50,906 nucleotides of DNA from Methylacidiphilum caldifontis (lineage in GTDB: Bacteria; Verrucomicrobiota; Verrucomicrobiia; Methylacidiphilales; CAMAQI01): NCBI GenBank assembly GCA_945877805.1, contig CAMCSM010000006.1, positions 1 to 50,906 of the forward strand. Direction: 5' to 3'. Position 1 is the first letter of the stretch. Each line of letters begins with the position of its first letter. The notes under the pieces are model-generated. The model searched no databases and was not told the DNA's origin. It saw only the letters and a program-made list of their open reading frames with translations. Shown in pieces: positions 1 to 50,906 of this stretch. The position numbers and the translations under genes are program-made.

Positions 1-146
1 GGTCTGATTCGCTTCCCGATGAACGCCCCATGGAAGAATCAAAATGCCTAAAGATAAAATCACCTCCGAAAGCCGAATGCGGGAAAACCGCACGTTCGGT
101 TTGATGAGGGGAAGGGAGGTCTTGCGACCTACCCTTCCTACTCTAC
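1..146 (+). mobile_element. Group II intron, 3' end (domains V and VI)
   Basis: The 3' part of a group II intron; the rest lies left of the window. Domain V is at about 71-101: an AGC catalytic triad at 71-73, a lower helix formed by GCCGAA (72-77) with TTCGGT, a TGCGG/CCGCA upper stem capped by a GAAA-type loop, and the two-base bulge near 92-93. Domain VI is a long hairpin at about 106-143 with an unpaired A at 140 that fits the branch-point position, so the intron should end at about 146 (TAC) or a few bases later. These are direct structural readings; the exact 3' splice site is inferred. Confidence 0.75.
3..104 (+). CDS. C-terminal tail of the group II intron-encoded protein (partial)
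   Basis: An open frame enters from the left edge and stops at TGA 102-104 inside domain V, giving 33 residues that end in CGKTARSV. In many bacterial group II introns the reverse transcriptase/maturase frame ends close to or within domain V, so the location fits the end of that protein. Too little is present to see any reverse transcriptase motif, and the frame could be incidental. The assignment rests on the adjacent intron structure. Confidence 0.4.
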   Translation, partial: SDSLPDERPMEESKCLKIKSPPKAECGKTARSV

Positions 147-178
147 TTATTCGCTATCAAATTGACTCGCACGTCAAA

Positions 179-192
179 TGAGCCTTGGCTCA
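179..192. repeat. Short inverted repeat upstream of the AraC-type gene
   Basis: TGAGCC-TT-GGCTCA is a perfect 6-bp inverted repeat 40 bases before the regulator's ATG. It could be an operator or a small hairpin. There is only one copy here and nothing ties it to a protein. Confidence 0.3.
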
Positions 193-231
193 GGCTCCAC
201 CGGTTTATGAAATAGACAGTAAAGCTCAAAG

Positions 232-1143
232 ATGTATAAAGTGATTCTCATGAGTCGGGATAATTTTTTTGAATATTTTCCAGTTGATCGAAATGTGGAG
301 AGGTGGGGGCTTTATGCAATCGGGCTTGGGTTTAGTCGAGTTTCCCCTCAGGTCGCTTATCCCTTGGCGGGCCATCCTGAGGGTCATTCCTTTTTATGGG
401 AGAAAGGGAGAGTGATTCAGGAATATCAGATTATTTATATTCAACAAGGCTCTGGGGTTTTTGAGTCGGAGGGAGTTTCTCAACGAGCCGTGAAAGAGGG
501 GGAGCTGTTTCTTCTGTTTCCAGGAGTTTGGCATCGCTATCGTCCCGATCGATCAACGGGATGGACGGAGTCTTGGATGGAGCTGAAGGGCTCTTATTTA
601 GATCATCTGCGGCAATCGAAGTTGATTCGTCCGGAGTACCCGATCCATTCTCTTACAGTTCCCTCTCTTGTCGAGGAACTCTTTGAGGAATCGGCGAAGT
701 TATTGAGGCTGAAGCCGTATCATTTTTCATTGCGAATGGGTTCCTTAGGATTACAAATTCTGTCACTCCTAAATGACAGTCGATCTCAGGTTAAATCATT
801 GGGGCGTCCGATTGAAGGCAAGATCTCCGCGGCACAGAGTTTATTAGCGAAGAGAATGGATCAAAATCTTCAAGTGGAAGAGTTGGCTCAGGAGTTAGGG
901 GTTGGCTACTCATATTTTCGACGTGAGTTTAAAAAACAGACTGGATTTTCGCTCAAGCAATATCAGATCGAACTTCGAATTCGGAGAGTGAAGGGTTTAT
1001 TGCAAAACAGTTCCTTGAGTATTAAAGAGATTTCGGAACAATTGGGCTATTATTCCCCCTATCATTTAAGTGTCGAATTCACCAAGTATACAAAGAGCTC
1101 TCCGAAGAAGTGGAGAGAGGGTCAGAAGATTCATTTCGGATGA
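232..1143 (+). CDS. AraC-family transcriptional regulator with N-terminal cupin domain
   Basis: A DNA-binding regulator of 303 residues. The N-terminal half (about 20-170) has the beta-rich, glycine-punctuated pattern of AraC-type cupin ligand domains, which often bind sugars. The C-terminal 100 residues hold two helix-turn-helix units: LQVEELAQELGVGYSYFRRE and, near the end, LSIKEISEQLGYYSPYHLS, which includes the conserved GY..P.H pattern. Length fits the family. The ATG at 232 lacks a clear ribosome binding site; a second ATG at 250 is possible. It lies alone between the intron and the convergent argF, so its target genes cannot be told from context. Confidence 0.88.
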   Translation: MYKVILMSRDNFFEYFPVDRNVERWGLYAIGLGFSRVSPQVAYPLAGHPEGHSFLWEKGRVIQEYQIIYIQQGSGVFESEGVSQRAVKEGELFLLFPGVWHRYRPDRSTGWTESWMELKGSYLDHLRQSKLIRPEYPIHSLTVPSLVEELFEESAKLLRLKPYHFSLRMGSLGLQILSLLNDSRSQVKSLGRPIEGKISAAQSLLAKRMDQNLQVEELAQELGVGYSYFRREFKKQTGFSLKQYQIELRIRRVKGLLQNSSLSIKEISEQLGYYSPYHLSVEFTKYTKSSPKKWREGQKIHFG

Positions 1144-1154
1144 GGCAGTTCTCT

Positions 1155-2048
1155 TTAAGAGCAAACAAGCCAATCGAGTACCCCTTTTTGAACATGGAGT
1201 CTGTTTTCGGCTTGATCAAAGATCTCTTGCGAGCGTTCCTCTAAAAGCTTTTCAGTGATCTCTTTGCCACGATAAGCGGGGAGGCAATGCATGACGAGGG
1301 CATCGGGGGAGGCAATCTGAAGCAGTTCGTGATTGAGTTGATAGCCTTGAAAGGCCTTTTCACGAGCGGCCGCTTCCGACTCCATTCCCATCGAGACCCA
1401 GACATCGGTATAGAGAAGATGAGCCCCTTGGGCTGCCTCTTGAGGGGAGGTGAAAAATTGAGTCTGTTTATTTTCAACGGTCGATTGATATCCTTCTGGA
1501 GCGGCAAGGTGCAGCTTAAAGCCTAAGAGCTCGGCGGCATAAACCCAAGAGCGAGGAACGTTACAGGCGGCATCACCAATGAAGGCGACGGTCTTTCCTT
1601 TGATCGATCCCCGTTTCTCTTCGAAGGTAAAAATATCGGTTAAAATCTGACAGGGATGCTCTTCATCGGTTAAGGCGTTGACTGTCGGAATTTGACTAAA
1701 GCTTGCAAAATCGATCACATCCTGTTGGGCGAAAGTTCGAATGATCGCCCCATGGATCATCCGTCCCAAAACTCGAGCCGTATCTTTAATCGGTTCCCCG
1801 CGACCGAGTTGAATATCTTGGGCACTGAGGAACATCGGTGATCCCCCCAGTTCTCGAACAGCGACCTCAAAGGAGACGCGAGTTCGTGTCGAAGATTTAC
1901 TGAAGACCAGTCCCCAGCTCTCTCCCTTGAGCGGGAATCGAGAGGAGTTCTTCCTATTTTTTTTAAAATCATTGGCTGATTTAAAAATGAAGGAAACATC
2001 TTCTGGAGAGAGATCTTGAATTTTTAATAGGCTTTTAATGCGGCTCAT
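1155..2048 (-). CDS. argF: Ornithine carbamoyltransferase
   Basis: Joins carbamoyl phosphate to ornithine to give citrulline in arginine synthesis. The 297-residue protein carries the carbamoyl-phosphate signature STRTR at 53-57, HPCQ in the middle and the ornithine-side HCLP loop near 255, all intact and in the expected order. The length is normal for an anabolic enzyme, which usually acts as a trimer. Its ATG overlaps the argD stop by four bases (ATGA), and GGAG lies upstream, so it is translated together with argD as the last gene of the arg run. No terminator is visible in the 11 bases before the convergent AraC gene. Confidence 0.97.
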   Translation of the reverse strand: MSRIKSLLKIQDLSPEDVSFIFKSANDFKKNRKNSSRFPLKGESWGLVFSKSSTRTRVSFEVAVRELGGSPMFLSAQDIQLGRGEPIKDTARVLGRMIHGAIIRTFAQQDVIDFASFSQIPTVNALTDEEHPCQILTDIFTFEEKRGSIKGKTVAFIGDAACNVPRSWVYAAELLGFKLHLAAPEGYQSTVENKQTQFFTSPQEAAQGAHLLYTDVWVSMGMESEAAAREKAFQGYQLNHELLQIASPDALVMHCLPAYRGKEITEKLLEERSQEIFDQAENRLHVQKGVLDWLVCS

Positions 2049-3232
2049 GAGAGGCTCCGAGTTAAGATCGTTAACGCTTCGTTCACTTCCTCTTCTTTTA
2101 CATTGTAGGGAGGGAGAAGTCTAAAGTTGTTTCCCCCAGCAGGAGCGACGAGAAATCCCTGCTCCCGAAGTTCGGCCGCCATTTCGAGGCCGGTGCGATC
2201 GGTTTCAATGCCGATCATTCCCCCGATTCCTCGAAGGGCTATGAGATGTTTTCCTCCTAAGAGAGGAGTGAGAGCCGTGAGAATTTTTTGCCCCATCGCT
2301 TCGATGTGTGCCGGAAGATTATTTTTTTGAATGGTTTCTAACACCGTGAGCGCAACGGAGCAGGCGAGGGGGGTTCCTCCATAAGTGGTTCCATGGGAGC
2401 CCGGTTGAAGGAGATCGGCGTATGGGGAGCGTATCCATGTCGCTCCAATCGGGAAACCGCTTCCGAGCGATTTTGCCATCGAGAGGGCATCGGGAAGAAA
2501 GGAATTGCCTTCGGGATGACCGGCTAAAATTTGTTCATAGCTCATGAATTTCCCGGTTCGAAACATTCCGCATTGAACGCAATCCATCATCAGTAAAATA
2601 TTTTTTTCCGTACAAAGCTTTCGCAGCCCGAGCAGAAATTCAGGTGAGGCCGCGTAAACCCCGCTTTCCCCTTGGATTCCCTCAATGAGAATCGCCGCCG
2701 TCTGAGGGGTGATCGCTTTTGAAAATGCCTCAAGATCATTAAAGGGAAGATGGATAAATCCAGGCATCAGCGGACCAAATCCGGCTTTGATCTTTTCTTG
2801 TCCGGTCGCCGCAATTCCCGCAAGCGTTCTGCCATGAAAGGAGTTGAGGGCGGTGAGGATCTCAAATCGACCGTCCGATTGACCAAATCGTCGTGCCAAT
2901 TTAAAAAGGCATTCGTTGGCCTCTGCCCCACTATTACAAAAGAAGATTTTTCCAGGCCCCGTCAGCTCGACCAGTTTTTGAGCCAGCTCCCCTTGCTTGG
3001 CGTGGTAATAGAGATTAGAGGTATGGATCAACTCCGAGGCTTGCTTGTGCAATACTTCTGCGACGACTGACGGAGCATGACCGAGGCAGTTGACGGCGAT
3101 CCCCCCGCCAAAATCAAGATACCGTTTCCCTGTGTCATCCCAGATCTCCGTTCCCTTTCCGTGACTCATCACCAAAGAGCGAGAGTACGAAGGGACGACA
3201 TATTGGTCGTAGAGCGATTTGATCTCATTCAT
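2045..3232 (-). CDS. argD: Acetylornithine aminotransferase
   Basis: A PLP-dependent class III aminotransferase that converts N-acetylglutamate semialdehyde to N-acetylornithine. The 395 residues cover the full fold: NCLGHAP near the start, FFCNSGAEANE for phosphate binding, FHGRTLA, and the Schiff-base lysine in DALSMAKSLGSGFPIGA (about residue 254). This family also includes ornithine and succinylornithine aminotransferases, but the position among argB/J/C and argF supports argD. The start (ATG 3232) has no clear Shine-Dalgarno sequence. Upstream, instead of argB, lie a hairpin-rich segment and a toxin-antitoxin module on the other strand. Confidence 0.96.
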   Translation of the reverse strand: MNEIKSLYDQYVVPSYSRSLVMSHGKGTEIWDDTGKRYLDFGGGIAVNCLGHAPSVVAEVLHKQASELIHTSNLYYHAKQGELAQKLVELTGPGKIFFCNSGAEANECLFKLARRFGQSDGRFEILTALNSFHGRTLAGIAATGQEKIKAGFGPLMPGFIHLPFNDLEAFSKAITPQTAAILIEGIQGESGVYAASPEFLLGLRKLCTEKNILLMMDCVQCGMFRTGKFMSYEQILAGHPEGNSFLPDALSMAKSLGSGFPIGATWIRSPYADLLQPGSHGTTYGGTPLACSVALTVLETIQKNNLPAHIEAMGQKILTALTPLLGGKHLIALRGIGGMIGIETDRTGLEMAAELREQGFLVAPAGGNNFRLLPPYNVKEEEVNEALTILTRSLS

Positions 3233-3327
3233 AAAATAATCGAAGGGAAAAGAGTCTCCCCATAAAATAGATTGTAAAGCACTATTCAGAGAAGAGGAAA
3301 ATAAGACTCGAAAATAGTAATCGCTGA

Positions 3328-3409
3328 GGAGCCGACTCCAAAAGGGTTTGGAGGAGACGATCCCGCAGCAGCGGGAGAAGAGATTGCAGCCCCGACAAAG
3401 GATCGGGGC
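3328..3409 (-). repeat. Three consecutive perfect hairpins in the argD upstream region
   Basis: Three stem-loops lie within 80 bases: 3336-3353 (7-bp CTCCAAA/TTTGGAG), 3361-3376 (6-bp TCCCGC/GCGGGA) and 3389-3409 (7-bp GCCCCGA/TCGGGGC). A competing GGAG/CTCC stem (3328-3339) would exclude the first one. They lie 100-180 bases upstream of argD and would be in its leader if transcription starts further upstream. They could be regulatory RNA or the remains of an intergenic repeat. No U-tract follows on either strand, so they are not ordinary terminators. Confidence 0.5.
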
Positions 3410-3562
3410 AGGGACGAAATCCGAATGAGACGGGCGTCGAATGAGTCAACATAGAGTTGGAGATAGGCTCAAAGTGTCGGCGTCCACCTTCGTTTTCTTT
3501 CAGAACTACGGCGGATCTTCGACAAGAAAGCATGAAAAGAAATGAAGAGGGCAGAGTCAAAA

Positions 3563-3592
3563 TTGACAATGAACGATAATGTGGTATTTAAT
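3563..3592 (+). promoter_or_regulatory. Promoter of the vapBC-type operon
   Basis: A perfect -35 hexamer TTGACA (3563-3568) is followed after 18 bases by TTTAAT (3587-3592), which matches the -10 consensus at five of six positions. The predicted start of transcription is about 3599, the A of the antitoxin ATG, so the mRNA would have no leader. No Shine-Dalgarno sequence precedes that ATG, which agrees. Confidence 0.65.
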
Positions 3593-3599
3593 AATACCA
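3582..3599. promoter_or_regulatory. Operator-like inverted repeat over the vapBC promoter
   Basis: TGGTATT-TAAT-AATACCA is a perfect 7-bp inverted repeat that covers the -10 element and ends on the antitoxin start codon. Antitoxins of this kind usually repress their own operon by binding such a palindrome. The binding itself is inferred. Confidence 0.65.
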
Positions 3600-3856
3600 T
3601 GAAAACTGCAAATGTTGCCGATTTGAGGAACGACTTCCGAAAGTTAGCCGCGTGGATCTCTGAGGGAGAAACGGTCTCCATTAAAATGCGCGGAAAACTT
3701 TTTGCGACCCTTACTCCGGCTCGAGGAATGAGCGAACCTGCGATGCCGAAAATCGATTTTGAGTCGCAACTTAAAAAAATATGGGGAAAGAAAGTCTTTA
3801 CGGATCTTGAAGTGAGAAAGATGAGAGAGTCGGAATTGGAGGGGGAGGAGGGTTAA
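3599..3856 (+). CDS. Phd/YefM-like antitoxin of a VapBC-type module
   Basis: A small protein of 85 residues beginning MKTANVADLRNDFRKLAAWI. The N-terminus has the pattern of the Phd/YefM DNA-binding domain (short strand, then an 'LR..F..L...I..GE.V.I' segment), and the acidic, charged C-terminal tail would wrap the toxin. An upstream ATG (3542) would extend it, but the promoter lies inside that extension, so the ATG at 3599 is preferred. The gene overlaps the PIN-domain toxin by one base (TAATG), the usual coupling for such pairs. The pair is inserted between argB and argD on the opposite strand. Confidence 0.8.
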   Translation: MKTANVADLRNDFRKLAAWISEGETVSIKMRGKLFATLTPARGMSEPAMPKIDFESQLKKIWGKKVFTDLEVRKMRESELEGEEG

Positions 3857-4305
3857 TGACATATCCTGACACCTCTTTTCTCTGTGCGCTTTATGTAGCA
3901 CAAAGAACCTCGCATCAAGCGATTCAATTCATGAAGCGACAGCAGTCGGCATTAATGAGTACCTCGCTTCTTTTTTTTGAGTTTCGACAATCTGTTCAGT
4001 TTCAGGCTTTTCGTCATTCGAAGGATGCGAATCAAGGATATCCCTTAACGATTGCTCAAGCCGCACTTTTCGCGCTTAAGTCGAATATTGCAGCAGGGGT
4101 TTTTCAGCCGGTTCCGGTGGATTGGGCGGATGTTCATCGCATTGCGGAGCGATTGACCTTTAAGTATACATTGAAGTCAGGACATCGAAGTTTTGACATT
4201 CTTCATGTGGCGACGGCGGTCCACCTTGGAGTCTCCGAATTTCTTACCTTTGATGATAATCAGAGGAAACTTGCATCCGCAGAGGGACTTGAGATTCCTT
4301 TATGA
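3856..4305 (+). CDS. PIN-domain ribonuclease toxin (VapC-like)
   Basis: A predicted RNase toxin of 149 residues. PIN-domain acidic residues are all present: D5 in the N-terminal DTSF motif, E42 in the FFEFR segment, D114 in FDILHVA and D133/D134 in the TFDDNQ loop. Together they bind the metal ion used for RNA cleavage. It starts on the last base of the antitoxin stop codon, so the two are co-translated. The RNA target cannot be read from the sequence. Intact catalytic residues suggest a working toxin rather than a remnant. Confidence 0.88.
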   Translation: MTYPDTSFLCALYVAQRTSHQAIQFMKRQQSALMSTSLLFFEFRQSVQFQAFRHSKDANQGYPLTIAQAALFALKSNIAAGVFQPVPVDWADVHRIAERLTFKYTLKSGHRSFDILHVATAVHLGVSEFLTFDDNQRKLASAEGLEIPL

Positions 4306-4339
4306 TTTGTAAAACTCAATTTTATTTTAAAAAATAGCT

Positions 4340-5206
4340 TTAACGTTGAATCTTCGTCCCGTGCGGAATTCCCATCCAGAGGCTTTCGATGAGGATATGT
4401 TCTTCTCGTCCATCGAGAAAAAGGACCTGTTTGGCTCCTTTGTTGAGGCATTCCACGGCAGAATCGACTTTAGGAATCATTCCCCCATCAATCACCCCCT
4501 CTTGTTTCAAAGCGGTAATTTTTTGCGGATCTAAATCGGTAAAAAGAGTCTCTGGATTTTTGTGGTCTCTCAGGATTCCACGGACATCGGAAAGAAAGAT
4601 CAGAGAGTCGACTTTCAATGCAGCGGCGATTTTTGCCGCGGCGATATCGGCATTGATATTGAACGATTGTCCTTGATCTCCCAATCCCACAGGGGAGATG
4701 ACGGGGAGTTTGCCTTCATCTAAAAGCAGAGAGATCTGTCCGATTTCGACATGAGAGACATCGCCGATTTGACCGAGATCGAGTTCTTTCCCGGTTTTCT
4801 CTTGATGATAAAGAAGTTTCGTCGCTTTTAGGACTGACTTTCCTGAAAGGGAGATTGCGTTGATTCCCCGTTCTTTGAGTTTTCGAACGATCTCGGGATT
4901 GACCTCAAGATCAAGGGTCTTCTCAACGACCTTCATACTGTCGGCATCGGTCACGCGAAGACCGTCGATAAATTCCGGCTTAAGTCCTGACTCCTGCATC
5001 GCCTTGGAGATCGCTTTGCCTCCCCCATGAACAAGAACGAGGCTCCAGCCCATTTTTCGAATCAGTGCGATATCATCCAAGACTTGATCGACTCGTGCGG
5101 GATCCTCCATCGCAGAACCCCCATATTTAATCACAAGGAGGCGCTTCTTTCCCTCTAAGATACGGTGACAGGATTCTAAAAAGGCAGTGGTATTCATGGT
5201 GTTCAT
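4340..5206 (-). CDS. argB: Acetylglutamate kinase
   Basis: Phosphorylates N-acetylglutamate with ATP, the second step of arginine synthesis. The 288-residue amino-acid kinase has the phosphate-binding KYGGSAM near residue 27, the LVLVHGGGKAIS loop and a normal C-terminal nucleotide region. About 20 residues precede the KYGG motif and look helical; arginine-sensitive enzymes of the acetyl-recycling pathway have such an N-terminal helix, so feedback inhibition by arginine is likely (inference). Two ATGs (5206, 5197) are possible starts; neither has a clear ribosome binding site. About 225 bases separate it from argJ upstream. Confidence 0.96.
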   Translation of the reverse strand: MNTMNTTAFLESCHRILEGKKRLLVIKYGGSAMEDPARVDQVLDDIALIRKMGWSLVLVHGGGKAISKAMQESGLKPEFIDGLRVTDADSMKVVEKTLDLEVNPEIVRKLKERGINAISLSGKSVLKATKLLYHQEKTGKELDLGQIGDVSHVEIGQISLLLDEGKLPVISPVGLGDQGQSFNINADIAAAKIAAALKVDSLIFLSDVRGILRDHKNPETLFTDLDPQKITALKQEGVIDGGMIPKVDSAVECLNKGAKQVLFLDGREEHILIESLWMGIPHGTKIQR

Positions 5207-5297
5207 AGATCGAATAGTTTAAAACTTTATCTCTTTAGTTATAAGATCACAGGGTAATCGCACGCCATTTTAGATCAAATGCAGAAATACAAATTTT

Positions 5298-5377
5298 CAC
5301 ACTAAGTCACCAAAACACAAAGTTCGATTCAAGAGGATTGCTCAGTGGATTTCTTCGTGTTTTCGTGGCTTGGTGTG
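5298..5377. repeat. Imperfect palindromic intergenic repeat between argB and argJ
   Basis: Two 25-base arms, CACACTAAGTCACCAAAACA at 5298 onward and TTTTCGTGGCTTGGTGTG at 5360-5377, are near-perfect inverted copies around a 30-base centre. The words (TTCGTGT, TTCGTGGC) recall a class of small palindromic repeats common between genes in environmental bacteria. A diverged relative lies at about 25431-25533. No protein is encoded. Confidence 0.55.
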
Positions 5378-5431
5378 AGAACGGTTTTAATTAATCCTCC
5401 ACATGCAATCGAGCTCTCAAAGCAGAGTTTC

Positions 5432-6643
5432 TTATTCGCCCTTATTAAACTCAACATATTTTTCAGTAAAATCAGTTGTTAAAATTGTGTATTCACCGGC
5501 TCCGAGATGGAGTTGTACGGTGATCGTGAAGTTTCTTTTTGCCATGACGGTCTTCAAGCGTTTGACCGGAATCTTCGTCGCCCGTCCATTACTGACCGCG
5601 AGGAGTCCATCGAAGTAGATTTCGACGAGTTCCTCTTTGACTTTGGCGTTGGAATAGCCGATTGCATCCATGATTCGACCCCAGTTCGGGTCCCCTCCGC
5701 ACCAAGAGCATTTGACGAGGGCTGAGGTGGCGATTGACTGGGCTGCCGCTTTCGCTTCTCGAGCAGAGGCGGCCCCTTTCACGCAGACTTCGACGACTTT
5801 GCTAATTCCCTCTCCATCTTCGACAATCATTCGGGAAAGGGTCTTCATCACGTGGGTAAGGGCAGTCCGAAAAAGTTCTCGGGAGGGATGTTGGGAGCGG
5901 ATTGGATTATTTCCGGCTTTTCCATTGGCGAGGACAATAACAGTGTCGTTCGTGGAAGTATCGCCATCAATGGAGATCCGATTAAAGGTCATTTCAACCG
6001 CATCTTCGGTGACTCGTTGAAGCGACTTTTTATCAATAACGGCATCGGTCGTGATAAAGGCGAGCATCGTTGCCATATTGGGGTGAATCATCCCCGCCCC
6101 TTTTGCAATTCCTCCGACTCTTACTTTTTTTCCATCGATTTCAAATTCGATCGCATAGGATTTATGCTTGGAGTCACTGGTCATGATCGCCTGAGCGGCA
6201 TCGAGTCCCCCATCGGCTTTGAGAGCCTTGACTGCTTTTTTAATTCCAGAGATCACTTTAGTCATCGGGAGATTGATTCCGATTCGACCCGTTGAGCAGA
6301 CCAGAAATTCTTTAGCCTTGGCATTCAGTTCACGAGCGACCGTCTCCGTCATTTGCATCGCGTTTTTGAGTCCGAGGAGTCCTGTACAGGCATTGGCATT
6401 TCCTGCATTGGCAAGGATCCCGAGGACACGTCCGTTTTTCGCATGTTGCATCGAAACACGAACGGGGGCGGCTTTGACTTGATTGGTTGTAAAAGTCGCT
6501 GCGACTTCAGCGGGAACCTCGGAGAGAATCAAGGCGATGTCTTTTGCTTTATCTTTTTTAATTCCTGAGATGACACCGCTGGCATAGTAGCCTTGGGGAG
6601 AGGTGACGCTTCCGTTCGATAGAGGAGTAAATAGTTTTTTCAT
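5432..6643 (-). CDS. argJ: Glutamate N-acetyltransferase / amino-acid acetyltransferase
   Basis: Moves the acetyl group from N-acetylornithine to glutamate, closing the acetyl cycle; some members also use acetyl-CoA. The 403-residue precursor has the self-cleavage site in HPNMATMLAFIT, with T192 as the likely nucleophile that separates alpha and beta chains. The oxyanion-hole region CSTGRIGINLPM (about 116-127) is also present. No argA or argE is in the window, which fits a recycling pathway. It sits between argC and argB on the same strand. Confidence 0.96.
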   Translation of the reverse strand: MKKLFTPLSNGSVTSPQGYYASGVISGIKKDKAKDIALILSEVPAEVAATFTTNQVKAAPVRVSMQHAKNGRVLGILANAGNANACTGLLGLKNAMQMTETVARELNAKAKEFLVCSTGRIGINLPMTKVISGIKKAVKALKADGGLDAAQAIMTSDSKHKSYAIEFEIDGKKVRVGGIAKGAGMIHPNMATMLAFITTDAVIDKKSLQRVTEDAVEMTFNRISIDGDTSTNDTVIVLANGKAGNNPIRSQHPSRELFRTALTHVMKTLSRMIVEDGEGISKVVEVCVKGAASAREAKAAAQSIATSALVKCSWCGGDPNWGRIMDAIGYSNAKVKEELVEIYFDGLLAVSNGRATKIPVKRLKTVMAKRNFTITVQLHLGAGEYTILTTDFTEKYVEFNKGE

Positions 6644-6716
6644 TTTTAAAAGTGAGCAAATGTCATACTACGGATTTCTCAGACAACAATGAGTTTTTTG
6701 TGACATTTTTGGCAAT

Positions 6717-7763
6717 TTAAAGTCCAGTTGTTTCTGGAAAACCCATTCGGATGTTAAAGGACTGAATTGCTTGGGTGGCTGCCCCTTTCCCAAGATTGTC
6801 GATTGTCGAAAAGAGCATCAACCGTTCAGTTCTTTGATCCCATCGAAGTCCGATTTCAATTCTGTTACTTCGAACCACATTTTTCATGTTGGGCATTTGG
6901 TCGAGAGGAACCACCCGAACAAATGGTTCGTTTGCGAAAATCGATTCGTAAAGAGCCTGGATCGCTTCAATCGATTTTGGATTCGAGAGTTTGCAGGTGA
7001 TTGAGCTCCACATTCCGCGATGAAGCGGAATGAGATGGGGGATAAAGGTAACCTTGACCGGTTTCTTGGCTAAGAAAGAGATCTCTTGTTCAATTTCGCT
7101 GAGGTGGCGATGTTGCGGGACGCCATAGGCTTTCGCCAGTTCGTTGACCTCACAAAAGAGCAGAGATTCATCCGCTTTTTTCCCAGCACCGGAGACACCG
7201 GAAAGGGAGTTGATAACGATCGATTCGGTTTCTAAAAGATTATTTTGAAGTGCAGGAAATAGAGCCAGAAGAATACTTGTTGGATAGCATCCTGGGCAAG
7301 CGAGCAGTGATTTTGTTTTTATTTGCTCCCGATAAAGTTCGGGCATTGAGTAAACTGATTCTTGAAGAAGTTCGGGGGCGGGGTGGGGATGTTGGTAGAA
7401 CTCTTGATAAACCGCTGCATTTTTAAGTCGAAAGTCGGCGGAGAGATCGATGACGATCTTTCCAGCCTTATAAAGGGGAAGTGCGTAGTCGCTGGCAACT
7501 CCATGGGGGAGGGCAAGAAAGAAGAGATCTGCCTGATCAATGAGCTCGGTCGGAGTGGGATTGGTAAATCGTAGATTCGATTGGCCGTAAAGCCCTGCTA
7601 TTTCCTGATCCAATCGTTTTCCTTCTCGTTGTCGTGAAGTGACGACAGTGAGATTGGAATAAGGATGAGAGGAAAGAACCTTACAAAGTTCTTCCCCTGT
7701 ATACCCAGAGGCTCCAATGATGGAGGTCTTGATCTGTTGGATGGATTGATTTGTAGAGGACAT
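6717..7763 (-). CDS. argC: N-acetyl-gamma-glutamyl-phosphate reductase
   Basis: Reduces N-acetylglutamyl phosphate to the semialdehyde using NADPH. The 348-residue protein has the N-terminal dinucleotide loop IIGASGYTGEEL (about 15-26), the catalytic cysteine C159 in CPGCYPTS and the SGVSGAGKK segment typical of the longer ArgC type. It follows rpsI by 38 bases, which contain a weak hairpin, so part of the ribosomal-protein transcript may read into the arginine genes. The ATG at 7763 has no strong ribosome binding site. Confidence 0.96.
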   Translation of the reverse strand: MSSTNQSIQQIKTSIIGASGYTGEELCKVLSSHPYSNLTVVTSRQREGKRLDQEIAGLYGQSNLRFTNPTPTELIDQADLFFLALPHGVASDYALPLYKAGKIVIDLSADFRLKNAAVYQEFYQHPHPAPELLQESVYSMPELYREQIKTKSLLACPGCYPTSILLALFPALQNNLLETESIVINSLSGVSGAGKKADESLLFCEVNELAKAYGVPQHRHLSEIEQEISFLAKKPVKVTFIPHLIPLHRGMWSSITCKLSNPKSIEAIQALYESIFANEPFVRVVPLDQMPNMKNVVRSNRIEIGLRWDQRTERLMLFSTIDNLGKGAATQAIQSFNIRMGFPETTGL

Positions 7764-7770
7764 ATTTTAT

Positions 7771-7799
7771 GAAAACAACAGCCCCCGACAAATGAGGGC
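7771..7799 (-). terminator. Weak terminator or attenuator between rpsI and argC
   Basis: On the minus strand GCCCTC (7799-7794) pairs with GGGGGC (7786-7781) across a 7-base loop and is followed by TGTTGTTTTC. The stem is short and the T-run interrupted, so partial read-through into argC is expected. Confidence 0.4.
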
Positions 7800-7801
7800 G
7801 A

Positions 7802-8197
7802 TTAACGTTTCGAGAATTGGAAGCGTTTACGAGCACCGGGTTGACCCGGTTTCTTACGTTCCTTAGCACGAGGATCGCGGGTCAATAGACCGTGTTCACG
7901 AAGAACTGCACGATGCTCAGAATTCAATTTAAGTAAAGCACGAGCAATTGCGAGGCGAAGTGCCCCTGCTTGTCCATTGAGTCCTCCCCCACAAGCTTTA
8001 ACGACGAAGTTAAACTTCTTCGCATTTTCTGTTACTACCAAGGGAGCAAGAGCTTGTTGCTTCATGTTTCCTGTGGTGAAATAGTCATTAAAATCTTTAC
8101 CGTTGACTGAAATAGTTCCAGTACCAGCAGTCATTTTAAGAGATGCGATTGCCGTTTTGCGGCGTCCTGTAGCGATGATGGGAGTCTCGGTGGCCAT
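7802..8197 (-). CDS. rpsI: 30S ribosomal protein uS9
   Basis: Small-subunit protein S9 of 131 residues. It starts with the conserved TGRRKTAIASLKM segment and ends with the basic tail ARKRFQFSKR, whose terminal KR contacts P-site tRNA in known ribosomes. Only three bases separate it from the rplM stop, the standard rplM-rpsI pair. Confidence 0.98.
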   Translation of the reverse strand: MATETPIIATGRRKTAIASLKMTAGTGTISVNGKDFNDYFTTGNMKQQALAPLVVTENAKKFNFVVKACGGGLNGQAGALRLAIARALLKLNSEHRAVLREHGLLTRDPRAKERKKPGQPGARKRFQFSKR

Positions 8198-8200
8198 AAA

Positions 8201-8632
8201 TTAATTCAATGTGAGGTTTTCTGGGTTTTGAGCCACGTGAGGGTGCTCGGCACCTTTATAAACACGGAGCTTAGTGAGAATCGTACGACCCAAACGATTA
8301 TGGGGTACCATTCCTTTGACAGCATTCGAAATCAAAAGTTCAGGACGACGTGTACGACGGCGCTCAACGGATTCAGACTTGTGTCCGCCGATGTAACCGG
8401 AGTAGCTCATGTACGATTTCTGAGTCTCTTTCTTACCAGTGAAGAGCGCTTTTTCAGCGTTGATCACGATAACAAAATCTCCTGTATCGACGTGAGGGGT
8501 GAACACGGGTTTATGTTTTCCGCGCAGTAAAGTCGCGGCTTTTTCGGCAACGTGACCGACGACCTGATTGGAGGCGTCGATAACGAACCATTTACGTTGT
8601 ATGTTCTCTGCTTTGGCACTAAAAGTTTTCAT
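8201..8632 (-). CDS. rplM: 50S ribosomal protein uL13
   Basis: Large-subunit protein L13. The start chosen is the ATG at 8632, preceded by AAGGA at suitable distance, giving 143 residues that begin MKTFSAKAENIQRKWFVIDA, close to the usual length of about 142. A longer reading frame to 8686 would run through the predicted promoter and is rejected. VIDASNQVVGHVAEKAA and GMVPHNRLGR are family signatures. Confidence 0.98.
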   Translation of the reverse strand: MKTFSAKAENIQRKWFVIDASNQVVGHVAEKAATLLRGKHKPVFTPHVDTGDFVIVINAEKALFTGKKETQKSYMSYSGYIGGHKSESVERRRTRRPELLISNAVKGMVPHNRLGRTILTKLRVYKGAEHPHVAQNPENLTLN

Positions 8633-8657
8633 ATCATTTCCTTGTGAAAAGAGGTTT

Positions 8658-8686
8658 TTACTAGGCAGCTCTGGCACTGTCGTCAA
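8658..8686 (-). promoter_or_regulatory. Promoter for rplM-rpsI
   Basis: On the minus strand TTGACG (8686-8681), a 17-base spacer and TAGTAA (8663-8658) form a sigma70-type promoter about 25 bases before the rplM start. Five of six -35 bases and four of six -10 bases match consensus. Confidence 0.55.
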
Positions 8687-8695
8687 TCTTTTTTA

Positions 8696-9073
8696 TTAAA
8701 ATCTTTTCCAGATTGGCACTTTTTCTTTTAAAAGCACGATAAATTCATCGATAAATCGGAGGCTTTCTTGGCGGTGTTTCCCTATGGTACGAACCCAAAG
8801 CGAGGGTTCCCCAACGGGAACGGTTCCGATACGATGAATAATTTCGACGGAAAGGCACGGATATTGTAAAAAGAGGGTCTCGCAGATCATTCGAATCTCT
8901 TTGGCGGCCATTGAATGATAACATTCGTAGGAGAGATCTTCGATGGGGGCCCCTTTTTCAGTTCCTCGGACGATGCCGTAGAACTCACTGAGAGCCCCAA
9001 AGGAACCATCGGTCGGAAAGGAAATAAGCGGAGGAACGATCGGCTTTTCGGAGATTTCAATCGAGAGTTTCAT
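8696..9073 (-). CDS. moaE: Molybdopterin synthase catalytic subunit
   Basis: Large subunit of molybdopterin synthase, which inserts two sulfurs from thiocarboxylated MoaD into the cyclic pterin precursor. The ATG at 9073, two bases after the moaD stop and with GGAGG upstream, gives 125 residues starting MKLSIEISEK. Visible family features are GIVRG, YECYHSMA, HRIGTVPVGEPS, and the catalytic lysines in LKEKVPIWKRF. The protein ends right after this motif, shorter than MoaE proteins that carry a C-terminal extension. A longer frame to 9157 overlaps moaD and is not needed. Confidence 0.93.
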   Translation of the reverse strand: MKLSIEISEKPIVPPLISFPTDGSFGALSEFYGIVRGTEKGAPIEDLSYECYHSMAAKEIRMICETLFLQYPCLSVEIIHRIGTVPVGEPSLWVRTIGKHRQESLRFIDEFIVLLKEKVPIWKRF

Positions 9074-9077
9074 GCCT

Positions 9078-9323
9078 TTAGCCTCCGCTGACGGGGGGGA
9101 TGATGGCAAGGACTTGAGAATTGAGGATCGGTTGATCCCAGGAGCTATATTCTTCATCTAAGGCGACGCGGAAAGTGGTATGAGTGGCTGTAAATCCCGG
9201 TTGGATCGATTCGAGGATCGCTCGCGGGGTTGAATGGGGATCAAGAACAAGATTTTTCTCTGAGAATCCGAGAAGGTCACGAGCTTGAGCAAAGGGGAGG
9301 ATCTTGAGGGGAGTGGAACTCAT
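9078..9323 (-). CDS. moaD: Molybdopterin synthase sulfur carrier subunit
   Basis: An 81-residue ubiquitin-like sulfur carrier. The C-terminus is VSGG, and the final Gly-Gly is the site of adenylation and thiocarboxylation. The segment AIIPPVSGG is the classic MoaD end. A strong GGAGG lies eight bases before the ATG, overlapping the end of moaA. With moaA and moaE it forms a compact operon; moaC, moeA and MoeB-like genes are not in the window. Confidence 0.93.
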   Translation of the reverse strand: MSSTPLKILPFAQARDLLGFSEKNLVLDPHSTPRAILESIQPGFTATHTTFRVALDEEYSSWDQPILNSQVLAIIPPVSGG

Positions 9324-9326
9324 GGT

Positions 9327-10340
9327 TTATCCTCCGATCGCTGTCATAATACGCTGAGGTTGGTACTGGTTACGGAATTGATGCTCGAGGGGCTTCTCTC
9401 TGAGGGAGGATTGGAAAACCTCTTGGAGTCGATCGTGCAAGATTTGTGGGCGTAGAAGGGGTTTGAGATCGAATTCGAGATGATTGCCGAGGCAGGGACG
9501 AATTTTTCCATCTGCTGTGAGGCGCATTTTATTGCAGTTATCGCAAAAATGAAGGTCGGTCAGGGCTCCGATGAACCCAATTTTTACCCCGCTTTCTTTG
9601 AGCGAGTAATATTGAGCGGGGCCAAATCCGAGTTTTGTCGGGAAGGGGAGGAGCTCCTCCTTTTGACGGATGATCTCCATGACCTCGGCAATCGGGAGAA
9701 AATTAGACTCATTCAGCATCTCCGTCAGACTTAACGGCATCAGCTCAATAAAGCGAAGCGCGACATTCTGTTCGTGAGCAAAATCAATGAGCGGTAAAAT
9801 CTCGGTTTCATTTTTTCCGCGCATGAGAACGGTATTGAGTTTGATCGAGGGAAAGCCGATTTTTCGACACTGCTTAATTCCTTCAATCACAGGCTCTACT
9901 TTTCCGCGAGTGATCTGAAAGTAACGGTCGGGATCGAGGGCATCGAGACTGATATTGATTTTACGGAGTCCCGCTTCAAAGAGCGGTTGTGCCAGCTCGG
10001 GAAGTCGTGTTCCATTGGTTGTCATCGAGACGGTGGCGACTCCGGGAAGGCGGGTGATTTGAGCAATGAGATCGACGACTCCTGTTCGAAGCAGAGGCTC
10101 CCCGCCTGTAATTCGAAAATTCTTAAACCCGTGTTGAATCGATGCTTGGATGATCGCGATAATTTCTTGATCCGTGAGAATCTCCTCGCGAGGGGTCCAA
10201 TCACTGAATTGTTCCGGCATGCAATAGAGGCAGCGTTCGTTACAGCGATCGGTAATTGAAATTCGAAGATAGTCAACCGTTCGAATCACCGGACGGGCGC
10301 TTTGAGCGGGAAGCGAGGCGATTGAGGGGGCGAGTGTCAT
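9327..10340 (-). CDS. moaA: GTP 3',8-cyclase (radical SAM)
   Basis: First enzyme of molybdenum-cofactor synthesis; with MoaC it makes cyclic pyranopterin phosphate from GTP. The 337 residues carry the N-terminal radical-SAM cluster C33-x3-C37-x2-C40 (SITDRCNERCLYCMP), the GGEPLLR SAM-binding segment, and the second 4Fe-4S site FCDNCNKMRLTADGKIRPCLG. The C-terminus is IGG, the conserved double glycine of MoaA. First gene of moaA-moaD-moaE. Confidence 0.96.
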   Translation of the reverse strand: MTLAPSIASLPAQSARPVIRTVDYLRISITDRCNERCLYCMPEQFSDWTPREEILTDQEIIAIIQASIQHGFKNFRITGGEPLLRTGVVDLIAQITRLPGVATVSMTTNGTRLPELAQPLFEAGLRKINISLDALDPDRYFQITRGKVEPVIEGIKQCRKIGFPSIKLNTVLMRGKNETEILPLIDFAHEQNVALRFIELMPLSLTEMLNESNFLPIAEVMEIIRQKEELLPFPTKLGFGPAQYYSLKESGVKIGFIGALTDLHFCDNCNKMRLTADGKIRPCLGNHLEFDLKPLLRPQILHDRLQEVFQSSLREKPLEHQFRNQYQPQRIMTAIGG

Positions 10341-10452
10341 TTCAAAGTGAAGATTAGCGAACCCTTTTAGAAAATAAACGCTTAATTTTTACCTGTTTTT
10401 AAAAATAACCCCTTTTCAACGCTTAGGGAGTAGGCTAATCCAGTAGCCACTG

Positions 10453-11007
10453 ATGAATTTAAGTCCTCTTCAAATAATGCTGATTCGAGAGTGTACTCGA
10501 GATGAAGTGGCGTTTACAAAGATGTTAGATCTCTATGTGAGTTTAGCGCGTCAGGCCTCGGAAAGAATTCCTGAGTCTGCGGAAAAAGAGTTATTTTCAA
10601 CGATTGAAAAAAATGAGCAAAAGAGTCAAGAGGCCAACGATCTCACTCGACCTTTTATTGGAGTGATTGATGATAGTGCTTCATTGAATGAAATTGTGAA
10701 GAGGGTTTTAGAGCATGAGGGATTTCGGGTCAATTGTTGGCTGAGTGCGGTGGATTTGTTGGAGGGTCAATATGAGATTCCTCATTTAATTCTCTTGGAT
10801 ATAGAGATGCCCGATATGAATGGGGCGGTTGCGATGGATCGGTTTAAAGCAGATCCGCGGTTTGCTCACACAAAAATTATTTTTATGACCGGATTAGTCG
10901 GCCAGCAAGAGGCAGAAGAGCTAAGTCTTCCTGGAAAAACAGCTTATCTCTCGAAGCCGTTTACAAAGGAGCAATTGATTAAGCTTGTGAGGAAAAGTTT
11001 AGGATAA
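10453..11007 (+). CDS. Single-domain response regulator with an N-terminal extension
   Basis: A 184-residue signalling protein. Residues 66-184 form a receiver domain with acidic pair D73/D74, phosphoacceptor D116 in LLDIEMPDMNG, T146 and K168 in SKPF, so it should be phosphorylated. The first 65 residues are helical, charged and of unknown role, and no DNA-binding or enzymatic output domain follows. It may act by protein-protein contact, as CheY-type proteins do. It stands alone on the plus strand, divergent from moaA. The partner kinase is unknown. Confidence 0.85.
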   Translation: MNLSPLQIMLIRECTRDEVAFTKMLDLYVSLARQASERIPESAEKELFSTIEKNEQKSQEANDLTRPFIGVIDDSASLNEIVKRVLEHEGFRVNCWLSAVDLLEGQYEIPHLILLDIEMPDMNGAVAMDRFKADPRFAHTKIIFMTGLVGQQEAEELSLPGKTAYLSKPFTKEQLIKLVRKSLG

Positions 11008-11020
11008 ATTCGGAAATTTT

Positions 11021-12592
11021 CTATTGAGGGCGAATTTGCCAAAGTTGATATTCACTGTTTTGAAAAAGTTTTAATTTTTTAAATTGAATTTTAGAGGCTG
11101 TTTTTGTTCGCGGTTGGAGAATTAAGAGCGATCTCCCTTTCCACTCTTCGGGGATTTCCCCGCTTTTAAAGAATGCTTTTTGGATCGCTAGATTTTTCTC
11201 GGAAAAAGGGGTAAACCACCAAAAGGCATACCAAGGGCGAACGGAGGAATAGGTGGGAGCCAGGTAAGTCATGATTCGATCTTCTGAAACCAAGAGGTCT
11301 TGATTGGTGGCATTTTCATTTAACCAATCAAAAATCTCTTTTTGAGCGACGGTATGATAGTGTCCGGTCGGCTTGAGAATGTGGGAGGTGATCCAACTGG
11401 CGTTATCGCTGAGAAAGAGGAGCAGTAAGAGGAGGATCGAGAGCATCGAATTGGATTTTTTTTGAATCGATCGAATGAAAGAATGAATTCCGGGGAGGGC
11501 GATGAAAAATAAAAAGGTCCAAAGATAGCCGCGATCGAAGTGAAGCGGCTGAATCGGGGGGATGATTCGATCATGAAAGACGAGTCCTAGGGTCATGAAG
11601 AATCCAAGAAGCAGCAGACGATGGGCCGGTCGTTGGAGCCATGGAAGCGGATATTGTTTTTTGCGTAATCCCCACCAAATCATCAAGAATAAAGGGAGAA
11701 GATTTAAGAAAAAGGTAATTTCGTGCATCGAAAAGCTGATCTTCCATGAGGTCATCATCGATTGATGTTCGAGGTCTTTTCCGAGATAAACGAGGTAGTA
11801 GCCGAGGTGTCCAAAAACAAGGAACAGAGCGGTCAGTGGGGCCCACCAAGGCGGGGAATTTTGATTGCGATCCAGAAAATATTCGAGCGTGAGCCAAGAG
11901 GTTAAAATCAAAAGAAATTGAATTCCCGTAAAGGGATGACAGATCGACAAGAGAAACCCCGTGGCCAGCATGAGGGCCCATTGTTTTCGGACTCCAAAAA
12001 TAATTCCGAGGAAGAAGAGCAGGTGATAGATCGACTCGAGGGGATAGATAAAATTTCTCCCCAAATTGAGAAACCACCATCCTCCCGAAGGATCGAAGAG
12101 CAGCCAGTCTCTCGCATCATGATTGAGATAGAGTGAAAAACAGAGTCCTCCCACCGAGATGAGGCCGCCGCCCCAGATAAAAATGAGGAGGTAAGAGAGA
12201 TCGAGGGGGCGAATTAAGGGATGGAAATATTCAAACAGGGCGATTGCGGTTCGAATGGCGAAGAGAGCCGCCGGAATACCAAAGAGCATCAAGAGAAGTC
12301 CAGGATCGATGTGTGTAAAATTCCAGAGAATTCCGAGAAGTAATGTGGGGGGCTGAAAATAGTGTCTTTTTGTTTCCGGATGGGGACTGAACGGGTTTCC
12401 GTAGGAAAGGGGAGGAGTTCCTCCATCAAAGTATTCTCGGGCGATTGCCATATAATAGGGCATATCATCCTGAAGAAAAAAAGAGGGGATTTGATTTTCA
12501 GAGCGGTGCTTAAAATGACTGAAATTCAGAAGAAGAACGGGGAGTAATAAAAAAAAGGCTAGTAACCAGCGATTTAATTTCTTGATTCCCAT
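11021..12592 (-). CDS. Multi-pass membrane protein, possibly a GT-C glycosyltransferase
   Basis: Not identified to a named family. The 523 residues contain about ten or more hydrophobic spans, starting at residues 10-24. After the first span comes a hydrophilic segment with FLQDDMPYY, an acidic pair placed where polyprenyl-sugar-dependent GT-C enzymes have their catalytic aspartates; the C-terminal 110 residues form a soluble, probably periplasmic, domain. The layout resembles GT-C transferases, but no diagnostic motif was confirmed. It is followed at its 5' side by the two bactofilin-like genes on the same strand, six bases away. Confidence 0.5.
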   Translation of the reverse strand: MGIKKLNRWLLAFFLLLPVLLLNFSHFKHRSENQIPSFFLQDDMPYYMAIAREYFDGGTPPLSYGNPFSPHPETKRHYFQPPTLLLGILWNFTHIDPGLLLMLFGIPAALFAIRTAIALFEYFHPLIRPLDLSYLLIFIWGGGLISVGGLCFSLYLNHDARDWLLFDPSGGWWFLNLGRNFIYPLESIYHLLFFLGIIFGVRKQWALMLATGFLLSICHPFTGIQFLLILTSWLTLEYFLDRNQNSPPWWAPLTALFLVFGHLGYYLVYLGKDLEHQSMMTSWKISFSMHEITFFLNLLPLFLMIWWGLRKKQYPLPWLQRPAHRLLLLGFFMTLGLVFHDRIIPPIQPLHFDRGYLWTFLFFIALPGIHSFIRSIQKKSNSMLSILLLLLLFLSDNASWITSHILKPTGHYHTVAQKEIFDWLNENATNQDLLVSEDRIMTYLAPTYSSVRPWYAFWWFTPFSEKNLAIQKAFFKSGEIPEEWKGRSLLILQPRTKTASKIQFKKLKLFQNSEYQLWQIRPQ

Positions 12593-12598
12593 GAAAGT

Positions 12599-13294
12599 CT
12601 AAGGAGTTGGTGGATTCTGAGACTCCATATTAAAGGTCGTGAGGCGTCCACGCAAGATTCCTCCTTGATCGACGGAAATCTCTTCGCAACAAATTCTTTT
12701 TGAGGAGAGATTTCCTTTTTCATGAATGATAATTTTTTTGGCTCTGACTTGAATGCAGTTGACTTCACCGTTGACCTCAAGAAGCGGCGTAATCAAAAAG
12801 CGGGCTTTTGCGGAGGATTTGTGAGCGATCGTTATTTTGGGGGCTTCCAGCTTTCCATCGAGCGAGCCATTCCCTGAGAGCACGGCCTCCTCTCGTGCGA
12901 TCAGACGGGCGCGTACCTTGCAGCATATTTCAATTTTACTGGCCGCGATCTCGATTCCCTCGTAACGCTTTCTGCCTCTGAGGGTGACAGTGCCTAAGGT
13001 ATTGATTTGGGTGTCATCGCCGGCACTGAGTTCGTAGGATTGAAGATTGAGGTGAGAAGAGCATTGCAGGCAGGTACTTGACATGGCGGATTCGACGACA
13101 CGAAGTGAATATTGGCACTGAGGGCAGGTGATCGTTTTCGTCGCTTTTGGGGATCGGACCGCCGGTTTTAAAATCGATTCCGAGGCTCGGATATAACTTC
13201 CACAGGCTCGACAGTTCGTGGAAATAAGTCCCTCAGGCTCTGACTGTTGATGCTGGCACTGAGAACAGTGAACTTGGATCATCGGCTTATTCAT
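12599..13294 (-). CDS. Zinc-ribbon bactofilin-like protein
   Basis: A 231-residue protein with two CxxC...CxxC zinc-ribbon units (CSQCQ/CRACG near 10-35 and CPQCQ/CLQCS near 58-80), followed by a domain of short alternating hydrophobic repeats (about 90-220) like the right-handed beta-helix of bactofilins (polymer-forming cytoskeletal proteins). Bactofilins assemble into filaments without nucleotides and scaffold envelope functions. It overlaps the shorter bactofilin-like gene upstream by eight bases, so the two are probably co-translated and may co-polymerise. The zinc ribbons are an uncommon addition. Confidence 0.7.
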   Translation of the reverse strand: MNKPMIQVHCSQCQHQQSEPEGLISTNCRACGSYIRASESILKPAVRSPKATKTITCPQCQYSLRVVESAMSSTCLQCSSHLNLQSYELSAGDDTQINTLGTVTLRGRKRYEGIEIAASKIEICCKVRARLIAREEAVLSGNGSLDGKLEAPKITIAHKSSAKARFLITPLLEVNGEVNCIQVRAKKIIIHEKGNLSSKRICCEEISVDQGGILRGRLTTFNMESQNPPTP

Positions 13295-13571
13295 CGGAGG
13301 AGGAAAAGGTTGAGAAAGTGAAAGGAATTTTTAACCAAAGCGGAATTCGTGTTCCGACTTGGACCTCGGCATTGATTTTAGATCCCGGTTCGATTTTGAG
13401 AGTTTCGCTTCGAATCGTTCCCTGAAGAATTGCTTTGGGATCGCAAAGGAGTTGGCGTTTGGTTTTTATCTTTCCGAGATATTGGGTAGAAAGATGAACC
13501 GATTGAGGGGAGGTGAGATCTCCCTTCATTTTGAGCTGGTCAGTAATGTGTAACGATTCCGGTAGATCCAC
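13287..13571 (-). CDS. Short bactofilin-like protein
   Basis: A 94-residue protein with beta-helix-type repeats (HITDQLKMKGDL, HLSTQYLGKIKTK, AILQGTIRSETLKIEPGSKI), resembling the core of a bactofilin but shorter than usual. The proposed start is GTG at 13571 next to a GAGGA sequence; the start is uncertain. Its 3' end overlaps the start of the zinc-ribbon partner. It probably forms or caps filaments with that protein (inference). Confidence 0.6.
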   Translation of the reverse strand: MDLPESLHITDQLKMKGDLTSPQSVHLSTQYLGKIKTKRQLLCDPKAILQGTIRSETLKIEPGSKINAEVQVGTRIPLWLKIPFTFSTFSSSDE

Positions 13572-13622
13572 TCCTCAGTTGTAGCAGATCATTTTTCAAA
13601 AGTCTATGGGAAGGAACCTTTT

Positions 13623-15068
13623 TTAAAGAGCGACTTCTTCGAGTTCCGGGCTTAAAGGATCTGTTTCTGAATATTCTTTTAATTTATTGCGGAGGGTACG
13701 GACATTGATGTCGAGGAGCTTTGCTGCCTCGTTGCGATTGCCTTTTGTTCTCTGAAGGGCTTCGAGAATTAATTGTTTTTCCATTTCAGCCACACTAGGG
13801 AATCCCTTTGAGGAGGTTTCCAAGACGTTTTGAATGGTGATCGAAGAGTTTTGAACGAGGCCTGGTGTTGTCACGTTTGCGAGAGCGGGAGGCGGGGAAA
13901 AGGTAAGATTGGGAATCAGGTCATCAAATTGGATCATCTCCACTCCATCCCAAAGAATAATCGCACGTTCGGCACAGTTTTGAAGCTCCCGAACGTTTCC
14001 AGGCCATGGATAGGAATTGATCTTATGGATGGCATCCGGACTCAGTACGGGAGTCGGCTTGTTATGGCGACGGGCAAAACGTTCGATAAAGGCTTCGATC
14101 AGGAAAAAGGCCTCTCCTGGTCGCTCTCGGAGAGCAGGAATCGAGATTGGAACGACATTCAATCGGAAGTAGAGATCTTGACGGAAAATTCCCTTTTCGA
14201 CGGCTTTGAGCAAATCACGATTACTGGTGGCGATGATCCGAACGTCGACGCGAATGGTTCGATTTCCTCCGACTCTCTCAAACTCTTGCTCTTGAATGGC
14301 ACGGAGTAACTTTGCTTGAAGGCCTAAACTAATTTCGGTGACTTCGTCCAATAGAAGAGTTCCTCCAGAAGCGAGCTCAAATCGGCCCTCTCGTTTGACA
14401 CTTGCCCCTGTGAATGATCCTTTTTCGTGCCCAAAAAACTCACTTTCAAGGAGGTTTTCAGGAACCGCGGCGCAATTCACTTTGATATACGGTTTATCCT
14501 TACGGGAACTGTTGGCATGGATCGCTCGGGCAACGAGCTCTTTTCCCGTTCCGCTTTCCCCTTGAATGAGGACCGTTGCATTGGTCGGAGCGACTCGTTG
14601 GATTAATTTTTGCACCGATTCCATAGGGGTGCTTGAAAAGAGGAGTTCAGGAGAGGAGACTTGCTGTTGCTCTCTTAAATAGGAGTTCTCGCTCCGGAGC
14701 TGCCGTTGTTGAATGAGTTGATTGAGGGCGACATCGAACTGCTCTAAGGTAAACGGTTTAAGAAGGTAATTCGCCGCTCCTAACTTCATGGCATCGACGG
14801 CCGACTCAATCGTACCGAAGCCGGTAATAATAATGACATCGACATTGGGATGACTTTTTTTGACCTGTTGCATGACTTCCAATCCGCTGGCATCGGGAAG
14901 TTGCAGGTCGACAATCATGAGGTCAGCAGGTTCTTTTTTTTGTTCCTCAAGGGCTTGTTGGGCATTCATGACCCCTAAGGCGACTTGGTTCTGCTTCTGT
15001 AAATGGCTGACGAGCATCCGACGAATAATCGGATCGTCATCGACGATAATAATTTTCTCAAATTGCAT
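13623..15068 (-). CDS. Sigma54-dependent response regulator (NtrC family)
   Basis: A transcriptional activator of 481 residues: receiver domain (1-120) with phosphoacceptor D54 in MIVDLQLPDASG and a conserved lysine in LLKPF; central AAA+ domain with Walker A GESGTGKE, the sigma54-contact loop GSFTGA (a variant of GAFTGA with serine at position two) and Walker B GGTLLLDEV; and a C-terminal Fis-type helix-turn-helix (RNEAAKLLDINVRTLRNKLK). It should open sigma54 promoters after phosphorylation. No histidine kinase adjoins it. The ATG follows a GAGGGA ribosome binding site that belongs to a conserved 29-base leader block. Confidence 0.95.
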   Translation of the reverse strand: MQFEKIIIVDDDPIIRRMLVSHLQKQNQVALGVMNAQQALEEQKKEPADLMIVDLQLPDASGLEVMQQVKKSHPNVDVIIITGFGTIESAVDAMKLGAANYLLKPFTLEQFDVALNQLIQQRQLRSENSYLREQQQVSSPELLFSSTPMESVQKLIQRVAPTNATVLIQGESGTGKELVARAIHANSSRKDKPYIKVNCAAVPENLLESEFFGHEKGSFTGASVKREGRFELASGGTLLLDEVTEISLGLQAKLLRAIQEQEFERVGGNRTIRVDVRIIATSNRDLLKAVEKGIFRQDLYFRLNVVPISIPALRERPGEAFFLIEAFIERFARRHNKPTPVLSPDAIHKINSYPWPGNVRELQNCAERAIILWDGVEMIQFDDLIPNLTFSPPPALANVTTPGLVQNSSITIQNVLETSSKGFPSVAEMEKQLILEALQRTKGNRNEAAKLLDINVRTLRNKLKEYSETDPLSPELEEVAL

Positions 15069-15073
15069 AGAGA

Positions 15074-15130
15074 CTTAGTCCCTCACTGTTTGAATTCTTC
15101 GCAATATTTTTCGTCGGAACGAAAAATATT
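15074..15130 (-). promoter_or_regulatory. Leader element copy 1: hairpin plus 29-nt block (NtrC-type gene)
   Basis: On the minus strand an 11-bp perfect stem (AATATTTTTCG / CGAAAAATATT) with loop TTCCGA (15130-15103) is followed directly by a 29-base block (15102-15074) beginning GCGAAGAATT and ending GTGAGGGACTAAG. The block ends five bases before the ATG, so its GAGGGA can serve as the ribosome binding site. Related blocks occur at 19167-19195 and 42244-42272. Confidence 0.7.
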
Positions 15131-15261
15131 TGGAAAATCCCGAAAACAAAAAATAAAAAAACTGTATTTTTAAAATTCATAAATCGGAATTCAATGTGAT
15201 TGGAGTGGGGTAGAGAATATTTTCATTGCGTAGATATCCGTGGTTTTGGTCTATGACCGAT

Positions 15262-16455
15262 TTATGGAGGGGTCACGGGCAAAGGGGTGCTATCCGCTTT
15301 TACTTGGGTGGTGCTTTTTAAGTCGCTTTCAAGTTTGGCCTGCATTTTAGAGAGGGATTCTTTCCATTCATTCCATCCTTCATCTCGTTTGTTTTTGTGG
15401 GAACTAGTAGCGACTTGAGTGGTGTTTTCAGTTCGACTTAAAAGTATTTTATAATAGTCAAATATTCCTTTGAGCTCATCACTGCTTTCAACTGTGATTA
15501 ACTCGTTCAAAAATGCAGATTGTTTCTGCGGATCTGCTTTTAAATTATCGAGGAGAAGGGAGGCGCAGCGCTGTTGCCAATAGGTGGTTTGATCTTGATG
15601 AAGATTTCGAACGAGCCAAATAAAGCTCTCGAGGGCTTGGGACTGTTTTTTTGGATTTTCTGAGAGGCCAAATAAAGTCATCAATCGGAGTTGAGCCTCG
15701 GGAGCAAAAGGATGGAAAGGGGAAACGGCAAGAGCGGTTTGATATTTTTCCGTTGATTTGATCATATCCCCTAACTGATAGGCACAATCGGCTTGACGGT
15801 AGAGCGCGGTATTACTGAGTTCCGTGCTTTCTGGATTTTGTTCACGAAACCGTTGAAAAAGTTCATCGGCCCGTTCCCAATTTGCCGATTGATATTCCGT
15901 CTCTGCAATCTCCCAAGTCGCTGCTTTTCGGAGAAGTTGAGGGGTGGAAAGATCTGTTTTATCTGATTTTGCTGCTTTGGCGACGGCCGAAGTTAAAGTT
16001 CGATAAAAGGCTTCGCGAGCTCGATAGGTGGCCTGCATATCTCGAAAACATTGACCTAGAATCAAATAAGCATTGGAGGCCTCAGGGCGTTCTGGAAATT
16101 GTTCCAACCATGAGCTGAGCCTGACAATCGCTTCCGACTGTTTGCCTGTCTCTAAAGTGATCATGGCACGTAAAAATAACGCTCGGGCTTTGGTATCCTT
16201 CGTTAAATCACGCCTTTGGAGGAGATTGTCGAGGAGAGTAACCGCCATGACATGATCTTTACGACGCGCGAACTCTGCGGCAGCTTCAACGGGATCGGTA
16301 ATATAAGAGGGGGGAGTGGACTCGACACTTGACTCAGATTTTTTTGAGGAGTTTTGTGTTGAGGCCTCTTCTGCCTTTACCGCCTCTTCGGCATGGAGCA
16401 GGATTGATCCAAATCCAATGAGGAGTGAGTAGAGGAAGCGAGGACTATTTTTCAT
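15262..16455 (-). CDS. Secreted tetratricopeptide-repeat protein
   Basis: A 397-residue protein with an N-terminal signal peptide (hydrophobic SLLIGFGSILLHAEEA) and a series of helical TPR-like units, for example AIVRLSSWLEQFPERPEASN, WERADELFQRFREQNPESTE and STEKYQTALAVSPFHPFAPE. It resembles outer-membrane TPR assembly or tol-pal-type proteins (YbgF/BamD-like) in general design. Last gene of the minus-strand run that begins with the CheX-like gene; eight bases separate it from the preceding gene. Its partners are unknown. Confidence 0.7.
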   Translation of the reverse strand: MKNSPRFLYSLLIGFGSILLHAEEAVKAEEASTQNSSKKSESSVESTPPSYITDPVEAAAEFARRKDHVMAVTLLDNLLQRRDLTKDTKARALFLRAMITLETGKQSEAIVRLSSWLEQFPERPEASNAYLILGQCFRDMQATYRAREAFYRTLTSAVAKAAKSDKTDLSTPQLLRKAATWEIAETEYQSANWERADELFQRFREQNPESTELSNTALYRQADCAYQLGDMIKSTEKYQTALAVSPFHPFAPEAQLRLMTLFGLSENPKKQSQALESFIWLVRNLHQDQTTYWQQRCASLLLDNLKADPQKQSAFLNELITVESSDELKGIFDYYKILLSRTENTTQVATSSHKNKRDEGWNEWKESLSKMQAKLESDLKSTTQVKADSTPLPVTPP

Positions 16456-16463
16456 AAAAAGAG

Positions 16464-17363
16464 TTATTTTTTAGGAGTTGAATAGATGACGGCCCCCCCC
16501 GAAGGAGGAGCGGATTGAGAGCCCGTGTAGGGAAAGCGAATTTTAAGGAAGACATCATTGGCCCGAGTCGCATCTTGTTGGGCTTCATTTGACTTATATT
16601 GTTCTTGTATCTCTTGTGCCATCTCGGGAGATTTTTGATTCTCTTTCACCCATTGAAGGAAGGGGGAGACGGTGACCTGGGGTTCTTCTTGAGGAATCAG
16701 TTGCTTTAAGGCTTTCTCATTCTCAATAATGGCCTCCGCTTGTTCCATCCGTTTTTTATAAACCATTTCAGGGCTATTTTCAGCCGGCTCTACTCTTGGC
16801 TTTGCCTTTGGAGTGACAGAAACGAGTTTAGGTCTCCCCATGGGAAGCAAGGTATCTGGCATTGGGGGGAGTTTGACATCGGAGCCTGCGACTACGTTTT
16901 GGGCATAGTTTCTGTCTTGAATGAATGGAATGAGGTTATTCGGAGGGAGCGTTGTTTCGATCTGTGCCGAGGAGATCGAGGGATTTGAATCTTTTGTCGA
17001 AATCACCGTCGGTCCCTTCTCTTTTTTTTCTTTAGAGTCTTTAACTCCCCACATCTCATTAAACAGCTTTTGTGCTGAGGCAAAAGTCGATTGATCCGTT
17101 GAATCCGGTTCAGCAGCGGATTTTTCGAGGGTCTCCACCGATTTTTCTGCATCGAGGGTCTCTGTCGTATCTAAGGAGGGCTCTTTGCTTTCCCCAGATA
17201 TGGCACTTGCGACGATCTTTTTCTCGTATTCAATGACAGCCGCTTGAGCACTCAGATCTTCAGAGGCTTGAGGGTGTGTTTGAATGGTAGGAGTTTCAGC
17301 TTCCTGTCCGAGCAACATCCTTGTTGCCAGAATTGAACATAACAATCCCTTGTATGTTTTCAT
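16464..17363 (-). CDS. Exported protein of unknown function
   Basis: No family recognised. The start chosen is ATG 17363 with AAGGA upstream, four bases after the receiver/STAS gene ends; it gives 299 residues with a signal peptide (MKTYKGLLCSILATRMLLGQ). The rest is low in hydrophobicity, rich in E, K, S and P, with a probable coiled stretch near MVYKKRMEQAEAIIENEKAL. The C-terminus is proline/glycine-rich (SQSAPPSGGAVIYS). It sits between a chemosensory-type regulator and a secreted TPR protein, which suggests an envelope or surface-apparatus role. Confidence 0.6.
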   Translation of the reverse strand: MKTYKGLLCSILATRMLLGQEAETPTIQTHPQASEDLSAQAAVIEYEKKIVASAISGESKEPSLDTTETLDAEKSVETLEKSAAEPDSTDQSTFASAQKLFNEMWGVKDSKEKKEKGPTVISTKDSNPSISSAQIETTLPPNNLIPFIQDRNYAQNVVAGSDVKLPPMPDTLLPMGRPKLVSVTPKAKPRVEPAENSPEMVYKKRMEQAEAIIENEKALKQLIPQEEPQVTVSPFLQWVKENQKSPEMAQEIQEQYKSNEAQQDATRANDVFLKIRFPYTGSQSAPPSGGAVIYSTPKK

Positions 17364-17367
17364 AGTT

Positions 17368-18492
17368 TTAGAATCCTTCTTTTGCAGCCTCTCGGCTGGC
17401 ATAGATTATGAGGTCCTTGGTTTCCGCGAAAGTTTTGGCTTGAGCGATAAATTCTGGAGATCCAGCAACTCGGTACTTAATGCTTAAATCAACGCAATTT
17501 TGCATAATCGTGAGCATGAGTTTGATCGTCCCCATCTCAATTTTCGTTAGCTCGGTCATATCAATAATCATCTTAGCGACGCCAGATTCGACCATTTCCT
17601 GAGTTTTCGGTTTAATATGCGAATTGATTTCGTTGGCAATAATGTCTGAAATAGAATTCGGAATTCTTGAGATCATTAACGCGGCTCCATCCATCTTGAA
17701 GTACTTTGCGGAAGTATCGAGGCTCATCGCTTTCGTGAGACGGAAGTTTAAATCCCCTGGATCGATCGGTTTTGTGATGATTCCTGTAAATCCAATGGAT
17801 TGTGCTTGGGCCTGCTCCTCTAATGCTGTTTTAATACACATTCCAAAGACAGGAATGCTTTTTGTCTTTGGATTTGCACGGATCATTTGGAAGAAGTTAA
17901 AGGCGGCGCGGTCTGGTAAAGAAAGACTGACCAAAACGGCATCGGGATTTTCTCGGGCAGAGATATCGATCGCCTCTCCACATTGGGCCGTTCCAATGAC
18001 GGTCCAAGGATATTCGGCAATCGCATCTTGAACCTGTTGAATAATCGCTTGTTTATCATCAACGACTAAAATAGTAGCAGGATCGGTGATGCTTTTTGCT
18101 TTTCCGGATCCACTCCCTTTTGCTTGTAGGTCAACGATTCGACCCGCTTTTTCAATGAGAGCCTCCTCTTTAAACGGCTTAATCATGTAGTCACGGACAC
18201 CAATTCGAGCGATTTTGACGACATTCTCTCTTCCTGCTTCTGCGGTGAGCATGATGACAGGGATATCTTTAAGGAGAGGATCCGATTTGAGCTTTGTGAG
18301 GGTTTCAACCCCATCCATCACAGGCATTGTCACATCGAGAATGATTAAATTCGGATTTTCACGAGTCGCAACGGCCAGTCCTTCCACTCCATTTGTGGCA
18401 TAAAAAAGTTGAACATCATAAGGCTTAAAAGCTTTACCGATGACCATATGGATCATTTTACTGTCATCAACGCTAAGAATTTTCGGTGTCAT
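17368..18492 (-). CDS. Double receiver-STAS regulator with an inactive second receiver
   Basis: A 374-residue protein with three domains. Receiver 1 (1-120) is complete: D9/D10, phosphoacceptor D53 in LIILDVTMPVMDG, T83 and K105. Receiver 2 (about 139-250) keeps VVDD and K241 but has serine (S189) where the phosphorylated aspartate should be (DAVLVSLSLPD), so it cannot be phosphorylated. Residues 265-374 look like a STAS domain, with the MIIDMTELTKIEMGTIKLM segment typical of anti-anti-sigma or chemosensory adaptor proteins. It is co-transcribed with the CheX-like gene, 12 bases away. A phosphorylation-gated partner switch is a reasonable inference. Confidence 0.82.
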   Translation of the reverse strand: MTPKILSVDDSKMIHMVIGKAFKPYDVQLFYATNGVEGLAVATRENPNLIILDVTMPVMDGVETLTKLKSDPLLKDIPVIMLTAEAGRENVVKIARIGVRDYMIKPFKEEALIEKAGRIVDLQAKGSGSGKAKSITDPATILVVDDKQAIIQQVQDAIAEYPWTVIGTAQCGEAIDISARENPDAVLVSLSLPDRAAFNFFQMIRANPKTKSIPVFGMCIKTALEEQAQAQSIGFTGIITKPIDPGDLNFRLTKAMSLDTSAKYFKMDGAALMISRIPNSISDIIANEINSHIKPKTQEMVESGVAKMIIDMTELTKIEMGTIKLMLTIMQNCVDLSIKYRVAGSPEFIAQAKTFAETKDLIIYASREAAKEGF

Positions 18493-18504
18493 GATACTGT
18501 TCCT

Positions 18505-18981
18505 TTATTCGTCAAGTTTTGCAAAAACTAAAGTGGAGATTACGTCTTGGGTTCCGTCCACTGTAAATTGGTTGGAAAGACTGAGGTTGCCATCGGCAAC
18601 GTCGATGGTGATTGGATTGCCTCGTAAAACGGTCGGAATACTGAGCTTACAGTTAAATCCTTTATCGGCCATTTTAGATTTTAGATTCCCAGTCACCATG
18701 TTCGTAAATTCTCCAATCACATCGTTCTCCTCTTGAGAGGAGCGAGTGGGATCATCCCCTAAGATCGAGTTACAGACTTTTTTGACGAGATTCGCTGAAA
18801 AAACGAGATAGACCACTCCATTGAGCTTTCCTGTGACACTTACAGAGCCCACGATTCCGTCGGCAGTAAATGGGGGGGTCGCTATTTCTGGAAACTCTTC
18901 ATTACATGTGATGTCGATTGAGGCCATTGTGGAAAAGACCTCTCGGACAGCACCCCTTACAAACAAAGTAATATCGTGCAT
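18505..18981 (-). CDS. CheX-like CheY-P phosphatase domain protein
   Basis: A 158-residue protein of the CheC/CheX/FliY superfamily. The E-x2-N catalytic signature is E91-F-T-N94 within GEFTNMVTGNLKSKM, a single motif as in CheX. CheX proteins remove phosphate from CheY-type receivers. The receiver/STAS protein next in the operon is the obvious substrate, and the stand-alone receiver at 10453 is another candidate. No MCP, CheA or CheW genes are in the window, so the pathway may not be classical chemotaxis. Confidence 0.82.
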   Translation of the reverse strand: MHDITLFVRGAVREVFSTMASIDITCNEEFPEIATPPFTADGIVGSVSVTGKLNGVVYLVFSANLVKKVCNSILGDDPTRSSQEENDVIGEFTNMVTGNLKSKMADKGFNCKLSIPTVLRGNPITIDVADGNLSLSNQFTVDGTQDVISTLVFAKLDE

Positions 18982-19166
18982 TCATTACTAGTTTCACCCA
19001 TAAATGAAAAAATTTCAATGCTTTTGTAAGAAAATTCCCTCTTTTTTAACGATTTAGGTATTTTTTTACATTGAGATTCTTAAAAAAAGCCGATAATATA
19101 CATAAATCGGTCAAAAGACCGAAAAAAAGGATAACTCCTCAATGAAAATAGACTCTATCCCATTTT

Positions 19167-19195
19167 GCGAAGAATTTCAAGAGTGAGGGACTAAG
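19167..19195 (+). promoter_or_regulatory. Leader element copy 2: 29-nt block (HDOD gene)
   Basis: A 29-base block beginning GCGAAGAATTTC and ending GAGTGAGGGACTAAG, with 26 of 29 bases identical to copy 1. It ends nine bases before the HDOD ATG. Directly in front of it only a weak stem is visible (AAAAT 19145-19149 / ATTTT 19162-19166), without the TTCCGA loop seen in the other two copies. Confidence 0.6.
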
Positions 19196-19204
19196 GTACT
19201 CCAA

Positions 19205-20158
19205 ATGAGTTCATTAGATCAAATCGAATCGCCTGCCGCAAAACGCTCTATTTATGAGCTCATTAGTGATCCGAAGGCGACCCAACTTCTTCCCTCCTTA
19301 ACGATTATTGTTAAGGAGCTAGAAAGCTTGATTGGGAAGCAAAATGTCATGATCGATGAGATCTCAAGTATCATTCGGAACGATCAGAGTATGTCGGTTC
19401 GTGTTTTAAGAATGGCAAATTCGGCCTATTATGCCCCTTCGCAGCCGATTGTTGACCTTGATCATGCGGTGGTTTATTTGGGGTTGAATCAAATTCGGAG
19501 TACGATATTAACCGCTCGCTGCATCGAAAAGAGTTGTAATACTCCGAAGGATCTTTTGGATTGGAACGATTTTTGGACTCATTCGGTGGCGGTGGGGTAT
19601 ATTATGAAGATCCTTTCCGGAGCGATTCAGGAATTAGATGTGAATGGAGAATACTATTATTCGATGGGACTTTTTCATGATATCGGAAAACTGGCTCTCG
19701 CTTATCTTTCTCCGAGCGACTTTATTCTTGTCCTTGAGCTTGCTCGAGAGCGGAAGCTGCCGACAAGTTCAGTAGAAACCGAGCTTTTAGGATTAGATCA
19801 TTGTGGGCTTGGGGCTTGGTATTTACAGCATCAAGGGCTTCCGGCGAACTTAGTGGAGCCGGTTCGGTTGCATCATGGATGGGCAAAAGTAGATCCTAAA
19901 AAAAATCAAAATGCCGTGATGTTGAGTTTAGCAGATCGACTTGCCCATATGATGGGATTCGGAAAATCGGGGGGCGAGCCAGAATCGATTGATCCTTTTT
20001 CCACCCCGGAATGGGATCACTATTGTGTTCGTTGTTTCGGAACGACCGTCGATTCTCGCTTTCAAATGGTCCATGTGATGGAAAAGTTAGAGTCTTTAGA
20101 GGATCTTATTCATGTGACGGTGGGGTCGGCGAAACAAGTCGCCATCGTTGAAGGGTAG
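19205..20158 (+). CDS. HDOD-domain signalling protein
   Basis: A 317-residue protein made almost entirely of one HDOD domain (about 25-290). Characteristic segments are LRMANSAYYAPSQPI, YLGLNQIRS and the HD-like H158-D159 in MGLFHDIGKLAL, with a further H near LDHCGLGAWYL. HDOD proteins act in bacterial signalling, often with cyclic-di-GMP or two-component systems, and many lack phosphohydrolase activity. Here H126, H158 and D159 remain, so metal binding is possible. Divergent from the CheX-like operon and followed closely by a histidine-kinase-like gene. Confidence 0.88.
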   Translation: MSSLDQIESPAAKRSIYELISDPKATQLLPSLTIIVKELESLIGKQNVMIDEISSIIRNDQSMSVRVLRMANSAYYAPSQPIVDLDHAVVYLGLNQIRSTILTARCIEKSCNTPKDLLDWNDFWTHSVAVGYIMKILSGAIQELDVNGEYYYSMGLFHDIGKLALAYLSPSDFILVLELARERKLPTSSVETELLGLDHCGLGAWYLQHQGLPANLVEPVRLHHGWAKVDPKKNQNAVMLSLADRLAHMMGFGKSGGEPESIDPFSTPEWDHYCVRCFGTTVDSRFQMVHVMEKLESLEDLIHVTVGSAKQVAIVEG

Positions 20159-20171
20159 TTTAAGCATTTGT

Positions 20172-21104
20172 ATGGAAGAGACTTTTTTTAAGTTGGAGGC
20201 TTTTGATGGAGTGGATTATTTATCGAAAGGGAGTCCTTTAGGATGGCGGTGGAATGAAGCGAACAACTCTCTTGCTCCTCTTTTACTTTGGAATCAAAAG
20301 AAATTCATCGCAACCGGTTCCTCTTTTCGATTCGGTCAGTGGGATCAACTCGAGCGCATTGAATTTCTTCAACGGCTTTGTCGATTGTTTTATCATGATG
20401 TGAACGGAAAGATCACAGGATTTAATGGAATGATTCAACTTTGGAAGTTGCGATTTCCTGATGAAACGGCTTTCCGAGAGGATCTTGAGCTTTTAGAGGA
20501 ATCGGTGGATCACTTAAAAAAGCTTAATCTGTTGATGGATGCGGGGACCGATCTTCAGAAAGTCTCGGAATTTCATTTAGCGAGTGCCGTTTCATTGCTC
20601 GATGGATTAACACAACGGATGTTAGGAATTATTCAACCGATACGCGTGGTCGATCTCTCGAACGTAAAAGGGGCCGTCGGTTATACTCTTTTTTTAATTT
20701 GGACTTTTATTTCTCACCTTGCATCTCTTTCTTCATCGCGATCCAATTGGAAATTAACAGTGCTCTCTGGTAGAGAATGGAATCGAGATCTTGCGATCTC
20801 GATTCAATCACAATCGCTTCCTTCAGTCCTCGATATTTTTGAGGGAGTTCCTCAACATACGAAGTTTAATCGATGGATTTTAATGCGTCTTGCATGTGAT
20901 GATATTTTGAAATCGAAAGAGGGAGAATGGACTTTTGCGTTCAACATGAGCATTCAAGAGGATGATTTCAAACAATTTTCTGTCGGCTCAGTGGAGTGGA
21001 TGAAGGAGATTTTTCGGTCCTCTCTTTTACAAAAAAAACCGTTAATTTCAGAGGAGAAAAAAACAAATTCAATGGTTCAAGAGGCGCTCAAAATTCTTTT
21101 TTAA
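20172..21104 (+). CDS. Histidine-kinase-like (DHp-type) protein without a clear ATPase domain
   Basis: A 310-residue protein from ATG 20172, 13 bases after the HDOD stop; an upstream TTG at 20148 is less likely. The region around residue 75, LFYHDVNGKITGFNGM, matches the H-box pattern (H-D-x-N) of histidine kinases and phosphotransferases, followed by a second helix (EDLELLEESVDHLKKLNLLM), together a DHp-like hairpin. The C-terminal half has no recognisable N, G1 or G2 ATP-binding boxes. It may be a phosphotransfer protein of the ChpT/Spo0B style, or a degenerate kinase. Function is inferred only. Confidence 0.55.
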   Translation: MEETFFKLEAFDGVDYLSKGSPLGWRWNEANNSLAPLLLWNQKKFIATGSSFRFGQWDQLERIEFLQRLCRLFYHDVNGKITGFNGMIQLWKLRFPDETAFREDLELLEESVDHLKKLNLLMDAGTDLQKVSEFHLASAVSLLDGLTQRMLGIIQPIRVVDLSNVKGAVGYTLFLIWTFISHLASLSSSRSNWKLTVLSGREWNRDLAISIQSQSLPSVLDIFEGVPQHTKFNRWILMRLACDDILKSKEGEWTFAFNMSIQEDDFKQFSVGSVEWMKEIFRSSLLQKKPLISEEKKTNSMVQEALKILF

Positions 21105-21219
21105 TTTTTTGAATAAAAAAATATTTTCATTTTTTTCATTTTTCTTATTGTCAAATTATAAAGTTTAAATTAGTTTTAACTTATTCGACACATGATACAT
21201 ATTTTTTCTGATATATCGA

Positions 21220-21228
21220 AAGGGGGTG
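21220..21228 (+). promoter_or_regulatory. Very strong ribosome binding site of the histone-like gene
   Basis: AGGGGGTGAT lies eight bases before the ATG at 21236 and is nearly fully complementary to the 16S rRNA 3' end. Few other genes in the window have a comparable site, so high expression is expected. Confidence 0.7.
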
Positions 21229-21235
21229 ATTTGGA

Positions 21236-21343
21236 ATGCCCGTAAAAAAAGCTGCAAAAAAAGTAGTCAAGAAAGCCGTTAAAAAGGCTGTTAAGAAGGC
21301 CGCCCCCAAAAAGAAGGCTGCTAAGAAGGTTAAGAAGAAATAA
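21236..21343 (+). CDS. Histone H1-like lysine/alanine-rich mini-protein
   Basis: A 35-residue protein beginning MPVKKAAKKVVKKAVKKAVK and ending KKVKKK; about half of the residues are lysine and the rest are mostly alanine and valine. This is the composition of histone-H1 C-terminal tails and of bacterial Hc1/HctB-like nucleoid proteins, here reduced to the tail alone. It probably binds DNA (inference). A near-perfect Shine-Dalgarno precedes it and a strong intrinsic terminator follows within 20 bases, so it is a complete single-gene unit despite its small size. Confidence 0.85.
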   Translation: MPVKKAAKKVVKKAVKKAVKKAAPKKKAAKKVKKK

Positions 21344-21356
21344 TTTTTCTTTTCCC

Positions 21357-21394
21357 AAAAAGGAGAAGCTCCTCGGAGCTTCTCCTTTTTTTTG
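21357..21394 (+). terminator. Intrinsic terminator after the histone-like gene
   Basis: An 11-bp perfect stem (AGGAGAAGCTC 21361-21371 with GAGCTTCTCCT 21376-21386) around a CTCG loop, followed by a run of T. A-residues before the stem make it usable in both directions, so it may also end the miaB transcript from the other side. Confidence 0.9.
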
Positions 21395-21614
21395 TCCTTC
21401 AAGTTACTTTTGCGGAATACTTCCATGCGATTCATGAAGAATCATTGCGATCGCATCAAGCGGCTAAGAGAGCGTTTACTCGTTGAGATCTTATCTGGGA
21501 TCGCTTTTCGTAGTTCAGGCTCTTTTCGAGATATCGATTAATACTTAATATTGTGTTAAAATTAAATTATCTATATTTATTTTAAAATGGATAAATTAGT
21601 TTACGGATAAAAGA

Positions 21615-22955
21615 TCAATCGATGAGGATCACTGGCTCGGCGTAAAGGGTGAAACCGGTGCTTTCAATGATTTTTACCTTGAGAATTTCACCGCGCCAAC
21701 GTTCATTCGCCTCAATCAGGACAAGTTTGTTCGTACGGGTGCGCCCTTCAAATCGTTGGTCGCTGTATTTACTCTCGCCTTCGATGAGGATCTCCACCTC
21801 TTGGCCGACCATCGCCTGAGAGCGCTCTTTGACACCGCTATTGAGGACTTCGAGGAGTTCTTGATTCCAGCGAAGCTTTGTTTCTTCCGTGTGTTGATCG
21901 CCGAGCTCTGCCGCAGGGGTATCTTTGCGAGGGGAATAACGAAAGATAAAGGCTTGGTCAAATCCAACCTCTTTCATGAGGGACTTCGTTTGTTGGAAAT
22001 CCTCTTCGGTTTCTCCAGGGAAGCCGACAATCACATCGGTGGTTAATCCGACTTTAGGATTGACGCGGCGAATCTCCTCCACGAGTTTTAAATAGCGCTC
22101 CCGAGTATAGGAGCGATGCATCGCTTTTAAGATTCGGTTGCTTCCGGACTGAAGGGGAAGGTGGACATGTTCGCAGAGCTCAGGAATATTCTGAAAAGCA
22201 TGAATGAGATCGGTTCGATAGCCGATCGGATGGGGGGAGGTAAATCGAACTCGTTGAATGCCGGGAACCGCAGCGACCGACTCAAGGAGTTGAACGAAGG
22301 GGGATTTTTCATCGATTTTTGGGAATTCGTGGCGACCGTAAAGATTGACGATTTGACCGAGTAGAGTGACCTCTTTGACTCCGTTGGCGGCAAGCATTTT
22401 GACCTCTTGCGTAATTTCGGCAATGGGACGAGATCTCTCGGAACCGCGAGTGAAGGGGACGATACAAAAAGTGCAGTGCATATTACACCCTTGCATGATG
22501 GAGACAAAGGCGGTGACCTGTTTCGGTTTGAGAACGTGGTCGCGAATCGTATTTTGGGAGGAGCTTTCATCAGCGACATCGACAATCGATGGGCTTTTAT
22601 GGGTCACGAGTTGGTCGACATAATCGGCGACTTGATGGAATTTTTGAGTCCCGACGACGAGATCGACATCGGGGAGACTATCGATCAGCGATTGTCCTCG
22701 GCTTTGAGCCATACAGCCAAGAAATCCGAGAACAAGATTTGGATTTTTCTTCTTCATCCCTTGAAGATGCTTCATTTTATTCAGAGCCGTTTGCTCGGCC
22801 ATATCGCGGACACTGCAGGTATTTAGAAGGATGACATCGGCTGAACTCTCGGTGAGAGCGAGCTCGTATCCCTTGGCTTCCAACTGTTGGAGGACTTGCT
22901 CGGAATCCCGCTCATTCATTTGGCACCCGTAGGTTTTAATGTAGACCGATGGCAT
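21615..22955 (-). CDS. miaB: tRNA-2-methylthio-N6-dimethylallyladenosine synthase
   Basis: A radical-SAM methylthiotransferase that adds the 2-methylthio group to isopentenyl-A37 of tRNAs. The 446 residues contain the N-terminal UPF0004 domain with its three cluster cysteines (TYGCQMNERDSE, LLNTCSVRD, GFLGCMAQSRG), the radical-SAM motif GCNMHCTFCIVPFTRGSERSR near 155-175, and a C-terminal TRAM domain (from about 375) that binds RNA. Full length. It stands alone; about 490 bases of repeat-filled DNA separate it from divergent nadE. Confidence 0.96.
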   Translation of the reverse strand: MPSVYIKTYGCQMNERDSEQVLQQLEAKGYELALTESSADVILLNTCSVRDMAEQTALNKMKHLQGMKKKNPNLVLGFLGCMAQSRGQSLIDSLPDVDLVVGTQKFHQVADYVDQLVTHKSPSIVDVADESSSQNTIRDHVLKPKQVTAFVSIMQGCNMHCTFCIVPFTRGSERSRPIAEITQEVKMLAANGVKEVTLLGQIVNLYGRHEFPKIDEKSPFVQLLESVAAVPGIQRVRFTSPHPIGYRTDLIHAFQNIPELCEHVHLPLQSGSNRILKAMHRSYTRERYLKLVEEIRRVNPKVGLTTDVIVGFPGETEEDFQQTKSLMKEVGFDQAFIFRYSPRKDTPAAELGDQHTEETKLRWNQELLEVLNSGVKERSQAMVGQEVEILIEGESKYSDQRFEGRTRTNKLVLIEANERWRGEILKVKIIESTGFTLYAEPVILID

Positions 22956-23020
22956 AAGGGGTTATTATTTATCAGCGATGCCGAAAGCGTCAACTGAAGA
23001 GAAGGGCTCCAAATCATTCC

Positions 23021-23185
23021 GGGTGCAAATGAGGTTAGCGGGCGTTTATCAAATCCTCGGTATTTATGAAAATAAGAGCGGAATAAAAACCATTCAATAG
23101 GGAACGCAGGAAAACCATTCGTGAAACGAACTTCCTTGAACAGGGTCTGATTGTTTGGTGCGGGGGCGAAGAGGGGCACAACTCA
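23021..23185 (+). repeat. Dispersed intergenic repeat, copy A
   Basis: Begins GGGTGCAAATGAGGTTAGC, continues with TTCAATAGGGAA, CAGGAAAACCATT and TTGAACAGGGTCT, and ends near GGGGCACAACT. The same words occur in the same order in copies B, C (first half) and D (second half). It lies between miaB and nadE, with copy B inverted 60 bases further on. Confidence 0.7.
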
Positions 23186-23240
23186 GGTCTTTAAAAAACA
23201 AAAAATTATGAATTCTTATTTCCTAGAAAATCTTTGATTT

Positions 23241-23384
23241 GGTTGCAGCCCGCGACCCCTCTGCTAAACAAAATGACCCTGTTCAAGTATTTATTGTTTT
23301 GCAATGGGTTTTCCTGATTTCCCTATTCAATTGACTTTCTTTTTTTGTTTTTGGTAGGAGACCAGCTAACCTCATTTGCACCCC
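23241..23384 (-). repeat. Dispersed intergenic repeat, copy B (inverted)
   Basis: On the minus strand it begins GGGGTGCAAATGAGGTTAGC, then AAAAACAAAAAAAGAAAGTC, AATTGAATAGGGAAATCAGG and CTTGAACAGGGTC. It shares shorter blocks with copy A and is nearly identical to copy C over the first 65-70 bases. It is located 60-200 bases before nadE. Confidence 0.75.
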
Positions 23385-23445
23385 TTATTTGTGACGGTAC
23401 CGCTTTCTGATTGTGCTTCCATTGAAGAGTCCTTAAAGTTTTAAA

Positions 23446-25350
23446 ATGCGTCTCGCACTTGTGCAAATGGAGGTGAAAGCTGGGCATCTTGAGCAAAATC
23501 TCTCAACGATCTTGAATCACTTGCAGTTTTTAAGTGGGAAAGTCGATCTAGTTCTTTTTCCTGAGCTCTGTTTGAGCGGCTATTTTTTAGGAGACCGATG
23601 GACTCAGGACTCTTTTGTTGAGGAGATTGAGCTCCTTCACGAAGAGATTCGCCTCGCCTCTGAAAAATGGGGGCTTGCGGTTATTTTTGGAAGTATCTGG
23701 ATCGATCGTTCGGGAGTGAATCAAGATGGACGGGTCCGCCTTTTCAATGCCGCAATCGGTTTTGAAAAAGGAAAATCGATGCAACGACTTCAGGAGATTC
23801 AGGGAGTTCCGCGAGGGATTCAGCCAAAGACTCTCTTGCCGAATTACCGTTTTTTTGATGATAAACGTTATTTTAGCTCTTTGCTCGATCTGGCGCTTGA
23901 TCTTTCCGTCGAGGTCTCGACTTTAATTTCCCCATGGATTTTACAGTCCGGAGAAAAGATCGGAATTCAACTCTGTGAGGATCTTTGGTGCGAGGACTAT
24001 CGCAAGGATCGAAAACCGATCAATACCGCTACCCTTCTGATTGAAAAAGGGGCGCAGGTTATTTTCAATCTCTCGGCCTCTCCTTGGACTTATGGGAAAA
24101 ATGAGGCGCGGCATCGACGTATTGAATCGCTTCAGAAAAATACCTCTCCTTCGGTTCCCTTTCTTTATGTGAATCGAGTCGGAGCGGAAAATTGTGGCGA
24201 TAATATTATGACCTATGACGGAGCCTCTGCCGTTTATGATGCCGACTCGGGATTGATCTGGGAGTCGAGGCAACGGTATCATCAGGAGATTTGGATTGGA
24301 GCTTGGGAGGAACTTTTTAAACCGGCTCAACCGAAGTACGTGCTCCCGCTTTCGAAGATCGATGAAAAATTTCAAGCGATTGTTCGTGGATTGCGTCATT
24401 TAGTGGAGATCACCGGAAATTTGAATCCGAAGGTCTTGATTGGACTTTCGGGGGGAGTCGATAGTGCCGTCGTCGCCTGTTTGATTGAACAGGCCTTTGG
24501 AAAGGAATCGCTTGAAGCAGTGACGATGCCGGGGCGTTTTACCAGTGAGAAGACTTTGGATAATGCACGTCAACTTTCTCGAGAGTTACAGATACCGTTA
24601 CTGGAGGTCTCAATCGTTGAGATTGAAAAAGCAGCACGTCAGGCCTTGGATCAAGCGATTGGGGAGTGGAGAGGGGAGACTCTCCCTCATGAGAACGAAC
24701 AGGCACGGATTCGTGGTTCGATCCTTCTTTCTGGTCTCGCGGCTCGACGGGGCGCCTTTTATACCTGTAATGGAAACAAGCTGGAGACCGCTTTGGGCTA
24801 TGCGACCCTTTATGGGGATGTGAATGGGGCGATTGCTCCGATTGCTGATCTCACAAAAGTTGAAGTCATGGAGATGGCCCGTTTTTTGAATGAGGAGATC
24901 TATCGCAAAGAGCTGATCCCTCAAAACTTACTCCCCGATTCCCTTTGGCAGTTTTCAGAGCAGGGAGTCGCTCCGAGTGCAGAACTTCGAGAGAAGCAGA
25001 TCGATCCGATGAAGTTCGGCTATCATGATGCGTTGTTAGAGGCTTATTTGGATTTTCGAAAAGGGAGTCCCGAGCGGATTCTGGAATGGTTTCAACAGGG
25101 CGTACTGGCAGAAAAGTTAAAGATTTCGCCTGCCTTGATCAAGCGTTGGGGGGTAGATGATCCGAAAACATTTGTGGAGGATCTGGAATGGTTTACAAAT
25201 GCTTTTTATCGCAGTGTCTTTAAACGAATCCAAGCCCCTCCGATTATTATCACCAGTCGCACGGCCTTTGGATATGATCTCCGAGAGTCGATGGGGGTCT
25301 TTAGATATTCACGCACTTATTTTGAACTGAAAAAAACGATCCTCGGGTAG
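23446..25350 (+). CDS. nadE: Glutamine-dependent NAD+ synthetase
   Basis: Last step of NAD synthesis: amidates nicotinic acid adenine dinucleotide. The 634-residue protein joins an N-terminal nitrilase-type glutaminase (about 1-290; E40 in LFPELCLSGY, and the catalytic Cys in GIQLCEDLW) to a C-terminal synthetase (about 300-634) with the ATP pyrophosphatase P-loop LIGLSGGVDSAVV. The glutaminase half provides ammonia, so free ammonia is not required. Full length and intact. First gene of the plus-strand run up to 28.8 kb. Confidence 0.96.
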   Translation: MRLALVQMEVKAGHLEQNLSTILNHLQFLSGKVDLVLFPELCLSGYFLGDRWTQDSFVEEIELLHEEIRLASEKWGLAVIFGSIWIDRSGVNQDGRVRLFNAAIGFEKGKSMQRLQEIQGVPRGIQPKTLLPNYRFFDDKRYFSSLLDLALDLSVEVSTLISPWILQSGEKIGIQLCEDLWCEDYRKDRKPINTATLLIEKGAQVIFNLSASPWTYGKNEARHRRIESLQKNTSPSVPFLYVNRVGAENCGDNIMTYDGASAVYDADSGLIWESRQRYHQEIWIGAWEELFKPAQPKYVLPLSKIDEKFQAIVRGLRHLVEITGNLNPKVLIGLSGGVDSAVVACLIEQAFGKESLEAVTMPGRFTSEKTLDNARQLSRELQIPLLEVSIVEIEKAARQALDQAIGEWRGETLPHENEQARIRGSILLSGLAARRGAFYTCNGNKLETALGYATLYGDVNGAIAPIADLTKVEVMEMARFLNEEIYRKELIPQNLLPDSLWQFSEQGVAPSAELREKQIDPMKFGYHDALLEAYLDFRKGSPERILEWFQQGVLAEKLKISPALIKRWGVDDPKTFVEDLEWFTNAFYRSVFKRIQAPPIIITSRTAFGYDLRESMGVFRYSRTYFELKKTILG

Positions 25351-25430
25351 GGTTAGAAAACTCTCTTAGGACCAGGAAAAATCCCGCTGTCGCTCAATCG
25401 ATTAAGCAAAAAATACAATTTAAAACATTT

Positions 25431-25533
25431 TCACGCGAAGCCGCGAAGTTGCCCAAGGCTCCTCCCGAAAAGGCAAATTCTTTTTTCTTTTTCTCTTGTG
25501 ACTTCGTGTTGAACCTTGTGAGTTTTACTTCCT
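25431..25533. repeat. Diverged palindromic repeat downstream of nadE
   Basis: Arms TTCACGCGAAGCCGCGAAG (from about 25431) and CTTGTGACTTCGTGTTGAACC (from about 25496) are imperfect inverted copies. The word content matches the palindromic repeat between argB and argJ. No gene is seen between nadE and the next ORF. Confidence 0.4.
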
Positions 25534-25567
25534 TGAGTGACTTCTCAGTTTTCGATAGAGTTTTGTC

Positions 25568-25954
25568 ATGAATGATGAAATCTGGAAATCGCTCAAGGCG
25601 AAGGGGATCGATCCAGAGGAGATTGTTGAACGGTTTGTGCGTGCCTCGGGGAATGGGGGGCAGAATGTGAATAAGGTTTCGACTGCTGTCCAACTTGATC
25701 TTCCGAGTCGATCGGTCAGAGTTTATTGCGCCGATGAGCGGAGTCAGTATCAGAATCGGGTGAAGGCGTGGGCGACATTACTTTTGCGGTTGGATGAGGC
25801 GGTCGCTAAGGCGCGAGCGGCGCGAGTCGATAAACGGGAGAAGATTCGGCGACAGAAACGCAAACGTCCACGTGGCTTAAAAGAGCGAATTTTAAAGACG
25901 AAAAAAATTCGTTCTGAGGTCAAGAAAAACCGGGGAGGGGGATGGGATTCTTAG
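25568..25954 (+). CDS. Release-factor-like peptidyl-tRNA hydrolase (GGQ domain)
   Basis: A 128-residue protein with the catalytic G30-G31-Q32 in FVRASGNGGQNVNK, the motif by which class I release factors hydrolyse peptidyl-tRNA. It lacks the codon-recognition domains of RF1/RF2. The C-terminal 50 residues are strongly basic (KREKIRRQKRKRPRGLKERI), as in ArfB, where a basic tail enters the empty mRNA channel of stalled ribosomes. A ribosome-rescue function is therefore likely. Overlaps the next gene by 13 bases. Confidence 0.85.
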   Translation: MNDEIWKSLKAKGIDPEEIVERFVRASGNGGQNVNKVSTAVQLDLPSRSVRVYCADERSQYQNRVKAWATLLLRLDEAVAKARAARVDKREKIRRQKRKRPRGLKERILKTKKIRSEVKKNRGGGWDS

Positions 25955-26775
25955 TGAAACCTCGATGTTCGATCAAAGTTCTTTTATTGGGTCGTGGCAT
26001 CTTGGGGTCTGCGGTCGCTAATCATTTTACTCGTTTGGGCTATGATTTGACCGTCATGACCGATCGATATACCGCAGAATCGGCAAAGGACTATTTAGCG
26101 AAAGTGGAATCGATTCCGAGTGACTGGATTATTAATGCCGTGGGACGGATTCCGATGAGAAAGGCTCCCCTTGAGGAGTTGAGGAGTGTGAATGTCGATC
26201 TACCGTTACAGGTCAAAGGAATCTTGAGGCGAGAGCAAAAGATGATTCAGATGAGTAGCGATGCTGTTTTTGGGGGATCGAAAGGGTTTGAGGAGGGCTA
26301 TCGCTGGGATGAGCCGATGGATCCGATCGATGATTACGGACGATCAAAGCGCGATTCCGAGAGTTGTGCCGAGGTGGGCCGATGTTGGGTGGTGAGATCG
26401 TCGTTGATCGGTTGGGAGGAGCGGACGGGAGCCGGATTGATGGGATGGTATTGGAGTCAAAAAGAGAGTGCGACGGGATATCGGAATCATCTTTGGAACG
26501 GCAATACGAGTTTAGAGCTGGCAAAAGTTTTTGATGAACTGATTCAGGGAAAAATTTTAAATCCTGAACCGATTTTACAGGTCGGCTATTTGCCAGCGAT
26601 TTCGAAGTTTCAATTGTTGGAATTGATTCGAGAGAACTCAGGACGAGGGGTTCCAGTAACGGCTGGTGAGGGGGCTTTGGCGTTAAATCGAACCTTGATT
26701 CCAAATGTGATCCGAAATTCAATAGAGGTTCAATTGAAAGAGTTTTTCTATTCTAGGAATAAAGGAAAGAGTTAG
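25942..26775 (+). CDS. RmlD-like extended short-chain dehydrogenase
   Basis: An NAD(P)-dependent sugar-nucleotide-type reductase or epimerase of 277 residues. The Rossmann loop is at 16-24 (LGRGILGSA), the central strand reads MIQMSSDAVFGG and the catalytic pair is Y132-x3-K136 in DYGRSKRDSE. This layout, including the 'S-S/T-D-x-V-F-G' segment, is typical of dTDP-4-dehydrorhamnose reductase relatives. No rml neighbours are present, so its substrate is unknown. The ATG lies inside the end of the GGQ gene, just behind a G-rich ribosome binding site. Confidence 0.75.
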   Translation: MGFLVKPRCSIKVLLLGRGILGSAVANHFTRLGYDLTVMTDRYTAESAKDYLAKVESIPSDWIINAVGRIPMRKAPLEELRSVNVDLPLQVKGILRREQKMIQMSSDAVFGGSKGFEEGYRWDEPMDPIDDYGRSKRDSESCAEVGRCWVVRSSLIGWEERTGAGLMGWYWSQKESATGYRNHLWNGNTSLELAKVFDELIQGKILNPEPILQVGYLPAISKFQLLELIRENSGRGVPVTAGEGALALNRTLIPNVIRNSIEVQLKEFFYSRNKGKS

Positions 26776-26790
26776 TGTCTCTCATTCACG

Positions 26791-28110
26791 ATGAAATCGA
26801 TTCCCTCTTCCCAAAATACGGCGCTTACTTTTTTATCCGTGCTCTTTCTCCTTGGTGGCTCGCTCTTGATGCTTCCTTTTGGCCGATTGAACGAATTTGG
26901 AACGGTCCCCTATTTTTTACTTGGGGCCCTCGCTCTTTGTTTTGGTTTTGTTTGTAGCTGGCAAATTTCAACCCTCTCCCCAACAGTTTTTTGGGGAGCT
27001 GCAATCCTTACTCGGCTCTTACTCCTTTGGCAGGTTCCTGGAGATGATATCTATCGCTATGTCTGGGAAGGCCGAGTCCTTCTCTCCGGAATCAATCCTT
27101 ATCTTCATGCTCCGGATTCATCGATTTTAGAAGATCTTCGTGATATCGTGTGGAAAGCGGTTGAATACAAAGGCGTCACGGCGATTTATCCGCCGTTGAC
27201 TGAATTTCTCTTTGCATTTTTTTCATTCCTTTCACCGACTCCTTTCTTTTTTAAAGTTATCTTTGCATCTGCCGATATTGCGATTCTTTATCTTCTCACG
27301 CGCGAGTTTGGCCAAAAAGAGGCGCGACTCTATGCGTGGAACCCCCTGGTGATCTATTGCTTTGCAGGAGGGGGACACTACGACAGTCTCTTTATTCTTG
27401 CATTGGTCATTGGGTGGCTTAGCTATCGAAGAGAGAGAATCATTCTTGCGGCCCTTTTCATCGGAGTTGCGATTGCCTTAAAGTGGATTGCACTTTCCCT
27501 CGCTGGTTGGATTCTTTGGCGAACCCTTTATTCAAAACAGTATCGAGCGATCCTCCCGATCCTCCTTGCTCTTTCCTTGCCGATGATCGGCTCATGGGTC
27601 TTATTAAGTTTTTGGACCGATGAATGGACCTTTCAGATCTTCCCGAAACAGTTCACTCAATACGTGAGAAGCGTTGAATTCATTCCCGCAATCGTGGGGC
27701 ATTTCTGGAAGGAGAGTTTAAAACACAATGATTGGTTTCTCATCCCGCTGGCTCTCTTTTGGCTGGTAGCGATCCTTCGGTCACGAAGCTATGAAGGAGC
27801 GATCGAATGGATTTTCTTTCTCCTCTGGATCTTCTCGCCAATGATGCATGCGTGGTACTTTACCTGGATCATTCCCTTTGCGGTTCTCACTCGTAATCGG
27901 GGATCGATTGCGATTTCGATCAGTGGCTTTTTCTATTTCTCGATCCATCACTACTTTCAATCTCCTGGGGGTCAATGGGCACTCCCCCCACAAGTCGCTT
28001 TTTTAATGTGGTCGCCATTGATCTTAGGATTTTTATGGTCGACGGGAACCGTTCCAGTAAATCAGAGTTTACCTCAGAAGAACAGAGAGGGTGTAAATGA
28101 GGTTAGCTGA
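26791..28110 (+). CDS. GT87-like polytopic membrane glycosyltransferase
   Basis: A 439-residue membrane protein with about eleven hydrophobic spans. The first outer loop carries GDDIYRYVWEGRVLLSGINP and AIYPPLTEF, a pattern seen in GT-C mannosyltransferases of the GT87/MptB type, with the acidic pair as probable catalytic residues. It likely moves a sugar from a polyprenyl phosphate to a cell-surface acceptor. Its last codons (GVNEVS and TGA) lie within repeat copy C, so the insertion of that repeat appears to have set the present C-terminus. 15 bases after the SDR gene. Confidence 0.7.
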   Translation: MKSIPSSQNTALTFLSVLFLLGGSLLMLPFGRLNEFGTVPYFLLGALALCFGFVCSWQISTLSPTVFWGAAILTRLLLLWQVPGDDIYRYVWEGRVLLSGINPYLHAPDSSILEDLRDIVWKAVEYKGVTAIYPPLTEFLFAFFSFLSPTPFFFKVIFASADIAILYLLTREFGQKEARLYAWNPLVIYCFAGGGHYDSLFILALVIGWLSYRRERIILAALFIGVAIALKWIALSLAGWILWRTLYSKQYRAILPILLALSLPMIGSWVLLSFWTDEWTFQIFPKQFTQYVRSVEFIPAIVGHFWKESLKHNDWFLIPLALFWLVAILRSRSYEGAIEWIFFLLWIFSPMMHAWYFTWIIPFAVLTRNRGSIAISISGFFYFSIHHYFQSPGGQWALPPQVAFLMWSPLILGFLWSTGTVPVNQSLPQKNREGVNEVS

Positions 28111-28164
28111 TGTCCTATTAAAAACAAAAAAAGAAAGTCAATTGAATAGGGAAATCATGAAAAA
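28089..28164 (+). repeat. Dispersed intergenic repeat, copy C (5' half)
   Basis: Matches copy B almost base for base over about 70 bases: GGGTGTAAATGAGGTTAGCTG, AAAAACAAAAAAAGAAAGTC and AATTGAATAGGGAAATCATG. It fills the whole gap between the GT87-like gene and the next glycosyltransferase and contains the former's stop codon. With copy B it forms an inverted pair 4.7 kb apart. Confidence 0.75.
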
Positions 28165-28776
28165 ATGAAAATTCGTGCCGCGCTTCTCTTAAAGGCACCG
28201 ATCTTAGGAACGGTCAAAACGCGACTTGCCGCCTCTTTGGGAGGCGAGGAGGCAAAGCGAATCTACATTCAACTCGTGGAGTGGCAGCTTTCACAGATCC
28301 CTGACTCTTGGGGGATTGATATTCACTTTGCCCCCTCAACTGCCCTGAAGCAGATGGAGGAATGGATCTCACCTCTCAAAACCCAAAAGATTTCATTTTT
28401 TTCACAACCGGACGGAGATCTTGGAGTTCGATTAAGCGTAGCACTCCAAAACTCATTCTCCCAAGGAGCAGATCGAGTTGCCCTGATGGGAGGGGATTGT
28501 CCTGAACTAACATTCCACTATCTGCAAATCGCTGAGGAGTTTTCGATTTCATTTGATGCCACCATTGCCCCCGCTCTTGATGGGGGTTATGCTCTCTTGA
28601 TTTTGAATCAATACTACCCCTCACTTTTTCAAAACATTCCATGGAGTACATCCATAGTTTTTTCGGATACCAAGCAGGCAATGAAAAATCTTGGACTCAA
28701 AGTTCATGATCTAGCGGTTGTTGAAGATATTGACGACCTTGATTCATTTCAACGAAGTCGCCTCAGAAGCGGGTGA
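28165..28776 (+). CDS. Arsenosugar-associated glycosyltransferase 1 (TIGR04282-type)
   Basis: A 203-residue GT-A-like/nucleotidyltransferase-like protein of the family called 'transferase 1, rSAM/selenodomain-associated'. Visible features are the N-terminal LLLKAPILGTVKTRL (family pattern K.P..G.VKTRL), the MGGDCPEL metal/nucleotide motif and DGGYALL. The family is found in clusters with ArsS-type radical SAM proteins, and the TIGR04283-type partner and arsS are present a few kb on, so a role in finishing arsenosugars is likely. The ATG directly follows repeat copy C. Confidence 0.85.
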   Translation: MKIRAALLLKAPILGTVKTRLAASLGGEEAKRIYIQLVEWQLSQIPDSWGIDIHFAPSTALKQMEEWISPLKTQKISFFSQPDGDLGVRLSVALQNSFSQGADRVALMGGDCPELTFHYLQIAEEFSISFDATIAPALDGGYALLILNQYYPSLFQNIPWSTSIVFSDTKQAMKNLGLKVHDLAVVEDIDDLDSFQRSRLRSG

Positions 28777-28833
28777 TCGATCCCCTCATTCACTTCCCAC
28801 TGCATTTGTCGCAACGAAAAATATACGATAAAG

Positions 28834-29604
28834 TTATGAAAATCGATAGACAAAGTTCTTGAAAGAGACCTTTGCAATTTCTGGGGGCAATGCTTCTAAA
28901 AGACGTTGGAAGAGCAGGCTCCCTTTTTTTAGATTGGCGATTAATTCCTCCATTGAAGTCGGTTCCTCGATGACTCCATTCGCATAATCGATGGAATAAG
29001 CGACGAGGGCGTAAGGAAGTTCCAATTCATTGGCTAAAATCGCCTCTGGACCACAGGTCTGTGAGATAAAATCGCCCCCCGCAGAACGCATCAACTTGAT
29101 CTCTGCCTTTGAGTTAAATCGAGGTCCATTGGCATGGACATAACAACCATTACGAATTATCGGGTACTCTTTTTCCCATATTTGACGAATCACCAAATTC
29201 AAATCGGCATCAAAATAAGAACCTGCAATCAGATGTCCTCGTCCTATTTCTCCTGGCTGATCAAAAAAGGTACAAATTTCCCCTCCAGGAAGCCGGTTCT
29301 CCTCAAAAAGCAAATCGGTGCCCAACATCGGTTCTCCCAACTTCCAATCGGAGCGAAGCAACCCACAAACAGAAGTAGAAAGAATAATCGTCGCCCCTTC
29401 TTGTTTGAGGGCTAATAAATTCGCTCGGTGATTGAGATGATTGGGAAGATATTTGTGATCCTTTCCATGCCGCGGAAGCAACAACGCTTTCTTGCCCCCT
29501 ACTTCCCCACGCAATAAGGTAACGACTCCGTAACGAGTCGCCACGGATTGCTCTTCAAACCCGTCAATTCCATAAAAACCAGATCCAGAAATAAGTCCTA
29601 TCAT
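28834..29604 (-). CDS. MTA-phosphorylase-like nucleoside phosphorylase
   Basis: A family-2 purine nucleoside phosphorylase of the 5'-methylthioadenosine phosphorylase group, 256 residues from ATG 29604 (SD AAGGA; a TTG at 29616 is rejected). Features: GLISGSGFYG for phosphate binding, LPRHGKDHKYLPNHLNHRAN, NGCYVHANGPRFNSKAEI and the base-binding Asp in YSIDYANG. In the arsenosugar pathway the adenine of the ArsS product has to be removed, and an MTAP-type enzyme is suited to that; the location supports it. Alternatively it is an ordinary methionine-salvage enzyme. Confidence 0.82.
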   Translation of the reverse strand: MIGLISGSGFYGIDGFEEQSVATRYGVVTLLRGEVGGKKALLLPRHGKDHKYLPNHLNHRANLLALKQEGATIILSTSVCGLLRSDWKLGEPMLGTDLLFEENRLPGGEICTFFDQPGEIGRGHLIAGSYFDADLNLVIRQIWEKEYPIIRNGCYVHANGPRFNSKAEIKLMRSAGGDFISQTCGPEAILANELELPYALVAYSIDYANGVIEEPTSMEELIANLKKGSLLFQRLLEALPPEIAKVSFKNFVYRFS

Positions 29605-29660
29605 ATTGTCCTTCAAATTTAAGTATTAGATCATATTTATTAAAACTCTAGCCGTTTTAA

Positions 29661-29850
29661 AGGGTGCAAGAGTAAGGAAAAATCATTTTTTGCATTGTGC
29701 CGAGTTCTTTGGGAAAGAACGAGACGATCGAGCGAAAGCGAGAGGCTGCAGGACGCAGCCAGAGTGAGTCGGGAACACTAATTGCGAAGCAATAAACTAT
29801 ACAAACAGGGTCTAGACGTATGGCGCAGGGGAATGGGGCGCAAATGAACG
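29661..29850 (+). repeat. Dispersed intergenic repeat, copy D (diverged)
   Basis: Begins AGGGTGCAAGAGTAAGG and has the distal part GCAATAAACTATACAAACAGGGTCT and GGCGCAGGGGAATGGGGCGCAAATGA, which aligns with the 3' half of copies A and B. The middle portion is unlike the other copies. It lies in the gene-free interval 29605-30198. Confidence 0.5.
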
Positions 29851-30198
29851 AATCATCATGGAGTTGGAGAATCTCCCATGACGATTGAGTGATTATTAGG
29901 TTTCGCAAAGGCAGAGAATGACATTGATGTTCAGGATGGGGAGGATAAATTCAAAAACAATTTTCTTTGGTCTTTATCCTGTTCATCCTGTTAATCGATG
30001 CAAAATTCCACTCCCTTCGCCCATGCCGCTCCCGCCCATGCGCATCGGCGTCAACTTAAGGATAGAGCGGGAGGGACCTCGTCCCTCCCGTTTTTAAATT
30101 CCCCATACGGTTTCAATGTCACTCTATTATGCGAGTCTCAATAGGCCACAGGATTATTTAAAACGCTCTAAAAATAATTTAAATCACTTCTCTTGAGT
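29851..30198. other. Gene-free interval made of small repeats
   Basis: No gene is seen. It holds an inverted repeat at 29933-29949 / 29973-29989 (AGGATGGGGAGGATAAA against TTTATCCTGTTCATCCT), the TTAAGTTGACGC repeat on the minus strand at 30039-30059, and a terminator-like hairpin at 30068-30095. The interval seems to be a collection site of short intergenic repeats between two minus-strand genes. Confidence 0.6.
30068..30095 (+). terminator. Terminator-like hairpin in an intergenic repeat
   Basis: A perfect 10-bp stem CGGGAGGGAC / GTCCCTCCCG with loop CTC and five T after it on the plus strand. Both flanking genes run on the minus strand, so it terminates no obvious gene; it may be part of a mobile repeat or block antisense transcription. 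Confidence 0.55.
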
Positions 30199-31572
30199 CT
30201 ATCTCGACTTCATTTTCCCCAAGAGCGATAGCCCCTCTTCATGATTGTAACGATTATTAGTAGGACCATTCTCCAAAGAGAGAACCCCACGGGGACAGAC
30301 GGTCGCACAGATACCACATCCGACACAGGAGGCACGGATGATATTTTGACCCCGTTGTGCGTAATGACGGACATCGATCCCCATCTCGCAATATTTCGAA
30401 CAATTTCCACAGGAGATACATTGCGCTCCATTGGTTGTAATCCGGAATCGAGAGTTAAATCGTTGTAATAATCCTAAAAAAGCGGCCATGGGGCAGCCGA
30501 AGCGACACCACATCCGTGTTCCCATCAAGGGATAAAATCCAACCCCAATAACTCCTGAAAATACAGCTCCAATCCCAAAAAGATAAAACCGTCGAATCTG
30601 ATAGACGATCTCTTTCATCGAAGCGGGCAAATAAGGTTCACACCAAAGTAGAACAGTTAAGGAAAATATGAGGGCGAGTACACTATAGATCGACCAACGT
30701 TCGATTTTCCAGGATTTCAACGATTTATCGGAAAGCTGTCGCCACGAATCCCCCATAGTATTCGCCAATCCTCCACACCCACAAACCCACGAGCAATACC
30801 ATCGTTTACCAAAATAATAGGTTAATACGGGAGTGGCTAAGAATGTTCCACAAATAAACCAGCCGGCGATAAAATAGCCCAATCCTCCCGAATGAAATAA
30901 ATGCATCACGGTAGAGGGAAACAGTTTGTCATAAGCCAAAGGCCAAAAATAGGTAAGATAAACCTCCGGTTGATTAAACTTCACGCAGATGGCAGGAAAA
31001 AGATAAGCAAAGATGAGTTGTGCAAAAATAATCACACTCGTTCGGACGATATGGTATCGATTATGACGATACTTTGCGATCGCCTTAGCTCCCATCAAAG
31101 TCGTGAGAATCGTATATACCGTTCCATAAACAAACCATTCATCGGCCGGCTTTCCTTGAAGGAATTGACTTAATCCATCATGAAGTCGGGTCAATCCCTC
31201 TAAATACTGAGGGAACCAATAAATAATAATGTAGAAACCGGTGAAAACAATTCCCAGCATCCAGCCCCAAGCCCCCCGAGCGGTTAAACTATCCGTTGTT
31301 TTTCCTTGGTTTCGAACTCCAGGTCGATCCTTCAGATGTTTCGAAAGAGCAAAGTAACCTCCCCCACCGATTGCGAGGGCCCAGGAAATATTAAACCAGA
31401 GGTTCTTCAGCGTTTCCGAAGTTGAGCCATTCACCGCGATCAAAGAAAGGGCTAAAAGCATCGATCCGATCCCCATCGCTGTCAGGGCAATCTTTTCGCT
31501 GATTCTAAGCCGTGGCCCGTGATGGGCAATTGAATGACTTTCATAGGCAAGGTTGGCGGTGATATCACTCAT
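30199..31572 (-). CDS. NapH/NosR-like membrane polyferredoxin
   Basis: A 457-residue integral membrane iron-sulfur protein. Several hydrophobic spans fill residues 30-360. Two Cys motifs face the membrane edge (WYCSWVCGCGG near 265 and MWCRFGCPMA near 365), as in NapH, NosR and CcoG. Two 4Fe-4S ferredoxin motifs follow: CISCGNCSKYCEMG (with Glu in place of the usual Pro) and CVGCGICATVCPRG. It should pass electrons across or along the membrane. It is 19 bases downstream of the FAD oxidoreductase gene on the same strand, so the two may form one redox unit. The link to arsenic chemistry is by position only. Confidence 0.82.
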   Translation of the reverse strand: MSDITANLAYESHSIAHHGPRLRISEKIALTAMGIGSMLLALSLIAVNGSTSETLKNLWFNISWALAIGGGGYFALSKHLKDRPGVRNQGKTTDSLTARGAWGWMLGIVFTGFYIIIYWFPQYLEGLTRLHDGLSQFLQGKPADEWFVYGTVYTILTTLMGAKAIAKYRHNRYHIVRTSVIIFAQLIFAYLFPAICVKFNQPEVYLTYFWPLAYDKLFPSTVMHLFHSGGLGYFIAGWFICGTFLATPVLTYYFGKRWYCSWVCGCGGLANTMGDSWRQLSDKSLKSWKIERWSIYSVLALIFSLTVLLWCEPYLPASMKEIVYQIRRFYLFGIGAVFSGVIGVGFYPLMGTRMWCRFGCPMAAFLGLLQRFNSRFRITTNGAQCISCGNCSKYCEMGIDVRHYAQRGQNIIRASCVGCGICATVCPRGVLSLENGPTNNRYNHEEGLSLLGKMKSR

Positions 31573-31591
31573 TGTTTTCTCTCTGTTGAAT

Positions 31592-32944
31592 TTATTTTAA
31601 AATCTTTGCAAAGAACTTCGAAAAAAGTCCCTTTTTGGTTTTCAGTTCGACCGGTTGATCTGGATAAAGAAGATTAAAGGCACTGATGATTTCGATCTCA
31701 TATTGACTATAAAACTCCGGATCGAAATTTGCCGCCCCTAAATGAGTCAATACCTCATGAATAGTCTTTTTCTCTAAAATCCATTGCTCCCAAACTTGAT
31801 GACGATGACGAATCCCAAAGACATTAACTCCTAAAACAGCTCCCAACTTTTCTTCAAAATTGATCCGCACCGACTTATTTCCCTCGGGATGCTCCCAGTA
31901 AAAACTTTTCTCCCCCTCTTTCAACTTGGGCATCACCCACCCATAGGTCTGATATTCAATATCGAAAAATTTTGCCGAATTAAACCAAATCCCTGGATCA
32001 TACTCAGCAAGGTCACCACATATATTCGCCGCAAGCCGCTCGCCTTGTATTTTTCCGGTGTACCAAACCTGTTCAACAGGTCGTCGGCCTTCGGGGGCCT
32101 CGCGATGCTGCGCACAATCTCCTCCCGCCCAAATATCAGGAACTGAGGTTTTCAGGAAACGATCAACCAAAATACCTCGATCACATTCAATTCCTGAGGC
32201 CTTAACCATCTCAATCTGAGGACTGACTCCGGCGGTTAAAAAGACCATCTCGCATGCTATTTCCTCTCCCGAAAGAGTTTGTATGGCTCGGACTCGACCT
32301 TCTCCGTCGCTTAAAATCTCTTTGAGTCCCGTCTCTAATCGAAGATCGACTCCGTGGGCTTGAATCTCTCGATTGATCATCGCCGATTCCCCTATCGGTA
32401 ATACAGACCCCCAAAAGGTTTTCTCACGAACTAAAAAAGTGACCTGGATGTTACGAGTTAAAAGCATCTCGGCGACCTCAACCCCGATTAAGCCACCGCC
32501 AACCAAAACTGCTCGTTTAGCCCCTTTCGCATTTCGCTCCATCATTTCCAGATCTTGATAGGAATAAAGACCTTGAACCCCCTCAAGATCCTCCCCTGGC
32601 CAGCCAAAACGGTTCGGTTTCGATCCGGTCGCTAAAATGAGGGTGTCATACTTTAATGATTCCCCATTTTTAAAAAGAAGTTGTTTTTGTTGAGAATCGA
32701 TCGAATGAACCCATCCCCGTTTGAGATCGATACGATTCTTGGCCCAAAAATCATCGGGGTAAGGTTTTGTATCCTCATAGCGCATATCTCCCATGAAGAT
32801 ATACATCAGGGCTGTCCGCGAAAAATGGTGCTCAGTCTCTCCGGAAACCACCGTAATTCGATGATTGGAACGCTTACGCAGCGTACGGGCTGCGGTGATT
32901 CCCGTGATTCCATTCCCTAAAATAACAATATGACGTTCGCTCAT
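31592..32944 (-). CDS. NAD(P)/FAD-dependent oxidoreductase
   Basis: A 450-residue pyridine nucleotide-disulfide oxidoreductase-type flavoprotein. The FAD loop is VILGNGITGITAARTL (about 6-21), the second dinucleotide loop AVLVGGGLIGVEVAE (about 144-158) and the FAD-closing motif DIWAGGDCAQH (near 278). There is no CxxxxC redox pair, so it is closer to ferredoxin/rubredoxin or NAD(P)H dehydrogenase-type members than to glutathione reductase. The C-terminal 100 residues are an extension. Divergent from arsM and followed by the polyferredoxin gene, it probably supplies or accepts its electrons. Confidence 0.85.
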   Translation of the reverse strand: MSERHIVILGNGITGITAARTLRKRSNHRITVVSGETEHHFSRTALMYIFMGDMRYEDTKPYPDDFWAKNRIDLKRGWVHSIDSQQKQLLFKNGESLKYDTLILATGSKPNRFGWPGEDLEGVQGLYSYQDLEMMERNAKGAKRAVLVGGGLIGVEVAEMLLTRNIQVTFLVREKTFWGSVLPIGESAMINREIQAHGVDLRLETGLKEILSDGEGRVRAIQTLSGEEIACEMVFLTAGVSPQIEMVKASGIECDRGILVDRFLKTSVPDIWAGGDCAQHREAPEGRRPVEQVWYTGKIQGERLAANICGDLAEYDPGIWFNSAKFFDIEYQTYGWVMPKLKEGEKSFYWEHPEGNKSVRINFEEKLGAVLGVNVFGIRHRHQVWEQWILEKKTIHEVLTHLGAANFDPEFYSQYEIEIISAFNLLYPDQPVELKTKKGLFSKFFAKILK

Positions 32945-33129
32945 AGTATTAACTAAGAGTAATGATCCTGAAATTTATTTCCATTTAAATTTTATTTTTT
33001 ATGATCTCCTTATTGAATTGTATTTGAGCTCACTTTAGAACGAGGCGCCGACTGGTCGCATCGTAATAAGCTAAAAAAAGACCTCGCCACGGGAATAAAG
33101 GGGCGCTTCGCTACTCTTACACTAAATTT

Positions 33130-34275
33130 ATGAAAAACGAAACTGTTGTCAAAAACCGTTATGCCGCCGCCTCTAAAGCTCAAGAAGCACAACTCTGCTG
33201 CCCGGTTGAGTACAATAAAGAGTACTTAAAAATTATTCCCACCGAGGTGATTGAACGGGATTACGGCTGTGGAGATCCCTCTCAATATGTGAAAAAGGGT
33301 GAAACCGTTCTCGATCTCGGCTCTGGAACCGGAAAAATCTGTTTTATCGCATCCCAAGTCGTCGGCCCCACCGGAAAGGTCATCGGAGTCGATATGACCG
33401 ATGATATGCTTGAAGTCGCCCGTCGCAATGCCCCGGTTGTCGCTCAATCGATCGGCTATGCCAATGTCGAGTTCCGTAAGGGACGAATTCAAGATCTCGC
33501 CCTTGATCTCGAAATCCTTGACGCGGAGCTCAAAAAACGTCCAATCTCCGATGTCACCTCTTTTCTAGCTGCCGATGAGCTAGCGGAAGAGCTCCGGGTA
33601 AAATCCCCACTCGTTGCTTCGAATTCAATCGATGTTGTCGTCTCCAACTGCGTTCTGAATCTCGTCGATTCCCACGCTAAACCGCAATTATTTCAAGAGA
33701 TTTTTAGAACCCTTAAAATCGGCGGTCGGGCCGTGATCTCGGATATCGTTGCCGATGAACTCGTCCCCGAAGAGCTTCAAAATGATCCAGAGCTTTGGAG
33801 CGGTTGTATTTCCGGAGCTCTCACCGAAGAGGGATTCCTCAAAGCTTTTGCGGATGCTGGATTTCATGGAATCGAGATCCTCAAACTCGATCAAAAACCG
33901 TGGCAAACCGTCGCTGGAATCGAGTTTCGCTCGATGACAATTCAAGCCTTTAAAGGGAAAATCGGTCCCTGTTTCGAACGGAATCAAGCGGTGATCTATC
34001 GCGGCCCCTTTAAAGAGATTTTAGATGATGATGGACATCGCATGGAGCGCGGGGTTCGTTATGCCGTCTGCGATAAAACCTTTCAGCTCTATCGTAAATC
34101 GCCGTATGCCTCCTATTTTGAATTCATCGAACCGATGGAGCCGATTCCTCTCGATGAAGCTCAACCGTTCGACTGTAGCAGGACCGCCCACCGTCATCCT
34201 CAGGAAACTAAGGGAATGAACTATCAAGTGACCACCGCACCCTCGGAGTGCTGCGGTACAACGAGCTGTTGTTAG
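33130..34275 (+). CDS. arsM: Arsenite methyltransferase of arsenosugar synthesis
   Basis: SAM-dependent methylation of As(III). The 381-residue protein has the SAM loop VLDLGSGTGKICF (about 56-68) and IGVDMTDDML. Cysteines that bind arsenite in ArsM enzymes are represented by C23/C24 in QLCCPVEY, C46, a Cys in VVSNCVLN and one in WSGCISG. The C-terminus ends in CCGTTSCC (374-381), a thiol-rich tail for metalloid capture. Methylation is the first step towards dimethylarsinoyl sugars. It opens the plus-strand operon arsM-glycosyltransferase-transporter-arsS. No arsR gene is seen. Confidence 0.93.
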   Translation: MKNETVVKNRYAAASKAQEAQLCCPVEYNKEYLKIIPTEVIERDYGCGDPSQYVKKGETVLDLGSGTGKICFIASQVVGPTGKVIGVDMTDDMLEVARRNAPVVAQSIGYANVEFRKGRIQDLALDLEILDAELKKRPISDVTSFLAADELAEELRVKSPLVASNSIDVVVSNCVLNLVDSHAKPQLFQEIFRTLKIGGRAVISDIVADELVPEELQNDPELWSGCISGALTEEGFLKAFADAGFHGIEILKLDQKPWQTVAGIEFRSMTIQAFKGKIGPCFERNQAVIYRGPFKEILDDDGHRMERGVRYAVCDKTFQLYRKSPYASYFEFIEPMEPIPLDEAQPFDCSRTAHRHPQETKGMNYQVTTAPSECCGTTSCC

Positions 34276-34280
34276 AAGAG

Positions 34281-35030
34281 ATGATTCCTCCCCCTGATCA
34301 CAAAAAAGAACTCGATCCCTCGAGTTTTGCGGCGTTCTCTGATCGTACCATGGTGATCATTCCGGCTTATAACGAGGAGGCCTGTATCAGTTCAATCGTC
34401 AAACGGCTTTATGATCGTGGATTCTCTCATCTTCGAGTCGTTGACAATGGGAGTACCGATGCCACCGCTCCTCTTGCCCGTGAAGCGGGAGCAGAGGTCA
34501 TTTCGGATCCACGAAGAGGCTACGGACTCGCCTGTTGGCTGGGAGGAGTCAACCTGCCTCAAGGAATTGAATGGCTCCTCTATTGCAACGCAGATGCAAG
34601 CGATGATTTTGAAGCTTACGACTCGTTTGCTCAACTCGCCGACTATCACGACCTGATTCTCGGAGCTCGCACCTCTCCCGAGGATCGACTTCAGATGACC
34701 GTTCCACAGCGATTTGGAAATTGGCTTGCCCCCTTTTTAATTTCTCTTTTTTGGGGAGAGTCTTTTTCTGATTTAGGGCCTCAACGAGCGATCCGAGTCT
34801 CGGCTTATCAAAAAATCGATATGCAAGATCGTGGTTTTGGATGGACCGTCGAGATGCAAGTCCGGGCCGTCCAGGAAAAACTGCGGATCATTGAAATCCC
34901 CGTTCATACCTTTCCTCGTGCAGCAGGGGTCTCAAAAATCTCTGGAAATCTCAAAGGAAGCCTCCAAGCGGGCGTGATTATTTTAACAACGATCGCTCAA
35001 CTGATTTTTCAATCTGCCAAAAAAAAATAA
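34281..35030 (+). CDS. Arsenosugar-associated glycosyltransferase 2 (TIGR04283-type, GT2)
   Basis: A family-2 glycosyltransferase of about 249 residues from ATG 34281, five bases after the arsM stop; a GTG at 34248 would overlap arsM. The GT-A features are MVIIPAYNEEACI, VVDNGSTDAT, the DxD-like NADASDD and a C-terminal stretch like dolichol-phosphate mannose synthases. The family 'transferase 2, rSAM/selenodomain-associated' accompanies ArsS. Its role is probably to add or modify the sugar aglycone; the exact acceptor is not known. Confidence 0.85.
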   Translation: MIPPPDHKKELDPSSFAAFSDRTMVIIPAYNEEACISSIVKRLYDRGFSHLRVVDNGSTDATAPLAREAGAEVISDPRRGYGLACWLGGVNLPQGIEWLLYCNADASDDFEAYDSFAQLADYHDLILGARTSPEDRLQMTVPQRFGNWLAPFLISLFWGESFSDLGPQRAIRVSAYQKIDMQDRGFGWTVEMQVRAVQEKLRIIEIPVHTFPRAAGVSKISGNLKGSLQAGVIILTTIAQLIFQSAKKK

Positions 35031-35037
35031 CGCCATT

Positions 35038-36159
35038 ATGATAACCCTCATTATTTTCTCACTCGTACTCATTCTCGCATTCATGAACGGCGCCAATGAC
35101 AATTTCAAAGGAGTCTCAACTCTTTATGGCAGTAAAGTCACTACCTATAAACAAGCCCTCACCTGGGCCTCCATCACCACTTTTCTCGGAAGCCTGACTT
35201 CGCTTTTCCTTGCTCAAGCCTTAATCGTTCGATTTTCAGGAAAAGGACTCGTCGATGAATTAGTCTCTACCTCTCCCTACTTTGTTATTGCTGTAGCCTT
35301 AGGAACGATCATTACGCTCGTTCTCGCCACTCGCTTCGGCTTTCCTATTTCCACAACCCATGCTCTTTTAGGATCGCTCATCGGAGTAGGACTCATTTCA
35401 AATTCTTCTCTCTTTAATCTCACCCTTCTCTCTCAAAAATTTATTTTCCCCCTTCTCTTCACTCCTATCCTCTCCGCACTTCTAGCTTCGCTTGTTTTTG
35501 GACTCACCTCCATTTTTAAAAACTTCCTTCTTCCGTCTGAGCCTCATTGCATTTGTCTTCATTCACGCATCCCTTTTTGGGCGCTCTCCCCCTGTTGTCA
35601 AAATTCCGCTCTTCCGCATCCATCGATCGATCTGCAAATCGAATCTCCCTCCCAATGCAATTCAATAAGTGCCCCCCCCTTAGCCCGAATCGTACTCCCC
35701 TCTCTCATCGATTCTCTTCACTTTATCAGCGCAGGAGCCGTCTGTTTTGCTCGCGGACTCAATGACACTCCAAAAATAATGGGGCTACTACTCTTATCCT
35801 CCGCGCTTTCCATTCAACACTCCATCATGATGATCGCCATCGCAATGGTGATGGGAGGGATTATAGGAGGAAGAAAAGTCGCTGAAACAACCAGTCAACG
35901 CGTGACCTCCATGAATCCTCGCGAAGGATTATCCGCAAATCTTTCGACTGCCCTTCTCGTCACCACCGCAAGTCTCCATGGTCTTCCTGCAAGCACGACG
36001 CATGTGACCATCGGAGGGCTCATCGGAGTAGGCTCCATTACAAAAAAAATGCACTGGAAACCGGTGCTTGGAATTTTAACTTCTTGGATCCTCACACTTC
36101 CTTGCTCTCTCTTTTTTGCTGCCCTGAGCTTTTATCTCCTTCAAAAAAAACATTTATGA
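35038..36159 (+). CDS. PiT-family inorganic phosphate (arsenate?) transporter with Cys-rich loop
   Basis: A 373-residue membrane protein of the PHO4/PiT family, with the two inverted signature motifs FMNGANDNFKG (16-25) and ARGLNDTPKIMG (238-249) and about ten membrane spans. Family members take up phosphate and, unavoidably, arsenate. The central cytoplasmic loop (165-215) holds five cysteines (C171, C173, C186, C187, C207) and three histidines, unusual for this family. Located between arsM-GT2 and arsS, eight bases after the former and overlapping the latter, so it may transport arsenate or an arsenic metabolite (inference). Confidence 0.85.
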   Translation: MITLIIFSLVLILAFMNGANDNFKGVSTLYGSKVTTYKQALTWASITTFLGSLTSLFLAQALIVRFSGKGLVDELVSTSPYFVIAVALGTIITLVLATRFGFPISTTHALLGSLIGVGLISNSSLFNLTLLSQKFIFPLLFTPILSALLASLVFGLTSIFKNFLLPSEPHCICLHSRIPFWALSPCCQNSALPHPSIDLQIESPSQCNSISAPPLARIVLPSLIDSLHFISAGAVCFARGLNDTPKIMGLLLLSSALSIQHSIMMIAIAMVMGGIIGGRKVAETTSQRVTSMNPREGLSANLSTALLVTTASLHGLPASTTHVTIGGLIGVGSITKKMHWKPVLGILTSWILTLPCSLFFAALSFYLLQKKHL

Positions 36160-37151
36160 AATCAACTCCACTTTCCTCTTCTGTTTCTCTCTTTGAGAAA
36201 ATCCTTCAAAAAAACAATCTCACTATTTCACGCACAAAAACTGAAATCCTTCAAATTAACGTCGGAAAACTTTGTAACCTTACCTGCTCTCATTGTCATG
36301 TAAACGCAGGTCCCAAACGTCAGGAGATCATTCAGCGAGAGACGATCGATCGTATTCTCGAATGGCTCCGCAAAACGGAGATCGCAACGGTCGATCTTAC
36401 CGGCGGTGCACCAGAAATGATCCCTGACTTTCAATATTTAATTCAACAACTTCGATCTCTCCCAAAAGTCAAAACGATCATCGACCGATGTAATCTCACC
36501 ATTTTAAACGAACCGGGATATGAGTGGCTTGCTCCATTTCTTTTAGAACATCGCCTTGAAATCGTTGCCTCCATGCCTTGTTACTCTGCCGCCAATGTGA
36601 ATGCTCAGCGCGGAGAGGGAGTTTTTGATTCTAGTATTCTTGGACTACAAACATTAAATCGACTCGGTTACGGTAAAGAAGAATCCTTGCCACTTCACCT
36701 CGTCTATAATCCTGGAGGTCCCTTTCTTCCTCCGGATCAAAAAGAATTGGAGTCCGATTATAAACGAGAACTTAAAACTCATTTTGACATTATTTTCAAC
36801 CAACTTTTTGCAATCACGAACATGCCGATTTCGCGTTATAAATCATGGCTTAAAAATAACGGTCATCTGGAGTCCTATATGTCCCTGCTACGAGATTCCT
36901 TTAATCCCGCCTCGATTTCAGGATTGATGTGCCGCAATACCATCAACATCGGTTGGCAAGGAGAGGTTTACGACTGCGATTTCAATCAGCAACTTGGCAT
37001 GCAATGGAAAGTGGAAAAACCACGATTGCTGTGGGAGATTGATCCGCAAGAAATCGAGCAACACCCCATTGCATTTGGGGAACACTGTTTTGGCTGTACC
37101 GCCGGTTGTGGCTCCTCCTGCCAAGGAGTCCTTGTCGAGAGTTCATTCTAA
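36156..37151 (+). CDS. arsS: Arsenosugar biosynthesis radical SAM protein
   Basis: A radical-SAM enzyme that joins the 5'-deoxyadenosyl group to dimethylarsenite, giving the nucleoside precursor of arsenosugars. From ATG 36156 (ATGA overlap with the transporter) it has 331 residues. The cluster motif is C40-x3-C44-x2-C47 in KLCNLTCSHCHVNAGP, the GGAPEM SAM segment follows near 85, and the C-terminus carries CFGCTAGCGSSCQG (311-324), the Cys-rich tail region of the rSAM/selenodomain family. The extra Cys318 in this tail is notable. No in-frame TGA that would suggest selenocysteine is seen. Confidence 0.92.
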   Translation: MKSTPLSSSVSLFEKILQKNNLTISRTKTEILQINVGKLCNLTCSHCHVNAGPKRQEIIQRETIDRILEWLRKTEIATVDLTGGAPEMIPDFQYLIQQLRSLPKVKTIIDRCNLTILNEPGYEWLAPFLLEHRLEIVASMPCYSAANVNAQRGEGVFDSSILGLQTLNRLGYGKEESLPLHLVYNPGGPFLPPDQKELESDYKRELKTHFDIIFNQLFAITNMPISRYKSWLKNNGHLESYMSLLRDSFNPASISGLMCRNTINIGWQGEVYDCDFNQQLGMQWKVEKPRLLWEIDPQEIEQHPIAFGEHCFGCTAGCGSSCQGVLVESSF

Positions 37152-37291
37152 AGTCGGTAGATAATTAAACCCAATTCTTACATTAGGAATATCTCGGAAC
37201 CCCGACGTGTCACATGGAGGTCAACTTACGGACAGCAAGCCAATCCAATTTTTTACCCCATGGTGAATCCCTCTTTTTTCCGAAAGAGTTT

Positions 37292-39076
37292 TTATGGAGA
37301 CCAAAGAGATTCGAGGTTCCAGAGTATTGATCCTGAGGTTGGGATTTGAATATTGTTCAACCTATTTTTAATTCCGACATAACTGGTGGGGGTGACTAAA
37401 TAAATGAGGGGAAGTTCGTTACTGAGAATGGTCTGGATTTCGTAGACAATTTTAATTCGTTCCGATTCATTCATCGTGATGATCTGAAGATCCATTAATC
37501 GATCAATTTCAGCCTGCCAAGGAGTAAACGGTTTCGGCTGTTTCGGAAACCAGAGGTTCATCTGTCCAGAGCTTTTGAGTACCGAAAGGCTTCCTGCAGG
37601 ATCCCCTCCTCCTGTAAGGCCGAGGATGCCAGCTTCATAATCGTAGGATTGATCGATTTTGGAGATAAAGGTGTTAAAATCTTGAAACTGAAGAGTTAAG
37701 GTAATTCCGAGAGACTTGAGATTTTCTTTGATCGTGGTGGCGATATTTTGGCGAATTTGATTTTCTTGATTGGTAATCACCGAAAATTCAACGTGCTGTC
37801 CCGTGAGATCGTAGAGTTTGCCGTCCTCATGAACGGTCATCCCCATTTCCTTGAGAAGTCGCCGGGCTTTGGGGAGGTCGATGGGATAAGAGGTGACTTG
37901 GGAGTTATGCCATTTTCGATTGGCGGGACTATAAAAGGAGGAAAGGGGGGTCCCTCTTCCTAAGAGAACGCCATCAACAATCCCTTGGCGATCAATGGCG
38001 TAGGAAATCGCCTGTCTAAATCGGGGATCGCTAAACCATTTGAGTTTGTAAGGGTGAACGTACGGTTTTCCTTCTTTGTTTGTTCCGGTGTTGAGATTGA
38101 ACCAAAGAAAGGAGATGTTAGATGAGGGACCCCGATCATGGATCTTAAAGTCTCTTTTAGTTTCGTTTTTTTGAACCCATGTTTTTTGATCGGGAGGGAT
38201 ATCCATAATATCGCATTGTCCCTTTGCAAAGGCAGTCACACTCGCATTGATATCTTGGGTGAACTTAATTAAAAAGAGATCGATATAAGGGAGCCTTTTT
38301 TTCTCAGAATTAATATTCCAGTAATAGGGATTGGGAATGAGCAACATCCGTTGTCCGGTTTGATAGGAATAGATTTTGAAGATCCCCGCTCCGACGAATT
38401 TTTCCGGAGAGGTTTTTGCCATCCCGGAGGTCCAGATCTTGAGGAGATTGCCGCTGTCAAATGCATCTTGAAGAATGTGACGAGGGAGAATTTCAACTAT
38501 TCCAAGCATGGTCAGGAATGGGGCATAGGGAGAGGGGAGTTCAATCGTGAAGGTTTGCGGGTCAAGAATCGATATTTTAAAGGGTTTCCCCTCAATTATC
38601 ATAAAATCTTTAGAGCGATTGGGATATCGAGGGTCGTAGAGAGCTTTAAACGTAAAGGCAACATCCTCACTCGTAAGGGGGTGTCCATCGGAGAAACAAA
38701 GACCCTTGCGAAGATGGAAGGTATATTTTTTATAGTCAGAACTCATCTCCCAGGATTGGGCGAGCGCAGGAGTGACTTTTTCTTCGATCGGATGATAGCG
38801 GGTTAAGGTGCCATGAATCAGTCCAATAATTTGAGAGGAACTGGTATCGGTAGATCCGAGGGGATTGAGTGTTTTCGGTTCTCCAGGGCTCATATAAATA
38901 AAACGAGAGCCAAATTTTCCAATGGGAAAAGGGGAGATCTCCTCTTCACCGCTTAACAGTTGATCTTGGCGAGGGGGGAGAGTGAGTCGGTTACATCCGA
39001 AGGAAATTAAAAACGAAAGCAGGAGTATCGATCGAATCATCGATAGGAGGGGAGAGTTTAAAGAGAGAGAGTTCAT
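37292..39076 (-). CDS. Oligopeptide-type ABC substrate-binding lipoprotein
   Basis: A family-5 extracellular solute-binding protein (OppA/DppA-like), about 594 residues from ATG 39076; a GTG at 39127 would overlap the hydrolase gene and an ATG at 39040 is also possible. The N-terminus has a lipoprotein-type signal (SILLLSFLISFGC). The family patterns are LNPLGSTD, YTFHLRKGLCFSDGHPLTSEDV and RQAISYAIDRQGIVDGVLLG. No permease or ATPase genes adjoin, so it may serve a transporter encoded elsewhere or act as a sensor lipoprotein. Confidence 0.88.
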   Translation of the reverse strand: MNSLSLNSPLLSMIRSILLLSFLISFGCNRLTLPPRQDQLLSGEEEISPFPIGKFGSRFIYMSPGEPKTLNPLGSTDTSSSQIIGLIHGTLTRYHPIEEKVTPALAQSWEMSSDYKKYTFHLRKGLCFSDGHPLTSEDVAFTFKALYDPRYPNRSKDFMIIEGKPFKISILDPQTFTIELPSPYAPFLTMLGIVEILPRHILQDAFDSGNLLKIWTSGMAKTSPEKFVGAGIFKIYSYQTGQRMLLIPNPYYWNINSEKKRLPYIDLFLIKFTQDINASVTAFAKGQCDIMDIPPDQKTWVQKNETKRDFKIHDRGPSSNISFLWFNLNTGTNKEGKPYVHPYKLKWFSDPRFRQAISYAIDRQGIVDGVLLGRGTPLSSFYSPANRKWHNSQVTSYPIDLPKARRLLKEMGMTVHEDGKLYDLTGQHVEFSVITNQENQIRQNIATTIKENLKSLGITLTLQFQDFNTFISKIDQSYDYEAGILGLTGGGDPAGSLSVLKSSGQMNLWFPKQPKPFTPWQAEIDRLMDLQIITMNESERIKIVYEIQTILSNELPLIYLVTPTSYVGIKNRLNNIQIPTSGSILWNLESLWSP

Positions 39077-39090
39077 CAGGAGATTAAGGG

Positions 39091-39948
39091 TTACGATTGA
39101 GATAAAAAGTCGATCGACTCTTTCCACCAGATCTCATTCGGATTGTGGGAGATCGTATTGTGATCGGCATCAGGAATAATCCATTTACGTTTAGGACTTT
39201 GGATCGAGTCATAGAGTTTTTCACCGATCCAAGCCGGTATCACTTGATCTTTTTCAGCAATCATCAGAGCGACTTTGCCGGAGTACTTTTGGAGGAGTTG
39301 ATCACTTGGATAGCGTTCTGTTAAGATGAGTGAAGTCGGAAGTAGGGGGTAGTGATAGTCGGCGGTGGTCGCCATATTATTAAAGGGGGTAATCAGGAGG
39401 ACCCCTACGACCTGTTGAGGACGCTCTGAAGCAACATAGGCCGCGACCCCTGTTCCTAACGATTCCCCGACCACGATCACGGGATGATGAATGGAATCGA
39501 GTGCGAGGAGGGCTTTCTGAACAATGATTGGCTCAGAGGGGGTTCCCTCTCGATGTCCAAATCCAGGGTATTCAAAGAGAAGGATATTGCATGAGGCGGT
39601 TAACGGATTTGATTGAAAGAGTTGAGCGAGATAGTGTCGAATCACCGCAGGGGCCGCGTTCCCGTGAAAGATGACTATCGTCTTTTGAGCCTGCTCGGAG
39701 CCGATCATCCAGCCGCAAAATTCTCCTTGAGAGTCAAAAAATTCTCTGCCATGGAACTGCTGCGCTGCCTTGATTTGATCTTCACGGAGAAAGGATTCGG
39801 GATAGTAAATGAGCTCTTTTTGAATCGAATAGAGTACCCCGCATACGAGGAGATATCCGAGAACGCCGCTCCCTGCAATTCTTCCCCATCGATTGTTCAG
39901 TAGTTTTGAAAAATGAGTCGTGATCATAGAGGGAGAAAAGAGGGTCAC
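39091..39948 (-). CDS. Membrane-anchored alpha/beta hydrolase
   Basis: A 285-residue serine hydrolase with an N-terminal membrane anchor (about 23-40). The catalytic triad is S163 in VVGESLGTG, Asp near 231 (MIAEKDQVIP) and His near 265 (DADHNTIS); the oxyanion strand reads IVIFHGNAAP. It resembles the YfhR/FrsA-like family with unknown ester substrates. The proposed GTG start overlaps the kinase stop (GTGA); an ATG 21 bases on (39927) is also possible. Middle gene of a three-gene minus-strand run. Confidence 0.8.
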   Translation of the reverse strand: MTLFSPSMITTHFSKLLNNRWGRIAGSGVLGYLLVCGVLYSIQKELIYYPESFLREDQIKAAQQFHGREFFDSQGEFCGWMIGSEQAQKTIVIFHGNAAPAVIRHYLAQLFQSNPLTASCNILLFEYPGFGHREGTPSEPIIVQKALLALDSIHHPVIVVGESLGTGVAAYVASERPQQVVGVLLITPFNNMATTADYHYPLLPTSLILTERYPSDQLLQKYSGKVALMIAEKDQVIPAWIGEKLYDSIQSPKRKWIIPDADHNTISHNPNEIWWKESIDFLSQS

Positions 39949-41855
39949 GATTTAAAGAGGGGGGGGAAATCGAGATATCGGGAGAGAAGAAAGGTCGAAA
40001 AGTTTTCAAATTCAAGAGCTTGGTTTTTTCGATTGCTCCAAAGAGATTTTGTGAGAACGCTCTCCTCCCATAAAGGAGCCGTAAAGAGTCCGTTCCCGCT
40101 GTAGCCTAAGCGGAGTTGTCGTGCGAGATGATTGGCACAGTAAAGGACATGAGGAAGAGGGGATTTTTTGGCGTTAAACCCCGCCGATTCATGCTGTTCA
40201 ATGGCATCGATGAGAGGGGTCGGGAATCGTTTTTCGCGAAGCCAGTAAGTTAATATTTCACCATGATGAATCCCGAAGAGATCGAGTTCTAAGCGAGAGA
40301 GAGAGAGTTGATCGACAATCGATCGGTTCATCAGATTGAAAAAAGCGAGAGGATAGAGATCTGCCAAAATAATTTTTCCGAGATCGTGAAATAAGCCGGT
40401 GGCAAATTCGATGCCGGTTTTTTTAAATCCGAGAAGATCATAAATATCTTCGACAATAAAGGCGACGGCGATTTGATGCTGCCAGAGGGGGGTCCAATGA
40501 AAATAGGCGGAAGCGGGCAGTTCGTGATCTAGGGCGAAACCAAGAAGGGCAAGGGATTGGGATTTTTGAGATCCGATCGTTTCAAGGCACTCTCGTCGGG
40601 ATTCTGGGGAGGACTCTAAATCAGATTTGAGAAAAATCGAAAGTTGGTCGAGCTTGAATTGAAATCCCTTGAATTTTTCAGAGGCCTCCATCAAATCATC
40701 CAAGTTTCCCTGTTCTCCTTTAGCGATCTCTAAAAAGGTGTTGGCGGCATTTTCAAGAGGAAGGGGCTGGATTCGATTCGTCAAGGAGCCGAGGATTTGA
40801 GCACGGGAAAATTGGCTGTTAACTTGGGCAGGAGCCTTAGACCATTCGGAATAACTACTTTTGAGGAGGCCATAGGCAAAGTCTCTTTTTCCCGAGGGAA
40901 GTTCCTCAGGGGGACGAGGAATCGGCTTAAAGTCACTTTCTTGGGCCGATTCGTAACGGTAGCGCTCCAAAGTTCCAATGACTTCAGCGATTTCCTGATA
41001 GGTTTGAAAACGATGTTCCGGATTTCGTTCCATCATTTTCCGGATCAGGTGAACTAACCCGATGTGTAGATTTGAGGCGAGAGCGAGGCCGTAGGGAAAC
41101 GGTTTTTGAATGTGTCCTTGAATAATCTCTTCAATGGTGTCCCCATCATAAGGGGGTTGCCCAACGACAAGGTGAAATAAGGTAGCGCCTAGGGAATAGA
41201 TATCGGTTCGGAGATCTGTTTTTTGCCGATAAATTTGCTCTGGGGCGACATAGTAAGGAGTGCCAAAGACTTCATTGTCATCGATATCATTGGAGTGGGA
41301 AATATTTTGAGCGAGTCCGAAGTCGGTCAAAAGAATCATCGGTTTCTGATCGACCAGAAAATTAGAGGGTTTGATATCTAAATGGACGAGTTGATGTTGA
41401 GCGGCATAATCTAAGGCAGAAACCGCTTGATACAAAAACCATTTCGCTTCTGCTAAATTTAATTTTTTGTTTGCACTGATCCAGTCGTCTAAAGTTTGGC
41501 CTTCAATAAAAGCCATACTAAAAAAAGAGATCTGGTTAATCCGTCCGATGTAATAAATCGGAACAATATGGGGGTGTTGGATCGAGGCGACATGAAGAGC
41601 CTCGGCCTCAAAGTTTTGAAGATATTTTTCATTTTTGGCGTATTCAGGAAGGAGAACTTTAATGGCCACGAAACGTTCCAAAGCCGGTTCAAAGGCCTTG
41701 TAGACCGATCCGATTCCTCCATCGGCGATTTTTTCCATCAGCACGTAATGCCCGAGCTGGACCCCAGGAACTAAATCTCCCACCTCTTGAGGCTCAAACG
41801 AATTCATCAAATCATTTTCTCGATAATTCGTAAAATTACCAGAGTTCTTTTTCAT
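39945..41855 (-). CDS. Serine/threonine protein kinase fused to an HDOD domain
   Basis: A 636-residue signalling protein. Residues 36-300 form an Hanks-type kinase: glycine loop IADGGIGSVYKA, K66 in FVAIKVL, catalytic D160 in HLDIKPSN (Leu instead of Arg, a non-RD kinase), D178 in TDFGLA. Residues about 350-610 form an HDOD domain with GLFHDLGKIILADLYP. Fusion of kinase and HDOD is an uncommon layout; the kinase may control the HDOD output. No transmembrane span separates the parts, so it is cytoplasmic. Start ATG 41855, inside one arm of an inverted repeat; ATG 41807 is an alternative. Confidence 0.85.
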   Translation of the reverse strand: MKKNSGNFTNYRENDLMNSFEPQEVGDLVPGVQLGHYVLMEKIADGGIGSVYKAFEPALERFVAIKVLLPEYAKNEKYLQNFEAEALHVASIQHPHIVPIYYIGRINQISFFSMAFIEGQTLDDWISANKKLNLAEAKWFLYQAVSALDYAAQHQLVHLDIKPSNFLVDQKPMILLTDFGLAQNISHSNDIDDNEVFGTPYYVAPEQIYRQKTDLRTDIYSLGATLFHLVVGQPPYDGDTIEEIIQGHIQKPFPYGLALASNLHIGLVHLIRKMMERNPEHRFQTYQEIAEVIGTLERYRYESAQESDFKPIPRPPEELPSGKRDFAYGLLKSSYSEWSKAPAQVNSQFSRAQILGSLTNRIQPLPLENAANTFLEIAKGEQGNLDDLMEASEKFKGFQFKLDQLSIFLKSDLESSPESRRECLETIGSQKSQSLALLGFALDHELPASAYFHWTPLWQHQIAVAFIVEDIYDLLGFKKTGIEFATGLFHDLGKIILADLYPLAFFNLMNRSIVDQLSLSRLELDLFGIHHGEILTYWLREKRFPTPLIDAIEQHESAGFNAKKSPLPHVLYCANHLARQLRLGYSGNGLFTAPLWEESVLTKSLWSNRKNQALEFENFSTFLLSRYLDFPPLFKS

Positions 41856-41942
41856 AAACCGGACGAGCCGGAACCGATGTTCATATGAGGGGCGAGTTGC
41901 TTTTAGATAGAATAGACTTCTTCCGACTCCGGTTTATGAAAT
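41848..41942. repeat. Inverted repeat at the kinase start codon
   Basis: Arms TTCATAAACCGGA (41851-41863) and TCCGGTTTATGAA (41928-41940) are perfect 13-base inverted copies separated by 64 bases. One arm contains the kinase ATG. A single related arm, CCGGTTTATGAAA, occurs at 200-212, before the AraC-type gene. Confidence 0.6.
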
Positions 41943-42210
41943 TTGTTTACCCCGATTTTTTCGGGGCTCCGCAGAAAACAGAAATCCTGGTTTTTTTGTT
42001 TCGGGCTTTGCCAAAACTCGCAGTCCCTCCTTCATAATACTTACTTTGAATTTGTTGGCGTCCTTTGACTTTCGTTGCTCCCCCTCCACCCTCCGAGCTA
42101 AAATGAAATCCAGCTCCGCAGGTTTTGGTGAGATCGTTTTACGATCCTTTTGGCGGTTAAACCTCTTTTGGTCTGTTAAGTTGACGCTTATGCGCACATG
42201 CGGGATCGAA
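41943..42210. other. Intergenic stretch before the GH63-type gene
   Basis: No convincing gene. An 87-codon frame on the minus strand (41934-42197) has no family match that I recognise, and its start lies within the TTAAGTTGACGC repeat (42176-42196), so it is probably a chance ORF in repeat DNA. A small hairpin CCCCGATTTTTTCGGGG lies near 41951. Confidence 0.5.
42176..42196 (+). repeat. TTAAGTTGACGC repeat, second copy
   Basis: TTAAGTTGACGC, two variable bases, then ATGCGCA. The same 19 of 21 bases are found on the minus strand at 30039-30059. Both copies are intergenic. Confidence 0.6.
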
Positions 42211-42214
42211 GGTC

Positions 42215-42272
42215 ATCTTTTCCGTTCCGACGGAAAAGATTTTGCAAAGAACTTCAAAAGTGAGGGACTTAG
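42215..42272 (+). promoter_or_regulatory. Leader element copy 3: hairpin plus 29-nt block (GH63 gene)
   Basis: A perfect 10-bp stem ATCTTTTCCG / CGGAAAAGAT with loop TTCCGA (42215-42240) is followed after three bases by a 29-base block (42244-42272) beginning GCAAAGAACTTC and ending GTGAGGGACTTAG. The loop is identical to copy 1, while stem bases differ in a compensating way. The block ends 59 bases before the gene, so here GAGGGA cannot be its ribosome binding site. Confidence 0.7.
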
Positions 42273-42331
42273 ATCATTGCTATTAATCTATTTCCCTGCA
42301 CAGTTGATCGAAAACGAGGGATGAATATTGT

Positions 42332-44977
42332 ATGATCGATCCTGAATCAACGCGACTTTCGGAGGATGCTTCTCGGAAATTTAATTGGAAGCGTTGGGGG
42401 CCGTATCTTTCGGAACGTCAATGGGGAACGGTACGGGAGGATTATTCTGCCGAGGGGACCTGTTGGGAGTATTTTCCTTTCGAGCACTCCCACCTTCGAT
42501 CCTATCGATGGGGAGAGGATGGTCTTTTTGGAATTACCGATCGCCAGTGTCGACTCTGTTTTTCGATCGGGCTCTGGAATGAAAAAGATCCAATTTTAAA
42601 AGAGCGTCTCTTTGGGCTCACGGGTCCTCAGGGTAATCATGGTGAGGATGTCAAAGAGTGCTATTACTATCTTGATTCAACACCGACCCATTCCTACATG
42701 AAGGGGCTGTATAAATATCCGCAGAAAGCATTTCCATATCAAAATTTAAAAGAGGAAAATCAGCGCCGAGGAAAAAACGATGCAGAGTATGAACTAGAGG
42801 ATACCGGGGTTTTTTCAGAGAACCGTTATCACGATGTTCAGGTCGAATATGCTAAAGCCTCGGCCGATGATATTTTGATTCGAGTGACTCTTTCGAATCG
42901 AGGCCCCGAAGCCGCGACGCTTCATTTTTTGCCGACGCTATGGTTTCGCAATACCTGGTCGTGGGGATGTACTCATGAGGGGTGTGAGATGAAGCCAAGG
43001 CTTTCGATTAAGGATCATCAGACGGTACAGACTCAGTTTTCAAGTCTTGGTGATTTCCGTTTTTCTGCCGAGACGGAGACTCACGGGAAGCCCACTTTTC
43101 TTTTTACGGATAACGAATCCAATTATGAGTCCCTTTTCGGTTCTCTCAATGTTCAGCCCTATGTTAAAGATGCCTTTCATCGGTGGTTAATTCAGGGGCA
43201 AAAGAGCGCGGTGAATCCGAAGCAAACGGGAACAAAATGTGCCGCTCATTGGAAGGTGGAGCTTCAAGCAGGAGAGTCGAAGAGTTTCAGTTTTCGGCTG
43301 ACGACTCTGAACGAGGCCTCGAACTTTCCCTTTGGAAAGGAGTTTGAGAGTTGTTTTCAAAAAAGAATTTCAGAGGCCGATCGTTTTTATAAACTTACTG
43401 AGCGAAAGAGCCATTCGGAGGATGCGGAACTTGTCGCTCGTCAAGCCTATGCAGGGCTTTTGTGGTCGAAACAGTTTTATCATTTTGCGGTTCGAGATTG
43501 GATGCAGGGCGATCCGGATCAGCCACGTCCTCCCGCCTCAAGAACCAAGGGAAGGAACCGAGAGTGGACGCATCTTTTTAATCGCGACATCATCTCGATG
43601 CCGGATAAGTGGGAATATCCTTGGTATGCGGCTTGGGATCTCGCCTTTCATACGGTTGCTTTTGCGAAGATCGATCCGGAATTTTCAAAGGATCAACTCC
43701 TGCTTTTAATGCGTGAATGGTATATGCATCCCAATGGTCAAATTCCGGCTTATGAATTTGAATTTGGAGATGTGAATCCACCGGTTCATGCTTGGGCCTG
43801 TTGGCGTGTTTATAAAATGACTGCGCCTAAAGGAAAACGGGATCGTGATTTCCTGAGTCGCTCATTTCATAAGCTTCTTCTGAATTTCACCTGGTGGGTG
43901 AATCGTAAAGATCCCGAGGGTCGTAATATCTTTGGGGGCGGTTTTCTGGGGTTAGATAATATCGGAATCTTCGATCGATCGAAACCCCTTCCCGGCGGAG
44001 GGCATCTCGCTCAGGCGGATGGCACGGCATGGATGGCTTTTTATTGTCTGACGATGCTTAATATGGCTCTTGAGTTAGCGACTTATGATCCCAGCTACGA
44101 AGATGTTGCTTCGAAATTTTTCGAGCACTTTGTTTCCATTGTCAGCGCCATCAACACGATGGGAGGATGTGGTCTTTGGGATGATATCGACGGTTTTTAC
44201 TACGATCAATTGCGCTTTGATCATAATGAATCGATGACATTGCGAGTCCGTTCCGCGGTCGGAATTATCCCACTTTTTGCGGTGGAGATTTTACAGGACT
44301 CTGTTCTTGAAAAGCTCCCAGGATTCCGCAAACGGATGGAATGGTTCCTGAATCATGAAAAAGAGCTTGCTCAGCATGTCACCGTGAAAAAGAATGGGGA
44401 GACGACCTTGCGATTGCTTTCGATTCCCTCCAAAGAACAGCTACAAAGAGTGTTGCGCTATGTTTTTGATGAAGAGGAGTTTTTGAGCCCTTACGGAGTT
44501 CGATCCATGTCGCGCTTCCACTCTAAAAATCCATATCAGATTCATATTAAAGGGGATGAATATTCGGTGGGATATGATCCGGGTGAGTCGACTTCTGGAT
44601 TGTTTGGGGGGAATTCAAATTGGCGTGGACCGATCTGGTTTCCGATTAACTATTTATTGATTGAGGCATTAGAAAGATATCATCGATTCTACGGCGACTC
44701 TTTTACAATCGAAGCTCCTTATGGATCAGGGAAAATGATTACCTTGAGAGAGGCTTCGCGGAAACTTTCTCATCGTTTGTGTTCTTTATTTCTTAAAGAT
44801 AAAGAGGGAAGACGGGCGGCTCATGGAGAAAGTACTCAATATCAAGCCGATCCTCAGTGGAAAGATCTTGTCTTGTTCCACGAATATTTCCATGGAGAGA
44901 CAGGCAAGGGATTGGGGGCGAGTCATCAAACCGGATGGACAGCGCTCGTTGCTCGTTTGATCGAAGATGTTGAGTGA
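42332..44977 (+). CDS. GH63-type glucosidase-like glycoside hydrolase
   Basis: A large cytoplasmic-type enzyme of 881 residues without signal peptide. The N-terminal part (1-330) is beta-rich; the rest is an (alpha/alpha)6 barrel of the MGH1/GH63 group. Recognisable segments include WGPYLSERQWGTVREDYS at the start, KWEYPWYAAWDLAFH, the acidic EFEFGDVNPPVHAWA and GGNSNWRGPIWFPINYLLIE. Bacterial relatives cleave alpha-glucosides such as glucosylglycerate or mannosylglycerate; the substrate here is unknown. GAGGG lies 11 bases before the ATG. It stands alone behind the conserved leader element. Confidence 0.85.
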   Translation: MIDPESTRLSEDASRKFNWKRWGPYLSERQWGTVREDYSAEGTCWEYFPFEHSHLRSYRWGEDGLFGITDRQCRLCFSIGLWNEKDPILKERLFGLTGPQGNHGEDVKECYYYLDSTPTHSYMKGLYKYPQKAFPYQNLKEENQRRGKNDAEYELEDTGVFSENRYHDVQVEYAKASADDILIRVTLSNRGPEAATLHFLPTLWFRNTWSWGCTHEGCEMKPRLSIKDHQTVQTQFSSLGDFRFSAETETHGKPTFLFTDNESNYESLFGSLNVQPYVKDAFHRWLIQGQKSAVNPKQTGTKCAAHWKVELQAGESKSFSFRLTTLNEASNFPFGKEFESCFQKRISEADRFYKLTERKSHSEDAELVARQAYAGLLWSKQFYHFAVRDWMQGDPDQPRPPASRTKGRNREWTHLFNRDIISMPDKWEYPWYAAWDLAFHTVAFAKIDPEFSKDQLLLLMREWYMHPNGQIPAYEFEFGDVNPPVHAWACWRVYKMTAPKGKRDRDFLSRSFHKLLLNFTWWVNRKDPEGRNIFGGGFLGLDNIGIFDRSKPLPGGGHLAQADGTAWMAFYCLTMLNMALELATYDPSYEDVASKFFEHFVSIVSAINTMGGCGLWDDIDGFYYDQLRFDHNESMTLRVRSAVGIIPLFAVEILQDSVLEKLPGFRKRMEWFLNHEKELAQHVTVKKNGETTLRLLSIPSKEQLQRVLRYVFDEEEFLSPYGVRSMSRFHSKNPYQIHIKGDEYSVGYDPGESTSGLFGGNSNWRGPIWFPINYLLIEALERYHRFYGDSFTIEAPYGSGKMITLREASRKLSHRLCSLFLKDKEGRRAAHGESTQYQADPQWKDLVLFHEYFHGETGKGLGASHQTGWTALVARLIEDVE

Positions 44978-45012
44978 TTTTAAATCGAGCGAGATTTTAA
45001 AGAATAGCGTTG

Positions 45013-45034
45013 GTATACTAACTGGTCAGTATAC
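45013..45034. promoter_or_regulatory. Palindrome upstream of the HEPN/MNT module
   Basis: GTATACT-(8 bases)-AGTATAC is a perfect 7-bp inverted repeat 86 bases before the HEPN start. TATACT within the first arm and at 45030-45035 resembles a -10 element, so a protein bound here would block the promoter. It is a likely autoregulatory operator. Confidence 0.5.
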
Positions 45035-45119
45035 TTCGAGTTCTTGCCAAAGACGTTCTGTGAGGTAAAATAAGAATGTTCGAGTAAGCCTTCAAAAATA
45101 CTTATGGGAGAGCCTCATC

Positions 45120-45530
45120 ATGTCTGACATTCGATGGAAACAACGATTTAATAACTACTGCAAAGCTTTTCAGCGACTTGCCGATGCGGTAGCATTGTCG
45201 CAATCACGCGAGTTAACTGACTTAGAGCAGCAGGGATTAATCCAAAGTTTCGAGTTTACCCATGAACTTGCTTGGAATGTGTTGAAAGATTTTCTGGAAG
45301 AGAAAGGAATCGTCGGTCTTATTGGATCAAAAGATGCGACCCGATCTGCTTTTAAGAACGGATTAATTGAGGATGGGGAGAGCTGGATGAAAATGATCGA
45401 AGATCGTAATAAAACCTCCCATACCTACGATCTTACTGTAGCGAAAGCCGTAGCAGAGAATATCTTGAAACGATATAGTCTGGCATTTGAACAGATGTTA
45501 CAAAAATTTACCATTTTGAATAACGAATGA
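45120..45530 (+). CDS. HEPN-family (HI0074-like) toxin of a HEPN/MNT module
   Basis: A 136-residue helical protein of the 'nucleotidyltransferase substrate-binding' HI0074 family, a HEPN relative. The conserved R-x4-H-x-Y motif is R96-NKTS-H101-T-Y103, the RNase site of HepT-type toxins; the tyrosine is AMP-modified by the partner MntA in characterised systems. Other family segments are FEFTHELAWNVLKDFLEEKG and DATRSAFKNGLI. It overlaps the downstream MNT gene by four bases (ATGA), the usual arrangement. Confidence 0.87.
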   Translation: MSDIRWKQRFNNYCKAFQRLADAVALSQSRELTDLEQQGLIQSFEFTHELAWNVLKDFLEEKGIVGLIGSKDATRSAFKNGLIEDGESWMKMIEDRNKTSHTYDLTVAKAVAENILKRYSLAFEQMLQKFTILNNE

Positions 45531-45871
45531 ATGATCAAATCATGAAATTCGGTCTTCCCCTCAGTGTGATCGAGAAAATTTGCGCAGTTTTTGTAAATTT
45601 TCCGGAGATTGAAAAAGCGATCCTCTACGGGTCGCGTGCCAAAGGAAATTTTAAGACCGGTTCCGATATTGATCTAACGCTTTTCGGTGAAAAACTAAAT
45701 TCTTCTTGGAGCGGAAAGATCGCTGAGGCATTGGATGATTTATTGTTACCGTACACCATCGATCTCTCGATCTATACCGAACTCAATCATGCCAAATTAC
45801 AGGAACATATTGATCGTGTCGGGGTTGTTTTTTATCAGAGTCTTCGTACCCATGAGACAGATCTCTCTTGA
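45527..45871 (+). CDS. MNT-type nucleotidyltransferase antitoxin
   Basis: A 114-residue minimal nucleotidyltransferase. The signature is G35-S36 followed by D47-I-D49 (YGSRAKGNFKTGSDIDLTLFG), the GS-x10-DxD motif; a third acidic residue probably lies in the TIDLSIY strand (residues about 82-88). MntA proteins silence the HEPN toxin by adding AMP to its tyrosine. Complete catalytic residues and translational coupling to the HEPN gene support a working pair. Convergent with rarA. Confidence 0.87.
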   Translation: MNDQIMKFGLPLSVIEKICAVFVNFPEIEKAILYGSRAKGNFKTGSDIDLTLFGEKLNSSWSGKIAEALDDLLLPYTIDLSIYTELNHAKLQEHIDRVGVVFYQSLRTHETDLS

Positions 45872-45890
45872 ACTCAAAGAGGATCCCTTT

Positions 45891-47225
45891 CTACGGCTTT
45901 CTTGATTCCTGAATCGCTTTCCAACGAGCAAGGCGTTCGGAGATGATCTTTTCGTAGCCCTTTACCGTCGGCTTGTAGAACGTCACTCCCTTGACCCCGA
46001 AGTCGTGAGAGGAGATTCCCTCTTCGGCCTCATGGCTGTAGTCATATCCTTTTCCGTTCCCCAAAAGCTGTTTGCTGGATCCTCCGGTGCTTCGGAGTTT
46101 ACGAGGAACCTCTAAGGTCGGATGCGTTCGTAGATGGGCGAGGGCGGCATCAATCGCGGTGTAGGCAGAGTTACTTTTAGCAGCGGTTGCCAAATAAAGG
46201 GTGGCTTGACTGAGAATAATGCGTCCCTCCGGCATACCGATAAATTCGACCGCCTGCTGTGCGGCTACAGCGAGGGGGAGGGCTTGGGGATCGGCGAGTC
46301 CGATATCCTCGGAGGCGAGGATAACGATTCGTCGCGCAATGAAGCGAGGATCCTCTCCGGCTTCAATCATTTTGGCGAGCCAGTAGAGAGCGGCATCCGG
46401 ATCGCTTCCACGAACTGATTTAATAAAGGCCGATATCGTATCGTAATGTTGATCCTCATCCCGATCATAGAGGACGAGTTTGCGTTGAACGCAGGCCTCG
46501 ATAATTTCACGAGTGAGAACGGTTTTTTCATCTGCTTCGCCAGGAGTGGTCGTCAGGGCGGCGACCTCAAGAGCATTGAGGAGTCGACGGGCATCTCCTT
46601 CGGCGGTTTGAATGAGATGTCTCTTGGCTTCCGGATCGATGGTGAGGTTAAAGCTTCCGAGTCCCCGTTCGGGATCGGTAAGGACGCGCTCCAGTAAGGT
46701 TTCAAGGCTTTCAGGGGAAAGCGGCTCAAGCTGAAAAACTTGTGAGCGAGAGACAAGGGGGCCGGTGATGAAAAAGGAGGGATTATGAGTCGTCGCTCCA
46801 ATCAGTCGAATCGTTCCCTGTTCGACATCCGGAAGAAGGACATCCTGTTGGGATTTACTAAAACGATGAAGTTCATCGACAAAGAGAATCGTCTTCATTT
46901 GATGATGACGGAGGCGTTGAACCGCTTGGGCGATCGTCGCTCGAACTTGTTGAACTGAGGCCTCCACGGCGTTGAGACGTTCAAAGTGCGATTCGGTCCG
47001 ATGGGCGATCAGTTCAGCCAAAGAGGTTTTTCCAGTTCCCGGAGGACCAAAAAGAATGATCGAGGTGATGCGATCCGATTCGATGAGTCTTCGTAACGGT
47101 TTTCCCTGGCCAAGGAGGTGGGATTGACCGATATATTCGTCGAGATTTCGGGGACGAAACCGTGCCGCGAGCGGTTGATTTTTTTGAATGGCTATTTTTT
47201 CGCCTGCGGAAAAGAGATCAGACAT
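45891..47225 (-). CDS. rarA: Replication-associated recombination protein A (AAA+ ATPase)
   Basis: A clamp-loader-like AAA+ protein that acts at stalled replication forks. From ATG 47225 it has 444 residues: the family N-terminus LAARFRPRNLDEYIGQSHLL, Walker A FGPPGTGKTS, Walker B ILFVDELHRFSKSQQD, then the C-terminal tetramerisation region (SDPDAALYWLAKMIEAGEDP; GMPEGRIILSQA). A longer frame to 47264 overlaps apaG and is not favoured. It ends 19 bases before the convergent MNT gene. Confidence 0.94.
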   Translation of the reverse strand: MSDLFSAGEKIAIQKNQPLAARFRPRNLDEYIGQSHLLGQGKPLRRLIESDRITSIILFGPPGTGKTSLAELIAHRTESHFERLNAVEASVQQVRATIAQAVQRLRHHQMKTILFVDELHRFSKSQQDVLLPDVEQGTIRLIGATTHNPSFFITGPLVSRSQVFQLEPLSPESLETLLERVLTDPERGLGSFNLTIDPEAKRHLIQTAEGDARRLLNALEVAALTTTPGEADEKTVLTREIIEACVQRKLVLYDRDEDQHYDTISAFIKSVRGSDPDAALYWLAKMIEAGEDPRFIARRIVILASEDIGLADPQALPLAVAAQQAVEFIGMPEGRIILSQATLYLATAAKSNSAYTAIDAALAHLRTHPTLEVPRKLRSTGGSSKQLLGNGKGYDYSHEAEEGISSHDFGVKGVTFYKPTVKGYEKIISERLARWKAIQESRKP

Positions 47226-47229
47226 AGGT

Positions 47230-47631
47230 CTACACCGTGAATTCTTGAGGGGGGTGCATCTCAAAGAGGGGGATGCGAGTGAAGATCGGTTTTTTCTCTC
47301 CCGTGAGTCCGAAGTAGGCCCCCTCGGCGATGCTTTCGGTGAGGATTAAATGGTAGCTTTCGTAGGTGAATTTCTCGCCAGGAGGAAGTTCTGGGGTTTT
47401 GCCGACGACTCCGTCCCCTTCGACGACTTCCACTCGACCGGATTTATCACGAATAATCCATTTGCGACCAAAAATTTTCACGGTTTCAGGGCTGAGGTTC
47501 TCAATGGTGATCGTATAACGGAAGGCATACGGACGGTCAGGAGGCGCTTGAGCTTGGGGGTCGTACTGGATGGAATCGACGCTGACATGAAGTCCTTTTA
47601 ACTCGTGGATCTCTTGATTTGCGTTTTTCAT
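47230..47631 (-). CDS. apaG: ApaG-domain protein
   Basis: A 133-residue ApaG protein with an immunoglobulin-like beta fold. The pattern YAFRYTITIENLSPETVKIFGR, RKWIIRDKSGRVEVVEGDGVVG and the proline-rich FEMHPPQEF are specific to this family. In E. coli, apaG lies in an operon affecting cobalt resistance and Ap4A, but the biochemical role is not settled. It is directly upstream of rarA (four bases between). Confidence 0.93.
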   Translation of the reverse strand: MKNANQEIHELKGLHVSVDSIQYDPQAQAPPDRPYAFRYTITIENLSPETVKIFGRKWIIRDKSGRVEVVEGDGVVGKTPELPPGEKFTYESYHLILTESIAEGAYFGLTGEKKPIFTRIPLFEMHPPQEFTV

Positions 47632-47733
47632 CCGGAGGGGAAGATTATCACAGAGTTTGAGAAGGACAAATGAATTTAAAATTTCACATTCCTTTCGTTG
47701 CTTTTTTAAAGTCGATCATTACAGTCGTTCGGC

Positions 47734-49653
47734 ATGAGTTTAAATGACAACGGTTGGGATGTATCAAAAGCGGCAGCGACTTACAATATAGCGGGATGGG
47801 GGGATGAATATTTTAATGTGAATTCCAAAGGGTTTGTCATTGTTAAGCCTGACCCATCAAAGGCGACGGAGATCGAGCTGCATTCGGTGATGAAGGAGGC
47901 GATCGAGAGGGGATTGAAGACTCCGTTACTTCTTCGTTTTCAAGATTTATTACAACATCGAGTACGGACCTTGAACGAGGCCTTTGCGAGTGCGATTCAA
48001 GAGGCTGGGTATCAGGGCTTATACCGAGGGGTTTTTCCGATCAAGGTCAATCAACTGCGGGAAGTGGTTGAGGAGATCGTTGAGGCCGGTATCCCGTATC
48101 ACTACGGAATTGAGGCAGGAAGTAAGCCAGAGCTTTTCGCTGCCTTAGTGATGCATAAAGACCCGGAGAGCTTAGTGATCTGTAATGGCTATAAAGATGC
48201 CCAGTTTATTCAGACCGCTTTATTAGGGACCAAGCTTGGCAAGAAGGTGATCATGGTAGTGGAGAAGCTTGAGGAGCTTCGTCATGTGATTGAGGTTTCT
48301 AAGCAAATTGGAGTGATTCCATGGATCGGAATTCGAGTTCGTTTGCATACCAAGAGTGCCGGAAAATGGGCGCTTTCTGGCGGTGAAGATGCGAAATTTG
48401 GGTTAAACACCGCCGATATTTTAGAGGCAACGCGAATTCTTCAGGAGGCCGGTTTAGAGGAGAGCTTCAAGTTGCTTCATTTTCATATTGGATCTCAGGT
48501 TCCGGATATTCGAACCGTTAAAAAATCGGTTCGGGAAGCAGCTCGTTATTTCGCAAAGATATATCAACATGGCTTTAAGCTGGAGTATATCGATGTCGGT
48601 GGGGGATTAGGAGTGGATTATGATGGATCCCGAACCAACTGCGAAAGCAGTATCAACTATACCCTTTCGGAGTATGCACGGGATATCGTTTATAATATTG
48701 CTGATGTGTTGAATGAAGAAAAGGTCCCCCATCCTCATATCGTCAGTGAAAGCGGACGGGCGATTGTGGCTCATCATTCGGTATTGATCGTCGATGTTTT
48801 TGGAATGATTGAGAAGACCAAGACGACCTCCAATGTAACCTATCCCGCTCCTTGTCATAAATTAGTTCAAGATCTTTTGGATTTACGGCAGACCTTGAAT
48901 AAGAAAAATCGTTTGGAGCATTTTCATGATATGCAACAGATCAAGGAGGATTCTGAGACCCGCTTTGAGCTCGGTCTTTTGGATTTGAAGACTCAGGCTC
49001 AGATTGAGACCTTGTATTGGGAACTCGCCGAGAGCTTAGTCGAACAGTATGAAGGGATGAAGTCAGTCCCTCAGGAGATCCTTCAATTGAAAAACTCTTT
49101 GGGAGATCAATACATTTGTAATTTTTCAGTCTTTCAATCGATGCTCGATCATTGGGCATTGGGACAACTGTTTCCGATTATGCCGATTCATCGTCTTGAG
49201 GAGAAACCGGATTACAACGGCTTTCTGGTCGATATTACTTGCGATTCAGATGGGAAAATTAATAGTTTCATTACCGGAGAGAATAAAATTCAAAAAACAC
49301 TCCCGTTGCACTCTTTAAATGGAGAGCCCTATTGCTTAGGGCTCTTTTTGATGGGGGCCTATCAAGATATTATGGGGGATTTACATAACTTGTTTGGTCG
49401 TGTGAATGAGGCCCATATTTTTCTTGATCCGGATGAGCCGAGTGGATTTTACATCGAGGAGACGATTCCAGGAACGACGATTGGCAGTGTCTTGGCTGAT
49501 GTTCAGTATGATACCGTCAGTTTAGCTCGTGAGATGAAACAGCTGATTGATGCCGCGATTAAAGGGGATGTCATGAAGCCGAGCGAGGGGATGCGTTGGC
49601 TGGAAAGTTATGAAAAAGGATTGAAGTCCTCTACGTATCTTGAGTTTTCGTAA
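47734..49653 (+). CDS. speA: Biosynthetic arginine decarboxylase
   Basis: Decarboxylates arginine to agmatine for polyamine synthesis, using PLP. The 639 residues contain the PLP lysine in RGVFPIKVNQLREVVEEI (near 98), HFHIGSQVPDIRTVKKSV, the phosphate-binding VGGGLGVDYDGSRT and the C-terminal GLFLMGAYQDIMGDLHNLFG. Full length for the SpeA type, which has an inserted helical domain in the middle. It consumes the product of the arg genes at the left of the window. Single gene, divergent from apaG. Confidence 0.96.
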   Translation: MSLNDNGWDVSKAAATYNIAGWGDEYFNVNSKGFVIVKPDPSKATEIELHSVMKEAIERGLKTPLLLRFQDLLQHRVRTLNEAFASAIQEAGYQGLYRGVFPIKVNQLREVVEEIVEAGIPYHYGIEAGSKPELFAALVMHKDPESLVICNGYKDAQFIQTALLGTKLGKKVIMVVEKLEELRHVIEVSKQIGVIPWIGIRVRLHTKSAGKWALSGGEDAKFGLNTADILEATRILQEAGLEESFKLLHFHIGSQVPDIRTVKKSVREAARYFAKIYQHGFKLEYIDVGGGLGVDYDGSRTNCESSINYTLSEYARDIVYNIADVLNEEKVPHPHIVSESGRAIVAHHSVLIVDVFGMIEKTKTTSNVTYPAPCHKLVQDLLDLRQTLNKKNRLEHFHDMQQIKEDSETRFELGLLDLKTQAQIETLYWELAESLVEQYEGMKSVPQEILQLKNSLGDQYICNFSVFQSMLDHWALGQLFPIMPIHRLEEKPDYNGFLVDITCDSDGKINSFITGENKIQKTLPLHSLNGEPYCLGLFLMGAYQDIMGDLHNLFGRVNEAHIFLDPDEPSGFYIEETIPGTTIGSVLADVQYDTVSLAREMKQLIDAAIKGDVMKPSEGMRWLESYEKGLKSSTYLEFS

Positions 49654-49746
49654 ATTAAGAGAACTGCTCACGTTCAAGACGACAAGTCATTAGGGATCGG
49701 CATGTTTCTTGCTTTTCCTCTATTTCCCAAAAAACAGGAGATAAAA

Positions 49747-50187
49747 ATGACAAAGATTGAGATGACGGAGTTGATTTTAGTCGCAAAGAACAAAAAAAAG
49801 AAAAGTTGGACTCAAATTTCAGAGGCGGTGGGGCTATCTGAGGTTTTCATCACCTCCGCCTGTTTAGGTCAAAATAGTGTCGATGCAGAGACCGCTAAAA
49901 AGCTTTGTAAGTTTCTATCCCTTCCTCCTGCCGTTGAAAAGGGACTGCGTGACTATCCAATGAAGGGGCAAACGGAGTACGCGATGAAAGACCCTCTTAT
50001 TTATCGATTTTTAGAGATGATTTATGTCTATGGGCCGACCTTTAAGGAATTGATTCAGGAGAAATTCGGGGATGGGATTATGAGTGCAATAGATTACACC
50101 GCATATCTTGAGAAGGTGGAAGATCCGAAGGGGGATCGAGTCAAGATCACGATGTGCGGAAAATTCTTGCCGTATAAGAAGTGGTAA
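49747..50187 (+). CDS. cynS: Cyanate hydratase
   Basis: Converts cyanate and bicarbonate to carbamate and carbon dioxide, detoxifying cyanate and releasing ammonia. From ATG 49747 (SD CAGGAG, six bases) it has 146 residues, close to the usual 150-156; an upstream ATG at 49702 lacks a ribosome binding site. The N-terminal half is a helix-turn-helix-like bundle, and the catalytic residues are R87, E90 (IYRFLEMIYVYG) and S113 (GDGIMSAIDY). The usual cynR/cynT neighbours are absent. Confidence 0.94.
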   Translation: MTKIEMTELILVAKNKKKKSWTQISEAVGLSEVFITSACLGQNSVDAETAKKLCKFLSLPPAVEKGLRDYPMKGQTEYAMKDPLIYRFLEMIYVYGPTFKELIQEKFGDGIMSAIDYTAYLEKVEDPKGDRVKITMCGKFLPYKKW

Positions 50188-50333
50188 AGAGTCTACAAAA
50201 CTCTCGGGAGAAGATAAATCGATCTCTCTAAAGAAAAGGATCGCAAATTGGCTTCCCCCATCGGGTGAATCTGTATGACGAAATGAAAAAAGCGCTTTTG
50301 ATTTTGTGAATCCATTGCATCATCTGCTCTTTC

Positions 50334-50906
50334 ATGGCTTCTCAAAGTTCATTCGTTCCGTCAAAAGGGGTTTTACGGTCGCTTCTTATTTCCCAGAGAA
50401 ATAACTGGCTTCTTGCGGCCTTTTTTTTTGTTATCAAGAGTTTTCCGGTTTGGGTTCTTCCTTATTTTGTAGGAGTGATGATCGATTCAGCGATTCAGCC
50501 CACTCCTGAAAATAAAAAAATTGGGATCTGGTGTGGAGTTATTCTTACTCTCTTGATTGCGCAAAATCTCCTCACGCATTCGCTCTTCGCCCGTTTTTTA
50601 AGCAGAGGATGTCGTTCGATCCAGTTAGCGCTTCGCTGTCAGCTCATCGAAAAGATTCAACAGCTCTCTCTCTCTTTTCACGAGTCTAAAACAACAGGAA
50701 GACTTCACTCGAAAATTCTCCGGGATGTTGATCAGGTCGAAATGCTGATACGGGTTTGTTTTAATCAGGGATTAGGAGGGATCTGCGGTGTTGTGATTTC
50801 AGTGATCATTTGCGCCTTTAAACAACCGATGATCTTGCTCTATTTTTTTGCGACCATCCCGTTGATTGTTTTTTTGATGCGTTTTTTTAATTCTCGCGTT
50901 TCTCAC
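50334..50906 (+). CDS. ABC exporter, transmembrane domain (partial, cut by window end)
   Basis: An open frame of 191 codons runs off the right edge. It starts MASQSSFVPSKGVLRSLLIS and has hydrophobic spans near 24-42, 59-77, 143-160 and 164-180. The segment FHESKTTGRLHSKILRDVDQVE matches the cytoplasmic coupling region of type-1 exporter permeases, which usually continue into an ATPase domain. Substrate unknown. No good ribosome binding site is seen at the ATG. Confidence 0.75.
   Translation, partial: MASQSSFVPSKGVLRSLLISQRNNWLLAAFFFVIKSFPVWVLPYFVGVMIDSAIQPTPENKKIGIWCGVILTLLIAQNLLTHSLFARFLSRGCRSIQLALRCQLIEKIQQLSLSFHESKTTGRLHSKILRDVDQVEMLIRVCFNQGLGGICGVVISVIICAFKQPMILLYFFATIPLIVFLMRFFNSRVSH

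Follow-up and report, generated by a model that had tools for sequence, protein, structure and literature searches.

The locus described here raises the question of what a flavoprotein gene and a membrane polyferredoxin gene contribute to a cluster of arsenosugar-synthesis genes. To our knowledge, neither the reductant of the arsenosugar-forming enzymes nor the reason for bacterial arsenosugar synthesis and its control has been settled; our search of the open-access literature yielded little on ArsS or arsenosugar gene clusters, and no paper assigning either a reductant to these enzymes or this gene pair to arsenosugars. The locus offers a specific, testable donor, namely the pair or its natural fusion. 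We conclude that the pair is probably an unrecognised, optional accessory of the pathway, since it shares a promoter motif with the arsenosugar genes and recurs, as a pair or as a fusion, with such genes in other phyla.

The window (the whole stretch of 50,906 nucleotides analysed) comes from a lake bacterium with a draft genome of 2.94 Mb that is 96 % complete, and its relevant features are collected in Table 1. Profile searches agree with the initial annotation that genes for ArsM, ArsS and the TIGR04282 glycosyltransferase lie together, and the minus-strand FAD oxidoreductase and NapH-like polyferredoxin genes are separated by exactly the 19 bases it reported and are divergent from the arsM operon. 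The ArsM-like protein scores below the equivalog cut-offs of NF040538 (341 bits versus 500) and PRK11873 (205 bits), and also misses that of the arsenosugar-type model NF038099 (130.6 versus 400 bits). The proposal that both radical SAM-associated glycosyltransferases are present holds for TIGR04282 only; the second is an AglJ-like GT2 that scores 31.9 bits against TIGR04283 (cut-off 182), a model passed by no gene in a search of the whole genome. The phosphorylase was rightly labelled MTAP-like, since its TIGR01694 score falls below the equivalog cut-off of 275, and relatives of it are present in other arsS clusters. The arsM, GT2, pit and arsS genes overlap or are separated by no more than 7 bases and thus look like one operon. 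The most likely start of ArsS is the ATG at 36156, which overlaps the PiT stop and replaces a TTG at 36084, and the GT2 may start at ATG 34281 instead of 34248.

Table 1. Features of the arsenosugar locus and its divergent promoter region
Feature	Position	Strand	Evidence and remarks
GT87-type membrane glycosyltransferase	26791..28110	+	GT87 E-value 9e-5, just short of the Pfam cut-off
TIGR04282 arsenosugar-associated glycosyltransferase	28165..28776	+	150 bits, above the cut-off of 134
MTAP-like nucleoside phosphorylase	28834..29616	-	TIGR01694 156 bits; PNP_UDP_1
Membrane NapH-like polyferredoxin	30199..31572	-	Profile searches; about 8 helices, CX3CXC and CX3CP, C-terminal double [4Fe-4S] domain
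FAD/NAD(P)H oxidoreductase, ferredoxin-reductase type	31592..32944	-	Pyr_redox_2; no redox-active disulfide
ECF-type promoter motif GGAAATAAA-N14-CTCTTA	32953..32982	-	9 bases upstream of the FAD start
ECF-type promoter motif GGGAATAAA-N14-CTCTTA	33091..33119	+	10 bases upstream of the arsM start
ArsM-like arsenite methyltransferase	33130..34275	+	NF040538, PRK11873; first of four operon genes
GT2, AglJ/polyprenyl-phosphate-sugar synthase type	34248..35030	+	Best model TIGR04182, E-value 4e-25
PiT/PHO4-family transporter	35038..36159	+	PHO4 E-value 3e-62; not listed in the initial annotation
ArsS radical SAM enzyme	36156..37151	+	TIGR04167 440 bits, above the cut-off of 300; DUF3641; last operon gene

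The locus resembles the bacterial arsenosugar cluster, whose first steps, by ArsM and ArsS, have been shown in Synechocystis (Xue 2019; Cheng 2021, according to the passages citing them in PMC8552651 and PMC12159101), in that an ArsM-like protein, ArsS, TIGR04282 and an MTAP-like phosphorylase are encoded together. It differs in the absence of a true TIGR04283, in the additional PiT, AglJ-like GT2, GT87 and redox pair, and in its apparent ECF-type control. PiT, the AglJ-like GT2, GT87 and DUF547 can be added as previously unrecognised cluster members: PiT/PHO4 also accompanies arsS in clusters from Bacteroidota and Planctomycetota, the window GT87, which lies outside the interval initially annotated, is part of the recurring gene set and has relatives in Bacteroidota operons considered below, and DUF547 is common in other clusters, with none found in this genome in a search that was run without a positive control.

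The polyferredoxin contains 13 cysteines that are invariant in 28 orthologues, eight of which correspond to two [4Fe-4S] clusters, three to CX3CXC and two to CX3CP. It shares with polyferredoxins of the NapH/MauN/NosR type its membrane helices, CX3CP-type motifs (two CX3C motifs are present) and a C-terminal domain with two [4Fe-4S] sites, although it has more helices, misses the NapH/MauN cut-off (TIGR02163, 68.3 versus 213 bits) and is partnered by a cytosolic FAD reductase, not by NapG or NosZ. An AlphaFold model (mean pLDDT 66.6) gave no meaningful structure match in the PDB (best E-value 0.3), and topology was therefore predicted from loop charge and hydropathy; an HMM search of the PDB returned only ferredoxin-domain matches. 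All of the invariant redox cysteines are predicted to be cytoplasmic, as they would have to be in a donor to enzymes of the cytosol, and the cysteines of NapH are likewise on the cytoplasmic side. In the FAD protein the sole invariant cysteine belongs to the GDCA motif, which binds FAD, and the nearest solved relatives are ferredoxin and rubredoxin reductases and NADH oxidases. Like the ferredoxin, rubredoxin and putidaredoxin reductases (PDB 3lxd, 3fg2 and 1q1r), it lacks an active-site disulfide, has the Pyr_redox_2 fold with FAD and NAD(P)H domains and is expected to have a one-electron Fe-S acceptor, but its C-terminal part carries invariant residues of its own and its genetic partner is a membrane polyferredoxin. 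The natural reading is that NAD(P)H would reduce the FAD protein, which would in turn pass electrons one at a time to the polyferredoxin's [4Fe-4S] domain, possibly with quinone involvement.

Among about 85,000 species scanned, 52 loci were identified, spanning Verrucomicrobiota, Bacteroidota, Planctomycetota, Myxococcota, Gemmatimonadetes, Dadabacteria and others. As a two-gene unit the pair is conserved across at least six phyla. The FAD gene is directly upstream of the polyferredoxin gene on the same strand in nearly all of these loci, and adjoins it on the same strand in 45 of 53 sampled Bacteroidota. ArsS is encoded in 40 of 50 pair-bearing genomes, compared with a background of 18 of 289 in Verrucomicrobiota, many of the genomes counted being incomplete MAGs. 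In an even sample of 247 Bacteroidota genomes (ArsS in 104, the pair in 53, both in 36), ArsS is encoded in 36 of 53 pair genomes and in 68 of the 194 that have no pair (odds ratio 3.9, P=3e-5, with no phylogenetic correction), and where both are present they lie within 25 kb of each other in at least 11 of the 36, about 0.5 being expected by position. Recurrence in dozens of genomes and a link to ArsS so far above background are more than chance. On the polyferredoxin tree, arsS linkage requires seven changes, six of them being forced by well-supported branches, and it has therefore been gained or lost repeatedly. In one planctomycete the order is ArsS-FAD-polyferredoxin-ArsM-PiT, all in one direction (L039). 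ArsS is within 10 kb at nine of the 52 loci. That the pair is simply a neighbour, functionally unrelated to arsenosugars, might be argued from the fact that, outside the order to which the window belongs, pair loci mostly lack an arsS within 10 kb; in view of the co-occurrence, the linkage, the fusions and the common promoter motif, this explanation is already disfavoured and we consider it very improbable.

The cross-phylum comparison of arsS neighbourhoods suggested in the initial annotation shows linkage of the pair in several phyla and a fused form inside other arsS operons, although most ArsS genomes have no pair: of those encoding ArsS, 68 of 104 in Bacteroidota and 17 of 18 in Verrucomicrobiota are without the stand-alone pair. 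In some arsS operons of Verrucomicrobiota that have ArsS and no pair there is a protein of 750–800 residues, in which a Pyr_redox_3 FAD domain, of a type unlike that of the pair, is joined to the same kind of polyferredoxin; a 770-residue protein of such operons was considered as a NosR homologue and rejected on its sequence, which is that of the fusion. The gene order is DUF547-ArsS-ArsM-fusion-MTAP-TIGR04282 in two loci (L152 and L154) and fusion-TIGR04282-DUF547-AhpD-like-ArsS-GT2 in two of Bacteroidota (L219 and L220). No genome of the Bacteroidota sample has both pair and fusion, and all six with the fusion have ArsS; two other long matches, from genomes without ArsS, do not match the fusion model. 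Five Verrucomicrobiota genomes carry the fusion without ArsS, and the fusion is therefore not exclusive to ArsS either.

The initial annotation had named, as evidence against its proposal, regular occurrence of the pair away from arsS and in connection with another pathway, and this is partly what the Bacteroidota present. Seventeen of the 53 pair genomes have no ArsS, and among the 53 pair loci of the even set a GT2-GT2-GT87 cassette is found beside the pair at 18 and DUF547 at 17, compared with arsS at 7 (within about 9.5 kb), with none in 11 control regions. These ArsS-less genomes, the cassette neighbours and the ArsS genomes with no pair mean that the pair is neither exclusive to nor essential for ArsS. 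Since the cassette is commoner beside the pair than arsS and also accompanies it in genomes lacking ArsS (5 of the 18 loci), the pair is tied to a wider glycoconjugate module of which ArsS is a frequent, non-obligatory member. The pair could serve polyprenyl-linked sugar steps (GT2, a cellulose-synthase-like GT2, GT87, DUF547 and rhodanese), for example through reduction of an intermediate that is lipid-linked or on the envelope side. The connection of the pair with ArsS would then be indirect because arsenosugars would be one substrate of the cassette. The tight FAD-polyferredoxin-GT2-GT2-GT87 operon of many Bacteroidota fits this, as do the presence of a GT2 and a GT87 in the window and a lipoprotein of 300 residues that remains next to the polyferredoxin also at loci lacking the FAD gene. 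We nevertheless think it rather unlikely, as redox genes accompany ArsS or ArsM without a second GT2 in Verrucomicrobiota, Planctomycetota and Melioribacter/Kapaibacterium, and the redox cysteines are all predicted to face the cytoplasm. In L202 and L203, both ArsS-negative, TIGR04282 and TIGR04283 are both kept with the pair. A 444-residue neighbour in Dadabacteria was provisionally called SufS, a label dropped in the absence of any Pfam or NCBIfam match.

The 185-base region that separates arsM from the FAD gene contains the motif G(R)AATAAA-N14-CTCTTA on both strands. Both copies are kept in three genomes of the genus (the host and two congeners), and in the more distant LW23 a variant, GGAATAAA-N15-CTCCCA, is present on both sides. 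The strict motif occurs seven times in 2.94 Mb, where 0.2–0.4 copies are expected and a reversed-pattern control gives none. Further copies precede genes for a secreted MsrB, for a thioredoxin/PMSR-like protein and for a cysteine-rich peptide whose operon also contains MNIO_BufB, DUF2063 and DoxX (a bufferin operon), and for two more no downstream gene was identified. In all three species the ECF sigma gene of the bufferin cluster is immediately preceded by a close variant of the motif, so that the promoter regions of the locus, the sigma gene and the bufferin operon have the motif in common, as an ECF/bufferin regulon would predict. From this sequence evidence the arsM-arsS genes and the pair appear to be co-regulated. 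The putative regulon also holds genes unrelated to arsenic, which counts against a pathway accessory. The pair might instead be a general donor under metal or oxidant stress, for instance in sulfoxide or thiol repair, that shares the ECF regulon of arsM by coincidence and is no component of the pathway. The MsrB, thioredoxin/PMSR-like and bufferin genes would suit such a donor, as would the occurrence of the pair in ArsS-negative genomes and the control of a homologous DUF2282-DUF692-DUF2063-DoxX operon by Caulobacter sigma-F, which responds to chromium and cadmium (PMC3511200); repeated arsS linkage in several phyla and fusions within arsS operons require a more specific link, and we regard this explanation as unlikely, slightly more so than a role in polyprenyl-linked sugar steps.

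Linkage, co-occurrence with ArsS, fusion replacement, the common promoter motif and the conserved redox residues are the basis of our preferred reading (probability about 0.5), that the pair works as an electron-transfer module facing the cytoplasm, under ECF control, and is an accessory of arsenosugar synthesis that would feed cytosolic reductive steps. That the pair forms part of the locus, as first proposed, and belongs to the gene set of the pathway is well supported, and we think it likely that it also belongs with the locus functionally. The likeliest acceptors would be the catalytic cluster of ArsS and, second, pentavalent methylarsenicals that are re-reduced for ArsM and ArsS; that either enzyme is fed directly is plausible, at even odds or somewhat less.

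An ECF sigma factor would, under this preferred reading, switch on the pair and the arsM-GT2-pit-arsS operon together, and would also drive the operon for bufferin (a metal-chelating peptide) and the methionine-sulfoxide-reductase-type genes, presumably in response to a metal. A regulatory connection of arsenic biochemistry with bufferin/metal stress can be put to the test at this locus. We tentatively suggest, as a doubtful extension, both that the NAD(P)H-FAD-polyferredoxin membrane complex, in its two-gene and fused forms, serves arsenosugar synthesis in several phyla as a dedicated low-potential electron donor and that arsenosugar formation here belongs to an ECF-sigma/bufferin response to metal stress. 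As in the Caulobacter sigma-F/bufferin regulon (PMC3511200; MNIO survey, PMC12452194), an ECF sigma gene is clustered with an MNIO-DUF2063-DoxX operon and a promoter motif is held in common, but here arsM-arsS and the FAD/polyferredoxin pair also fall within the putative regulon, and its motif, GGGAATAAA-N14-CTCTTA, differs from the GTAACC-N16-CGAA of Caulobacter sigma-F.

The promoter motif shared by arsM and the FAD oxidoreductase gene is also borne by the sigma gene and the Cys-rich peptide gene of a bufferin-type operon, which encodes an ECF sigma factor, an anti-sigma-like protein, a Cys-rich CSGKDGC peptide, MNIO_BufB, DUF2063 and DoxX. Since the motif recurs at two further genes (see table), metal, sulfoxide and arsenic genes appear from sequence to be united in one putative regulon. 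The arsM/arsS clusters of three phyla repeatedly include a PiT/PHO4 transporter, which might import arsenate or phosphate.

Coordinates of features at the compared loci
Feature	Location	Remark
Bufferin-type operon with ECF sigma gene	L278:2217-6430	same genome as the window, contig C3
Secreted MsrB	L280:2979-3494	arsM/FAD-gene promoter motif
VPGUxxT-type thioredoxin/PMSR-like protein	L279:4474-5409	arsM/FAD-gene promoter motif
Lipoprotein family, ~300 aa	L189:10162-11100; L192:12508-13401; L024:5646-6566	beside polyferredoxin
PiT/PHO4 transporter	window 35038-36159; also L052, L117, L039, L226

At loci L202 and L203 the FAD oxidoreductase-polyferredoxin pair occurs together with both glycosyltransferase families, TIGR04282 and TIGR04283, and ArsS was not found in either genome, so that the name 'arsenosugar' may be too narrow for these families. 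In Dadabacteria (L018, L021, L022, L025 and others) the pair follows a rhodanese gene, a gene for a NifU_N protein and one for a member of a protein family of 444 aa with no match in Pfam or NCBIfam; ArsS is encoded elsewhere in these genomes. The lipoprotein, for which no database match was found, stays with the polyferredoxin even at loci that lack the FAD gene.

Two public MAGs (L010 and L012) appear to belong to the same genus as the window's genome, so their record titles, 'Methylacidiphilum sp. Phi' and 'Akkermansia muciniphila', are probably wrong.
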